Positions 1-42,928 of a DNA stretch of 42,928 nt are shown one piece after another; position 1 is the stretch's first letter; each line of letters starts with the position of its first letter. This stretch comes from a virus. A program made the translations under genes and the position numbers. The stretch covers positions 1 to 42,928 of IMG/VR virus record IMGVR_UViG_3300034118_000669. One strand, 5' to 3'. Below the pieces are notes generated by a model. The model was not told the origin of the DNA. It made no database searches and saw only the letters and a program-made list of their open reading frames with translations.

Positions 1-1
1 G

Positions 2-94
2 ACGAGGCTGGCCGCAGAGGTCGCATCATGCAACGAGATTGAGCGGCGGCTTGTTGTTGTTCCGCTCTACGCGAAAGCACGGGCGAGCAAGTAG
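2..94 (+). CDS. C-terminal end of an upstream gene (partial)
   Basis: An open frame runs in from the left edge and stops at TAG 92-94, reading about 30 residues that end in LYAKARASK. The segment mixes charged and hydrophobic residues and could be the end of a coiled or helical protein, but it is too short to assign. A competing frame starting at base 1 is open only to TGA 40-42. The frame choice rests on length alone, so this is tentative. No function is proposed. Confidence 0.3.
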   Translation, partial: TRLAAEVASCNEIERRLVVVPLYAKARASK

Positions 95-128
95 CCACAG
101 AACGCCAGCGATCAGCGGCATCGAACAC

Positions 129-134
129 AGGAGG
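129..134 (+). promoter_or_regulatory. Ribosome-binding site for the 143 gene
   Basis: A perfect AGGAGG lies 8 nt before ATG 143. This strong site is the main support for the 32-codon gene that follows. Confidence 0.6.
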
Positions 135-142
135 CTGCGGAC

Positions 143-241
143 ATGAGCGACCACCCAGACGTTCGCCCCTGGTTCCACGAGGACGCGGAGCCCGGCCCGT
201 ACGCGGACGACCCGGAGGACGGCTACCCGTACGACGAATGA
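143..241 (+). CDS. Very small acidic protein (32 aa)
   Basis: A 32-residue open frame starts at ATG 143 behind a perfect AGGAGG and stops at TGA 239-241. The protein is strongly acidic and rich in Asp, Pro, Gly and Tyr, and ends YPYDE. It has no membrane segment or recognisable motif. Its stop overlaps the start of the next gene in an ATGA arrangement, as at many junctions in this window, which supports translation. Function unknown. A short acidic phage protein may act by protein contact, but nothing here shows that. Confidence 0.55.
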   Translation: MSDHPDVRPWFHEDAEPGPYADDPEDGYPYDE

Positions 242-381
242 GCGGCTGGCTGATAGCACTCACCGGTCTGATCTACGCCTACGTCTCCGCCGAGCAGTTC
301 TGGCGTGGGAATACGGGCATGGGGATCGCGTATTTGGGGTACGCTTTTTCCAACGTCGGCCTGTACTTGGCGACGAGGTAG
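238..381 (+). CDS. Small two-helix membrane protein (47 aa)
   Basis: The frame starts at ATG 238, overlapping the preceding TGA, and stops at TAG 379-381. The 47 residues form two hydrophobic stretches, about residues 3-17 and 27-45, separated by a short polar turn EQFWRGN. This gives a likely hairpin membrane protein. It recalls small membrane proteins found beside phage structural genes, but I cannot name a family. A holin-like role is conceivable, though nothing specific supports it. The ATGA coupling to the upstream mini-gene supports expression. Confidence 0.6.
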   Translation: MSGWLIALTGLIYAYVSAEQFWRGNTGMGIAYLGYAFSNVGLYLATR

Positions 382-409
382 GCGGCCATAAATCCCGTGA
401 GGGATTTCT
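382..409 (+). promoter_or_regulatory. CATAAATC element with hairpin before the 410 gene
   Basis: The 28-bp gap carries GGCGGC followed by CATAAATC (387-394). A perfect 7-bp inverted repeat AAATCCC (390-396) / GGGATTT (401-407), with loop GTGA, ends 2 nt before ATG 410. The purine-rich ribosome-binding stretch GTGAGGGA falls in the loop and the 3' arm. The same layout recurs at 22258-22286 and 41461-41513. Candidate phage promoter or translational control element; function inferred only from recurrence. Confidence 0.55.
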
Positions 410-1438
410 ATGGCAACACCTGCTGCACTTGCTGCTGCCCGGCTCGGTCGCGCGAACAAAGTCGCGGAGTTGGCGGAGGAGGCTCGTCGGCTCAATCCTC
501 CCGACACCTTAGCCGACGCGCGTGGCCGGATTGCGGAGAGTGCCGAGCCGGGAGGTGTCGCCGCCTCCAATCCAGAGCCAGTTCCGGTGACGTTTCGGCA
601 GGCCGTGTCTCGCTGGTACGAGGCCGTGCCCGGCGGCTTTGATGCGGCGGTGGAGAACTCGCAGCGCGCGCTCCGGGAGCATGGCGCCGTCTATCCGCAC
701 TCTAACTCGCCGGCATACGGGAACTGGTCGCCGGAGGACGTGGACAAGCCAACTCCCGTGCGCGTCAACTGGAAACTGGGCCCGTTTGATGCTCGCGGAA
801 CATACGGAGGCGCCAGCCGTGAGGTGCAACTCAATCCCGCGTTTTTGGATGCCGCGCCAAAGGGCATCAACCCGGTGGTCGAGCATGAGTTGACGCACGC
901 CCTTTTGGACAAAGGCCGGTCGCCCGGCCTGCTTGGGTCGGAGGAATGGCGTAACGCCTCTCAGCGATTCGATGACACGGCATACGGCAGTGCCACGCTG
1001 GCGCAGAACCCACAGTTGGCGGCCCAGTACAGCGCCGGAGGGCCGGACGCCTTTCTTGCAGAGAAAAGGCTGCGTCCGCTTGTCGAAAACGAAAACTACC
1101 TCATGCAACGCGCAGAACTGGATCCGCGCATTGCGGAGGTGCGCCGTCGCTATGCCTTCTACACCGGAAAGGACGTTCTGACGCCAGAAGATGCCGCCGG
1201 CGCGTGGGAGTGGTGGCGGGCCAACCGAGAGTGGCTTGAAGACCTTTCGACGCCGACCGACTTGCCGTCAATGATGCGAAGTCATTTTGACACCTACGAC
1301 GCGCTGCCCGCTTCTTCCAAGCAAATCATGTTCAAGCGGATGACGCAGATTCCGGCCGTCCTCGCCCCGCTCGCCATCGGCGCAGGTGCCCAGCAGCAGC
1401 AGCCCGGCGTCCTTTCTGGCCTGACGGAGACCCGCTGA
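410..1438 (+). CDS. Virion-associated HEXXH zinc metallopeptidase
   Basis: This 342-aa protein starts at ATG 410. Its clearest feature is HELTH at residues 159-163 within a hydrophobic context, the zinc-binding and catalytic motif of gluzincin/metzincin-type peptidases. A possible third ligand is Glu236 in RAELD. The first 60 residues are Ala/Arg-rich and likely helical or disordered, and the C-terminus ends in a short hydrophobic stretch (about 353-365 bases from the end excluded by the Gln run QQQQ) and a polar tail. It lies two genes before the scaffold and capsid genes. It may therefore process head proteins, or travel in the particle and cut host envelope during entry. Peptidase fold: well supported. 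Exact role: inference. Confidence 0.7.
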   Translation: MATPAALAAARLGRANKVAELAEEARRLNPPDTLADARGRIAESAEPGGVAASNPEPVPVTFRQAVSRWYEAVPGGFDAAVENSQRALREHGAVYPHSNSPAYGNWSPEDVDKPTPVRVNWKLGPFDARGTYGGASREVQLNPAFLDAAPKGINPVVEHELTHALLDKGRSPGLLGSEEWRNASQRFDDTAYGSATLAQNPQLAAQYSAGGPDAFLAEKRLRPLVENENYLMQRAELDPRIAEVRRRYAFYTGKDVLTPEDAAGAWEWWRANREWLEDLSTPTDLPSMMRSHFDTYDALPASSKQIMFKRMTQIPAVLAPLAIGAGAQQQQPGVLSGLTETR

Positions 1439-1439
1439 C

Positions 1440-2840
1440 ATGGCTGGACTGAACGAAGCAGGCATCGACGCGATCTTCGCGTCACGCCCCAAGCAGAGTC
1501 CTGCCGCCCGGCCGGGTGCGTTGGGGTTTGAGCGTGCGGATGCCATTCGCGGGGAGATTTACCGCCGGCACAAAATCTCCCCTGACACGCCGCTCGCCGA
1601 AGCGATGAAGCAGATCGAGCAGCGGTCGCAGATGCGGTCTGCTCTTGGCGTGGACGGCGGTCAGCAGTCGGCATGGGCGAATCCGGAGGAGCGGGCGAGG
1701 GCCAGGGAGGAGTACGCCCGGCAGGGCAAGACTCCGGCGGAGGTCAGCAAGCGGTGGGAAGAGTCCACGCACCTGCTCGACCCACGCACCCACCAGTACA
1801 TGCAGAACTTCGGACGTGACCTGGACTTTTTGGGAAGCGAGCAGCAGCAGGAAGAGGCCGCGTCACGGCTCAAGACGCCCCGCCGCATGCTCGACGCCAA
1901 CGCGATCCGGCACTACGAGGGCAGCGACGGCGAGCGTCTGTCTGGAGCCGGAGGCATCAGCCCGTTCGCCATGCCGCGCGGCTACCAGCGGTTCGATACG
2001 GTGTCGCAGGCTGCATTGGACAACATGTCCAACCCTGACGTTCCGGTTGGCAACTACATGCAGGCATCCGAGACGGTGCCGAATTACTTACGCATGCAGG
2101 GCAGCGGCGAGTCTGACACGTCTTCCGAGTCGTGGCGGCGTGCGCAATCTGCAAGGCTGGCGAACAACCGCTACCGGCTGACATCGCCGCACGCGATCTT
2201 GGATTTGCCGGAAGGCGCCAGCGGCAATGACATCTCCCAAAGGATTGCGAAATTGCAGGCTGAGGTAGGCTCCGCAGGGGTGCCATTTGCGGACGAGCGG
2301 TGGCAACGCACGACTGGAGTGACGCCTCCAGGGTGGCTCTCCGACACCGGAGACTTCGCGATCAGCATGATCGACCCGACCGTCGTCATTCCTGCCGCAA
2401 AGGGAGTTGGAGCACTGACCAACGCCGCAAGGGCTGGGCTGATGGCCTCCAAGATTGCGGGCACGGGATGGGCCGCTCCAGCCATCCGCAGTGCCGTTGG
2501 CCCGACTGCCGCGAACTTTGGGTGGGACATGGCCTCCGAGCAGGCGATGGGCTCCGGCATCCAGGGGTCGCTTGGCGGAATACCAGGACGCTCTGATGGG
2601 CAGTTCTGGATGGGCGGTGGAAAGCCCGGAGTGGACTTCGCCTACAAAACCGACGCGGAGGTCGAGCAGGCCCGACGTGCAGGCGACCAACTCCATGCCC
2701 GGCTCAAGGATGATGACGGAGTATCGAGAGCGGACAGCGAGGCATACAACCGGCTTGTCGCTACGGGCGTCCTCCCACAGCCCGGCAGTGACCTCCACCC
2801 GCGTCCGCAGTGGAGGATGAACTCGTCCAGCAAGCAGTAG
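1440..2840 (+). CDS. Unknown virion-associated protein (466 aa)
   Basis: ATG 1440 follows the previous stop by one base. The 466-aa product is rich in charged and Gln residues in its first 300 positions. It then has an Ala/Gly-rich hydrophobic patch at about 300-370 around SMIDPTVVIPAAKG, and ends in a polar, Ser-rich tail. The hydrophobic patch after an aspartate-proline recalls segments of the large internal protein at 30147 (TDPLSML), so a minor or internal virion protein is plausible. It sits between the metallopeptidase and the scaffold. I recognise no catalytic motif and no named family. Confidence 0.6.
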   Translation: MAGLNEAGIDAIFASRPKQSPAARPGALGFERADAIRGEIYRRHKISPDTPLAEAMKQIEQRSQMRSALGVDGGQQSAWANPEERARAREEYARQGKTPAEVSKRWEESTHLLDPRTHQYMQNFGRDLDFLGSEQQQEEAASRLKTPRRMLDANAIRHYEGSDGERLSGAGGISPFAMPRGYQRFDTVSQAALDNMSNPDVPVGNYMQASETVPNYLRMQGSGESDTSSESWRRAQSARLANNRYRLTSPHAILDLPEGASGNDISQRIAKLQAEVGSAGVPFADERWQRTTGVTPPGWLSDTGDFAISMIDPTVVIPAAKGVGALTNAARAGLMASKIAGTGWAAPAIRSAVGPTAANFGWDMASEQAMGSGIQGSLGGIPGRSDGQFWMGGGKPGVDFAYKTDAEVEQARRAGDQLHARLKDDDGVSRADSEAYNRLVATGVLPQPGSDLHPRPQWRMNSSSKQ

Positions 2841-2847
2841 GGCCACC

Positions 2848-3960
2848 ATGTCAGACGAAGCAGCAGTCATCGACGAATCCGTAGACACCACGCCCGACAC
2901 CTCGACTGAAAGCACCTCCAGTGCCCCTTCGACGCCGGAAACTGCACCTGCGGCGGCTGCTTCGCCGGCTCCACAGCAGTCGGTCTGGGACGCCTTCAAG
3001 AATCTCGATGAGTTCAAGGGGCAGGACGACCTGGCGATTGCTCGTCGCCTCTATGCCTCCATGGAGCGGGAGAAAGCCGCAACTCAAGCCCTCCAGCAGT
3101 ACCAGCAGTACATCCCATACGCCCAGCAGTACCTCCAGAACCGAGAGCCCTTTGAGCGATGGCTCTCCTCCCAGCGAGAGCAACCCGCCCCCCAGCAGCC
3201 TGTCCAGAAGACCACTGCCGCAGAGGCGGTGAAGAAGTGGTGGAGCCCGCCGGAGGTCCGCGAGTCGTACAAGCAGTACCTCGTGAAAGACGAGAACGGG
3301 CGGGAGGTCATCTCGGCCGACGCTCCGCTCGACGCCAAGCACGCCCTGTACGAGTACCAGAAGTACAAGGCCGACTTCGCCCAGAAGTTCCTCACCAACC
3401 CGGAGGAAGCGCTGGGGCCGATGATCCAGGAGATCGCCCAGCGGCAGGCCCAGCAGATCGTGGAGAGCCAGTTCCAGGAGGTGCAGCAGCACCAGTACGT
3501 CTCTGGGCTGGAGAAGGAGAACGCGGACTGGCTGTACGAGGCGGACGGCAAGACGCCGACGGCAGAGGGCTTGGCGGCCCAGACGTACATCGAGGAAGCC
3601 TCTCGCATGGGCATCCAGAACGCAGAGGCGCGGTGGGAATACGCTACGAAAATGATCGAGCGTGACCTGCTTGATCGGCTGCGTGGCATGCAGGCGCAGG
3701 GCGCACAGCGAAGTGCGTTTGAGGCTGCTTTACCGCAGCACATCGCACCAGCGGCTGCGGCTGCAATGCCCGCCGCTGCTGCATCTGCGCCGGTTGCCGA
3801 TGCCGCAACTCAGGCCCAGAAGGACATAGATTTTCTTAGAAGGGAAGCGTCTCGCAATCCGAGTAGGGCTGCGGGGTCAAGCGACCCGAGAACCCCGCAA
3901 TCACCTCTGACCTTTGAACAGCGTCTCGCTCGCCAACTGGCACGAGACGGCATCAACTGA
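2848..3960 (+). CDS. Scaffolding-like protein
   Basis: This 370-aa protein starts at ATG 2848 and ends 13 bp before the capsid gene. Residues 1-45 are acidic and rich in Ser, Thr, Pro and Ala. The middle is Gln- and Glu-rich with strong helical and coiled-coil character (LQQYQQY, IQEIAQRQAQQ), followed by an Ala run near 300 and a basic C-terminus (FEQRLARQLARDGIN). Acidic, helical proteins encoded just before the major capsid protein are classically scaffolds, which line the procapsid and bind the shell through a basic C-terminal helix. Sequence identity is not recognisable, so the call rests on composition and position. There is no protease motif. Confidence 0.65.
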   Translation: MSDEAAVIDESVDTTPDTSTESTSSAPSTPETAPAAAASPAPQQSVWDAFKNLDEFKGQDDLAIARRLYASMEREKAATQALQQYQQYIPYAQQYLQNREPFERWLSSQREQPAPQQPVQKTTAAEAVKKWWSPPEVRESYKQYLVKDENGREVISADAPLDAKHALYEYQKYKADFAQKFLTNPEEALGPMIQEIAQRQAQQIVESQFQEVQQHQYVSGLEKENADWLYEADGKTPTAEGLAAQTYIEEASRMGIQNAEARWEYATKMIERDLLDRLRGMQAQGAQRSAFEAALPQHIAPAAAAAMPAAAASAPVADAATQAQKDIDFLRREASRNPSRAAGSSDPRTPQSPLTFEQRLARQLARDGIN

Positions 3961-3973
3961 AAGGTAAAGCGAC

Positions 3974-5092
3974 ATGGCGTCGAGCGTTGACTGGGCTCGT
4001 TCGATTGGCACGACTCTGACCCTTCACTTGAAGGAAGAGGAGCAGACGACCTTCCGCAAGTTCAAGGTCTTCGCTGCCCTCCAGGCGAACGGCAACGTCG
4101 CCATGAATCAGGGAGGTCGTGGATTCGACTGGCAGGTGCGTTACCGCAACATCCCCGTGTCCACGTACACGGGCGAGTCGCCGCGAGTCTTCGCACGCCA
4201 CGCGCTCTGGCAGAGAGCCAACCTCCCGTATCGGGGCTACTCGGTCACCGATCAGATCAGCAAGCGGGAGATGCTTGAGAATCGCGGTCAGGCCCAGTTG
4301 ATCGACGTGGCCGGCAAGATGACGAACCGGCTCACGGAGTCGATGCAGGAACATCTCGCGAAGGAGGTGTTCATCGACGGTTACGCCAGCGGCAACGAGA
4401 ATCGGTGGCATGGGCTTGAGTCCATGTTCGCCGTGAACGGGACGGTCAACGTCGCCACCGGTGCCCAGCGTGCCGCGAACGCCGCTGACCCCTTCGGCTT
4501 CCCGAACGACGAGTACGCCGGGCTGAAGACCGGTCTGGGTCAGTACGCTGGCTCGCAGTTGGCGACCGGTTCGTGGCCCCGAGTTCCGGCCGATCCGGAG
4601 TACGACTTCTGGTCGCCCCTCGTGTGCAACTACACGAGCACGGCCTTCGGCGGTGCGACGGCGACCTGGAAGGATCAGTGCATCGAGGCGATCCGCGAGT
4701 CGGTCAACCACGCGAAGCGGAACGACACTCGCGAGAACCAGATCGACATGATCCTCCTGGATCGGTCGATGTACATCCAGTTCCTCAACCGGCTGGACAG
4801 CCGCGAGCGGGCCATCGTTTCGAAGACCAACGGTCTGAAGTCCTACGGCTTCGGGGATGTCGTGGAAATCGACGGCATCGAAACCGCGTCGGACTACGCC
4901 GTGCCGCCGGGCGTGGGCTATGCCCTCTCCATCGGCAACATGGAGATGAAGGTGATGACCGGCAACCTGCTGGAAGCGGAGGGACCGTTCTACAACGAGG
5001 AACTATCCGCGTACCGGTACGCCGTGTCGGTCCTCGCCAACATCAAGATGAAGTCGCCCCGCAACTTTGTGAAGTTCGCGGCCCTCGCCTGA
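3974..5092 (+). CDS. Major capsid protein
   Basis: ATG 3974 follows AAAGGTAAAGCGAC. The 372-aa product has the length and texture of an HK97-fold major capsid protein. It has a short N-terminal region, a central part with MTNRLTESMQEHLAKEVFIDG resembling the spine helix, and a conserved-looking late region (DMILLDRSMYIQFLNRL, then KSYGFGDVVEIDGI) of the kind seen in many phage capsid proteins of this length. It lies between the scaffold and a decoration-like protein and is followed by a strong hairpin terminator one gene later, as expected for the most highly expressed structural genes. There is no N-terminal protease-delta domain, so the separate upstream scaffold would guide assembly. Confidence 0.85.
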   Translation: MASSVDWARSIGTTLTLHLKEEEQTTFRKFKVFAALQANGNVAMNQGGRGFDWQVRYRNIPVSTYTGESPRVFARHALWQRANLPYRGYSVTDQISKREMLENRGQAQLIDVAGKMTNRLTESMQEHLAKEVFIDGYASGNENRWHGLESMFAVNGTVNVATGAQRAANAADPFGFPNDEYAGLKTGLGQYAGSQLATGSWPRVPADPEYDFWSPLVCNYTSTAFGGATATWKDQCIEAIRESVNHAKRNDTRENQIDMILLDRSMYIQFLNRLDSRERAIVSKTNGLKSYGFGDVVEIDGIETASDYAVPPGVGYALSIGNMEMKVMTGNLLEAEGPFYNEELSAYRYAVSVLANIKMKSPRNFVKFAALA

Positions 5093-5128
5093 CCCTCAAC
5101 AGCCACCAGAGAAGGAGAGTCCTCGCAG

Positions 5129-5665
5129 ATGAGTACGCTGACTGCTGATCCCGGATTCGCTCGCGGCCAGACGCTTGGCGTCACCGTGACGATGTACGAG
5201 GCCGAGAACGGCGACGGGTCCAATGTCGTGGGCACTCGCAAGGTGTTCCGCGACGAAGACCCGAAGACCGGCGCTCTCAAGAGCAACCGGACGGTCGAGT
5301 GCATCGCCGTGAAGAACACGAGCGGCAGCGCTCTGCTTCCGGGTGCGGTCGCCAAGTTCAAGGACGCCGCCATCCTGTCCGAAGTGGACGGGCTTGCGGT
5401 CGCCGCCACGACCCTCATGGGCGTCGTGGACGAGTACCTCCCGGCCGCTGGCGTGCCGAACAACGAGGTGTTCTGGCTGGTTGTGCGTGGCCCCTCGACG
5501 GTGACGAAGACGGCGACCAGCGTGTCGGCCGGTGCCTCCTACGGCCCGTCCGCCACCGCCGGCTCGGCTGCGGCCCAGGGCGCCAACGCCCAACTGGGCT
5601 TCGCCATCGAGACGAGTGCCACGACCTCCGGCCGGATTCTGGTCCGGACGAACGCTGGCTTCTGA
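5129..5665 (+). CDS. Head decoration or stabilisation protein candidate
   Basis: ATG 5129 is preceded by GAAGGAGAG. The 178-aa protein is rich in Val, Thr, Ala and Gly and looks mostly beta-stranded. The middle reads VDEYLPAAGVPNNEVFWLVVRGPS, a pattern like capsid-associated DUF2190-type and decoration proteins. It lies directly behind the capsid gene and before a terminator, so it is probably made in similar amount and binds the outer shell. The alternative is a minor head-completion protein. Family membership is suggested by position and composition, not proven. Confidence 0.6.
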   Translation: MSTLTADPGFARGQTLGVTVTMYEAENGDGSNVVGTRKVFRDEDPKTGALKSNRTVECIAVKNTSGSALLPGAVAKFKDAAILSEVDGLAVAATTLMGVVDEYLPAAGVPNNEVFWLVVRGPSTVTKTATSVSAGASYGPSATAGSAAAQGANAQLGFAIETSATTSGRILVRTNAGF

Positions 5666-5694
5666 GTCGGGTCATCAACACGTCGCGACGTTTT

Positions 5695-5739
5695 GGGGCC
5701 GCAGGAGGGGAGGGACGCCCACCTGCGGCCCCTACTCTT
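5695..5739 (+). terminator. Hairpin terminator after the capsid genes
   Basis: A perfect 11-bp GC-rich inverted repeat, GGGGCCGCAGG (5695-5705) and CCTGCGGCCCC (5722-5732), encloses a 16-nt loop and is followed by TACTCTTT. This is a rho-independent type terminator or attenuator in the 93-bp gap after the two capsid genes. It would reduce read-through into the packaging genes. The T stretch is short, so termination may be partial. Confidence 0.75.
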
Positions 5740-5758
5740 TGCATAGGGAGTATCGACA

Positions 5759-5968
5759 GTGCCGCTTCCCAACGAACCTAGTCCGATGAGTCAGTTCGAT
5801 CAGCCTGACCGGCAGGCGATCATGGCCCAGTTGCACACGGCGGGGCTGCTGGACTTCCCGGAGTTGGAGGACTTCAAGGCCAAGCGGGAGGTGGGTGCCG
5901 GTCGCGTTCCGGCCCCGAAGGACGGCATGGCCCCGATGATCTCGTCGGTTCCGCAGGCTGACAGGTGA
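5759..5968 (+). CDS. Small unknown protein (69 aa)
   Basis: GTG 5759 is chosen because AGGGAG (5745-5750) sits 8 nt upstream; the first in-frame ATG lies nine codons later and lacks such a site. The 69-aa product is polar and Pro-rich, with one helix-prone stretch RQAIMAQLHTAGLLDFPELEDF. It ends 3 bp before the next gene and lies in the head/packaging module. No family or function recognised. It could be a small head-completion accessory. Confidence 0.6.
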   Translation: MPLPNEPSPMSQFDQPDRQAIMAQLHTAGLLDFPELEDFKAKREVGAGRVPAPKDGMAPMISSVPQADR

Positions 5969-5971
5969 CGC

Positions 5972-6247
5972 ATGGATGAGCATGGTGACCGGGTGCGGAA
6001 ACTGAAGTCGGCCGCGTGGACTCGCAAGGAGGGGCAAGACCCAGAAGGCGGGCTGAACGCCGCCGGGCGTGCCGCCTACAACCGCGAGAACGACGCCAAC
6101 CTCAAGCCGCCGCAGCCGGAGGGTGGCCCTCGCCGTGATTCCTTCTGCGCCAGGATGGAAGGCATGAAGGAGAAGTTGACCAGCAAGGAGACGGCCAACG
6201 ATCCGGACAGCCGGATCAACAAGTCGCTCCGCAAGTGGAACTGTTGA
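5972..6247 (+). CDS. DUF6321-type conserved phage protein
   Basis: This 91-aa protein starts at ATG 5972. It carries the run WTRKEGQDPEGGLNAAGR, then FCARMEGMKEKLT, and ends INKSLRKWNC. I recognise these blocks from a small protein conserved in many marine and freshwater phages (named, as I recall, DUF6321). It is basic and rich in Arg, Lys and Asn, with two cysteines. Its biochemical role is not established to my knowledge. Here it sits between the capsid and terminase genes, which suggests head assembly or packaging, but that is inference from position. Confidence 0.75.
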   Translation: MDEHGDRVRKLKSAAWTRKEGQDPEGGLNAAGRAAYNRENDANLKPPQPEGGPRRDSFCARMEGMKEKLTSKETANDPDSRINKSLRKWNC

Positions 6248-6248
6248 C

Positions 6249-6926
6249 GTGAACGACAAGACCTGCACCGACTGCGGCCAGTCCTTTCCACTTTCCCGAA
6301 ACCACTACCGCGTCAAGAAGGACGGGTCGTGGGACGCGCGCTGCGTCATGTGCCGGGCGAAGGTGAATCGCGGGAAGAAGTTGAAGCAGAAGCAGCGGGA
6401 CATGAAGGCCATCGAGGATGGTGCCCTCGACGCCTTCACGAAGGCGGCTGGCAGGGGAGGAGAGAACATCCCGCACTCCAGCGAACTCCTGGAGCGGCTG
6501 ATGGAGTATTTCGGCGGCTCCAACGGGTTCGCCGCCATGATGGTCAAGCAGTATTTCGACGCCCCTCCCGGCGGATCGCACCGCACCAAGTTGCTGGAGG
6601 GCATCGTCCGCCTTGTCACGAAGAACACCGAACTGGGCGGGGCCAAGAAGCCGCTGACTCAGTGGTCCGACGAGGAGTTGGAGGACGAGTTGGATCAGCG
6701 TCTCGGCCGCATTGCCATGAGCATTAGTGGAGGGTTCCTCAATGTCGAAGTCACGCCGCAAACCCCCGCAGATTTCGCCGCTGCCGTCCGTCAAGCGATT
6801 GGGGTCGTTCCAGCAGAGCGAACTCAAGGAGATGCAGGCGGAGTTGGCGAGCCGCCGGATCGAGGCGTTGCGGCTCTACAGGCCGACACCCAAGCAGGAG
6901 GAAATCCACCAGTCCCGGTCGAGTGA
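6249..6926 (+). CDS. Zinc-ribbon protein, candidate small terminase subunit
   Basis: GTG 6249 follows the previous TGA directly; no ATG fits. The 225-aa frame opens with a Cys4 zinc-binding motif: Cys6-x2-Cys9 and, after an HYRVKKDGSW loop, Cys32-x2-Cys35. A Lys/Arg-rich helix follows, then a helical region to about residue 165. The position immediately before the large terminase suggests the DNA-recognising small subunit, with the zinc ribbon as a DNA-binding module. The last 61 codons (from 6742) overlap the terminase gene in another frame and have a Gly/Pro/Ala-rich composition that may be only a frame shadow. Role is inferred from position. Confidence 0.55.
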   Translation: MNDKTCTDCGQSFPLSRNHYRVKKDGSWDARCVMCRAKVNRGKKLKQKQRDMKAIEDGALDAFTKAAGRGGENIPHSSELLERLMEYFGGSNGFAAMMVKQYFDAPPGGSHRTKLLEGIVRLVTKNTELGGAKKPLTQWSDEELEDELDQRLGRIAMSISGGFLNVEVTPQTPADFAAAVRQAIGVVPAERTQGDAGGVGEPPDRGVAALQADTQAGGNPPVPVE

Positions 6927-8448
6927 GATGCTCGTGCTGGGCGGCAACCGCTCCGGCAAGTCGCTCTGCACGTTCGTGGAAGATGCTCGGGCTGTGTGCG
7001 GCAAAGACCCGCACGGGAAGTACCCAGAGAAGGACGGCATCCTCGCCATCGTTGGCAAGGACTGGAAGCACATCGGCCTCGTGGTCTACCCCATGCTGTT
7101 CATGGCTGGGGCGTTCAAGATCATCAAGGACGAGCAGACGGGCGAATGGCGGGCCTACAACCCAGTGACCGATGCGGCTCGCGAGCGGGAGGCCAAGCCG
7201 GCCCCGCCGCTGATCCCGCCCCGCATGGTGGCGAAGAAGTCGTGGATTCTGAAGTCCGCCCGCTACATCCAGTCCTGCACGCTGACGAACGGCTGGCAGA
7301 TCTACTTCTTCTCGTCGGAAGGCGAACCACCGCAGGGCTGGCAGGCGAACAGGGTCCACATCGACGAGGACGTGAACAACGGTGATGCGTGGGTTCCGGA
7401 AATGCAGGCCCGCCTCTCTGACCGCAGGGGCGTGTTCGCGTGGTCGGCCATGCCGCACAGCAAGAACGACTCGCTTCAGTCGCTTGCAGAGCGGGCCGAC
7501 AAGTTGGCGGAGGAGGGCGTCGAGAATCCGACCATCGTCAAGTTCCAACTCCGATTCCTGGACAACCCCCACATCCCAGATGACGAGAAGCGGAAGCGTA
7601 TCGAAGGCTGGGCGGCGCTTGGCGACGACGTGCTGCGGATGCGCAGCGAGGGCGAGTTCATCAGCGACTCGATCCTCTGCTACCCGACGTTTGCCATGCA
7701 CGTTCACGGCTACGACCGGACGGACCTGGAGAACCTGACAGTCCCGAACGACTGGTGCCGGTACGCCGCCATCGACCCTGGTCACGCCGTCACGTCGGTG
7801 CTGTTCGCCGCCGTGCCGCCCGACGAGTCGATGATGCTGGTCTACGACCAACTCTACATCCGCAACTGCAACGCCATCGTGTTTGGCGAGAAGATGGCGG
7901 AGAAGTGCAAGGGGCAGAACTTCTACGCCTTCCTCATCGACATGCACGGCGGCCGGCTCCGCGAGATCGGCTCGGGCCGCCTGCCGGTGGAACTGTACAC
8001 CGAGCAACTCAAGTCGCAGGGGGTGGCGAGCGAGACGACGGGGCACAGTTTCCTGGCGGGGTGCGACGACGTGCAGGCCCGCATGTCGGCCGTCCGCAAC
8101 TACCTCCACATCCGCCCAGATGGCAAGCCGATGCTGCGGGTGCTGCGGAACGCCGTCCCCGACCTGGAGCGGGAACTCAAGCGGTACAAGCACAAAACCC
8201 AGTTGGTGGGCGGCACCTACGTGGTCACGGACCAGCCGAACACGCGGGGGGAAGTCCACGCCTGCCAGTGTTTGGAGTATCTCTGCGCCTATCGACCTCG
8301 CTGGCACAAGCCTAAAGTCGATGTCGGCCCCGATCCCTGGTACGTCGATTGGATGCGGAAGCGCAAGAAGCGTCTCGCAGCCGATTCCGACGAGTTCATC
8401 TTTTTAGGCCCACAGTCAGGAGCGAAGTATGGAAGCCGAGTCCTTTAG
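6742..8448 (+). CDS. terL: Terminase large subunit
   Basis: ATG 6742 is preferred over GTG 6727 because GGAGGG (6729-6734) lies 7 nt before it. The 568-aa enzyme pumps DNA into the prohead and cuts it. The ATPase half shows Walker A GGNRSGKS at residues 67-74 and Walker B HIDEDV near 206, then the coupling-type SAMPHSKN. The nuclease half shows YAAIDPGHA near 345 and FLIDMHGG near 395, each with the expected metal-binding Asp, plus a late acidic/His segment (GEVHACQCLEYL). Length and order fit tailed-phage terminases. Its start lies inside the upstream frame for 185 bp, and its end overlaps the next gene by 20 bp. Confidence 0.92.
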   Translation: MSKSRRKPPQISPLPSVKRLGSFQQSELKEMQAELASRRIEALRLYRPTPKQEEIHQSRSSEMLVLGGNRSGKSLCTFVEDARAVCGKDPHGKYPEKDGILAIVGKDWKHIGLVVYPMLFMAGAFKIIKDEQTGEWRAYNPVTDAAREREAKPAPPLIPPRMVAKKSWILKSARYIQSCTLTNGWQIYFFSSEGEPPQGWQANRVHIDEDVNNGDAWVPEMQARLSDRRGVFAWSAMPHSKNDSLQSLAERADKLAEEGVENPTIVKFQLRFLDNPHIPDDEKRKRIEGWAALGDDVLRMRSEGEFISDSILCYPTFAMHVHGYDRTDLENLTVPNDWCRYAAIDPGHAVTSVLFAAVPPDESMMLVYDQLYIRNCNAIVFGEKMAEKCKGQNFYAFLIDMHGGRLREIGSGRLPVELYTEQLKSQGVASETTGHSFLAGCDDVQARMSAVRNYLHIRPDGKPMLRVLRNAVPDLERELKRYKHKTQLVGGTYVVTDQPNTRGEVHACQCLEYLCAYRPRWHKPKVDVGPDPWYVDWMRKRKKRLAADSDEFIFLGPQSGAKYGSRVL

Positions 8449-8788
8449 CCCGCCGCAGGTTCGCGTGGGCGACAGCGTGTACTGGTATCACGACCCCCTC
8501 AACTGCAACGAGCCGACGCTGGGCTGGATCGTGGAGCGTCCCGGCATCCTGACGGTCAGCATCCTGACCTTCTCTCCGAACACCGGGTTCCTGGAGCGTC
8601 CGTCCGTGCGGCACAAGGACGATCCCGGCTTGCAGGAGAACGCCGACTGGCGGCAGTGGGGCTGCTGGGACTTCACTCCGCAGTCCGCCCAGTTGCGAAA
8701 GTTGGACGGGCTCATGTCCCAGATTGCCAACCTGACGGAACAGGTTGCCCTTGCAAGGAAGCAAAACGGTGGAACCAAGAACGGGTGA
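8429..8788 (+). CDS. Small packaging/portal-region protein (119 aa)
   Basis: ATG 8429 lies inside the end of terL (20-bp overlap), behind AGGAGCGAAGT. The protein opens with a beta-rich, Trp-containing domain (VGDSVYWYHDP, GWIVERPG, WRQWGCWDF) that resembles a small barrel. It ends in a helical, coiled-coil-like tail LDGLMSQIANLTEQVALARK. The frame overlaps the portal start by 20 bp. Its place between terminase and portal suggests a role at the packaging vertex. I do not recognise a named family. Confidence 0.65.
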   Translation: MEAESFSPPQVRVGDSVYWYHDPLNCNEPTLGWIVERPGILTVSILTFSPNTGFLERPSVRHKDDPGLQENADWRQWGCWDFTPQSAQLRKLDGLMSQIANLTEQVALARKQNGGTKNG

Positions 8789-10787
8789 GGACGCCCTTCG
8801 CTCTCTGGCGACTGGGTGGCTCAAGAAGATCGAACTGTCTCTCAAGCACAAGCGTCCTTTCACGGAGGACGGGCGGGAGGCCATGTCGTTCTTTGACGGG
8901 CCGCACAACTGGTTCTGGAAGGACACCTACGCCCGCCACGAGTACGGCTACAACCGGACCATCGCCCCGCCCGCGTTTCGCATGCAGGTGAATCGCGTCT
9001 TTGAGGCGGTCAAGTTGTTCGGCTCCGTCATCTACCACCGCAATCCGGTGCGGACGGTGACGCCTGCCAAGTACCCGTTCGTCTCGCCGGAGGTGGTGGG
9101 CGTCATGGATGACCAGTCCATGATGGCGTACCAGCAGGCCGCTCAGGACACGATCCAGCGGACGGAGGTTCGCAAGGTCGCCGCCCTGCTCATGGAGCGG
9201 TATCTGAACTACACGCCCAACGAACTCGACCTCAAGACGCACAGTCGCCGCGTCGTGGACGAGGCAATCATCAAGGGCATGGGAGTGTGGTGGACCGAGA
9301 TGGTCACGCTTCCCGGATCGGACATCGGGATCGTGGGGTCGTTCGCGGACAGCGTGGACAACTTCACGATGGACCCGGACGCCACCGAGATCGAGGACAT
9401 TACGTGGTGCGCCCGGCGTTGCACGCACCCGATTGACGTTGTGGCCCGCCAGTACGGCCTGGATCGCGAGCAACTCAAGGGCCACCTGGACGGGGCCAAG
9501 CCGGTTGGCGACGGCGGGGACGCCCAAATCTTCTCGGAGGACGACCAGACATACAAGGGCCGCAAGGCTGGCAAGTCCAACGAACTGGTCACCTACTGGA
9601 AGATTTGGAGCAAGACGGGGCTGGGCGACCGCCTCAAGGACACGCCGAAGGAACTGATCGGCACCTTCGACGCCGTTGGCGACAACTGCTACATCGTCGT
9701 CTGTGAGGGCATCCCGTACCCGCTGAACATGCCGCCGTCTGCTCTTGAGGAGCAGGTCGATGAGGCGACCGGCATGCCGCCCGGCATGTTCCGGGCCGTG
9801 CAGTGGCCGATTCCGTTCTGGGCGGAGGCCAACGGTTGGCCGTTCGTGCATCTCGACTTCCACCGCAAGCCGGGCTACGTGTGGCCGATCAGCCACATCA
9901 AGCCGGGCATCGGGGAACTTCGGTTCCTCAACTTCGCGATGTCGTTCATCGCCCAGCGTGTCGCCACGAGTTGCGAGACGCTGCTGGGCGTGAGCAAGGC
10001 GGCGGACCAGGACATCAAGGATCAAATCCTGGCGCAGTCGGAAAAAGGCTTCAAGGTCGTGGAGATCAGCGAGACGCTCGGGCGGAGCGTCAACGACCTC
10101 ATCAGCGTCTTTCAGTTGCCGGAGGTGTCTCCGGAGTTGTGGCGCATCGTGGAGGCCGTTGCCCAGCAGTTCGACAAGCGGGTGGGCCTGACGGAACTCG
10201 CGTACGCAATGTCCTCCAGCCAGATACGGAGCGCCACAGAGGCGAACGTGAAGGCGGAGCAACTGAGCGTACGCCCGGACGACATGGCGAACCGGCTGGA
10301 GGACGCCATGAGCCTGCTGGCCCGCCGCGAGGCGTTGGCGGCTCGGTGGCTGCTGCGTCCGCAGGATGTCGATTCGATTGTCGGCCCGTTGGGGGCGGCG
10401 GCATGGGCGCAGCACGTCGCCAGCATGGACCCCGCATCGGTCGCTCGGGAGTTTGAGTACCGGGTGGAGTCTGGGTCGGCCCGCAAGCCCAACAAGGCGA
10501 CCCGCGTGGAGCAGATGCAGGCCGCCCTCCAGACGCTTGGGCCGATCCTGCAAGGGCTGGTTCCGATGGGGATGGTGGACCCGCTGAACGCCTTGATCTC
10601 GGACTGGGCGGACAGCCTGGACATCGACGCCAAGCCCTATCTGCTTCCGCCTCCCCCGCCGCCTCCTGCTCCGCCCCCGCCGGGCTCCCCTCCCGGCCCG
10701 CCGGCCGGGCCTGACGCTGCCGCCCCGCCTGGACCGCCGATGCCAGAATCCCCGCCCCCGCAAGTGCCGCCCGAGATGCAGCCGTAG
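8769..10787 (+). CDS. Portal protein
   Basis: GTG 8769 is chosen over TTG 8745 because AAGGAA (8755-8760) sits 8 nt upstream. The 672-aa product has the size and position of a podovirus-type portal, the dodecameric ring through which DNA enters and leaves the head. Visible features are an N-terminal helical part, a central region with repeated Trp and Asp/Gly turns, RFLNFAMSFIAQRVATS and a long C-terminal helical region (RRVEQMQ-like, LQTLGPILQG). From about residue 625 a run of prolines (LLPPPPPPPAPPPPG) forms a disordered tail, which is unusual for portals. Sequence-level match is moderate; context next to terL is strong. Confidence 0.82.
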   Translation: MEPRTGEDALRSLATGWLKKIELSLKHKRPFTEDGREAMSFFDGPHNWFWKDTYARHEYGYNRTIAPPAFRMQVNRVFEAVKLFGSVIYHRNPVRTVTPAKYPFVSPEVVGVMDDQSMMAYQQAAQDTIQRTEVRKVAALLMERYLNYTPNELDLKTHSRRVVDEAIIKGMGVWWTEMVTLPGSDIGIVGSFADSVDNFTMDPDATEIEDITWCARRCTHPIDVVARQYGLDREQLKGHLDGAKPVGDGGDAQIFSEDDQTYKGRKAGKSNELVTYWKIWSKTGLGDRLKDTPKELIGTFDAVGDNCYIVVCEGIPYPLNMPPSALEEQVDEATGMPPGMFRAVQWPIPFWAEANGWPFVHLDFHRKPGYVWPISHIKPGIGELRFLNFAMSFIAQRVATSCETLLGVSKAADQDIKDQILAQSEKGFKVVEISETLGRSVNDLISVFQLPEVSPELWRIVEAVAQQFDKRVGLTELAYAMSSSQIRSATEANVKAEQLSVRPDDMANRLEDAMSLLARREALAARWLLRPQDVDSIVGPLGAAAWAQHVASMDPASVAREFEYRVESGSARKPNKATRVEQMQAALQTLGPILQGLVPMGMVDPLNALISDWADSLDIDAKPYLLPPPPPPPAPPPPGSPPGPPAGPDAAAPPGPPMPESPPPQVPPEMQP

Positions 10788-10810
10788 GCGGACAAGAACC
10801 TATAGGTGCC

Positions 10811-11365
10811 ATGAAGACCACAGCCACACTTCCGCCAGAAATCGCTGCTGCCGGCTCAGACGTGCAGTCGCATTACCTGCGTCTCATCCAGGACGGGCAG
10901 ACGGAGCGGTTCGCCGCCATGTGTGCCCTGCGTCAGCCGCCTGGAACGCGGGGCAGCGACCGGGCGTTCATGCAGGGCCGTCTGGGGGGCGAATGGCTCA
11001 ACAACATTCCGCGAAAGCAGGCTGACTGGCTGATCCGGCAGGCCCAAGCCGCAGGCATCAGCACCGCCGGCAAGTTCTACATGGGCGGCATCGCGGACAA
11101 GAGGGGCCATCGCGATCCGGAGGCGTGGGTGGACTCGACCGCCGACATCCTCCGCGTTGCCAAGAAGCGCGACCTGGAGGTTCACGGCATTGTGGACTAC
11201 GTGCCACCGCAGAAGGCGCCGCCCAAGGAAGTGGACATCAACCCTCGCATCCTGCGTGAGCATGTCCGCGAGGAGATGAAGAAGAACCCGAAACTCAAGC
11301 GTGGCGAGGCCATCGAGAAGGTGAAGGACCGCATCGTGCCTCACTGGAAAAGGAAGAAGCAGTAA
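10811..11365 (+). CDS. Conserved-looking connector-region protein (184 aa)
   Basis: ATG 10811 follows a 23-bp gap after the portal. The 184-aa protein is soluble and mixed alpha/beta. It has RGSDRAFMQGRLGGEWLNN, then IRQAQAAGISTAGKFYMGGIADKRGHRD, and a basic C-terminus ending HWKRKKQ. The central YMGGIAD block looks conserved and recalls uncharacterised phage proteins next to portals. No catalytic residues are clear. Its stop overlaps the next ATG (TAATG), so the two are probably translated together. Function unknown; a structural or assembly role is likely from context. Confidence 0.65.
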   Translation: MKTTATLPPEIAAAGSDVQSHYLRLIQDGQTERFAAMCALRQPPGTRGSDRAFMQGRLGGEWLNNIPRKQADWLIRQAQAAGISTAGKFYMGGIADKRGHRDPEAWVDSTADILRVAKKRDLEVHGIVDYVPPQKAPPKEVDINPRILREHVREEMKKNPKLKRGEAIEKVKDRIVPHWKRKKQ

Positions 11366-11694
11366 TGCCGAACAAGATCGAACGGCTGAACTCCGTGACC
11401 GGGCAGTTCGTCGCCACTGCAAGTGCTGCCACGAGCCCCAAGATTCCGTTTGGGGCCGCTGCCGGTGGCGTCATCATGGTGGACGCCGTGTCCAGTGCCA
11501 CGACGATTACGTGGCATGTTGCCTTCGGGCAGGAACTCACGCCGGTGCCGCTCAATGCGGACGGCTCCGGTGTGACCACGACCATTGCGGCTGGCAATGC
11601 CTACGTGCTGCCGGATGCCCTGTTCGCGGCGCCGTTCATCGTGGCGGTCGTCAATGCTGGCACCGCGACGTTTCGCGTAAGCGTGAAGGGATAA
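11365..11694 (+). CDS. Small beta-rich structural protein (109 aa)
   Basis: ATG 11365 shares a base with the previous stop. The 109 residues are nearly all Ala, Gly, Thr and Val with few charges. They are predicted as alternating beta-strands, ending FIVAVVNAGTATFRVSVKG. Such proteins often form decoration, fibre-base or tail-spike parts in phages. It is one of a pair with the similar-sized, similarly composed gene at 11698. No named family is recognised. Confidence 0.62.
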   Translation: MPNKIERLNSVTGQFVATASAATSPKIPFGAAAGGVIMVDAVSSATTITWHVAFGQELTPVPLNADGSGVTTTIAAGNAYVLPDALFAAPFIVAVVNAGTATFRVSVKG

Positions 11695-11697
11695 CGC

Positions 11698-12066
11698 ATG
11701 GCTCCACCGAATCTCCTGCTCATCACGGCGATTTACGGCAACACGGCCCGTGCCAGTGTCGGCACGGGGTCTACGGTCCTGCTTTCGAATCCGGCAGGCA
11801 GCGGCAAAGTGCTGCGGGTCGTGAATGTGACGTTCACGAACGTCGATACGGCGGCTCGCACCGTGACGCTGAACCATCACAACGCGGCCAGTGGAGGCGG
11901 CACGTCGCACGCCATCGTGTCGGCCGAGAGCGTGCCGGCCAGCAGCCGCATCTCGCCGATCACCCGCAACGTCCCGCTCTACCTTGAGGAAGGCACGAGC
12001 CTCGCCGCCCTGGCAGGAACCGCAAACACCATCATGGCGGTGGTGGTCTACGAGGAGATTGCTTGA
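11698..12066 (+). CDS. Small beta-rich structural protein (122 aa)
   Basis: ATG 11698 lies 3 bp after the preceding stop. The protein is beta-rich with jelly-roll-like texture: VLRVVNVTFTNVD, ARTVTLNHH and VPLYLEEGTSLAALAG. This pattern is common in head fibres and small adhesin modules that wrap around a bound partner. Its TGA overlaps the next gene's ATG at 12066. It precedes the fibre genes, so a role at the head-tail vertex or fibre attachment is plausible. No exact family is claimed. Confidence 0.62.
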   Translation: MAPPNLLLITAIYGNTARASVGTGSTVLLSNPAGSGKVLRVVNVTFTNVDTAARTVTLNHHNAASGGGTSHAIVSAESVPASSRISPITRNVPLYLEEGTSLAALAGTANTIMAVVVYEEIA

Positions 12067-12281
12067 TGCCCACCATCGTGCTCAAGCAGAACTCCACTGC
12101 CGGACTGATGCCGGTGGCGAGCGAACTGGCTATTGGCGAGCCGGCGCTCAACACGGCTGACGGCAAACTCTATAGCAAGATGGCTGACGGAACGGTGCGC
12201 CCAATCGCCGGATCGGACAGTCCGACCAAGTTGGAAACGGCCCGCATGGCGTACGTGGCCTCGCTGCTGTCCGGAGGCTGA
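12066..12281 (+). CDS. Stand-alone fibre N-terminal-like domain (71 aa)
   Basis: ATG 12066 overlaps the previous TGA; TTG 12063 is possible but weaker. The product consists almost entirely of one short module, LAIGEPALNTADGKLYSKMADGT, which matches the pattern of major-tropism-determinant-type N-terminal domains (GE..Y.T..G.L..GDG). The same module opens the adhesin encoded 2 bp downstream. A helix with TKLETARMAYVASLLSG follows. It may trimerise and dock the large fibre to the tail, or be a duplicated remnant. Domain resemblance is from memory of the family pattern. Confidence 0.6.
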   Translation: MPTIVLKQNSTAGLMPVASELAIGEPALNTADGKLYSKMADGTVRPIAGSDSPTKLETARMAYVASLLSGG

Positions 12282-12282
12282 A

Positions 12283-15200
12283 ATGGCGCTCGTGCAACTG
12301 CAAGTCCGTTCGGACACCGCATCGGCCTGGACCGCTGCCAATCCGGTGCTGCTGGCCGGAGAGCCGGGCTTTGAGACGGACACCGGCAAACTCAAGATTG
12401 GCGACGGCGTTCGCAACTGGGCCACGCTGCCGTACACCTCCGGCGTGTCGCTGGCGAGCGTCGCGCCTCCTGCTACCGGCGCTGCGGCTGTCGGCACCAG
12501 CGGGCTGGCCGCAAGGGCGGACCACTCGCACGCCCTGCCTGCTGCCGTGTCGTGTACGACCCTGACGGTTTCGGGCGAAACCAACGTCGGCGGCACGCTG
12601 AACGTGACCGGTGAACTGCGGGGTGCGCCGCACAAGCACAGCACGAACGACATCACGGGGCTCACGGCCCTGGTGGTCTCAACGATCAACAGCACACTCA
12701 AGGCCGGCAGCAACGTCGCCCTGTCGTTTGACAGCGTGACCAACTCCCTGACGGTCAGCAGCACTGCCGCACAGACCGGCGGCGGTACTGCTGGCGTGAC
12801 CAGCATCAACGGGCAGACGGGTGCCGTGACGCTGGCCGTCCTGTCGGCGTCGGATGTCGTGAGTCAGATCACGACGGCGATCCAGACCATCGACGGGATT
12901 ACGGAAACCTACGACGCTAAGGCGGGCACGATTACGCTCGGCCTGTCCACCGTGTCCGGAGGCACCTACGGCGGCACGCCAACCACCAGCCCGCTGGCGT
13001 TCTTGGCCGTCCCGCAAAGCGCCACTGCATCCGCTGGCAGTGCGTCGTTTTCGGCTACGGCCACCGGCGGCACGGCCTCCATTGCCTACCAGTGGGAAGT
13101 GTCTACGGACAGCGGCGAGTCGTGGGCGAACGTCTCCGGTGCCACCTCCTCCTCGCTGTCGCTGACCTCGCTGACCGCCGCCGAACACGGTCGCCAGTAT
13201 CGCGTCCGCGCCACGTCGGGAACGGAGTCGATCTCTAGCCCGGCCGCTACGCTCACGACAGTCTCGCTGGCCATTACCTCGCAGCCCGCCGACGCTGCCG
13301 TGACGGTCTGGCAGTCGGTCAGTCTTTCCGTGACGGCTACGGCCGCAGGTGCCATCACCTATCAGTGGCAGGTCAGCACGAACTCTGGCTTTTCGTGGTC
13401 AGTCGCCAGCGGGACAGCGACGGCGGCCACCTACACATTCACGCCAAACGTGCCGCTTACGGGGACGCTCTACCGTGCAGCCGTCACGTCGGACGGGGCG
13501 ACTGTGTATTCTCGCGCGGCGCTGGTTACGGCCGCCGACCCGCCGTTGACCATCTCGCTCAATCCGGTCGATACCGTTGCGGCATCCTGCACGGCATCGC
13601 TGTCGTTTGACTTCGCCTACGCGGGAAGCGGCAGCGTGACAATGCAGTGGCAGCGGCGGGCCAATGCAACGTCGGCGTGGGTCGATGTCTCGGGAGCGAC
13701 CGGCAAGATTCTGACGCTCACGGGACTGATTGCCACCGACAGCGGCGCTCAGTACCGGGCGGGGGCAACGGTTGGCACCCGCACGGTGTACACCACTGTC
13801 GCCACGATCACCGTCCCGGCCCTGGCGATTGACGAGCAGCCGGAGAGCGTCACGGCGTTCGCCGGCGAGGCGATGTTCTCCATGTCATTTACGGGCGCCT
13901 GCGGGACGGCTGAGGTGCGATGGGAGGTTCGGCAGCCCACCGGAGCGACGTGGGCGATTGTGCCGGGCCAGACCTCCAACGTGCTTGCCTTGACTGGCCT
14001 GACGCGAGCGAACAGTGGGCAGGTGTATCGGGCTGTCGCGAGAGTCGGCACGCAGGTTGCGACCAGTAACGAAGCCACACTGACCGTCGAGAACGTCAGC
14101 GGATTCGCCGCGATGCCGCAGGACGCGACAGTTGCCTCCGGCGAAGAAGTGACGTTTTCCTACACGTGGTCCAACACTGCCGACAACACGAAGGCGTGGT
14201 GGGAGGTCAGTCGCGACAACGGCGTGACGTGGACCAATCGTCTGTGCAGCGAGTTTGCTGCGTGCAATGCCGAGACGCTCGTGTTCCGGCCGATGCCGAG
14301 CGACAGCGGCTCGCAGTACCGCGTGGTCGTCAAGGTGCTCTCGTCTGGGTTTGTCTATCGAAGCGAGCCGGCGCGACTGACGGTCAGCGGCACCGTGTCG
14401 GTGCAGCCGCTTGGGATCAGTTTGCAGCCCATGGCGATTGCCGGTGACGGAGCCGGTGGGCTCGTATTGACGGTCACGGCCGACACCACTGTGCCGCAGC
14501 GGTCGGCGCTCTGCTACGTGTCCACGAACAGCGGGGCGTCCTTCTCGCCGGCGTCGCTCCCGGTGACTGGTATGTACCGTGACGTAGCGTGCGGCGGCAG
14601 CACATGGCTTGCCATCTGTCCCATCACGGGCACTATCGCGTACAGCACGAATCGCGGCCGGGCGTGGCAGTCCGCCACAGTTGACGTGCCGTTTGGCGCC
14701 CTGCCAGACGCCAACAACAACGTCGCCAAAGCGTACATCGACCACCTGCCGGGCGCCCCGATCCCGTTCGTGGCGGCTACGCGGATGGGCGTGTACACAT
14801 CTCCGAACGGCATCGACTGGACCCGCCGCACGTCGCTGGCATCCACCACGAACCCCACAGAGTTTGGCGCTGAGACGCCCGTCACGTACGGTGGCGGCAA
14901 GTATCTCGTGGTTGGGCGGTCGGGCACATGGACCTCAACGGGCGGCGTCACATGGTCGCTGTCGGCACCAAAGGGCACGGCGCTGGTTGGGTCCGTGAAC
15001 CCATCGACCGGTGCCGTGACGCCCAGTTCGGCCGCTGTGAACGACAGCGCCATCTCGTTCGCCGGCGGTTGGTTTGTCGGCACCGGCGCCGGCTGGCTCG
15101 TCACCAGAAGCCAGTACACGACCGGCACGGCCGCGTTCTCTCTGAGCCACAACGGCCTCTCGTATTCGGTCGTCAGCCACCCCGTCCAGCCGTCTGGTGC

Positions 15201-16152
15201 TGTCCAGAACGGCCAGCCGCTCCAGGTTGGAGACGGTGTGTTTCGCGATGTGTGGGTAGGCAACTTGCCGCGCACTATTGGCGTGGCGGCCCTGTACCCG
15301 GCCGAAGATGCCGACACGTGGGTGTTGCCGACGACCGTCGCGCCGCTGTATCCGTCGCGAACCAATCGCAAGGGCAAGGGCGTGGCCTACGTGTCGCCCA
15401 ATCGAGTGGCCGTCGCTGGGCTGACGGCGCCGGATGTAGGCACGGGGGCGCAGCAAACAGCAGTCGCCATCCTCGATGCTCGCACGCCGTTCTCGGGCAC
15501 AGTGCCCAACGCCAGCGCCCCGTCGGCCCCACAGTCCTTTGTCGCCACCCCGCTGAACGGCTCAATCGCAGTGGCGTGGGCGGAACCGCTCGCCAGCGGC
15601 GGCCTGCCGATCACGTCCTACGTCCTGGAGCGCAAGTTGACCTCTGGCACGTCGTGGACAGCCGCCTCGCTCGCCACGCCCCTCGCAACCAGTGCCACGA
15701 TTTCCGGGCTGTCCAACGGCGTCTCCTACGACGTGAGGGTCGCGGCTGTCACCAGTGCCGGCACGGGCGTGTACGCCACCGCGTCGGCCACGCCAGCCCT
15801 GACTGCACCGCTGGCCCCGACCGGCCTGACGGCCACGCCCACCGGTCCTGCGAGTGGCTCGGTGACCAACACGCGGTACTCGCTGTCTTGGACGGCCCCG
15901 TCGTTCAACGGCGGAGCAACCATCACCGAATACGTCGTGCAGATGTCCACGCCGGGAGCCCTCAGTTTCCCGAGCGGCTGGGTGACCCTGCCGTACGGGT
16001 CGTACACGGTCACGCAGTCGGGCACGACCGCCACCGTGACGCCCTTCATTCGCAGTGCCAGTCGTCTGCGTGCGTCCTTCCGGGTGGCGGCGAGGAACAG
16101 TGTCGGCACCGGCCCGTTCAGCGCCGAGACAGGACTCGTGTCGCTCAACTAA
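12283..16152 (+). CDS. Receptor-binding fibre/adhesin with Ig, Asp-box and FN3 domains
   Basis: The start is ATG 12283 with GGAGG 6 nt before it; an upstream in-frame extension to 12133 overlaps the previous gene and lacks a ribosome site. The 1289-aa protein has an N-terminal tropism-determinant-like module (about 1-50, GEPGFETDTGKLKIGDG). A linker/fibre segment follows to 240 with a histidine-containing collar-like patch (DHSHALPAA). Five Ig-like domains follow at about 241-706, each with a strand-C Trp and a Tyr-x-Ala/Val ending. A propeller-like region to about 1080 carries Asp-box-type repeats (STNRGRAW, SPNGIDW, STGGVTW), and two fibronectin type III domains end the protein. This is a typical host-binding or glycan-binding tail fibre. 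Confidence 0.82.
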   Translation: MALVQLQVRSDTASAWTAANPVLLAGEPGFETDTGKLKIGDGVRNWATLPYTSGVSLASVAPPATGAAAVGTSGLAARADHSHALPAAVSCTTLTVSGETNVGGTLNVTGELRGAPHKHSTNDITGLTALVVSTINSTLKAGSNVALSFDSVTNSLTVSSTAAQTGGGTAGVTSINGQTGAVTLAVLSASDVVSQITTAIQTIDGITETYDAKAGTITLGLSTVSGGTYGGTPTTSPLAFLAVPQSATASAGSASFSATATGGTASIAYQWEVSTDSGESWANVSGATSSSLSLTSLTAAEHGRQYRVRATSGTESISSPAATLTTVSLAITSQPADAAVTVWQSVSLSVTATAAGAITYQWQVSTNSGFSWSVASGTATAATYTFTPNVPLTGTLYRAAVTSDGATVYSRAALVTAADPPLTISLNPVDTVAASCTASLSFDFAYAGSGSVTMQWQRRANATSAWVDVSGATGKILTLTGLIATDSGAQYRAGATVGTRTVYTTVATITVPALAIDEQPESVTAFAGEAMFSMSFTGACGTAEVRWEVRQPTGATWAIVPGQTSNVLALTGLTRANSGQVYRAVARVGTQVATSNEATLTVENVSGFAAMPQDATVASGEEVTFSYTWSNTADNTKAWWEVSRDNGVTWTNRLCSEFAACNAETLVFRPMPSDSGSQYRVVVKVLSSGFVYRSEPARLTVSGTVSVQPLGISLQPMAIAGDGAGGLVLTVTADTTVPQRSALCYVSTNSGASFSPASLPVTGMYRDVACGGSTWLAICPITGTIAYSTNRGRAWQSATVDVPFGALPDANNNVAKAYIDHLPGAPIPFVAATRMGVYTSPNGIDWTRRTSLASTTNPTEFGAETPVTYGGGKYLVVGRSGTWTSTGGVTWSLSAPKGTALVGSVNPSTGAVTPSSAAVNDSAISFAGGWFVGTGAGWLVTRSQYTTGTAAFSLSHNGLSYSVVSHPVQPSGAVQNGQPLQVGDGVFRDVWVGNLPRTIGVAALYPAEDADTWVLPTTVAPLYPSRTNRKGKGVAYVSPNRVAVAGLTAPDVGTGAQQTAVAILDARTPFSGTVPNASAPSAPQSFVATPLNGSIAVAWAEPLASGGLPITSYVLERKLTSGTSWTAASLATPLATSATISGLSNGVSYDVRVAAVTSAGTGVYATASATPALTAPLAPTGLTATPTGPASGSVTNTRYSLSWTAPSFNGGATITEYVVQMSTPGALSFPSGWVTLPYGSYTVTQSGTTATVTPFIRSASRLRASFRVAARNSVGTGPFSAETGLVSLN

Positions 16153-16155
16153 GCC

Positions 16156-17076
16156 ATGTACTACGCCGCACAAGACCTCATCGAGTATCTGATGAACTCC
16201 GTCGGAGGCGGAGCGCAGGACGGCGAGCATCGGCTTTTGCGGGCCGCTGCCTCCAACGCCCACCGCGAGGTCATGTACGCCCGAGACTGGAACTGGTTGG
16301 CGACTGACGCCCAGTTGCCGACGGCCGTGTCAGGCAGCAACAACAAACTGTTCCTGCTGCCCGCGAATGTGAAGAACGTCGATGCGTTGGTCGCAGTAGA
16401 GCGCACGAAGGCCATGGCCTATGTGACGCCGCGAGAATGGCGGGACATCGAGTCCAAGCAACTCCCCACCTCCAATGTGGTGTACTGGACGGTCACGGCA
16501 TCCTCGACGCAGCCTGATCGGTGGATGCTCAAGGTGGCTGGCACGCCTTCGCCAATCGACAACCCGAGCAATTTCTGGATCACCTACCGGCGGGCACCGC
16601 CCCCGCTCCGTCGCATGGGATACGAGCCGAGCAGCCGCGACGGATCGCTGACCGCCGGAACGGCCGCTGGGTGCGTCAAGCGGTACGGCACGGCGACGAA
16701 CTTCCCCGAAGGACCATCGGGCGTCTATCCGTTTGTGGCGGAGGAGATTCTCGGCCTGTCCGGGAGTCTCGTGGGGACGCCGCCCGAGAACGCCAAGACG
16801 GTGGTCTCCGATTTCCTGGATGCGTCCGAGAGCATGTACACGGCCATCCTGGCGTGCGCGGAAGTCTGGGTCGCCAAGATGATGGGCAAGAACGTCGAGG
16901 GGGCGTTGTCGGTCTACGCTCGCGACCTGCGGCTGGCGTTTGAGGCCGACAACCTGACGCCCATGTCGGGCCGCCGGGCGGGGTTCGGTAGATACCCAGA
17001 GTCCAGCGGGCTGTCGATTGGCACCGCACGAGCGCTTGGCTACTACGGCCCAAGCGGCCCAGATACGGGAGCGTGA
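16156..17076 (+). CDS. Tail tubular protein A-like head-tail adaptor
   Basis: ATG 16156 follows a 3-bp gap after the fibre gene. The 306-aa protein is the right size and position for a gp4/gp11-type adaptor that links portal to nozzle in short-tailed phages. It opens with a helical region containing ANAHREVMYARDWNWLATDA, with the Arg-Asp-Trp pattern common near the start of these adaptors. A mid-region FWITYRRAPPPL and a late helical stretch LACAEVWVAKMMGKN follow. The next two genes resemble the nozzle. Assignment rests on pattern and order. Confidence 0.7.
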   Translation: MYYAAQDLIEYLMNSVGGGAQDGEHRLLRAAASNAHREVMYARDWNWLATDAQLPTAVSGSNNKLFLLPANVKNVDALVAVERTKAMAYVTPREWRDIESKQLPTSNVVYWTVTASSTQPDRWMLKVAGTPSPIDNPSNFWITYRRAPPPLRRMGYEPSSRDGSLTAGTAAGCVKRYGTATNFPEGPSGVYPFVAEEILGLSGSLVGTPPENAKTVVSDFLDASESMYTAILACAEVWVAKMMGKNVEGALSVYARDLRLAFEADNLTPMSGRRAGFGRYPESSGLSIGTARALGYYGPSGPDTGA

Positions 17077-17079
17077 CCG

Positions 17080-17649
17080 ATGCGCACCGATTCCTGGAAG
17101 GGGCTTGTCACACAGGCCAGTCCGTTCGCCATCCCGGCAGGGGCGGCGGTCGAGCAGGTCAATCTCGGCACGTCGATTCCCGGTCAACTCACGTCCCGCA
17201 GTGGCATGAGGGCGGTTGCGTGCCAGCCCGCCGTGCAGGGCGTCATGGACTGCTGCTCCTACGAGTTTGGCGGCAAGGTGTTCCTGCTGTCTCTGACGGC
17301 GGCCGGCGAACTCATCGCCTCCGAAAGCCCTGCCTACGGCCCCAAGACGGCCACGCCATCCGAGCCGCAACTGTCCGTGCAAGCCGGCCAAACGGCCACG
17401 TCGTACACGCAGCGGTATCTCCGGAGCACCGGCGGTTCCGTTACTGACCCGGTGCCGCCGCCGCCAGCGTCCGAGTCGCGGTTTGGCCGCCTGCATGGCG
17501 GGCAGGCCAGCACGGCATCCTGGCCCTACAAGATCAACGCCAATGACCTGTGCGCAGGCGAGTCCAAGACAACTGCGTTCACGGGTGGCAATGCCGCCAC
17601 GTCGGAGGTTCCGCCGGCGCTGACCCCCGCCAATATGTGCGTGCCATGA
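17080..17649 (+). CDS. N-terminal half of a tail tubular B-like nozzle protein
   Basis: ATG 17080 starts a 189-aa protein. Its opening, SWKGLVTQASPFAIPAGAA followed by VNLGTSIPGQLTSRSGMR, is the kind of N-terminus seen in tail-tubular-B/nozzle proteins, where a long protein begins by listing conserved Pro/Gly turns. Here the frame ends after 189 residues with PPALTPANMCVP. The rest of a typical nozzle is encoded by the next gene, which starts inside this stop codon. This looks like a natural gene fission, or a nozzle assembled from two chains. A Pro/Ser linker PPPPASES falls at about residue 128. Confidence 0.6.
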   Translation: MRTDSWKGLVTQASPFAIPAGAAVEQVNLGTSIPGQLTSRSGMRAVACQPAVQGVMDCCSYEFGGKVFLLSLTAAGELIASESPAYGPKTATPSEPQLSVQAGQTATSYTQRYLRSTGGSVTDPVPPPPASESRFGRLHGGQASTASWPYKINANDLCAGESKTTAFTGGNAATSEVPPALTPANMCVP

Positions 17650-20576
17650 TTACCAACCGCTTCTCTGCCGCCCGCCCGATCAGTGCAGCGCAAGGCCGGC
17701 ACGGCGAGATGATCGTCGTGCAGGGCAACGGCGTGCGCCCAGTGCGATGGACGGGCGATGGTGCTGGCGTTGACGCTGGCATGGACCCGCCATCCGTGCA
17801 GCCCCAGATCACGCTGGACTCTACGCTCCGCTACTACATCGCCCGCGTGGACATTCACAAGCCAGGGGCGTGCTATTACTCGCCTCCCGACGTGACGTTT
17901 ACGTCGTCCGTGTCCCCTGCGTCTCTTGGTGGGCGTGTCGCGAAGGCCAAAGCGTACCTGAGCCAATCGGCCGTGTCTGAGGCAGTCGTGGACGACGGCG
18001 GCAAGTATTACCCCGAGCCGCCACCCGTGAGCCTGAGCGACTCGCACGGCAAGGGCGCTGTGCTGCAAGCGGTGCTGTCGTCGGGCGGCACGAACGAAGA
18101 TCCCGACAACGATCCCTATACCGGCATCAGTGAGTGGCGGATCATTCAGGCGCCTCCGTACCTGGACGAGTCGCTCGTGGATGACGGCAAGACGTGGTAC
18201 TACGCCTTCAACGGCAACACGACGATCCCGGCCACGTCGGGGACGAGTCTGCCGCCAACTCCGGGATACCGCTTGGGCATCCCGGCGGGCGGCCTGTGGA
18301 GCGGCATGATCTTTTGCTCGGCGATGTACCGCACGGGATTTGAGTACACGGTGACCAATGCGGATGGCGTGGGCGCTTCGCTGCGTCTGTCGTTTTCGGA
18401 AGGCGAGTGGTCGTGTGCCAGCGCCTCCACGTCCAGCGGCGGCTACACGGTGTTTCGCGGCGCCCGTGTGCTTCGCAGCGTGAGCGTCGAAAAACTCGGC
18501 AAGGGGTACAGCGCCTCCAAGACCGTCACTGTTCGCATCAAGTCGGGATCGGGCGACCCGTCTCGCGACATCATCATTGAGGGCTACACCGCCGGGAACC
18601 CCAAGAACGCTGCCGCCGAAGGCTATTCCATTTCGCAAATTGCGATACAGGATCGCGGCAGCGGTTATCTGGTCGCACCGGAGATCAAGATCATCTCCGA
18701 GAGCGGCTTCGGGGCGTACGCCACCTGCACGGTCAAGGACGGCAAGATCGACACCGTGACACTGGAGAACGGCGGCGCCGGATACAAGACGCCCCCGCAG
18801 GTGATCGTCGTATCCGGCGGGGCGGAAGCGTTTGCGGTCAGCCGGCCGCACCTGCGAGGCAAGTACCAGTGCTACGCCAGATTCGTAGACGGCACGCCAG
18901 AGGATCGCGGCGGGCCTATCCCCAGCAACCTGTCTCCGGTCGCAGAGGTTGACGCCGGCGAGGGTGCCGCGTCGATGACGTGGAGTATCCCGGCAGTGTC
19001 GGGCCGAGCCGAGAAGGTGGAGTTGTGGCGCACGACGGGCAGCCAAGCCACGCTCCTGTACCGCGTGTACTCCGGGACAGGCACTACGTTCACGGACGAC
19101 CTCACCGACGAGGAGGTCCGTGACCCGGATCGTGCTGGGTATGCCGCCATGCCCATCGTCCTACCGAACGGCTTCCTCAACGCCAACCGATTCACGCCTC
19201 CGCCCCGCGACAAGGCGGTGGTGGTGCGATTCCAAGACCGATTCTGGTATGCGGTGGACACGAGTGGCAAGCAGGGCAATTCGCTGCTGTACTCCGAAGT
19301 GGACGAGCCGGAGAGCGTTCCGGAGATCAACGAGATCGTGTTGCAGCAGAACGCCCGAGACGCAGACACAGTGCGGGCGTTGATTCCGTTTGGGCCGACG
19401 CTGCTTGCCATGCAGTCGCAGCACGCCTACGCCCTGACGTTCTCCAGGAACCCACTGCTTGACGCACAGGTGAGCCCAATCGCGAATCGCGGGGCACTCA
19501 ATCAGCGCTCGTGGGACATCTACGAAGGCGTCTGCTACGTGCTGGACCAGAGCGGCGTGTACGCCATCTCCCAGTCGGGGAACGTCGAGAGCCTGTCGGA
19601 CGCAATCGGAGACCTGTTTCGGGATCGCATCGACTTCGGCAAGAACACATGGGCGTTCCTAGTCGTGGACGCGATGACGCAAGTGCTGCGGGCGTTCGTG
19701 GCGTTCCGGGACGACGGCTCGGATGGGTTCCCCACCCGCGCCATGTGCTGCCACATCCCGAGCAAGACATGGTGGATGGAAACCTATCCGCAGCGTATCC
19801 ACAGTGCGACTACGGCTCGCCTCAGCAATGGAGACACGCGGTGCTTGTACGGCGCTGCGGGCGGGCATTACCTGCTGGGAGACGGGCCTGCCGATCTTGG
19901 TCGGGGCGCCATCACGCACGTCACGCTTACCGCCGGCGGTCGCGGCTACACGACTCCGCCGCAGGTCACGGCGACTGGCGGTGTGGGCGCCGTACTGCGG
20001 GCGACCGTCAACGGCGAGGGGGCGCTGACAGGCATCTGGATCGTGAATCCCGGCTACGGATACACCAGCGGATCGCTGTTCATCGGCCCACCGAACGATC
20101 CATCGGTTGCCGGCGTGCAAGCAACGGCGTCGTTCGTGGCGTGCCCCCTGTCCGCCGACACGCCGCTCTACCCCGTGTACCGATTCAAGAGTGGCTGCAT
20201 GGAGTACGCCACCGACGCGACGGCACCTCGCAACCTGCCGACCACCAGGGACATCTCGCTGCTGTACGCCCCGCAACCAGGGTCGTGCGAGGTAGCGATG
20301 CGGCTGTACTACAACAACGCCACGCACCCCCGCCGCAACATCGCCGCTCGCAACAGAGGGGTGGGGTTTACGGCCGACACGGTGGACAGCGGGTTTCGGC
20401 TCGACATGGGCGGGGCGGTGGCGGAGTCTGGCGTCTCGTCCGCCATGCTGTCTGGCAGGTCTGCCGATGACCTGTCTTCGACTGACAGGCATGTCGCTGT
20501 CGAACTGGCCGGTGCCCGCAAGACAGGCTCGCCCGTCGTCTTCTATCAGTTGGATCAGCGAGGCGGACCGCAATGA
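17646..20576 (+). CDS. Tail tubular protein B-like nozzle (main chain)
   Basis: ATG 17646 overlaps the previous TGA (ATGA). The longer in-frame extension to 17550 would run inside the upstream gene and is rejected. The 976-aa product is rich in beta-strands and Gly/Tyr turns. It has AQGRHGEMIVVQGNGVRPVRW at the start, and at least four copies of a Gly-Tyr/Thr-Pro-Pro pattern (RGYTTPPQV, AGYKTPPQV, SGYLVAPEI, YYPEPPPVS) that may form repeated strand modules. A propeller-like middle includes QHAYALTFSRNP. It would form the tail tube tip with the 17080 protein. The repeats are unusual for the family. Confidence 0.7.
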   Translation: MITNRFSAARPISAAQGRHGEMIVVQGNGVRPVRWTGDGAGVDAGMDPPSVQPQITLDSTLRYYIARVDIHKPGACYYSPPDVTFTSSVSPASLGGRVAKAKAYLSQSAVSEAVVDDGGKYYPEPPPVSLSDSHGKGAVLQAVLSSGGTNEDPDNDPYTGISEWRIIQAPPYLDESLVDDGKTWYYAFNGNTTIPATSGTSLPPTPGYRLGIPAGGLWSGMIFCSAMYRTGFEYTVTNADGVGASLRLSFSEGEWSCASASTSSGGYTVFRGARVLRSVSVEKLGKGYSASKTVTVRIKSGSGDPSRDIIIEGYTAGNPKNAAAEGYSISQIAIQDRGSGYLVAPEIKIISESGFGAYATCTVKDGKIDTVTLENGGAGYKTPPQVIVVSGGAEAFAVSRPHLRGKYQCYARFVDGTPEDRGGPIPSNLSPVAEVDAGEGAASMTWSIPAVSGRAEKVELWRTTGSQATLLYRVYSGTGTTFTDDLTDEEVRDPDRAGYAAMPIVLPNGFLNANRFTPPPRDKAVVVRFQDRFWYAVDTSGKQGNSLLYSEVDEPESVPEINEIVLQQNARDADTVRALIPFGPTLLAMQSQHAYALTFSRNPLLDAQVSPIANRGALNQRSWDIYEGVCYVLDQSGVYAISQSGNVESLSDAIGDLFRDRIDFGKNTWAFLVVDAMTQVLRAFVAFRDDGSDGFPTRAMCCHIPSKTWWMETYPQRIHSATTARLSNGDTRCLYGAAGGHYLLGDGPADLGRGAITHVTLTAGGRGYTTPPQVTATGGVGAVLRATVNGEGALTGIWIVNPGYGYTSGSLFIGPPNDPSVAGVQATASFVACPLSADTPLYPVYRFKSGCMEYATDATAPRNLPTTRDISLLYAPQPGSCEVAMRLYYNNATHPRRNIAARNRGVGFTADTVDSGFRLDMGGAVAESGVSSAMLSGRSADDLSSTDRHVAVELAGARKTGSPVVFYQLDQRGGPQ

Positions 20577-21388
20577 GTTACGCCCTGCAAAACGGCCAGA
20601 TTCGCGGCGTGCTGGTGGCGCAGGGGTTTCCGGCGGACCTCGCCACGCAGTTGGCCAACATTCTTGCCAACGGCGCCCAGCAGATGCGGCTCTCTGGAGA
20701 GCGCATTATCGACACCACGCGACCCGGCATGCGGATGATTACGCCGGGCGCTCGGACCCACCAGTTCAAGAACCTGGACTTTCTGCCCGCCGACCCGGAT
20801 CATCGCGAACGCCGTGTGCCGTCCAGCGAGGAGAGGCGGCGGCCGGCGCCCGAGCCCGCCGTCCAGACAGAGCAATCTCCAGCCGAGACGCTCGCGACGT
20901 TTCGCGTTGAGGGCGGTGCCTACACGGAAGCCAGAGGCTTGGGCGATTCCGTGCAGGTCAATCTCCGCACCAGCGGTCCGGGCCGGATGCCGGTCTTTGA
21001 TCCACCGTCGAACTCGCTGGTCGGCAAGACGTTTCGGGCCGAGAGCAACTCGGACACACTGCGGTTGGACATCGTTGAGAACGGCCAGGAAGTTGTATGG
21101 AGGGCGCAGGTTGCCCAGGCTGCGCCGCGTGGCGGCAACAACGACGCCGCGATCACGGTCGTGACTGGCCTTAAGTGGGTGCAGGACAAAGGTCTGGAGG
21201 TCACCACTCGGCAGATCACTGTCCTGCGGGCCGAAAATGAATCCGCCACCTTCATCATTCCGGCCACCCCCGTGACGGTCGTGAAGGCCGTGCGGGATGC
21301 CGGTGATATCGTGATCGACAAGCAAGAGGTGCTTGTGTTCCAGGACAAGTCAGTGGGGTCTGACACCATTGCCACCACCACCTGCTAG
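20573..21388 (+). CDS. Unknown tail or virion-associated protein (271 aa)
   Basis: ATG 20573 overlaps the previous stop. The 271-aa protein has an N-terminal helical region (ATQLANILANGAQQMRLSG). A charged, disordered linker at about 80-105 is rich in Arg, Glu and Pro. A beta-rich C-terminal half follows (DTLRLDIVENGQEVVWRAQVAQ and VTTRQITVLRAENES). Gene order after the nozzle suggests a tail accessory or internal protein. No motif gives a function. Confidence 0.6.
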   Translation: MSYALQNGQIRGVLVAQGFPADLATQLANILANGAQQMRLSGERIIDTTRPGMRMITPGARTHQFKNLDFLPADPDHRERRVPSSEERRRPAPEPAVQTEQSPAETLATFRVEGGAYTEARGLGDSVQVNLRTSGPGRMPVFDPPSNSLVGKTFRAESNSDTLRLDIVENGQEVVWRAQVAQAAPRGGNNDAAITVVTGLKWVQDKGLEVTTRQITVLRAENESATFIIPATPVTVVKAVRDAGDIVIDKQEVLVFQDKSVGSDTIATTTC

Positions 21389-21396
21389 GCGCTGCT

Positions 21397-21846
21397 ATGC
21401 CACTGGCCCGTCTGGGAGGGGAGTTGCTTAGGGTAGACGGCACACTGGCAACGTCCTGCTGCTGCGACATACCCGAGCAGTGCGTGTATGTGCGATACCA
21501 GTATCCCGTCTGGGATGTGGGCGCTACTCCGTTTCCTCCCACTGAGTGCTTTCCACCCTACGTGCCGTTCTTGGGATGCGACGTGGTGTTGAGTGAGCAA
21601 GTGATATCCAAGCCGGACGCATTTTCCGGGAAACGAACGACCGTCACGATAACCGGATTGTTTGACGACAGCATCGCCGTGAACGGCAACGTGCTTGGAA
21701 ACTGCCGCCCGGGCGGCGACGTAAACATGACGTTTACGCTTGCGGCGGAAGAAGCAGGGTTTCGCCTTGGTGCCGTAGACAGTTTCGGGTCTTGCGCGCA
21801 CGGCACCCTAGCCATTTGCTTCAGCACCGGAAACCCACTGCCATGA
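21397..21846 (+). CDS. Cysteine-rich protein (149 aa)
   Basis: ATG 21397 lies 8 bp after the previous stop. The protein contains ten cysteines, including a CCC run near residue 22 and paired cysteines later (CFPPYVPFLGC, then GNC and GSC). This is unusual beside cysteine-poor structural genes. The remainder is beta-rich. Metal binding or disulphide stabilisation outside the cell are both possible. The ATGA overlap with the next gene suggests co-translation. No family recognised. Confidence 0.6.
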   Translation: MPLARLGGELLRVDGTLATSCCCDIPEQCVYVRYQYPVWDVGATPFPPTECFPPYVPFLGCDVVLSEQVISKPDAFSGKRTTVTITGLFDDSIAVNGNVLGNCRPGGDVNMTFTLAAEEAGFRLGAVDSFGSCAHGTLAICFSTGNPLP

Positions 21847-22250
21847 TTGAGTGCCACCTGCACCATCTGGAGGCCCGCTGCCGAGAGCGTGGCTACACGC
21901 TTGACGAGGTGCTGGCGTGCGTCGTGTCGCAGAACGGCGACAGGATCGTCGTGGACGAGACGCACCCTGCGTTCCCGTCTCGGCCGAAGGCGTCTGGGGC
22001 CGGGCCGGGAACCGAACTCAAGAAACTCTTGGGGATGATCGGCATCACCGCCACGTCCACCTGCTCCTGCAACGCCCATGCCGTTCAGATGGATGCTTGG
22101 GGTGCGGACGAGTGCGAGCGGCGGCTGGACGAGATCGTGGGCTGGCTGGAGGGGGAGGCCAGGGACCGCCACCTGCTGTTCTCGGCAACCGTAGCCCGGC
22201 AGGTGGTGCGGCTGGCAATCCGCCGGGCCAGAAAGGCCGCCGCTCAGTAG
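21843..22250 (+). CDS. Small protein with paired-cysteine motif (135 aa)
   Basis: ATG 21843 overlaps the previous TGA; longer in-frame starts inside that gene are not supported. The product has an N-terminal helix with cysteines and RGYTLDEVLACVVS, the turn DETHPAFPS, and then TCSCNAHAVQMDAWGADECERRLDEIVGWL. This Cys-x-Cys...Met-Asp...Cys...Ile-x2-Trp-Leu pattern recalls small proteins in phages and prophages of Planctomycetes, from memory. The three late cysteines could bind metal. Function unknown. It is the last gene before a spacer bearing the CATAAATC element. Confidence 0.6.
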   Translation: MIECHLHHLEARCRERGYTLDEVLACVVSQNGDRIVVDETHPAFPSRPKASGAGPGTELKKLLGMIGITATSTCSCNAHAVQMDAWGADECERRLDEIVGWLEGEARDRHLLFSATVARQVVRLAIRRARKAAAQ

Positions 22251-22257
22251 CCAATCT

Positions 22258-22286
22258 GCGGACATAAATCCGTAGAGAGGCTACGC
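22258..22286 (+). promoter_or_regulatory. CATAAATC element with hairpin before the 22287 gene
   Basis: The spacer reads GCGGA followed by CATAAATC (22263-22270). A 5-bp inverted repeat CGTAG (22271-22275) / CTACG (22281-22285) follows, with AGAGG in the loop as the ribosome site, 1 nt before ATG 22287. The arrangement matches 382-409: the same octamer, a hairpin directly after it, ribosome site in the loop and similar distance to the start (16 against 15 nt). Confidence 0.55.
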
Positions 22287-22910
22287 ATGGCGGACTTACG
22301 GTTCCCTCACTTTTCCAGGCAATACACGGCGCCGCGTGCGGATGCCAGTTCCAGCCTGAGTGAGACCTACGACTACAGCGGGCTGGACGACCTCACCCAG
22401 AAGCAGGGCGCCCTCCGGTCGCTGCGGGACGCCAAGTTTGAGGCCAATTTCAAGGGCGACCCCAGCGCCGTCACGGCCGGCAACAAGATTCGCGATCTCC
22501 TCCAGTCTGTCCGGGAACACTTGCCAGGGGCGACGGAGCGTGATCCTGGCCCGTCGCTGTCGCCGCTCGTGCGAGTGGCGTCCAGGAGCACCTCCAACAG
22601 CACCGACACCGGCGGCGGTGGGATCGCGGAAGAGCATGGCGGCGGTGAGCAGCGGATGGGTGGCAATGTCGCCATCCCGCCAATGGCTCCGCCGCCGGGT
22701 CGGCGGCCACCTGCCAATAGACCTCCGGCTGCTCGCCGCCCAGCCGGGCCGAAGCCGCCCCCGCTGACGGACGTCGGTCTTTACCCGCAGACGGCTGTCG
22801 AAAACCGCCTGCGTGAAATCGCCAACGAGGTTGACATTGACGTTGATGTCAGTGACGCCCCGACCGTGCCTGACGGCATCGAGCGCCGTCTTCGTTTCCC
22901 AATGGCGTAA
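22287..22910 (+). CDS. Unknown, partly disordered virion-region protein (207 aa)
   Basis: ATG 22287 begins a run of closely spaced genes. The 207-aa product has a helical N-terminal part (QKQGALRSLRDAKFEANF, then NKIRDLLQSVREHL). A Gly/Pro/Arg-rich disordered middle at about 110-160 contains PPPGRRPPANRPPAARRP. A C-terminal segment ENRLREIANEVDIDVDVSD follows. Such a protein may line or anchor internal components of the particle, but no domain is recognised. Confidence 0.6.
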   Translation: MADLRFPHFSRQYTAPRADASSSLSETYDYSGLDDLTQKQGALRSLRDAKFEANFKGDPSAVTAGNKIRDLLQSVREHLPGATERDPGPSLSPLVRVASRSTSNSTDTGGGGIAEEHGGGEQRMGGNVAIPPMAPPPGRRPPANRPPAARRPAGPKPPPLTDVGLYPQTAVENRLREIANEVDIDVDVSDAPTVPDGIERRLRFPMA

Positions 22911-22921
22911 GGAGTCTACCG

Positions 22922-23257
22922 ATGGCGTATACCGGACTGGTGTATGGGGGAAATGCGGGCGTGTCGCCTCCTGGCGAAACGCGCACCCGCCAACCGTACG
23001 AGGATCATTGGGCCAACATCCGCGCACGCAGCGATTACTACGAGTCGCCCGAAGGCCAACGGGAGATGTACGAGCGCAGCCTCCAGCAACAGGAGCAGCA
23101 GCGCCGCATGTACGACTCGCAGACTGCCCGTCAGTCGCAGGAGCGCAAGTACGGCGTCCTCTCCGGCCTCGTCAGCGGAATGGGCGGCGGCTTTGGCGGC
23201 GGCATGCAGCCGTTTGGGATTAGCGTCGGAAAGACCGGCCAGTTCACGAGGAGTTGA
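22922..23257 (+). CDS. Small Gly/Gln-rich protein (111 aa)
   Basis: ATG 22922 is preceded by TAAGGAG with 6-nt spacing. The 111-aa protein has a Gln/Arg/Tyr-rich helical centre (YERSLQQQEQQRRMYDSQTARQ) and a Gly/Met-rich stretch LVSGMGGGFGGGM near the C-terminus. Helix plus glycine-hinge composition is common in internal phage proteins that pass through the portal. Its stop lies two bases before the next start. No family recognised. Confidence 0.6.
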   Translation: MAYTGLVYGGNAGVSPPGETRTRQPYEDHWANIRARSDYYESPEGQREMYERSLQQQEQQRRMYDSQTARQSQERKYGVLSGLVSGMGGGFGGGMQPFGISVGKTGQFTRS

Positions 23258-23259
23258 AC

Positions 23260-23622
23260 GTGAACGCCATCGGATTCAATCCCGGCTCCAGGCTCCTGTC
23301 TGGTCTGTCCAGCAAGGCCAGCCCGATGGCGAAGGGGCTTGCCATGCAGGATGCGTCTGCGCTCAACATGGATCGCGAGCAGAAGAACCAGGACTTGTCC
23401 CTCAAGCAGATGCAGGACGAGAGCCAGCAGCGTCTCGCCGCATCCCGCAATTCCGCCCAGCAGGCGTCCAACGCCTCGCAGGAGCGGCTCGGCGCAGGGG
23501 CCGCCCAGAGTCGGGCAAGCGTATTCGACGTGGGGATGGGCTTTGACTACGCGGCGTTGCAAAAGCGGCGGAGTCTCAATCTCCAGCAGGCGCTCCTCAA
23601 CGGCATGGCGAGGGACTTCTGA
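23260..23622 (+). CDS. Small helical protein (120 aa)
   Basis: GTG 23260 is preferred to TTG 23254 because ACGAGGAG lies 6 nt before it. The 120-aa product is largely helical and rich in Gln, Ser, Ala and Met, with repeated QQ pairs (DLSLKQMQDESQQRLAASRNS). It ends MARDF, with the stop overlapping the next ATG. Probably another small internal or assembly protein; no motif identified. Confidence 0.6.
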   Translation: MNAIGFNPGSRLLSGLSSKASPMAKGLAMQDASALNMDREQKNQDLSLKQMQDESQQRLAASRNSAQQASNASQERLGAGAAQSRASVFDVGMGFDYAALQKRRSLNLQQALLNGMARDF

Positions 23623-24155
23623 TGGCCGTCGGCTTTGATTCGGCGCTGCCCAAGACCTCCGCCCCTGTGTTGCGGGCGAAGCCGCAGGCTCCCATGCAGG
23701 CCGCTACGCCGCAGTACGCGATGCGACCGCCTGCGATTGCCGACTCGGCCGTGCAGGCAGCGGTCAACAACCAGAGGGCGGCGGGCTACGGCGCTCGTGA
23801 GTCTGCCCTGTCGGCCGGCGACAGGGGCGGCATTTCTCGCGGCAAGGGCCAGCAGTACGCCGCCCAGATGGCTCAGGAAGCCGCAGACGCCAAAGCCAGT
23901 GCCGGTGCCGTGCAGACGGAGATGGCCGCCGCCGACACCAACGCGCGAGCGAGGCAGGCTGCGGAAAGCATGCAGGCGAACGAGCGGCTCGCCAATGCGG
24001 GCTTGCTGGAGGGTCTTCGCAACACGCAGGCGATGGAGCGACTGCAACGGCGCGGCTGGCAGCAGGACTTGTATGAGGCTATCCGCAGGGGGCGGTTCGG
24101 TTTAGACCAGCAGCAACTCGACTACACGCCGCTACTGAATGGTCTTTTTGAATGA
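23622..24155 (+). CDS. Ala/Gln-rich helical protein (177 aa)
   Basis: ATG 23622 shares a base with the previous stop. After a Pro/Ala-rich first 40 residues the protein is one long amphipathic helical region (QMAQEAADAKASAGAVQTEM, then TNARARQAAESMQANERLAN). It ends with a short aromatic tail DYTPLLNGLFE. The composition resembles ejection or internal core proteins of podoviruses, which must unfold to leave the head. The evidence is compositional and positional. Confidence 0.6.
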   Translation: MAVGFDSALPKTSAPVLRAKPQAPMQAATPQYAMRPPAIADSAVQAAVNNQRAAGYGARESALSAGDRGGISRGKGQQYAAQMAQEAADAKASAGAVQTEMAAADTNARARQAAESMQANERLANAGLLEGLRNTQAMERLQRRGWQQDLYEAIRRGRFGLDQQQLDYTPLLNGLFE

Positions 24156-24166
24156 AGGAGCAAGGC

Positions 24167-24457
24167 ATGGACGCCGCTGAACTCGACCTGGAAGACCTTC
24201 CGCCGAAGGCGCTTCGCAAACTCATCAAGGGCATGCTGGCGAAGGCTGGCAAGAAGCCGGAGGGCAAGGACGCCGAGAAGGCGGACGAGGAGCGTGAAGC
24301 GCTCACCGATCTCCACGAGGAGCAGAAGGGCAAGCCCACGCCTATCCCCGTGACGGAGGAAGACCTGCCTCCGGAACTCTCGCAGGACGACGAGGACGAA
24401 GAGTCTGACGACGAAGACGCGGACGACGAGAAGCCCGCCAAGAAGAAGGGCAAGTAA
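24167..24457 (+). CDS. Highly charged Lys/Glu/Asp-rich protein (96 aa)
   Basis: ATG 24167 is favoured over ATG 24152 because AAGGAG (24155-24160) sits 6 nt before it; the upstream ATG has no comparable site. The protein starts DAAELDLEDLPPKALRKLIKG, then becomes almost all charged residues, ending in an acidic block (DDEDEESDDEDADDE) and a Lys-rich tail KPAKKKGK. It is probably disordered and binds basic partners. Its stop overlaps the next start. Confidence 0.58.
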   Translation: MDAAELDLEDLPPKALRKLIKGMLAKAGKKPEGKDAEKADEEREALTDLHEEQKGKPTPIPVTEEDLPPELSQDDEDEESDDEDADDEKPAKKKGK

Positions 24458-27400
24458 TGGCGACTCCATCCGCACTTCGGCTGCGTCAACTTCAGCAGGC
24501 TGCGGCGGCGAAGGAAGCCGCTGTCCGTGCCGCCATGCAGGAGGCTGCGCTCGTAGCCGGCCGGCAGCGGAGTCTCCCGAAGCCCCGTGCTGTCCCGGTG
24601 GAAGGCGCTCCGCTGCACATGGACCCGTCTGCTGGCGAGGGGCCGCGTGGCCCGGCTGGCGTGGGGATGAGTGACGCCCCGCCGATGCCCGCCGACGACG
24701 TGGCACGGTTCAGCGAGATCGCCCCCGAAGACGTGCCGGATATGTACCGGCTGCTGCAAAAGTTGGGCAACGAAGGCCCGAACGCCATGCTGCCGGAGGA
24801 AGTGCTGGCCCTGGTGCGTGCCGGTGCCGACCTCGACCTCGCAATGGCCGGGCCTGTCCCGCAGTCGCAGGTGCAGGCGATTCTCCGCAAGGTCGCCAAT
24901 CAAGGCATCGAATCGCTCACCCCGCAGGAGATCGCGGGCCTGCGTCGGACTATCGGCACTCCGGAGGTCACTGCACCTGCTGCCGCACCTCCGGCTGTGA
25001 GCGTGCCGCAAGACGCCCCCGCAAGGCCGTTCTCGCAGCAGGGCAAGGCTCTAGTTGGCGACGACGGAAGCCCGGTCGTGCGGCTTGACGACGAGCGGTT
25101 TCAGTACCCGGACGGCACCGTCGTGGACGTGGAAGGCAACGTCATTGGGTCTGCGCCCGGCGACCTGACGGACGTGTCGGCTGTTGCGGACGACCTGGAG
25201 AACTCCGCTACGCCCATCGACACCGACGCCACCGACCCGTCCAACAACCTCACGCCCAACGTCGTTCGTCAGGACAAGGTGGACAGCCTTGCCGAGCGAA
25301 TCCGGCAGGCGACTGCTCAGGCGAACGACGAACCGATTGCGGGCCTTGCACGACTCCAGCGGGAAGTGACCTCTCTCAGCCCGGCGGAGTTGGAAGCACT
25401 GCGCTCGCACCCCATGCTGGCAGAGGGCATCGAGTCTGTCGCTGCCAAGCGCAACCCGGAGGCCCGTCAGGCGGCGATTGCCAACGCAGAGGCCCGGCTT
25501 GCCGCCCTTGCTCAGATGGCTGAAGTGCGTGCCTCCGACCGGGCTGCTGGACAGGTGCGTGCCGCTGCCAGTGCCCGCGACACTGCGGCGGCCCCGCGAC
25601 AGCCGGCGGCGGGCGGCCAAGCGGCTGCGGCTGACGTGGCTGCGGCTCGACAACGGCTTGATGAGTCGCTCCCGGAAGGCGACTGGGGTTCGCTGACGGC
25701 GGCTTTCAACGCCCTCCCGGCCGAACGCAAGGCCGCTGTTCTGGCACGCATGCCCTCGTCACGCTCGCTGGCAGGCATGCTGGACAACAGCACTGGCGAC
25801 CCGACGTTCACGCCCAACGCTCAGGCGCAGTTGACGCGGGGCGTCAACGAGGTCGAGGACGCACTGATTCGCTTGGATGCCGCCATGCGCTCCGGCGACG
25901 AGGCTGCGATTGAGGCGGCTCGTGACACCGTGATGGACATTCAGACGCGGCCCATGCCGGAAGACGAGCGGGCGGCGCTGCTGGATGCCGCCAAGCAGTC
26001 ATTCTTGCAGCGACAGCAGGCCGCCTCTGAACTTCGCAATGCCATCATCGGAACTGACCCGATGTACGTTGCTGAACAAGAGCGGATGCTTGGCGCTGCC
26101 GTGCTTCCTGCACCGCGACCGGGTATCGCTCCTGGAGCCCGCACGCCCATCGTGGCGGCCGAAGACCTCGACCGCGCCCAACTGCCGTCTGCCTACGATG
26201 TTGCACGGGCCATGGAACGCGAGCGGCAGGAGATGCTGGAAAAGCGAGTCCCTGGCGGCGGGCTGACATCACAGCAGCGGCTCAACATCTTCCAGCGTAC
26301 TGGCCGGGCTGTCGATGACACGAAGACCAACACGCTGGAAGACCTGCCGTTGGCCTTCAAGGGAGACGATACGGCCAATCCGCTAGAGTCTCGCTCCGCC
26401 GGATCGCGGTTATCCGATACGTCGGACGAGGCGGCGATTGAAAAGGTGCGACTGCTGGAGCAGGCGAGGCAGGAGGCGTTGGACGACTTCAACGCGGCCT
26501 CCAACGCCGGCGAGATGGCTCGTGCCCGGCAGCGGCTCGATGCGGCCGATGCTGAACTTGCCCGTGCGTTCCCTGGCGGTCGTGCGGCTCGGGCCGATGG
26601 CAGGCTCAATGCGGCTGGTCAGCAGGAGACTCTCGACAACCTCATCGTCAGCGTGGTTGGCGGTCGCCCGAAGGCACAGCCACGCCTCGACCGATCCAGC
26701 CCTGACCTGTCACCGCGAGAGCGGGCCGTCCTCAATGCGGACGCTGCTGACCGACTGGGTGAGCAGGACGTGATTGACTTGCTGCCGGAGTCGCCGGAGG
26801 ACGAGGTGGTCGGGCTTGGGAAGCGAGGCAAGCCTGGCCGCATGGGCAGCACGCAGCAGCAGAGCCGCGTGCAGGGCGCCATCCGTAGCCTGTACGGCGA
26901 CAGCAATCCGCTGGGCCTTGCCACGCCGGGCGAAGGTCCGGAGTTGGGGCCGTTCCCCGTGTTCCGCACGGCGGAAGAGGCAGCCGACGACCTGCTCTCC
27001 AGGCAGACCATCTTCAAGCCCGGCACGGCGTCGTGGGACTATGCCCGCGAGAAACTCGCCAACGCCATCAACGACTCCTACGGCCCCAACAGTCTGAACA
27101 CCTCCGCCCGCTCCGACACCGGCAGGCAACTGCTGGCGGAAGAAATGGCGTCTGCCCCCACGCAGACCAGCACGAAGGCTGGCGAAATCCAGGACGGCAC
27201 GTCGCAAGACCTGCCTGCTGTTGCTCCCGAGAAGCCGTCCCGCCGCAGTCGCAAAAAGGCCGCCACCGCCGAAGACGCCAAACTGGACGCATCCGACACC
27301 GACATCTCCGATGTGCAGGGCGATTCCGCACCCGCCACGCCCGGCAACCGCGACGAAATCCTGGCCGAGATCGAGCAGGAAGGCCAGCAGATTTACGACG

Positions 27401-28131
27401 AGGAGTACCGCAACAACATCGACAGCGGAATGGATGCCAATGAGGCAGCGTCGGAGGCTCGTGCTGCACGCAACAAGCACGTTGCCGACCAGACCGCCAT
27501 TCGCATCAAGCCCGTGACCGGCGATCCTACCCCTGCCGCCCCACCGTCAGGCGCAGAGGAAGCCAAGCCGACCGGTCGTCGGCGGGGCGGCGGTCGCAAG
27601 AAGCAACCCCCGCAGGAGGCCGCTGCCGACAGCAGCACGCCGCCGCAAGGGGCTACGCCCCCCAGTGATCCCATCGAGAGCGTGGATGGTGACGCCTCCC
27701 GGCCCGTGCGGCTTGCCGAAGAGGACCAGATCGACCTCCCGGCCGCTGCCGAAGACAAGCCGAAGGCCACGCCGTCCAGCGACGAGAAGCCTCAGCAGCC
27801 GCCTGCTGCGGACAAGAAGAAGGGGTGGGGTCGGTTGCCATGGATCGCTGGCACGGCTGCCGCTGTTGGTGGTCTGGGGACTCTGGCCCGGATCAACAGC
27901 GGAGGCGGCGGCAGCATCGACATCCCGATCCCACCGGGCGGCGGCGGACGTGGTGGGCCGGGCGGTGGAGACTTCTACCCCATTCCGGTGAACACGGACG
28001 GTGCTGCGTTGATGGGCGACACCCTTGCCCAAGAGGCGGCCATCCAGCGGGCGCTCGACAGGATTCGCGGCGCTCGTGCTGGCGGGCCGCAGTCCTACCA
28101 GACCTTGCAGAACTACACGATTGGAAGGTGA
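24457..28131 (+). CDS. Giant internal virion protein candidate (1224 aa)
   Basis: ATG 24457 shares a base with the previous TAA. The product is Ala/Asp/Arg/Pro-rich and mostly helical, with many low-complexity blocks and long repeats of short charged helices (ARQRLDESLPEGD, ARQEALDDFNAASNAGEMARARQRLDA). From about residue 900 it is disordered and rich in Ser/Pro/Glu. Near the C-terminus a single hydrophobic segment LPWIAGTAAAVGGLGTLARI follows a Lys patch, then a Gly-rich stretch (PGGGGRGGPGGGD). Large, helical, membrane-tipped proteins at this genomic position are typical of ejected inner-core proteins. No catalytic motif is seen, so a transglycosylase function cannot be assigned. Confidence 0.65.
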   Translation: MATPSALRLRQLQQAAAAKEAAVRAAMQEAALVAGRQRSLPKPRAVPVEGAPLHMDPSAGEGPRGPAGVGMSDAPPMPADDVARFSEIAPEDVPDMYRLLQKLGNEGPNAMLPEEVLALVRAGADLDLAMAGPVPQSQVQAILRKVANQGIESLTPQEIAGLRRTIGTPEVTAPAAAPPAVSVPQDAPARPFSQQGKALVGDDGSPVVRLDDERFQYPDGTVVDVEGNVIGSAPGDLTDVSAVADDLENSATPIDTDATDPSNNLTPNVVRQDKVDSLAERIRQATAQANDEPIAGLARLQREVTSLSPAELEALRSHPMLAEGIESVAAKRNPEARQAAIANAEARLAALAQMAEVRASDRAAGQVRAAASARDTAAAPRQPAAGGQAAAADVAAARQRLDESLPEGDWGSLTAAFNALPAERKAAVLARMPSSRSLAGMLDNSTGDPTFTPNAQAQLTRGVNEVEDALIRLDAAMRSGDEAAIEAARDTVMDIQTRPMPEDERAALLDAAKQSFLQRQQAASELRNAIIGTDPMYVAEQERMLGAAVLPAPRPGIAPGARTPIVAAEDLDRAQLPSAYDVARAMERERQEMLEKRVPGGGLTSQQRLNIFQRTGRAVDDTKTNTLEDLPLAFKGDDTANPLESRSAGSRLSDTSDEAAIEKVRLLEQARQEALDDFNAASNAGEMARARQRLDAADAELARAFPGGRAARADGRLNAAGQQETLDNLIVSVVGGRPKAQPRLDRSSPDLSPRERAVLNADAADRLGEQDVIDLLPESPEDEVVGLGKRGKPGRMGSTQQQSRVQGAIRSLYGDSNPLGLATPGEGPELGPFPVFRTAEEAADDLLSRQTIFKPGTASWDYAREKLANAINDSYGPNSLNTSARSDTGRQLLAEEMASAPTQTSTKAGEIQDGTSQDLPAVAPEKPSRRSRKKAATAEDAKLDASDTDISDVQGDSAPATPGNRDEILAEIEQEGQQIYDEEYRNNIDSGMDANEAASEARAARNKHVADQTAIRIKPVTGDPTPAAPPSGAEEAKPTGRRRGGGRKKQPPQEAAADSSTPPQGATPPSDPIESVDGDASRPVRLAEEDQIDLPAAAEDKPKATPSSDEKPQQPPAADKKKGWGRLPWIAGTAAAVGGLGTLARINSGGGGSIDIPIPPGGGGRGGPGGGDFYPIPVNTDGAALMGDTLAQEAAIQRALDRIRGARAGGPQSYQTLQNYTIGR

Positions 28132-28134
28132 GTG

Positions 28135-30150
28135 ATGGCGACCAGTGCGGATGACGTGGCGCGACTGCTGGCACGGGTGCGTGGCGAGCGTCCTGCCGCC
28201 ATGGCGATGCCGGAGGGCGATGGCGGCCCGTCGTCACTCGATCAACAGTACGATGCGGCGCAGGCCGAACGCCGGGAACTTGAGGCTCGCATGCCGGCCC
28301 CAAGCGTGGCGTACGTCGGTGGCACGAGCGCGATTCCTCCATCTCCGGAACTGCACTCGCTCGGCACTCGCCCTCCCGTGATGCGGATTGGCGATCCGGA
28401 GCCGCGAGTGGTGACTCCCGGCATGGTAGAGAACGCCCGTGACGCACTGCGCCGTCAGCGTGACGCTCAGGCTGGCCCCGCAGGCCGGAGGGCGGCACAG
28501 CAGAACGCCCAGTCGTTTGCGGAGCGCAGGCGGAAGGTGGATAGTTGGGCGCCGGTCTGGCCGGCCAATCCGTCTGGCATCCTCCCTGGCGAAGAACAGG
28601 TCACCAGCCGAGACACCTGGCAGCAACTCAGCCCCGCCGATCAGACTTCCCTGCGTCAGAAGTTTGAGACGGGCGGGCACGCCGATGCCATGGATTTTGA
28701 CGAATGGCTGTCTTCCAATTTCGGAGACCTCCCGCCGCAGGATCGTGCCGCCGAGATGCGGTCCTCTGCTGCTGGCACGCCACGCATGTCGATTGGCCGC
28801 GATACGTCCCTGCCGCCGGGCACCAACAGCCCGCTGGCAGAGGCCCGCCTCGCCGCAGGTAAGCCGCTTCCGGAAGGCCGCGAGCCGGGACAATACTCGC
28901 CCGGCCAGCGGCGCACGATGGCCCGCAACGTCCACAACCCCGAAGTGCCGATGACGCAGTTCGGCGGCACGTTCACGCTCGACGCCGATGGCTCCATGTC
29001 GTCGCGTGCTCCCACGACGGCCGCGACGGCCCAAGCGGAAGCCATCGCGAAGGAGCAAGGCGACGGTTCCCCGAGTCATGTGGTTGCGCTGGCGCAGGCG
29101 TATGGCATCGACGCCAAGCAGTACGGGAACGACCTCGACCTCCTGCGAGCCGACGTGATGCGGGAGAAGGCCCGCCACGACGCACTGGCATCCAAGTATG
29201 ACGTGGCGACCACGCCGATGGGCGGCACTCGCTATGCCGCCAACCCCGAGAAGATGGCACAGGCCCGCCTCGACAATGAGGCGAAGATGAGCCCCGAGCG
29301 GAAGATGGAGTTCGCCCGCACGATCTTGCAGCGGTACGGCCGCATGCTGTCCGACCAGGACCGTGCCAACATCTCCACCTACGTCCAGACTCCGGATGGC
29401 TTCACCCGCCTCCGGGAACTGAACCAGATGAAGCGGATGGAGTTGGCGGACAAGGGGGCGCAGGCATGGCAGGACCGTCAGGCCAACTTCCGCATGACGA
29501 CTGACATGCGGAACCCGAACCTCGCTCCAGGCTTGGCCGTCCGGACGTTGATCGACGCTGTGCGGTCGGGCGATCCCGTCATGCTTGCCACCGTCAATGA
29601 CATCGCCGGGAACCCGCGTGGTGCCCAGCGTGCGATGGACTTGGCGATGAGCGAGCGTGCCGGTGCGGCTGCGTTGGCACAGGCCGAGATGGCTGCGCAG
29701 GCGGCGAGCGGCAACGGCCCGAAGTCGTTGGGCCAGCAGTTGGGTGACGAGTTCTCGGCGGCCCTCGCCATCAGCGATAAGGCTCAGCGGGAGGAGGCAG
29801 TGCGGACGATCATCGCCCGCAATCCCGCCAACCAGAGCCTCACGCCCGATCAGGTAGCCGCCCGCGCCAGAGGCATCATCGCGTCCCACCTGGCGCGTGC
29901 GAATCCGCAAGACCCTGCCGTCCAGTCGCACCTGCAATCGCTGCGTGGCAACAAGCCGGCGTTCATTCAGTTTGTCCGCGAACAGTTGTTGCTGTCGCCG
30001 GAGCAGGCCGAGCAGATGTATAGCACCGCCGCGCCGGGCTGGAGCGCCCACGCGGCCGGGCAGGCGGTCGGCGGCGTGCCGGGCTACGCCTGGGGCGGCG
30101 TGGCGAACTTCTTTCGTGGCATGGTCGGCGCTCCGGCACCAGGAAAATGA
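28135..30150 (+). CDS. Large internal virion protein candidate (671 aa)
   Basis: ATG 28135, with GGAAGG just upstream, is preferred over GTG 28132. The 671-aa protein is soluble and helical, rich in Ala, Arg, Gln and Met. It has a disordered first third (PPSPELHSLGTRPP) and a densely helical middle (MAQARLDNEAKMSPERKMEFARTI). A small hydrophobic, Gly/Ala-rich tip PGYAWGGVANFFRGMVG lies near the C-terminus. It lies between two larger proteins with ATGA overlaps, so the three are likely made in fixed ratio. No domain recognised. Ejection or core role by analogy with short-tailed phages. Confidence 0.62.
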   Translation: MATSADDVARLLARVRGERPAAMAMPEGDGGPSSLDQQYDAAQAERRELEARMPAPSVAYVGGTSAIPPSPELHSLGTRPPVMRIGDPEPRVVTPGMVENARDALRRQRDAQAGPAGRRAAQQNAQSFAERRRKVDSWAPVWPANPSGILPGEEQVTSRDTWQQLSPADQTSLRQKFETGGHADAMDFDEWLSSNFGDLPPQDRAAEMRSSAAGTPRMSIGRDTSLPPGTNSPLAEARLAAGKPLPEGREPGQYSPGQRRTMARNVHNPEVPMTQFGGTFTLDADGSMSSRAPTTAATAQAEAIAKEQGDGSPSHVVALAQAYGIDAKQYGNDLDLLRADVMREKARHDALASKYDVATTPMGGTRYAANPEKMAQARLDNEAKMSPERKMEFARTILQRYGRMLSDQDRANISTYVQTPDGFTRLRELNQMKRMELADKGAQAWQDRQANFRMTTDMRNPNLAPGLAVRTLIDAVRSGDPVMLATVNDIAGNPRGAQRAMDLAMSERAGAAALAQAEMAAQAASGNGPKSLGQQLGDEFSAALAISDKAQREEAVRTIIARNPANQSLTPDQVAARARGIIASHLARANPQDPAVQSHLQSLRGNKPAFIQFVREQLLLSPEQAEQMYSTAAPGWSAHAAGQAVGGVPGYAWGGVANFFRGMVGAPAPGK

Positions 30151-33100
30151 ACCTCTTTGAAGGCGGGCTGTTTGAGGACGAGCGGAAACGCAAGCGGCCC
30201 GCAGGCTACATCCCGCTGTTCGATGACGCCTTGCTGGCCGACGAGCCGGTCGAGGAGGATGTCGTCACGCCGCAGGAGCGGAACTCGGTTTTGGCCGAGA
30301 TTGGTGCCGTAACTGGCGGCACACTGTCCCGCGTCGGTGACGCCCTTGCGGCTCCCGGCGACTACCTGCGAGGCGCCATCGCTGGCAAGACTGGCGAGCG
30401 GGTCACGGGCCGTGAACTGAACCGGATGGCCGGGCTGGCCGGGCCGGAGGACAACTGGCTGAACTTCGCGGGCGGGCTCGCGACCGAACTCGTCACCGAT
30501 CCGTTGTCCATGCTCAGCGGGCCGATGAAGGCTCTCACGCCTGCCGGGAAGGCGGCGGCCAAGTTGGCGGGGCCGACCGGGAGCCTGCTGGACACGGCCC
30601 CCACAGCCCTCACCCGGAAGGCGATCTCGACCGGGATGTCCGACGACCTCCTGCCGTCCGTCGCCAGACGCACCAAGAAGGCTCTGGAGGCCACTGGACG
30701 GACGATCAGCACATTCGACCCAGCCACCGTCGGTCGGCCGCTGTACGGTGGACGGACGGCCCGCAGGGCAGGGACGCTGGACGACCTCATCAAGTACGCC
30801 GACAACCCGGATGCGGCGGAGGAGTCTGCCCGCCAGTTGCTCGGGGATGCTCAACTTGCCCAGATTCGCAACCAGCCGCTTGCCAAGTCCTTCGGGCTGG
30901 GCCTGCCGCTGGGCGACCCGTTGGTCGTGGGTGACTGGCTGGGGAAGGGGTTTGGCGACCAGTACGCCGACGTGCTGGACAGCATCGGCCAAGCGTACCG
31001 CTGGAGCCCATTGGGTCGAGGGCTGGCGGCAGGCTTCGACGGCCGCGTCGGCGGAGCGCTCGACGCCGAGCAACAGATCACCAACATCGCTGACTGGCAG
31101 GCCAGGAAGGTAGGCGGTGGGGCGGCAACGGCCGAACACACCCTGCAACTGGCTCGCCTCCGAGCAGCCCACCCGGATGCGTTCTCTCCGGAGGGCAACG
31201 AGCGGCTCGGTCGCTACCTTGAGGGCGCCGCTGTTCGCACTCCGGAAGACGTGCAGTACGTCACCAGCCGCCCGGCCTTGAAGGAGTACGCCGACTGGTG
31301 GGCCACCAAGCGCGACACGTCGCTGGGCGAGCGGCGAGAACTTGGGCTCAATGGCGAGCCGCTCCGGGACAAGTACGGCATCGACTACCTTCCGCGACGG
31401 GCCGACCCCGCCCTGGAGATGGAGGCTCGTGCCAATCGCAAACTAGGCAGCGAGTTGTCGTTCATGACGAGCGACGCCCTGCGCCGCACAGACGCCATGT
31501 CCGTTCCTGGTGGCCGGCAGACCATCATTGACTTGTCGAAAGACACCAATGTCTCAGGGCCGAAGCGGACACTGAAGATCGACGAGGCAGCGGCCGACTA
31601 CATTCGCAACAAACTCAATGCACTCGTGGCTTCCGGCCAGCCAACCGTCACGATGCAGAAGGCTCGCAGGATCGCCCGCGTCCTCAACGCACTGCCAGAC
31701 GAAGTGGTGCAGAAGATGCCGCTGTTCGGGCAGCACCCAACGGAAATGATTGGGTCGTACGTCCGCAACACGGGCGAGGCATTGGGCACCGGCACAACGC
31801 TCCTCGACTCACTAGCGACGTTTGCTGTAGATCGGCCCTACAACTTGGTAGACACCGCAGGTCGCGGCAGGCACGTCGCGCTGCCAACAGCGCTCAAGCG
31901 TCTCGGGCTCAAGACGTACGACGACGCAACCGATCAGGTGTTCGACCTGTCGGCGGGCGGCAAACTGTCCGACATCACGCCGCAGGTTGGAGCCGCACAG
32001 CAGATGCGAGAGCGGCTCGCCAAGTTGCTCGGCAAAGACCCGGACGAGATCAACCTCAATCAGTTCTCCATCCCGGAAGAACACATCACCCGGCTGACTC
32101 GTGCCAAAGACCTGTACAGCACGGGCGAAGCGTCTGGCGCGCTGATGAAGTACCTCGACCACTACACGCAGGCGTGGCGTGGCTCGATCTTGGCATGGCC
32201 CTCGCGGGCAGTGCGTGACCTGTATTCTGGGGCGATCAGTAATTGGCTGGAGGGAGCCCTGGACTGGGATTCCGTCCGGGCCGCAAAGGCACTGGTCATG
32301 GAGGGGCCAGACAGCGAGAAGTTCCGCAGCACGCTGGCGTCCATTCCCCGCTACGCCAACGACGACGGGCTGGCCCAGTTCTACGCCGACCTGTCCAGCA
32401 CCGGCCTCGTCAGCGGCGGATCAGTCAGCGACTTGAGCGCCAGCGTCACGGGCCAGCGGGCACTGGACAACATCGTTGGAGCCGACCCGATCAGCATGGC
32501 GTCCATCGGCCGTGAACTGGGCAAGGGCTGGAACCCGCAGGACTTCCTCAACTGGCGATCCAAACTCAAGCCGATGGCCGAGCAGACCAATCCGCTGCTC
32601 CGTGCCGGCGAGCGGATGAACTCGCTGACCGATGGCGTCAACCGCCTCACCGGATACCTGTCGCTGCTCAAGCAGGGATACGATCCGATGGCTGCGGCGG
32701 CGGCGATGAAGCGCGCCCACGTCGATTACGCATCACTTTCCGGGATGGAGAAAAATCTGCTGAAGGCGGTTTTTCCTTGGTACTCGTACCAGAGCAGGAT
32801 TTTCCGCGAAGTGCTGCGACAACTCGCAGAGCGGCCGGGTGGACGGTACGGGCAACTCATCCACGCCACCGAAGCGTTGCAGGACGAGGGCGACGACACC
32901 TACATCCCGTCTGGCCTGCGGTCGCAGTTTGCTTTCCCGATCCCCGAGATGTTCGGCGGCGTGCCAGCGCCCGGCACGCAGACCTACCTCACCGACATCG
33001 ACGCACCGGGCTTCGACCAGATCAACATGGTAGAGACTCCTGCCACGCTCGGCGGTGCTGCCTCCGGGACGGCCCGGCAGATCGCCATGCAGTTGCATCC

Positions 33101-33638
33101 GCTCGCTCGGATGGGGGCGGAGTTTGCGTTCGGCAAAGACCTGTTCACGAACCGACCCGTTGCTGAAGCCACCTCCAGCCTGGATGCCATCGCCCGTGCT
33201 GTGAGCGGCAATCCGTACGCCGATGTCCCCGCGATCATCGACAAGCCCGTCGAGGCGCTGCCGTTCGTGGGCCGTCCGCTCTACGTCGCACGCTCGCTGC
33301 TCGATGATCGGGGCGGGCAGTCGCTTCAGCATCGCGTCGGCAAGACGGCACTGAACGCCCTGTCCGGAGTCAAGGTCCGGGACGTGGCCCAGCAGGACGT
33401 GCTGGCTGACGCCATTCGGCAGATCGAGGAGTCCATCGACCCGTACACCCGCGAGTTCCAGCAGACCTACATCCCCGAGCACCTCCAGCCTGGAGTGCCG
33501 CAGTGGGCGTTGCAGCGGATGGCCGTCTCCCGAGCGCTCGGACGCGAACGTCGCGAAGCACGGAAGAAGACCGGCGAGAAGGCGAAGAAGTCCAAGAAGC
33601 GGAAGTCCGACACCACCGCCATCTCGCTATTTGAGTAG
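30147..33638 (+). CDS. Giant internal/ejection protein candidate (1163 aa)
   Basis: ATG 30147 overlaps the previous TGA. The 1163-aa protein begins NLFEGGLFEDERKRKRP. A segment WLNFAGGLATELVTDPLSMLSG follows, of the type I associate with large phage virion proteins, with hydrophobic stretches that could insert into membrane. Around residue 865-890 is SGMEKNLLKAVFPWYSYQSRI, a block I recall from other very large phage internal proteins. The C-terminus is Lys-rich and ends DTTAISLFE. No protease or lysozyme motif is obvious. It is the last gene of the structural run and meets the integrase tail to tail with a 12-bp overlap. Confidence 0.65.
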   Translation: MNLFEGGLFEDERKRKRPAGYIPLFDDALLADEPVEEDVVTPQERNSVLAEIGAVTGGTLSRVGDALAAPGDYLRGAIAGKTGERVTGRELNRMAGLAGPEDNWLNFAGGLATELVTDPLSMLSGPMKALTPAGKAAAKLAGPTGSLLDTAPTALTRKAISTGMSDDLLPSVARRTKKALEATGRTISTFDPATVGRPLYGGRTARRAGTLDDLIKYADNPDAAEESARQLLGDAQLAQIRNQPLAKSFGLGLPLGDPLVVGDWLGKGFGDQYADVLDSIGQAYRWSPLGRGLAAGFDGRVGGALDAEQQITNIADWQARKVGGGAATAEHTLQLARLRAAHPDAFSPEGNERLGRYLEGAAVRTPEDVQYVTSRPALKEYADWWATKRDTSLGERRELGLNGEPLRDKYGIDYLPRRADPALEMEARANRKLGSELSFMTSDALRRTDAMSVPGGRQTIIDLSKDTNVSGPKRTLKIDEAAADYIRNKLNALVASGQPTVTMQKARRIARVLNALPDEVVQKMPLFGQHPTEMIGSYVRNTGEALGTGTTLLDSLATFAVDRPYNLVDTAGRGRHVALPTALKRLGLKTYDDATDQVFDLSAGGKLSDITPQVGAAQQMRERLAKLLGKDPDEINLNQFSIPEEHITRLTRAKDLYSTGEASGALMKYLDHYTQAWRGSILAWPSRAVRDLYSGAISNWLEGALDWDSVRAAKALVMEGPDSEKFRSTLASIPRYANDDGLAQFYADLSSTGLVSGGSVSDLSASVTGQRALDNIVGADPISMASIGRELGKGWNPQDFLNWRSKLKPMAEQTNPLLRAGERMNSLTDGVNRLTGYLSLLKQGYDPMAAAAAMKRAHVDYASLSGMEKNLLKAVFPWYSYQSRIFREVLRQLAERPGGRYGQLIHATEALQDEGDDTYIPSGLRSQFAFPIPEMFGGVPAPGTQTYLTDIDAPGFDQINMVETPATLGGAASGTARQIAMQLHPLARMGAEFAFGKDLFTNRPVAEATSSLDAIARAVSGNPYADVPAIIDKPVEALPFVGRPLYVARSLLDDRGGQSLQHRVGKTALNALSGVKVRDVAQQDVLADAIRQIEESIDPYTREFQQTYIPEHLQPGVPQWALQRMAVSRALGRERREARKKTGEKAKKSKKRKSDTTAISLFE

Positions 33639-34451
33639 GGCAGGCACGGACGGAATGTCCCGCCGTACCTGCGACCAGTCGATGTAGCACCGCTCCGCCA
33701 GTCCCGGCGTCTTGTGGCCGAGATGCAGCCGACCCTTGCCGGGATTCTCCATCTCGATGTGGGTGGCACCGCTCCGCCGCAGCCACTTCGATGAGCCCGA
33801 GAACTTGATGGAGCGCAGGTACTTCCGCATCCGCCGACGACCCGAGTTCTTCGACATCACCCACCCCAGCACCCGCCCGTCCGGAGATCGCTCCAGCATC
33901 TCCTGGACGGCCAGCAGGCAGGGCTGGCTCATGGTCTTGACGTGCGGCTCGCCGGTCTTGTGCTGCGACCAGCGGACGGCTCCGGCCTCAAAGTCGAAGT
34001 CATCTTGCCGCATCTCCCACAGATCGCCCTGCCTCGCACCAGTTTCGTACCCCAGCAGCATCCAGCACCGGAGGAAAAGCCCGACTGTCACCCGCTTTCG
34101 CCGCACCTCTTCGGCGAGGGCGAACGTCCCCTTGACGGCCGTACAGCACTGTTCTATAGTCCACGCCCTAGTCGGACGCCGGGCGATTTTGATCTTGACG
34201 ATTCCTCGCGGCGGACGATCAACTACTTCGGTTTCGTAGGCCCACTTCCAAATGCCCACGAGAATCGCTCGCTCGGTCGCTGCGGTAATCGAAGCCACTT
34301 CGGCCAGTCGCTTTTGCAGGTACAGGTTGATGGCCTCGACGGACAGCGTGCGGCAGGCGGAGCAGACAGCACGGACGTTTTTGGCATAGTCGGGACTGAC
34401 GCATCGGGACCGCAGGTAGCGTTCCACCAAAACAGGGAGGTTCTTGGACAT
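33627..34451 (-). CDS. int: Tyrosine recombinase (phage integrase)
   Basis: The minus-strand start is the ATG at 34451, with GCGAGGC upstream on that strand; longer versions to 34523 run into the divergent spacer. The 274-aa protein has a core-binding-like N-terminal half and a catalytic half. Visible active-site elements are Arg in YETGARQGDLW, Lys in SQHKTGE, then WLRRSGATHI where the usual His of His-x-x-Arg is replaced by Lys (K-W-L-R), LGHKT with His, and the nucleophile Tyr in RCYIDW. It would join phage and host att sites. The protein is short of some integrase families. No repressor is found beside it. Confidence 0.83.
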   Translation of the reverse strand: MSKNLPVLVERYLRSRCVSPDYAKNVRAVCSACRTLSVEAINLYLQKRLAEVASITAATERAILVGIWKWAYETEVVDRPPRGIVKIKIARRPTRAWTIEQCCTAVKGTFALAEEVRRKRVTVGLFLRCWMLLGYETGARQGDLWEMRQDDFDFEAGAVRWSQHKTGEPHVKTMSQPCLLAVQEMLERSPDGRVLGWVMSKNSGRRRMRKYLRSIKFSGSSKWLRRSGATHIEMENPGKGRLHLGHKTPGLAERCYIDWSQVRRDIPSVPALLK

Positions 34452-34605
34452 GGTTGCCTCGCTTGATTCGCGGGATGCTTTGGCGGATCGCGGCACCGTT
34501 GGTGACGGTGGTGCATCCGGCAAATCCGGAATCCCTCAAACGGAGCCCCTACAAGCAGCATGTACGGCCCGTGATTCCGGGCTGTCCACGAACCATGTAG
34601 GGGCC
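34452..34605. promoter_or_regulatory. Divergent spacer with nested inverted repeats (operator or attP candidate)
   Basis: This 154-bp region separates the minus-strand integrase from the plus-strand recombination genes, so promoters for both must lie here or nearby. It contains TCCGG/CCGGA (34516-34530) and CACCGT/ACGGTG (34494-34510). There is also a 9-bp pair GCCCCTACA (34545-34553) / TGTAGGGGC (34596-34604), enclosing a hairpin GCCCG (34567-34571) / CGGGC (34578-34582). ATGTA-GG-CCGTGATTC also occurs twice as a near-direct repeat (34560 and 34595). This looks like recombinase arm sites, an attP core or operators. No known consensus is matched. Confidence 0.5.
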
Positions 34606-35427
34606 GTGATTCTGCGTGGAGAAGCGAACGCAGACTATCACGCCAACGAAACGCACAGGTCGTGCAGCCGAGTCAAAACGCTCCTTGACTCACCTGTCCT
34701 GTACGACCAGCGGTACATCGCCAAGACCCTGCCACCGTTCTCCAGCAGCGCCACCGATCACGGCACGCTGCTGCACTCGTGGCTGGAACTGGGAGACGAC
34801 TTCCTTGAGTCGCTGGTCGTTCCTCCGCCTTCCACCCTAACCGCCACCGGGCTCGTAGGCAAAGAAGCGGAAAAGTGGGCCAAAAACGAGGCTCCGGCGG
34901 GTGCTCTCGTCGTGTCTCCGAAGGAGCGGGCCCAGATCATCGCGGAGGTTGGGGCGATCAAAAGCAACCCCGCTGCCGCTGAACTCCTGTCCACAGTCGT
35001 GGAGCATGAGTTGAGCGTGTACTGGGAGTCGGCGGACGGCCATCGGCTCAAGTGCCGCTTCGATGCCATGACCAGCGACGGCATCGCCATCGACCTCAAG
35101 ACCACCCGCGAGGCAGACATCCTCGCGGACTTCTGGAAGTCGGTGATGTCGTTCCGCTACCACCTCCAAGATGCGTGGTATCGGTGCGGGATGGAGGCGA
35201 TGGGGCTGGAGCCGCAGCCGCTCCGCTTCATCGTCATCTCCACCTCTCTTCCGCACGACTGTCAGGTCGTGACTCTGCCTGCGGCTGTGGTCGCAGAAGG
35301 CCGGCGGCTCATGGATGCCGCCCTGGCTGAACTCCGTCTTCGTGAAGACCTCGACTGGTGGTTGCCGGAAACGCACGGCGAGGTCGTTGAACTCCAATTT
35401 CCGGCTCATGTTCTGGGGAGAATCTGA
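34606..35427 (+). CDS. RecE-like PD-(D/E)XK exonuclease
   Basis: The start is uncertain. GTG 34606 is suggested by the beginning of family-like sequence (ADYHANETHRSCSRVKTLLDSP) and an AGGGG just before it; the frame is open further upstream to 34444 across the spacer. From GTG 34606 the product is 273 aa. It shows YHANETHRS, GTLLHSWLEL, then WESADGHRLKCRFDAM with the first catalytic Asp, and IAIDLKTT with Asp-x-Lys. A Gln/Tyr segment follows (YHLQDAWYRCGMEAMG). This order is that of RecE/DUF3799-type exonucleases that resect double-stranded DNA for annealing recombination. The ERF gene directly downstream is the usual partner. Confidence 0.8.
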   Translation: MILRGEANADYHANETHRSCSRVKTLLDSPVLYDQRYIAKTLPPFSSSATDHGTLLHSWLELGDDFLESLVVPPPSTLTATGLVGKEAEKWAKNEAPAGALVVSPKERAQIIAEVGAIKSNPAAAELLSTVVEHELSVYWESADGHRLKCRFDAMTSDGIAIDLKTTREADILADFWKSVMSFRYHLQDAWYRCGMEAMGLEPQPLRFIVISTSLPHDCQVVTLPAAVVAEGRRLMDAALAELRLREDLDWWLPETHGEVVELQFPAHVLGRI

Positions 35428-35428
35428 A

Positions 35429-36082
35429 ATGACTTCGGTAATCGCAGAATGGCCCGCCAGCAGTGGGCATCTCGACAAACTGTTTGAGGCCAAGAGCAAG
35501 GCGCTGGGTGCGATGAAGAACGCACCTCGCACCAGCAAGAGCCACTTCGGCAAATACGCCGACTTGGCGACCGTGCTGGACACGATCCGCAAGCCGCTTG
35601 CCGACAACGGCCTCGACGTGATTCAGTGTTTCGTGCCGTACGACGAGCAGCACGTCATGCTCGTCACGACGCTGGGGCACTCGTCCGGTCAGTTCATCCG
35701 TTCGTTCCTGCCCATCAAGTCCTCGCTCCAGCCGCAACAACTGGCGGCGACGGCGACGTACCTCAAGCGTGTGGAACTCGCGGCCATCGTCGGCTGTGCG
35801 GCGGAGGACGAGGACGACGGCGAGACGGCCCAGCGGGTTGCGGTCGCAGCCGCCATCACCGACGAGCCCAAGATCGAGAAGGCGCTGATCGCCAACATTC
35901 GGGCCGCGAAGGACGAGGTGGGTGTGCAGGGCGTTCTCGGCCGCGTCGAGCGTGGCGTCGAGGGCGGGCAGTTGTCGGCCGCTGCGGCGGAGCGTGTGCG
36001 TCTGGTGGCCGCTGACTGCGTGGCGAAGTTCGCCAAGCCGGCGGCCAAGAAGGAACAGCGGGAGCCGGTGGCGGCTTCTTGA
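35429..36082 (+). CDS. erf: ERF-type single-strand annealing protein
   Basis: ATG 35429 is preceded by GGGGAG with 8-nt spacing; in-frame extension upstream is inside the exonuclease gene. The 217-aa product has HFGKYADLATVLDTIRKPLADNGL, a hallmark of ERF-superfamily recombinases, followed by a central beta/alpha region (TLGHSSGQF, QPQQLAATATYLKRVELAAIVG). The C-terminus is Ala/Lys-rich. ERF proteins anneal complementary single strands. Pairing with the RecE-like exonuclease 2 bp upstream makes a complete phage recombination pair. The region around the GxxxTY-like motif is partly conserved (ATATYLKR). Confidence 0.88.
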   Translation: MTSVIAEWPASSGHLDKLFEAKSKALGAMKNAPRTSKSHFGKYADLATVLDTIRKPLADNGLDVIQCFVPYDEQHVMLVTTLGHSSGQFIRSFLPIKSSLQPQQLAATATYLKRVELAAIVGCAAEDEDDGETAQRVAVAAAITDEPKIEKALIANIRAAKDEVGVQGVLGRVERGVEGGQLSAAAAERVRLVAADCVAKFAKPAAKKEQREPVAAS

Positions 36083-36155
36083 TCGGAACTGGCAGGGCAG
36101 GGCCACCTCCTCAGCGGCACGCCGGATGCCGTCCTCTCATCCGGCACTTCAAACC
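36083..36155 (+). promoter_or_regulatory. Spacer with 8-bp hairpin
   Basis: The 73-bp gap contains GCCGGATG (36121-36128) and CATCCGGC (36138-36145), a perfect 8-bp pair with a 9-nt loop, ending 10 nt before ATG 36156. It is not followed by a T run, so it looks more like a translational or transcript-stability element than a terminator. Confidence 0.45.
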
Positions 36156-36494
36156 ATGACTCAAGACATTCAACGCTACATCACGCTGGCTCAGGGCGTT
36201 TCGGCGCACGCTCAGGCGGGAACGCTGGCCCACGAGACGGCGGTGTCGTTTTGCAAGGTCATCCTGCCGGCGTTGCTGGTGGAGATCGAACTGGCCCAGC
36301 GGGTAGACGCCCGGCTCTCGCAGATGTTCCCGGCCCCTGCCGCCCCGCAGCCGGAGTGTGCTGCCACCGTGTGCAGCAGCCGGCGGGCACCCCCTGCTGG
36401 CGATACGGCTGGGAAGGCCAAGAAGAAGCGGGCCAAGCGGGCCACCAAGAAGTCCAAGAAGAAGGAGGGCAAGGATGTCCACGCTGCTTCGTGA
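36156..36494 (+). CDS. Helical protein with Lys-rich tail (112 aa)
   Basis: ATG 36156 is chosen; the open frame extends upstream only as a shadow of the ERF gene. The 112-aa product has a helical N-terminal half (DIQRYITLAQGVSAHAQAG, VILPALLVEIELAQRVD) and an extremely basic C-terminus, KKKRAKRATKKSKKKEGK. The tail suggests nucleic-acid binding. It overlaps the helicase gene by 20 bp, so it may be a partner in replication or recombination. No named family. Confidence 0.6.
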   Translation: MTQDIQRYITLAQGVSAHAQAGTLAHETAVSFCKVILPALLVEIELAQRVDARLSQMFPAPAAPQPECAATVCSSRRAPPAGDTAGKAKKKRAKRATKKSKKKEGKDVHAAS

Positions 36495-37998
36495 CTACCA
36501 GCGGTCTGCCGTTGCCGCCGTGTGCCGTGCCGCCAAGAGCGGGCAGAAGCGGATCGTCGTGTGCCAGCCGGTCGGCTCCGGAAAGACGGAGGTGATCGCG
36601 GAACTGTGCCGCATCGCCCGCTACCCGCTGCTGATGGTGCCGCTCATCGACCTCATGCGTCAGGGCCGCGACCGTTTGGAACTGCGGCTGGACGAGCGAT
36701 GCGACATCGAGCAGGGCGGGAACTTCGCGGAAAGCATCGAGGGGCTTCGCCGGCGAGTGATCGTCGGGTCGCGTGACAGCCTGCTCTCCAGCGGCCGGTA
36801 CAAGGCGACGGCCTACGAGCGGGTGTCGCTGGTGCTGGTAGACGAGTGCCACGTCGGCATGACGCCCCGCATGGAAGAGATGCTTCGGTGGTTTGAGCAG
36901 CGGGGGGCGACCATCGTCGGCTTCTCGGCCACGCCCTACAAGGGCAAGGGCAAGGCGCTGCGGTACTGGCCTCGCCCGCAGGTTGTCTATTCGCTGATGG
37001 ACGCCATCAACGACGGCTACCTCGTCGGCCCGCAGTGCTTTCTCAGCGAGGCCAAGTCCTTCGACCTGACGCTCGTGGACGACGAGGCTGGCGGCTGGAA
37101 CAAGTCGCAACTGGCGGCCGTCCTGACTGCCGAACACTTCGCCCAAGAGGTCACGAGCCTCGTGCTTTCGACCTACCGCAACCAGCCGTCCGTTGTCTAC
37201 GCCTGCAACCGCAAGCAGGCGGAACTGTTCTGCGAGGTGTTCGCCCGCTACGGCGCCCGTGCCAGTCTCGTCCACTGCCGCCAGAACCCGGAGGTGCGGA
37301 AGGCAAACATGGACGCCTTCCTGGCCGGCGACACCAAGATCATCGTGAACGTCGGGATCTTAGGGTACGGGTGGGACTTTCCGGCCCTCCGCAACGTGTA
37401 TATGGCGGCGCCGACGCGCTCGCTTTCCCGCTACGAGCAACGTCTGGGGAGAGGAACCCGCCCGCTGCCCGGCATCATCCATCCGGAGATGAGCCGAGAC
37501 GAGCGGCTGGCGGCGATTGCGGCCAGCGAGAAGCCGCACTTCAACATCTACGACATCACGGACAGCAGCCGGAGCCACCAACTGCTCAACGCCCTGCAAG
37601 TGCTGGATGCCAAGAGCCGGGTGCAGACGAAGCGCCGCGAGCGGCTGGCCGCATCGCTGTCGATGGAGGGCACCAGTGCCGTCGAGGCGATCCGGCAGGC
37701 CGATGCCGTCGATCTTGCGGAACTGGAGGCCCAAGCGCAGGAGATCATCGAGAAGCGGAAGCGTCTCATCGTCGGCGTGAACTTCGACCATTCCACCCGC
37801 GACCTGTTCTCCGAGCCGGAGGGCAAGAAGAAGCGTGGCTGGCGAATGATGTACGGCAAGTACAAGGGCGTGCCTCTCGACTCCATCCCGGAGGGCTACC
37901 TCTCGTGGGTGCTGGACTCGCAGAAGAAGCAGACGCCGTTCAAGTCTGCGGTTCAGAGGGAACTGAGCCGCCGCAAGGAGAGCCCTGCGTCCCGGTAG
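36475..37998 (+). CDS. SF2 DEAD/DEAH-like helicase with DUF3820-like C-terminus
   Basis: ATG 36475, behind GGAGGGCAAGG, gives a 507-aa protein. Motif I is PVGSGKT (32-38), motif II DECH (123-126) and motif III SAT (151-153). Later conserved blocks include IIVNVGILGYGWDFP and QRLGRGTR near 322-329, the motif VI of SF2 enzymes. It would translocate on or unwind duplex nucleic acid using ATP. At about 458-478, MMYGKYKGVPLDSIPEGYL matches the short GKYKG...IP..YL pattern of DUF3820-like modules, an added C-terminal unit. It follows the recombination genes. Confidence 0.87.
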   Translation: MSTLLRDYQRSAVAAVCRAAKSGQKRIVVCQPVGSGKTEVIAELCRIARYPLLMVPLIDLMRQGRDRLELRLDERCDIEQGGNFAESIEGLRRRVIVGSRDSLLSSGRYKATAYERVSLVLVDECHVGMTPRMEEMLRWFEQRGATIVGFSATPYKGKGKALRYWPRPQVVYSLMDAINDGYLVGPQCFLSEAKSFDLTLVDDEAGGWNKSQLAAVLTAEHFAQEVTSLVLSTYRNQPSVVYACNRKQAELFCEVFARYGARASLVHCRQNPEVRKANMDAFLAGDTKIIVNVGILGYGWDFPALRNVYMAAPTRSLSRYEQRLGRGTRPLPGIIHPEMSRDERLAAIAASEKPHFNIYDITDSSRSHQLLNALQVLDAKSRVQTKRRERLAASLSMEGTSAVEAIRQADAVDLAELEAQAQEIIEKRKRLIVGVNFDHSTRDLFSEPEGKKKRGWRMMYGKYKGVPLDSIPEGYLSWVLDSQKKQTPFKSAVQRELSRRKESPASR

Positions 37999-38006
37999 GA
38001 GGCCGC

Positions 38007-38405
38007 GTGAGTGAAGGATCACCAGATGAGCGTTTCATATCTGAAATCGGCGTGGCAATGGCTGTGGAGCGGCTGCTTCGGGCAGGCTTCCACGTTGCCG
38101 TTCCCATCGTGGACGACGGCTACGACCTGCTGGCCTTCGATGTGCGTCGGTATTGGCGCATCCAGGTCAAGGCGTCCTCGTCTCGTGGCCCGAACCGGTC
38201 GCGGATTCGCATCCAACGCGGGAGCGACAAGCAGCATGTGTATGACCCGCGTCACGTCGATGCGTTCGTTCTTGTCAACACGCGGACGAACGTCGTCATG
38301 TGCGTTCCCGTGTCGGAAACAAACGGCAGGCGGTGGGTCTCCTGGCGGGCTGCGGACAAGTGGTCAGACATGGGCGTCCTCCGGAGCATCCCCCGCATGA
38401 GGTGA
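38007..38405 (+). CDS. Small PD-(D/E)XK nuclease
   Basis: GTG 38007 has AGGAGG (37997-38002) 4 nt upstream. The 132-aa protein carries the fold signature: Glu21 in AVERLLRAGF, Asp40 in DDGYDLLAF, and Gln53-Val-Lys55 in RIQVKAS. A basic stretch SRGPNRSRIRIQRG follows. This resembles small endonucleases of the group I intron-associated PDDEXK_5 type or archaeal-resolvase-like enzymes. The partner substrate is unknown; branched or cleaved phage DNA is plausible, given the helicase directly before it. The gene ends at the edge of the structured noncoding region. Confidence 0.75.
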   Translation: MSEGSPDERFISEIGVAMAVERLLRAGFHVAVPIVDDGYDLLAFDVRRYWRIQVKASSSRGPNRSRIRIQRGSDKQHVYDPRHVDAFVLVNTRTNVVMCVPVSETNGRRWVSWRAADKWSDMGVLRSIPRMR

Positions 38406-38738
38406 GCCGCATCGACAATCTGAACGGCTGCGTGGGTTGGGAGAACCTCTGGCACGCAGACGCATGACCCACGACCAGAAGGGATCGTGACGAAAGTGGG
38501 TAGGCCAGCCGCAAGCGACAGGGCCAAGTCACGCGGACAGCAGGATGTCCGATAAGCAGGTCGCATGCCTCCGCCCCTGCGGCAAGGAGGACACCCCTAC
38601 GTCCTAACTGACAGTGGGCAGGTGGCGGCTAACCCTAGCCTTCGGGCTGGGGATTAGTCGCCGTCCACCCGCAGCGAGCCTTCAAACAGTGAGCAGGTTT
38701 CTTTCACAGATCGCTTTTTCACCAAAGGAGTGATGGGT
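38406..38738 (+). ncRNA. Large structured noncoding region, candidate novel RNA
   Basis: There is no supported gene in these 333 bases, in a genome otherwise almost without gaps. Paired segments include CGTGGGT (38431-38437) / ACCCACG (38467-38473), and CGGACA (38534-38539) / TGTCCG (38546-38551). CCTCC (38568-38572) / GGAGG (38586-38590) has an inner GCC/GGC. The long hairpin is listed separately. ACCCAC (38467-38472) can instead pair with GTGGGT (38496-38501), so two helices compete. AGGAC (38588-38592) / GTCCT (38601-38605) competes with CCTCC/GGAGG. The end holds the ribosome site for the next gene, so a free RNA or a long regulatory leader are both possible. I could not match it to tRNA, tmRNA, RNase P or HEARO patterns. 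Confidence 0.6.
38608..38674 (+). other. Long UUCG-capped hairpin inside the noncoding region
   Basis: The terminal part is near perfect: GGCGGCTAA (38624-38632) pairs with TTAGTCGCC (38654-38662) with one G-U pair. After a bulged A at 38653, CCCTAGCC (38633-38640) pairs with GGCTGGGG (38645-38652), again with one G-U, closing C-UUCG-G. Outer pairs GGG (38616-38618) / CCC (38668-38670) and CTG (38608-38610) / CAG (38672-38674) extend it. There is no following T run, so it is not a simple terminator. Confidence 0.72.
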
Positions 38739-38987
38739 ATGGCTGGATTCATGGCGCAGGCGTTGGGCGTTCTTCTCAAAGAAAACAAGGGGTTGGTGGA
38801 TGCCGCCAAAAGACTGGGCGGGCTGGCCGCTTGTCGTCAGGAGAAGTTTGAGCACAGCGTGGACTTGAACACGAAAGAGGAGTCGCATCGGTACGTCATC
38901 GCGTTCGCCACTGAGGAGGACGCAGAGAACTTTGCCCATGCCGTGTGGGACATCGTGGATTTGACAGCGGAGAGGGGCGATGAGTGA
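38739..38987 (+). CDS. Small protein after the structured region (82 aa)
   Basis: ATG 38739 is preferred over GTG 38730 and ATG 38733 because AAGGAG (38725-38730) has 8-nt spacing to it. The product starts with a Met/Ala/Leu helix (FMAQALGVLLKENKGLVDAAKRLGG) and continues with a beta-alpha segment EESHRYVIAFATEEDAENFAHAVWDI. It could be a small regulator or adaptor. No family recognised. Its position directly behind the structured region suggests it may be controlled by it. The stop overlaps the next ATG. Confidence 0.58.
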   Translation: MAGFMAQALGVLLKENKGLVDAAKRLGGLAACRQEKFEHSVDLNTKEESHRYVIAFATEEDAENFAHAVWDIVDLTAERGDE

Positions 38988-39681
38988 TGGACGCAAAGAA
39001 CTGTCGTCGTTCGCCGCCGAGTACGGCTTCTGTGCGGTGTGCTGGGGCCGAGAGTCCCTGCACATCCACCACTTGCAGCAGGGGGCCGGTCGCTCCCACG
39101 ACCGCAGGAACCTCCTGCGGCTCTGCATGTGGTGCCACGAAGGGCTGCACTTTGGCGGCAAGCACGACCTCAAGAAAGGCATGCTGCTCACCGCCAAGCG
39201 AGAGGTTGACGACGCCAACTACGACCCGTCGTGTCTGGCTTCGCTCCGTCTCAAGAGGCATCTCGGATACGGCCCGGAGCGGTATCCGGTGCGTGTGTTT
39301 GTGTTTCGCAGGAAGAACGGAATCCCGAAGGAGTTGAAGGACATGGCGATCAACAGCCGGCAGAAGGGCAAGCGTGGAGAACTGGAGGCAGCGGCCGAGT
39401 GGAACCGTCTGGTGCCGCAGGCCCACTCGCGTCGGTCGCAGCAGCACAGCGGAACCGAGTCCGCCAGCGACCTCATCTCTCCTGGCACGCCGCACTTGTG
39501 GATGGAGGTGAAGCGGGTTGAGCGTGGGCTCAACCTGCACGCCGTCATGGAGAAGTCCCGTGAGCAGTGCGGCGAACTCTGCCCGGTGGTGCTGCACCGG
39601 CAGAACGAGAAGGAGTGGCTTGTGACGTTCCCGCTGGAGCAGATCAAGCGGTTCGTGCAGCAGGTGCAAGGAGCAATGTGA
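38980..39681 (+). CDS. HNH endonuclease fused to a resolvase-like PD-(D/E)XK nuclease
   Basis: ATG 38980 overlaps the previous gene. The 233-aa protein joins two nuclease domains. Residues 15-60 form a zinc HNH domain: Cys18-x2-Cys21, His28/His30/His31, Asn44 and Cys49-x2-Cys52-His53. From Met122, INSRQKGKRGELEAAAEW opens a Holliday-junction-resolvase-like PD-(D/E)XK domain with Glu134, Asp164 in SASDL and Glu176-Val-Lys178. The second half begins exactly like free-standing phage resolvases. An AAGGAG at 39328-39333 precedes ATG 39343, so a separate short product is likely too. HNH could nick at packaging or cos-like sites; the second half would resolve branched DNA. Confidence 0.78.
   Translation: MSDGRKELSSFAAEYGFCAVCWGRESLHIHHLQQGAGRSHDRRNLLRLCMWCHEGLHFGGKHDLKKGMLLTAKREVDDANYDPSCLASLRLKRHLGYGPERYPVRVFVFRRKNGIPKELKDMAINSRQKGKRGELEAAAEWNRLVPQAHSRRSQQHSGTESASDLISPGTPHLWMEVKRVERGLNLHAVMEKSREQCGELCPVVLHRQNEKEWLVTFPLEQIKRFVQQVQGAM
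39328..39345 (+). promoter_or_regulatory. Internal ribosome-binding site and start for the resolvase half
   Basis: AAGGAG (39328-39333) lies 9 nt before the internal ATG 39343, exactly where the resolvase-like domain begins. Such a site would let the second domain be made alone, as 112 residues ending at 39681. Internal in-frame starts with this quality are rare by chance, but expression is not shown. Confidence 0.5.
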
Positions 39682-39938
39682 TGAACGCACGGGTCATCGA
39701 CTGGGACGGAGACGACGGCGAGGAGGAGGAAGTCCACAGTCCGATCCCGGACAAGGACGGCTGGGTCAATCTCAAGGAGGGCAAGGGCGATGCGGGTAAC
39801 GCTGGAGTGGTTCGAAGTCAGCCGAGCGGCGCTGGTGGGCGTAAGCCGAAACGTCGAGGCTCTGCGAAAGGGTCTGCAAAACGCCCGTCCCACAAACGAA
39901 AACGACTGGCACGTTCACATTCTCGGCGCTCTCGGTGA
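39681..39938 (+). CDS. Small charged protein, doubtful C-terminus (85 aa)
   Basis: ATG 39681 shares a base with the previous TGA. The first 36 residues are acidic (DWDGDDGEEEEVHS, then PDKDGWVNLKEG) and look like a real small protein. After the next gene's start at 39790 the frame becomes a run of Arg, Lys, Ser and Gly (RKPKRRGSAKGSAKRPSHKRK), which is what an out-of-frame reading of this GC-rich gene would give. The frame overlaps the 39790 gene by 149 bp. Either the gene is real with a basic tail or only the first half matters. Confidence 0.42.
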   Translation: MNARVIDWDGDDGEEEEVHSPIPDKDGWVNLKEGKGDAGNAGVVRSQPSGAGGRKPKRRGSAKGSAKRPSHKRKRLARSHSRRSR

Positions 39939-40263
39939 GTGTGCGTTTGCCAAAGCAACCAACCGGTACTGGAACGGCAGTGTCAACACCTTCAAGTCAG
40001 GCGGCGACGTGGGCGACAGCATCCAGGTGCGCACGCGATCCAAGCACTTCTACGAACTCATCGTGCGGGACGGCGACAGAGACACGGACGTGTTCGTCCT
40101 CGTCACTGGCGGCCCTCACGAGTTCACCATTCGTGGCTGGATGCCTGCGTCGGAGGCGAAGCAGCCGAAGTTCAAGGCCAACTACGGCGGATACGGCGAT
40201 GCGTATTTCGTCCCGCAGTCGGCGCTGCGTGCGATTGACCCGCTTGTGTGCAAGGAGTGCTAG
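39790..40263 (+). CDS. PD-(D/E)XK-like phage protein (157 aa)
   Basis: ATG 39790 follows CAAGGAGGGCAAGGG. The 157-aa product shows HILGALGECAFAKATNRYW with Glu50, SVNTFKSGGDVG with Asp73, and QVRTRSK with Gln79-Val-Arg81 in place of the usual Glu-x-Lys. FVLVTGG and a Trp-Met segment follow, and YFVPQSALR near the end. I recognise this layout from a common small phage protein with a restriction-nuclease-like fold. The Lys-to-Arg change at the third position may weaken catalysis. It is the fourth nuclease-fold gene in this region. Substrate unknown. Confidence 0.68.
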   Translation: MRVTLEWFEVSRAALVGVSRNVEALRKGLQNARPTNENDWHVHILGALGECAFAKATNRYWNGSVNTFKSGGDVGDSIQVRTRSKHFYELIVRDGDRDTDVFVLVTGGPHEFTIRGWMPASEAKQPKFKANYGGYGDAYFVPQSALRAIDPLVCKEC

Positions 40264-40266
40264 AGC

Positions 40267-40782
40267 ATGAACACCACCACGATGCAGACCTACACCGGAA
40301 AACTGATCGACCTTGCGAACTTCCGCGAGGAGGACGTTCGACTGCCTGACATCTCGCACGCCCTGTCCATCATCAACCGCTTCACCGGGCACAGCAAAGT
40401 GCCGTACTCGGTGGCCCAGCACAGCGTCATGGTGAGCCGGCTGACGCAGCCAGAGAACGCACTGTGGGGGCTGCTGCACGATGCCAGCGAGGCGTACCTG
40501 GGAGACGTAGCCACGCCCCTCAAGAACTGCCTGCCCGGCTACCGGGAACTGGAGGAGCATGTCCAGCGGACGATTGCCCGCGTGTTCTACCTGCCCTGGC
40601 CTATGCCGTCGGACGTGAAGACGGCGGACCTGCGGGCGCTGATGGGCGAGAAGCGGGACATCGTTCCCGGCACTGCCGACTGGGGGATCGACGTGGAGCC
40701 AGCGTGCGGGCCCATCAACCCGTACTGCTGGACGCAAGCCAAGACGTTGTTTGAGGACCGCTACAAGGAGTTGGTGCCATGA
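40267..40782 (+). CDS. HD-domain nucleotide phosphohydrolase
   Basis: ATG 40267 lies 3 bp after the previous stop. The 171-aa protein has the YfbR-like HD signature: His52 in VAQHS, His71-Asp72 in LLHDASEAYLGDVATPLK, and a late Asp121 in VKTADLRALMGEK. These residues hold the divalent metal for hydrolysis of nucleotide phosphates. In Z-genome phages, a related HD enzyme (DatZ) removes dATP. Here it is directly followed by a MazZ-like gene, with a 4-bp ATGA overlap. Which nucleotide this enzyme prefers cannot be read from sequence. Confidence 0.83.
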   Translation: MNTTTMQTYTGKLIDLANFREEDVRLPDISHALSIINRFTGHSKVPYSVAQHSVMVSRLTQPENALWGLLHDASEAYLGDVATPLKNCLPGYRELEEHVQRTIARVFYLPWPMPSDVKTADLRALMGEKRDIVPGTADWGIDVEPACGPINPYCWTQAKTLFEDRYKELVP

Positions 40783-41138
40783 CGAAGGTGACGCATGATC
40801 GGACGGTGAATTACGCCAGTGGGGCCGTGAGGTCGAGCGATGCGGAGGCGACGAGGTACGACCTCATCTCCCCCATCGGGCTCGCTGCGGTGGCGGCGGC
40901 GTGCGCTGAGGGGGCTGAAAAATACGGGGACTACAACTGGGAGAAGGGCATGCCGGCCAACGACATGCTGAACCATGCCCTGCGTCACATCTACATGTTC
41001 CTCTCCGGCAACCGGGACGAGGATCACTTGGGCCACGCCGCCTGGAATCTGATGGCGGCAATCCACTCGCTCGAGGTCTGGCCGCACCTCAACGAAGGGA
41101 CTCTCCGGAGCGGCTACTGCGAGGCACCGACAAAGTAA
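40779..41138 (+). CDS. MazZ/DUF5664-type dNTP pyrophosphohydrolase
   Basis: ATG 40779 overlaps the HD gene stop. The 119-aa protein has RYDLISPIGLAAVAAACAEGAEKYGDYNWEKGMP, then NHALRHIYMFLSG, and GNRDEDHLGHAAWNLMAAI. These are the metal-binding Glu, Asp and His positions of the small MazG-related family that includes DUF5664 and MazZ. MazZ converts dGTP (and dATP) to the monophosphate, supplying 2-aminoadenine synthesis with PurZ. Here no PurZ or matching polymerase is visible. An ordinary house-cleaning or nucleotide-salvage role is also possible. Confidence 0.82.
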   Translation: MTKVTHDRTVNYASGAVRSSDAEATRYDLISPIGLAAVAAACAEGAEKYGDYNWEKGMPANDMLNHALRHIYMFLSGNRDEDHLGHAAWNLMAAIHSLEVWPHLNEGTLRSGYCEAPTK

Positions 41139-41686
41139 TGATTGCCGTCGCCGTAATGGACTACGACGACGAGAACATCGTTGAAGAGTGCGAGACTGGA
41201 TGGAAACGGTTTTGCGCTGAGGTTCTCGTTCGGACCCAATACCACGTTCGTGAACTGTGCCTCCGCCATCGGCGGCTGGGGTACAGCCAGATGATCCCCT
41301 CCACCCGTAAGGAGTGGGAGATTCTGCGACGGCAGGTGGCCGCCTACCGGTGGGCATTTGAGGGCACGGGCGGCCTGTTCACATTCGACCAGACGTGCCT
41401 GGATTTGGGCCTCGACCCGGAGATTGTGCGGCGAAAACTGCTGTCTCTGTGCCGGCCTGAGCGGGACATAAATCTTTTGGTGAAGTGGGTCGCCCGCCAA
41501 AAGGAGAAGCCGTATGCCGACCGTAGCCCAGAAGGTAAGGATGCTCGTGGATTGGGCACCGGCCTTGTCGCTGCTGTCCGAGATTTCCGCAGCCGACACG
41601 GCCAAAGAGCGGGCAGAAGGGGCGCTCAAACTCATGCGGTTTGTCGCTACCAAGACGGCCACGCCCATCGACGACGACCTCTGTGA
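41138..41686 (+). CDS. Helix-turn-helix-like small protein, doubtful C-terminus (182 aa)
   Basis: ATG 41138 shares a base with the previous TAA. The first 125 residues read as one protein: a Cys/Glu-rich start, then EILRRQVAAYRWAFEGTGG and FTFDQTCLDLGLDPEIVRRKL. The latter has the F-x-x-x-x-C-x-x-LGLDP-x-x-VRR pattern of small DNA-binding phage proteins. After residue 125 the frame enters the 41514 gene (173-bp overlap) and turns Arg/Gly/His-rich, so that part may be a shadow. A regulatory role is suggested by the helix-turn-helix-like piece only. Confidence 0.5.
   Translation: MIAVAVMDYDDENIVEECETGWKRFCAEVLVRTQYHVRELCLRHRRLGYSQMIPSTRKEWEILRRQVAAYRWAFEGTGGLFTFDQTCLDLGLDPEIVRRKLLSLCRPERDINLLVKWVARQKEKPYADRSPEGKDARGLGTGLVAAVRDFRSRHGQRAGRRGAQTHAVCRYQDGHAHRRRPL
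41461..41513 (+). promoter_or_regulatory. CATAAATC element with hairpin before the 41514 gene
   Basis: Inside the 41138 frame, GCGGGA precedes CATAAATC (41467-41474). A 7-bp inverted repeat CTTTTGG (41474-41480) / CCAAAAG (41497-41503) follows, and AAGGAG (41501-41506) gives a start at ATG 41514. This third copy shares GCGG-x-CATAAATC and the hairpin plus ribosome-site order with 382-409 and 22258-22286, though the loop is longer (16 nt). Confidence 0.5.
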
Positions 41687-41783
41687 GCGGGTGGAGGCGT
41701 GCCTCCTGAGCCCGCAGGGGGAGGAGTTGTTCCGGTACATCGTGGCCCTGGTCACGGCTGTGTCGCAGGCGGAGGTGGACTGA
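41514..41783 (+). CDS. Small helical protein (89 aa)
   Basis: ATG 41514 has AAGGAG (41501-41506) 7 nt upstream. The 89-aa product is helical with leucine/valine-rich amphipathic stretches (AQKVRMLVDWAPALSLLSEIS, ELFRYIVALVTAVSQAEVD) and two cysteines. No clear membrane segment and no family. Its stop overlaps the next ATG. The element before it may give it separate control. It may belong to the small-gene run around the lysis region. Confidence 0.58.
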   Translation: MPTVAQKVRMLVDWAPALSLLSEISAADTAKERAEGALKLMRFVATKTATPIDDDLCERVEACLLSPQGEELFRYIVALVTAVSQAEVD

Positions 41784-42025
41784 TGGGTCTGTATCTGATC
41801 GCCGCTGCCGCGTTTGCGGTGGCTGCGGGAGCGTCCGCCCTGCCGTACCTGACTGCGGCCCGGTCGCCGGGAGTCTCGCCGGTTGACCGGGCCGGGTGGG
41901 TGAATCGCCTGTTCGTCCTTGCGGAGCAGGCGGAGGAGGCTGGGGAGGTGGCAGTGGCGTCGGCGGCACGGTCGCTGATCGCGGCCCTGGTGGCAGAGAA
42001 GGAACTCCCGAAGAAGGCCCGGTAG
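41783..42025 (+). CDS. Small membrane-anchored protein (80 aa)
   Basis: ATG 41783 overlaps the previous TGA; longer frames upstream are shadows. The N-terminus LYLIAAAAFAVAAGASALPYL is a strong hydrophobic segment, followed by a Gly/Pro/Arg turn and a helical, Ala/Glu-rich rest (AEQAEEAGEVAVASAARSLIAAL) ending KKAR. This is a single-pass membrane protein with a short cytoplasmic or periplasmic tail. In phages, such proteins are found as holins, spanins or superinfection proteins. The next gene is also a membrane protein. Which role applies cannot be told. Confidence 0.6.
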   Translation: MGLYLIAAAAFAVAAGASALPYLTAARSPGVSPVDRAGWVNRLFVLAEQAEEAGEVAVASAARSLIAALVAEKELPKKAR

Positions 42026-42027
42026 TC

Positions 42028-42444
42028 ATGGCACGAACGGTAGCAATCTGGGCTGGCCTGCTGATCGGCATTGGTGCCATGACGGCGACCGTCTTGCCGG
42101 TGGCTTCGGTGGTGAAGCCGGTCGTGCCCGAGCCGTCTGGTGTCCTGGCTGGCGTGAGCCGTGCGGACGCGGAGATACTGCGGCAGTTCCACGCCGCCGT
42201 CGCGGACATTGTGGTGCGGGACGACTTCGCCAAAGACCCGGTGTTCAAGACGGTGTTCGACCTCCGGAACCGGTACAAGTGCGCCCTGTCGATGGCGTTT
42301 GAGAACACTGGCATGGTCGGCCGGTACGCCGGGTTGGGCTCGCGGCTCGATGAGTACCTGCTCGCGGCCGTCGGGGACAAAGACCTTCCGCTGACTCCCG
42401 AACTCCGGCAGTCCGCAGCCCGAGCGTTCACGGCCATCAAGTAG
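42028..42444 (+). CDS. Membrane-anchored or exported protein (138 aa)
   Basis: ATG 42028 follows the previous TAG after 2 bp. The product opens ARTVAIWAGLLIGIGAMTATVLPVA, a hydrophobic stretch that may be a signal peptide or a single membrane anchor. A soluble helical domain follows, with GRYAGLGSRLDEYLLAAVG and a single Cys. The two membrane-linked genes in a row followed by the 42452 gene look like a lysis cassette. No catalytic motif is visible. A spanin-like or immunity-like role is inference. Confidence 0.58.
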   Translation: MARTVAIWAGLLIGIGAMTATVLPVASVVKPVVPEPSGVLAGVSRADAEILRQFHAAVADIVVRDDFAKDPVFKTVFDLRNRYKCALSMAFENTGMVGRYAGLGSRLDEYLLAAVGDKDLPLTPELRQSAARAFTAIK

Positions 42445-42451
42445 GTGGGGC

Positions 42452-42928
42452 ATGACTGACTTCTATGCCTCGCCGGAGGACATCGTTCGGGCGTACAACG
42501 ACGGGCTCGTGGGCTCGTACTGCGACCCGGATGCGACCGCCAGTCTGCTGCGGTCCCTTCCCATGCCGCTGTTTGGCAGCACGCTCTCTGGCAGCGGGGC
42601 CGGCAAACTGTCGCTCGCCTACAAGGCGGTCGTCCACTGGGAGACGGCGACAGGCCGCAAGCCCTACGACGAGACGCAGACGACGGGCGATTGTGTCAGC
42701 CATGCCGTGCGGGGTGCGGCGGACGTGGCCCGAGCCAACGACCCAGACCTGCACTCGACGGAGGACTGGGTAGACCGCACGGCGACGGAGCCGTTGTACG
42801 GGGCACGCGGCCATGGCGGGCAGGGGGCGACCTGCTCTCGCATCGTGGAGTGGGCGCACAAGACCGGCGGCTTGATGCTCCGCAAGAAGTACGAGTCGCT
42901 CGGGCTCGACCTCACGGAATACGACGCA
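42452..42928 (+). CDS. Cysteine-peptidase-like protein, cut by the window end
   Basis: ATG 42452 follows AGGTGGGG. At least 159 residues are visible and the frame is still open at 42928. It contains QTTGDCVSHAVRGAADVARA, with the Cys-x-Ser-His pattern of a papain-like active-site helix. Later segments, LYGARGHGGQGATCSR and LGLDLTEYDA, continue the fold. The catalytic His and Asn/Asp would lie beyond the edge. If it is a peptidase or amidase, it may be the host-lysis or wall-cutting enzyme for the two preceding membrane proteins. Fold recognition is partial. Confidence 0.5.
   Translation, partial: MTDFYASPEDIVRAYNDGLVGSYCDPDATASLLRSLPMPLFGSTLSGSGAGKLSLAYKAVVHWETATGRKPYDETQTTGDCVSHAVRGAADVARANDPDLHSTEDWVDRTATEPLYGARGHGGQGATCSRIVEWAHKTGGLMLRKKYESLGLDLTEYDA

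Follow-up and report, generated by a model that had tools for sequence, protein, structure and literature searches.

A probable new phage RNA family in a proposed replication-gene slot for interchangeable RNAs

What do phages keep in a gene-free stretch between a helicase gene and a nuclease gene, and why do they keep it there? The window, that is, the whole 42,928-base stretch of viral DNA analysed here, is a phage genome or a fragment of one, judged by protein matches near both ends: major head and portal proteins near the left end, and a helicase, an exonuclease, an ERF-type annealing protein and an HNH-RusA protein near the right end. For a gap among the latter genes, a preliminary description had proposed a large structured noncoding RNA with competing, switch-like helices. 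The gap itself proved real, as the plus-strand frames upstream of it stop at 38400 and 38405, the next one starts with a GTG at 38730, and no plus-strand frame of at least 60 aa lies between 38406 and 38729. Downstream, the HNH-RusA protein matches Pfam HNH with E 5.6e-4 and 20.4 bits, below the cut-off of 21.4. Within the gene of this protein, ARAGORN calls a minus-strand tRNA-Arg at 39384-39473, which is probably a false positive; Rfam finds no tRNA in the window.

Based on the comparisons reported here, we consider it probable that the gap holds a member of a new phage RNA family, called type A in the following, and that its place is a slot filled by interchangeable RNAs.

Conservation and fold of the type A RNA

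All sequence material comes from uncultured viruses. A search with the HNH-RusA protein led to 30 viral loci, some carrying the type A stretch at 79-100% identity and others not. Additionally, two DNA patterns taken from separate conserved parts of type A were scanned over a viral collection; the first found 74 stretches and the second 34, with 30 in common. Most of the first pattern's remaining stretches lacked a profile match, and pattern stretches without such a match were dropped as chance. A gapped DNA pattern added one member, L113, while its matches L110-L112 and L114-L117 were discarded as chance. Profile searches first gave 53 matches with 23 distinct sequences (alignment A1), superseded by a final alignment (A4) in which the window is one of 26 distinct sequences.

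In this alignment the core of 288 nt in the window, and of 286 to 292 nt across the 26 sequences, aligns end to end, and the members' flanks beyond it align poorly. The window scores 342.8 bits in the covariance model, of which it is itself a part. As judged from these sequences, the unit delimited in Table 1 is a conserved structured RNA. Stops occur in every one of the six frames in 25 or 26 of the 26 sequences, so that no conserved reading frame passes through the region; since the lengths also run through all values from 286 to 292, type A is not a gene.

Its strand could be read from the helices, which hold 103 G-U cells and only 5 A-C cells in the 26 sequences. This imbalance points to the plus strand acting as RNA, and argues against a DNA cruciform or an RNA of the opposite strand, neither of which would be expected to show such a bias. 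The plus-strand fold also beats 100 of 100 dinucleotide shuffles (z -2.74), and on the minus strand (z -2.00) 5 of 100 shuffles are equally good, although fold energies against shuffles are by themselves weak evidence in a GC-rich genome.

RNAalifold gave 63 nested pairs, 22 of them with compensatory changes, and a covariation analysis freed from the nesting rule added a CGUGAC/GUCACG pseudoknot, a GCAGG/CCUGC loop-loop contact and a GGCC/GGCC helix. The curated fold has 65 pairs, and 97.9% of its 1673 cells in the 26 sequences are paired, compared with 34-38% when the partners are slid, a comparison that favours the fold because it was derived from the same alignment on which it was scored. 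Changes on both sides of the pair occur in 33 of the 65 pairs, counted irrespective of phylogeny (with no correction of the R-scape type), and none of 500 shuffles reaches the fold on any of five measures. Fold and strand are therefore established computationally, and the structured noncoding phage RNA put forward in the preliminary description is borne out by strong covariation among homologues. An inner pairing of P1 was left out of the model, with 51% of its cells paired.

The pseudoknot CGUGAC/GUCACG and the loop-loop contact GCAGG/CCUGC, both absent from the preliminary description, are among the best-supported elements (Table 1). What that description had emphasized fared unevenly. The 17-bp UUCG-capped hairpin (P8 in Table 1) is present in the minimum-energy fold and its stem is conserved, but the CUUCGG sequence occurs in only 12 of the 26 members. 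ACCCAC at 38467-38472 had been allowed to pair with GTGGGT at either 38432 or 38496, and both pairings are possible in the window, but only the copy at 38496 is well supported (P2): the pairing with 38432 has 90.4% of its cells paired (9 of 500 shuffles as high), one covarying pair of six (472 of 500 as high) and a covariation score that 47 of 500 shuffles reach. Similarly, CCTCC/GGAGG had been set against AGGAC/GTCCT; the former stands as P6, but the latter, although able to form in the window, covaries in one of its five pairs, is paired in 87.7% of cells, and on each of the five measures is equalled by 76-106 of 500 shuffles. Both alternative helices thus lack covariation beyond shuffles while their competitors covary, and therefore no conserved switch of the proposed form is supported.

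Table 1. Window features around the RNA slot, helices of the predicted type A fold, and candidate noncoding stretches of wider relatives
Feature	Position	Strand	Observations
DNA helicase gene	36358..37998	+	phrog_16, E 1.4e-57; upstream anchor of the RNA slot
Upstream small gene, 129 aa	38011..38400	+	No family match; stop to type A RNA 11 nt
Type A RNA (predicted), whole conserved unit	38412..38699	+	Alignment of 26 distinct sequences, sharp ends on both sides
P1	38428-38434 with 38453-38459	+	4/7 pairs covary, 97.8% paired
P1-loop pseudoknot UCUGG/CCAGA	38448-38452 with 38475-38479	+	2/5 pairs covary, 97.7% paired
P2 ACCCAC/GUGGGU	38467-38472 with 38496-38501	+	5/6 pairs covary, 96.2% paired
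Pseudoknot CGUGAC/GUCACG	38486-38491 with 38528-38533	+	Crosses P2 and P4; 5/6 pairs covary, 100% paired
P3 GGCC/GGCC	38503-38506 with 38522-38525	+	2/4 pairs covary, 95.1% paired
P4 GCGAC/GUCGC	38515-38519 with 38560-38564	+	3/5 pairs covary, 100% paired
P5 hairpin CGGACA/UGUCCG	38534..38551	+	3/6 pairs covary, 98.7% paired
Loop-loop (kissing) contact GCAGG/CCUGC	38540-38544 (P5 loop) with 38576-38580 (P6 loop)	+	3/5 pairs covary, 96.9% paired
P6 hairpin CCUCC/GGAGG	38568..38590	+	3/5 pairs covary, 92.9% paired
P7 hairpin GUCC/GGGC	38601..38619	+	99.0% paired; 2/4 pairs with one-sided changes, 2 never vary
P8 long hairpin	38621..38669	+	Two counted helices; 5/17 counted pairs covary, 98.9-100% paired
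Downstream small gene, 85 aa	38730..38987	+	No family match
HNH + RusA-like nuclease gene	38980..39681	+	phrog_244, E 4.6e-13; downstream anchor of the slot
Candidate D	e.g. L243:453-639		L229, L231, L242, L243, L247, L263; 13/45 pairs compensatory, in a fold fitted to the same 4 sequences
Candidate C1	e.g. L265:2939-3096		L265, L266, L268, L271, L277, L295; 16/69 pairs compensatory, in a fold fitted to the same 5 sequences
Candidate C2			L267, L278, L279, L289; 8/101 pairs compensatory, in a fold fitted to the same 3 sequences
Candidate E			L228, L230 (only two loci listed); conserved noncoding stretch in a similar place

Two RNA types in one slot and their exchange

The relatives without type A hold a different conserved noncoding stretch, type B, in the same place, flanked upstream by the helicase gene or by a small gene that follows it, and downstream by the HNH-RusA gene. 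Its alignment A5 holds 31 distinct sequences and A6 uses 25 of them, the near-copies L008, L172, L168, L130 and L021 and the divergent, gapped L191 having been dropped. Type B has a pseudoknotted fold of its own, in which 56 pairs are 93.6% paired over the 25 sequences and 32 of them covary; slid partners are paired in 34-48% of cells, and none of 500 shuffles reaches the fold. The G-U bias is weaker than in type A, at 70 G-U and 25 A-C cells with one later-dropped helix counted. A hairpin b8, with 30 of 87 cells paired, was left out. The stretch L191:4730-5028 is a very divergent type B with large gaps, after which an extra frame of 154 aa follows.

Type A and type B were considered as distant homologues, a possibility set aside as neither the profile nor the model of one finds the other. 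By eye they share a hairpin near the start, with a loop that pairs downstream, and two helices further on that cross each other, a likeness for which no kinship is claimed; a 10-base stretch common to the type A of the window and the type B of L007 is not conserved in type B.

The slot was surveyed in contigs retrieved with the HNH-RusA protein, and not with the RNA, of which the best 80 of 137 were kept, near-identical viruses from different samples being counted separately. Of these contigs, 69 extend to the helicase, and each of the 69 has exactly one of the two RNAs, type A in 34 and type B in 35; the count by locus, in which many contigs appear twice, is 85 of 85. Five more contigs of this set carry type A with no helicase in view. 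The 6 of the 80 with neither RNA have no more than 519 bases ahead of the HNH match, and in relatives the site lies further away than that. In whole records, the type A model finds one full match in each of 10 type A records and none in 15 type B records, extra weak matches being the reverse strand of the long hairpin, while the type B model finds one match in each of 3 type B records and none in 10 type A records or in the L274 record. Single copy, mutual exclusion among all loci examined and the lack of empty slots in these contigs are thus direct results of the survey. The loci L283 and L274 lie on one contig of 117,778 bases with two HNH relatives, and type A is found beside L283 only.

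The two types have replaced each other repeatedly. In a quickly built tree of 48 distinct HNH-RusA proteins (26 with type B and 22 with type A, one row per protein and RNA type), the fewest label changes by parsimony are 13, and the well-supported branches alone force at least 5. Shuffled labels need 16.2 changes on average and 39-43 of 500 shuffles are as low as 13; since the labels are only slightly less mixed than shuffled ones and 13 of the 45 inner branches are open, some of the changes may be tree error. Closer views come from single pairs of loci. L208 with type B and L207 with type A are 97.1% identical over 4,524 bases upstream and 98.6% over 2,577 bases downstream, and between these matching flanks L208 has 315 bases with type B, whereas L207 has 940 bases with type A and a 217-aa frame. 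L050 and L103 have RNAs that are 97% identical beside helicases that are 53% identical, and in general the correlation between RNA and helicase identity is loose (r 0.37 for type A, pairs of 19 loci). The genes between the slot and the HNH-RusA gene belong to the same families for both types, and the largest downstream protein cluster has 40 members from type A loci and 41 from type B loci, near-copies included.

The additional frame in L207 (L207:4857-5471), of 204-217 aa directly after type A, has a relative in L087 and is absent from L208. By eye its 217-aa product shows an HNH-like cysteine/histidine spacing, with no Pfam HNH match, and it may be a homing-type nuclease.

These observations bear on the reading that the RNA is a mobile selfish cassette, driven by neighbouring HNH endonucleases and without benefit to the phage. 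It would agree with the exchange between close relatives and with the HNH-like gene beside type A in L019/L207 and L087 (the motif again seen by eye and without a Pfam HNH match). However, such a gene accompanies only 2 of the 32 type A loci listed, no slot is empty in the 69 of 69 contigs from the best 80 of 137, and the fold is under strong constraint, so that we regard a purely selfish cassette as quite improbable. Repeated exchange without empty sites suggests that the job is needed and can be solved in alternative ways, or that difference itself is selected for.

Comparison with known RNAs

Novelty was judged by Rfam 15 (4227 families) and by the open-access literature, including PMC12286853, PMC8040213, PMC2864571 and PMC11061315, at the level of titles and abstract openings; within this corpus, no slot of exchangeable RNAs was found described. 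The whole window has no Rfam match at gathering scores, and a permissive search of 38200-38900 gave three weak, chance-level matches, none over the type A fold and the best (E 0.077) outside the RNA, in agreement with the preliminary description, to which no matching family had occurred. The divergent type A members L108 and L113 have no match up to E 2, and the eight related loci searched for type B (six B and two A) have none at the cut-off, weaker ones being at chance level. Type A would thus appear to be new, in that no match to its fold or to the exchangeable slot turned up in these sources.

Of the known kinds of RNA, the ornate phage RNAs, GOLLD and ROOL among them, come closest to type A. 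According to the excerpted text of PMC12286853, these two are structured noncoding phage RNAs in similar phage settings, distinct from each other, with multiple pseudoknots in ROOL and with profiles for both in Rfam. They measure 659 to more than 800 nt and lie near tRNA islands, whereas types A and B, likewise structured phage noncoding RNAs, measure about 260-290 nt and lie in a replication operon, in one common slot and without an Rfam match. Compared with lengths above about 600 nt and a place near tRNA islands, the window has an RNA of 288 nt and one tRNA call, and the GOLLD and ROOL covariance models match neither in the window nor in the eight related loci (six B and two A). Likewise, phage regulatory RNAs such as the manA and wcaG motifs, as far as the excerpts of PMC2864571 go, are structured RNAs mostly from metagenomes that are present in phages too, as is type A; they are almost exclusively marine and close to metabolic genes, and type A differs in having no Rfam match.

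Among named phages and plasmids, a DNA search with the window region found nothing, and the type B RNA of L020 found nothing either, while the type A RNA of L107 gave one 26-base match at E 1. The HNH-RusA protein matches two phage records, in its RusA part only and at 37-38%, and the helicase matches 1495 records, all below 60%. A scan of bacterial and archaeal genomes with one type A pattern gave two stretches, neither with a model match.

The neighbouring nuclease gene invites the reading that the RNA is a guide or scaffold of the HNH-RusA protein, in the manner of the OMEGA RNAs of IsrB/HEARO. The genomic association with an HNH gene is constant, and type A is comparable in length to HEARO, given as 343 nt in the excerpts of PMC12286853. 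However, the same HNH-RusA family follows both type A and type B, which share no detectable similarity, and the protein matches HNH and RusA-like domains only, not the RuvC plus HNH of an IsrB-type neighbour. The HEARO model is part of Rfam; it has no match at the gathering score in the window, like every other Rfam family, and none at E up to 5 over 38200-38900. The link of type A to the HNH nuclease is positional only, the same nuclease family following type B in 35 of the 69 contigs, and a guide or scaffold function for this protein is in our judgement very unlikely.

A different reading starts from the crossing helices, which by eye liken types A and B to the folds of group I introns and RNase P RNA. 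Type A or B could be a ribozyme, self-cleaving or otherwise catalytic, that cuts the operon transcript, with the two types as different catalysts for the same step; the crossing helices of both, the many invariant unpaired positions of type A and the fixed place between two cistrons would suit it. Type B recalls the P3/P7 crossing of group I introns, again by eye, but has no helix at the P6 place and a long joint where theirs is very short. Group I models are present in Rfam, and they match neither type; as to insertion in the manner of a group I intron, type A sits between frames, directly after a stop codon. As none of the 4227 Rfam families matches at the cut-off, weaker matches being at chance level, and no known ribozyme class was recognised by eye in the fold, we hold catalysis to be improbable.

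Possible modes of action and wider relatives

The start of type A is no more than 11 nt from the stop of a frame of at least 110 codons in all 24 distinct type A loci with such a frame, and type B does so in 25 of 38 loci (range -22 to 72), the frames being counted as read and not as verified genes; in L106, the nearest gene-like frame listed ends 59 nt before the RNA. A search of 37900-39100 gave no sigma-70-like promoter and a single terminator-like site, which falls within the upstream gene. Given the tight stop spacing and the absence of a promoter-like site, the simplest account is transcription with the operon, followed by processing or by action in cis. These two features would suit a processed RNA and a cis-acting stretch of the operon mRNA equally well.

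The cis-acting alternative holds that the RNA is an intercistronic element controlling translation, decay or read-through (antitermination) of the downstream replication genes, with types A and B as alternative forms. It draws on the position tight between a stop codon and the next start on the coding strand, on the lack of a promoter-like site, on the sole terminator-like site being within the upstream gene, and on the gene order, since the RNA precedes the HNH gene and shares its orientation in every locus that shows both. However, the gene to be controlled is not constant: the same small gene families follow the slot in the main lineage, but outlying members have other genes there. In L019 and L087 this is an HNH-like gene, in L107 and L108 the HNH gene itself, at a distance of 93-95 nt, and a gene for a small protein that weakly matches a zinc finger also occurs. 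The conserved fold, moreover, shows no sign of two states. We therefore rate a cis element as rather unlikely.

We tentatively prefer, at somewhat less than an even chance, a stand-alone mode of action over regulation of one neighbouring gene. It is favoured by the elaborate fold, by the variable adjacent gene in outlying members, and by the replacement of the RNA by a different one amid unchanged neighbours. Type A itself is probably a compact molecule, with a pseudoknot and a loop-loop contact, in a slot of the replication and recombination gene cluster that type B fills in relatives, the two being exchanged as cassettes between phages. Their position and mutual exclusion suggest that they may do the same or a rival job. 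In the stand-alone mode, the RNA would be transcribed with the operon, cut out, and could work as a stable separate molecule, for example by binding a host factor or as the scaffold of an RNA-protein particle. Selection for variety might maintain the exchange, for instance through evasion of a factor, from the host or a rival phage, by which one form is recognised.

The place among recombination and helicase genes also allows for a replication-origin or primer RNA, whose transcript would start nearby DNA replication and of which types A and B would be alternative origin types. The 1-kb bins from that of the RNA onwards have a clearly positive GC skew, at 0.114, 0.098, 0.047 and 0.113 in the last four bins (38001-42000), where most of the window is unlike this and the bins before range from -0.067 to 0.069; however, this skew comes from one genome fragment in coarse bins, and among the readings weighed here an origin seems the least probable.

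We also asked how far the slot extends. A second protein search with distant HNH sequences gave, from the best 80 of 187 relatives, 75 new loci, many of them in contigs already known from the first survey, and these comprise 10 with type A, 25 with type B and 40 with neither. The rule of A or B thus applies within the lineage but does not extend to every phage that has an HNH gene of this sort. When 34 of the loci with neither were screened for gaps between frames, several proved to have noncoding stretches of other kinds, likewise conserved, ahead of the HNH gene, for which further members were found by profile (Table 1), and Rfam gave only two tRNA matches in the 24 loci scanned. The stretches D, C1, C2 and E would accordingly count as candidate leads and not as established families.

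Large structured bacterial RNAs are rare, and several have proved to be catalysts or parts of RNA-protein machines. Here, two different RNAs occupy one place in one phage lineage and repeatedly replace each other, which opens the function of such RNAs to tests by allele exchange and suggests that RNA modules can pass between phages as freely as protein modules do. The evidence seems to us about evenly poised on the wider proposal that an uncultured phage group keeps one slot requiring a large folded RNA, filled by several unrelated-looking RNA classes (A, B, and in more distant relatives possibly C1, C2, D and E) and swapped like immunity or anti-defence alleles; if true, phages would have in RNA a counterpart to their exchangeable protein modules. 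As to the downstream anchor of the slot, HNH and RusA are separate frames in distant phages (L107, L127, L138, L143) and are fused in the lineage of the window.
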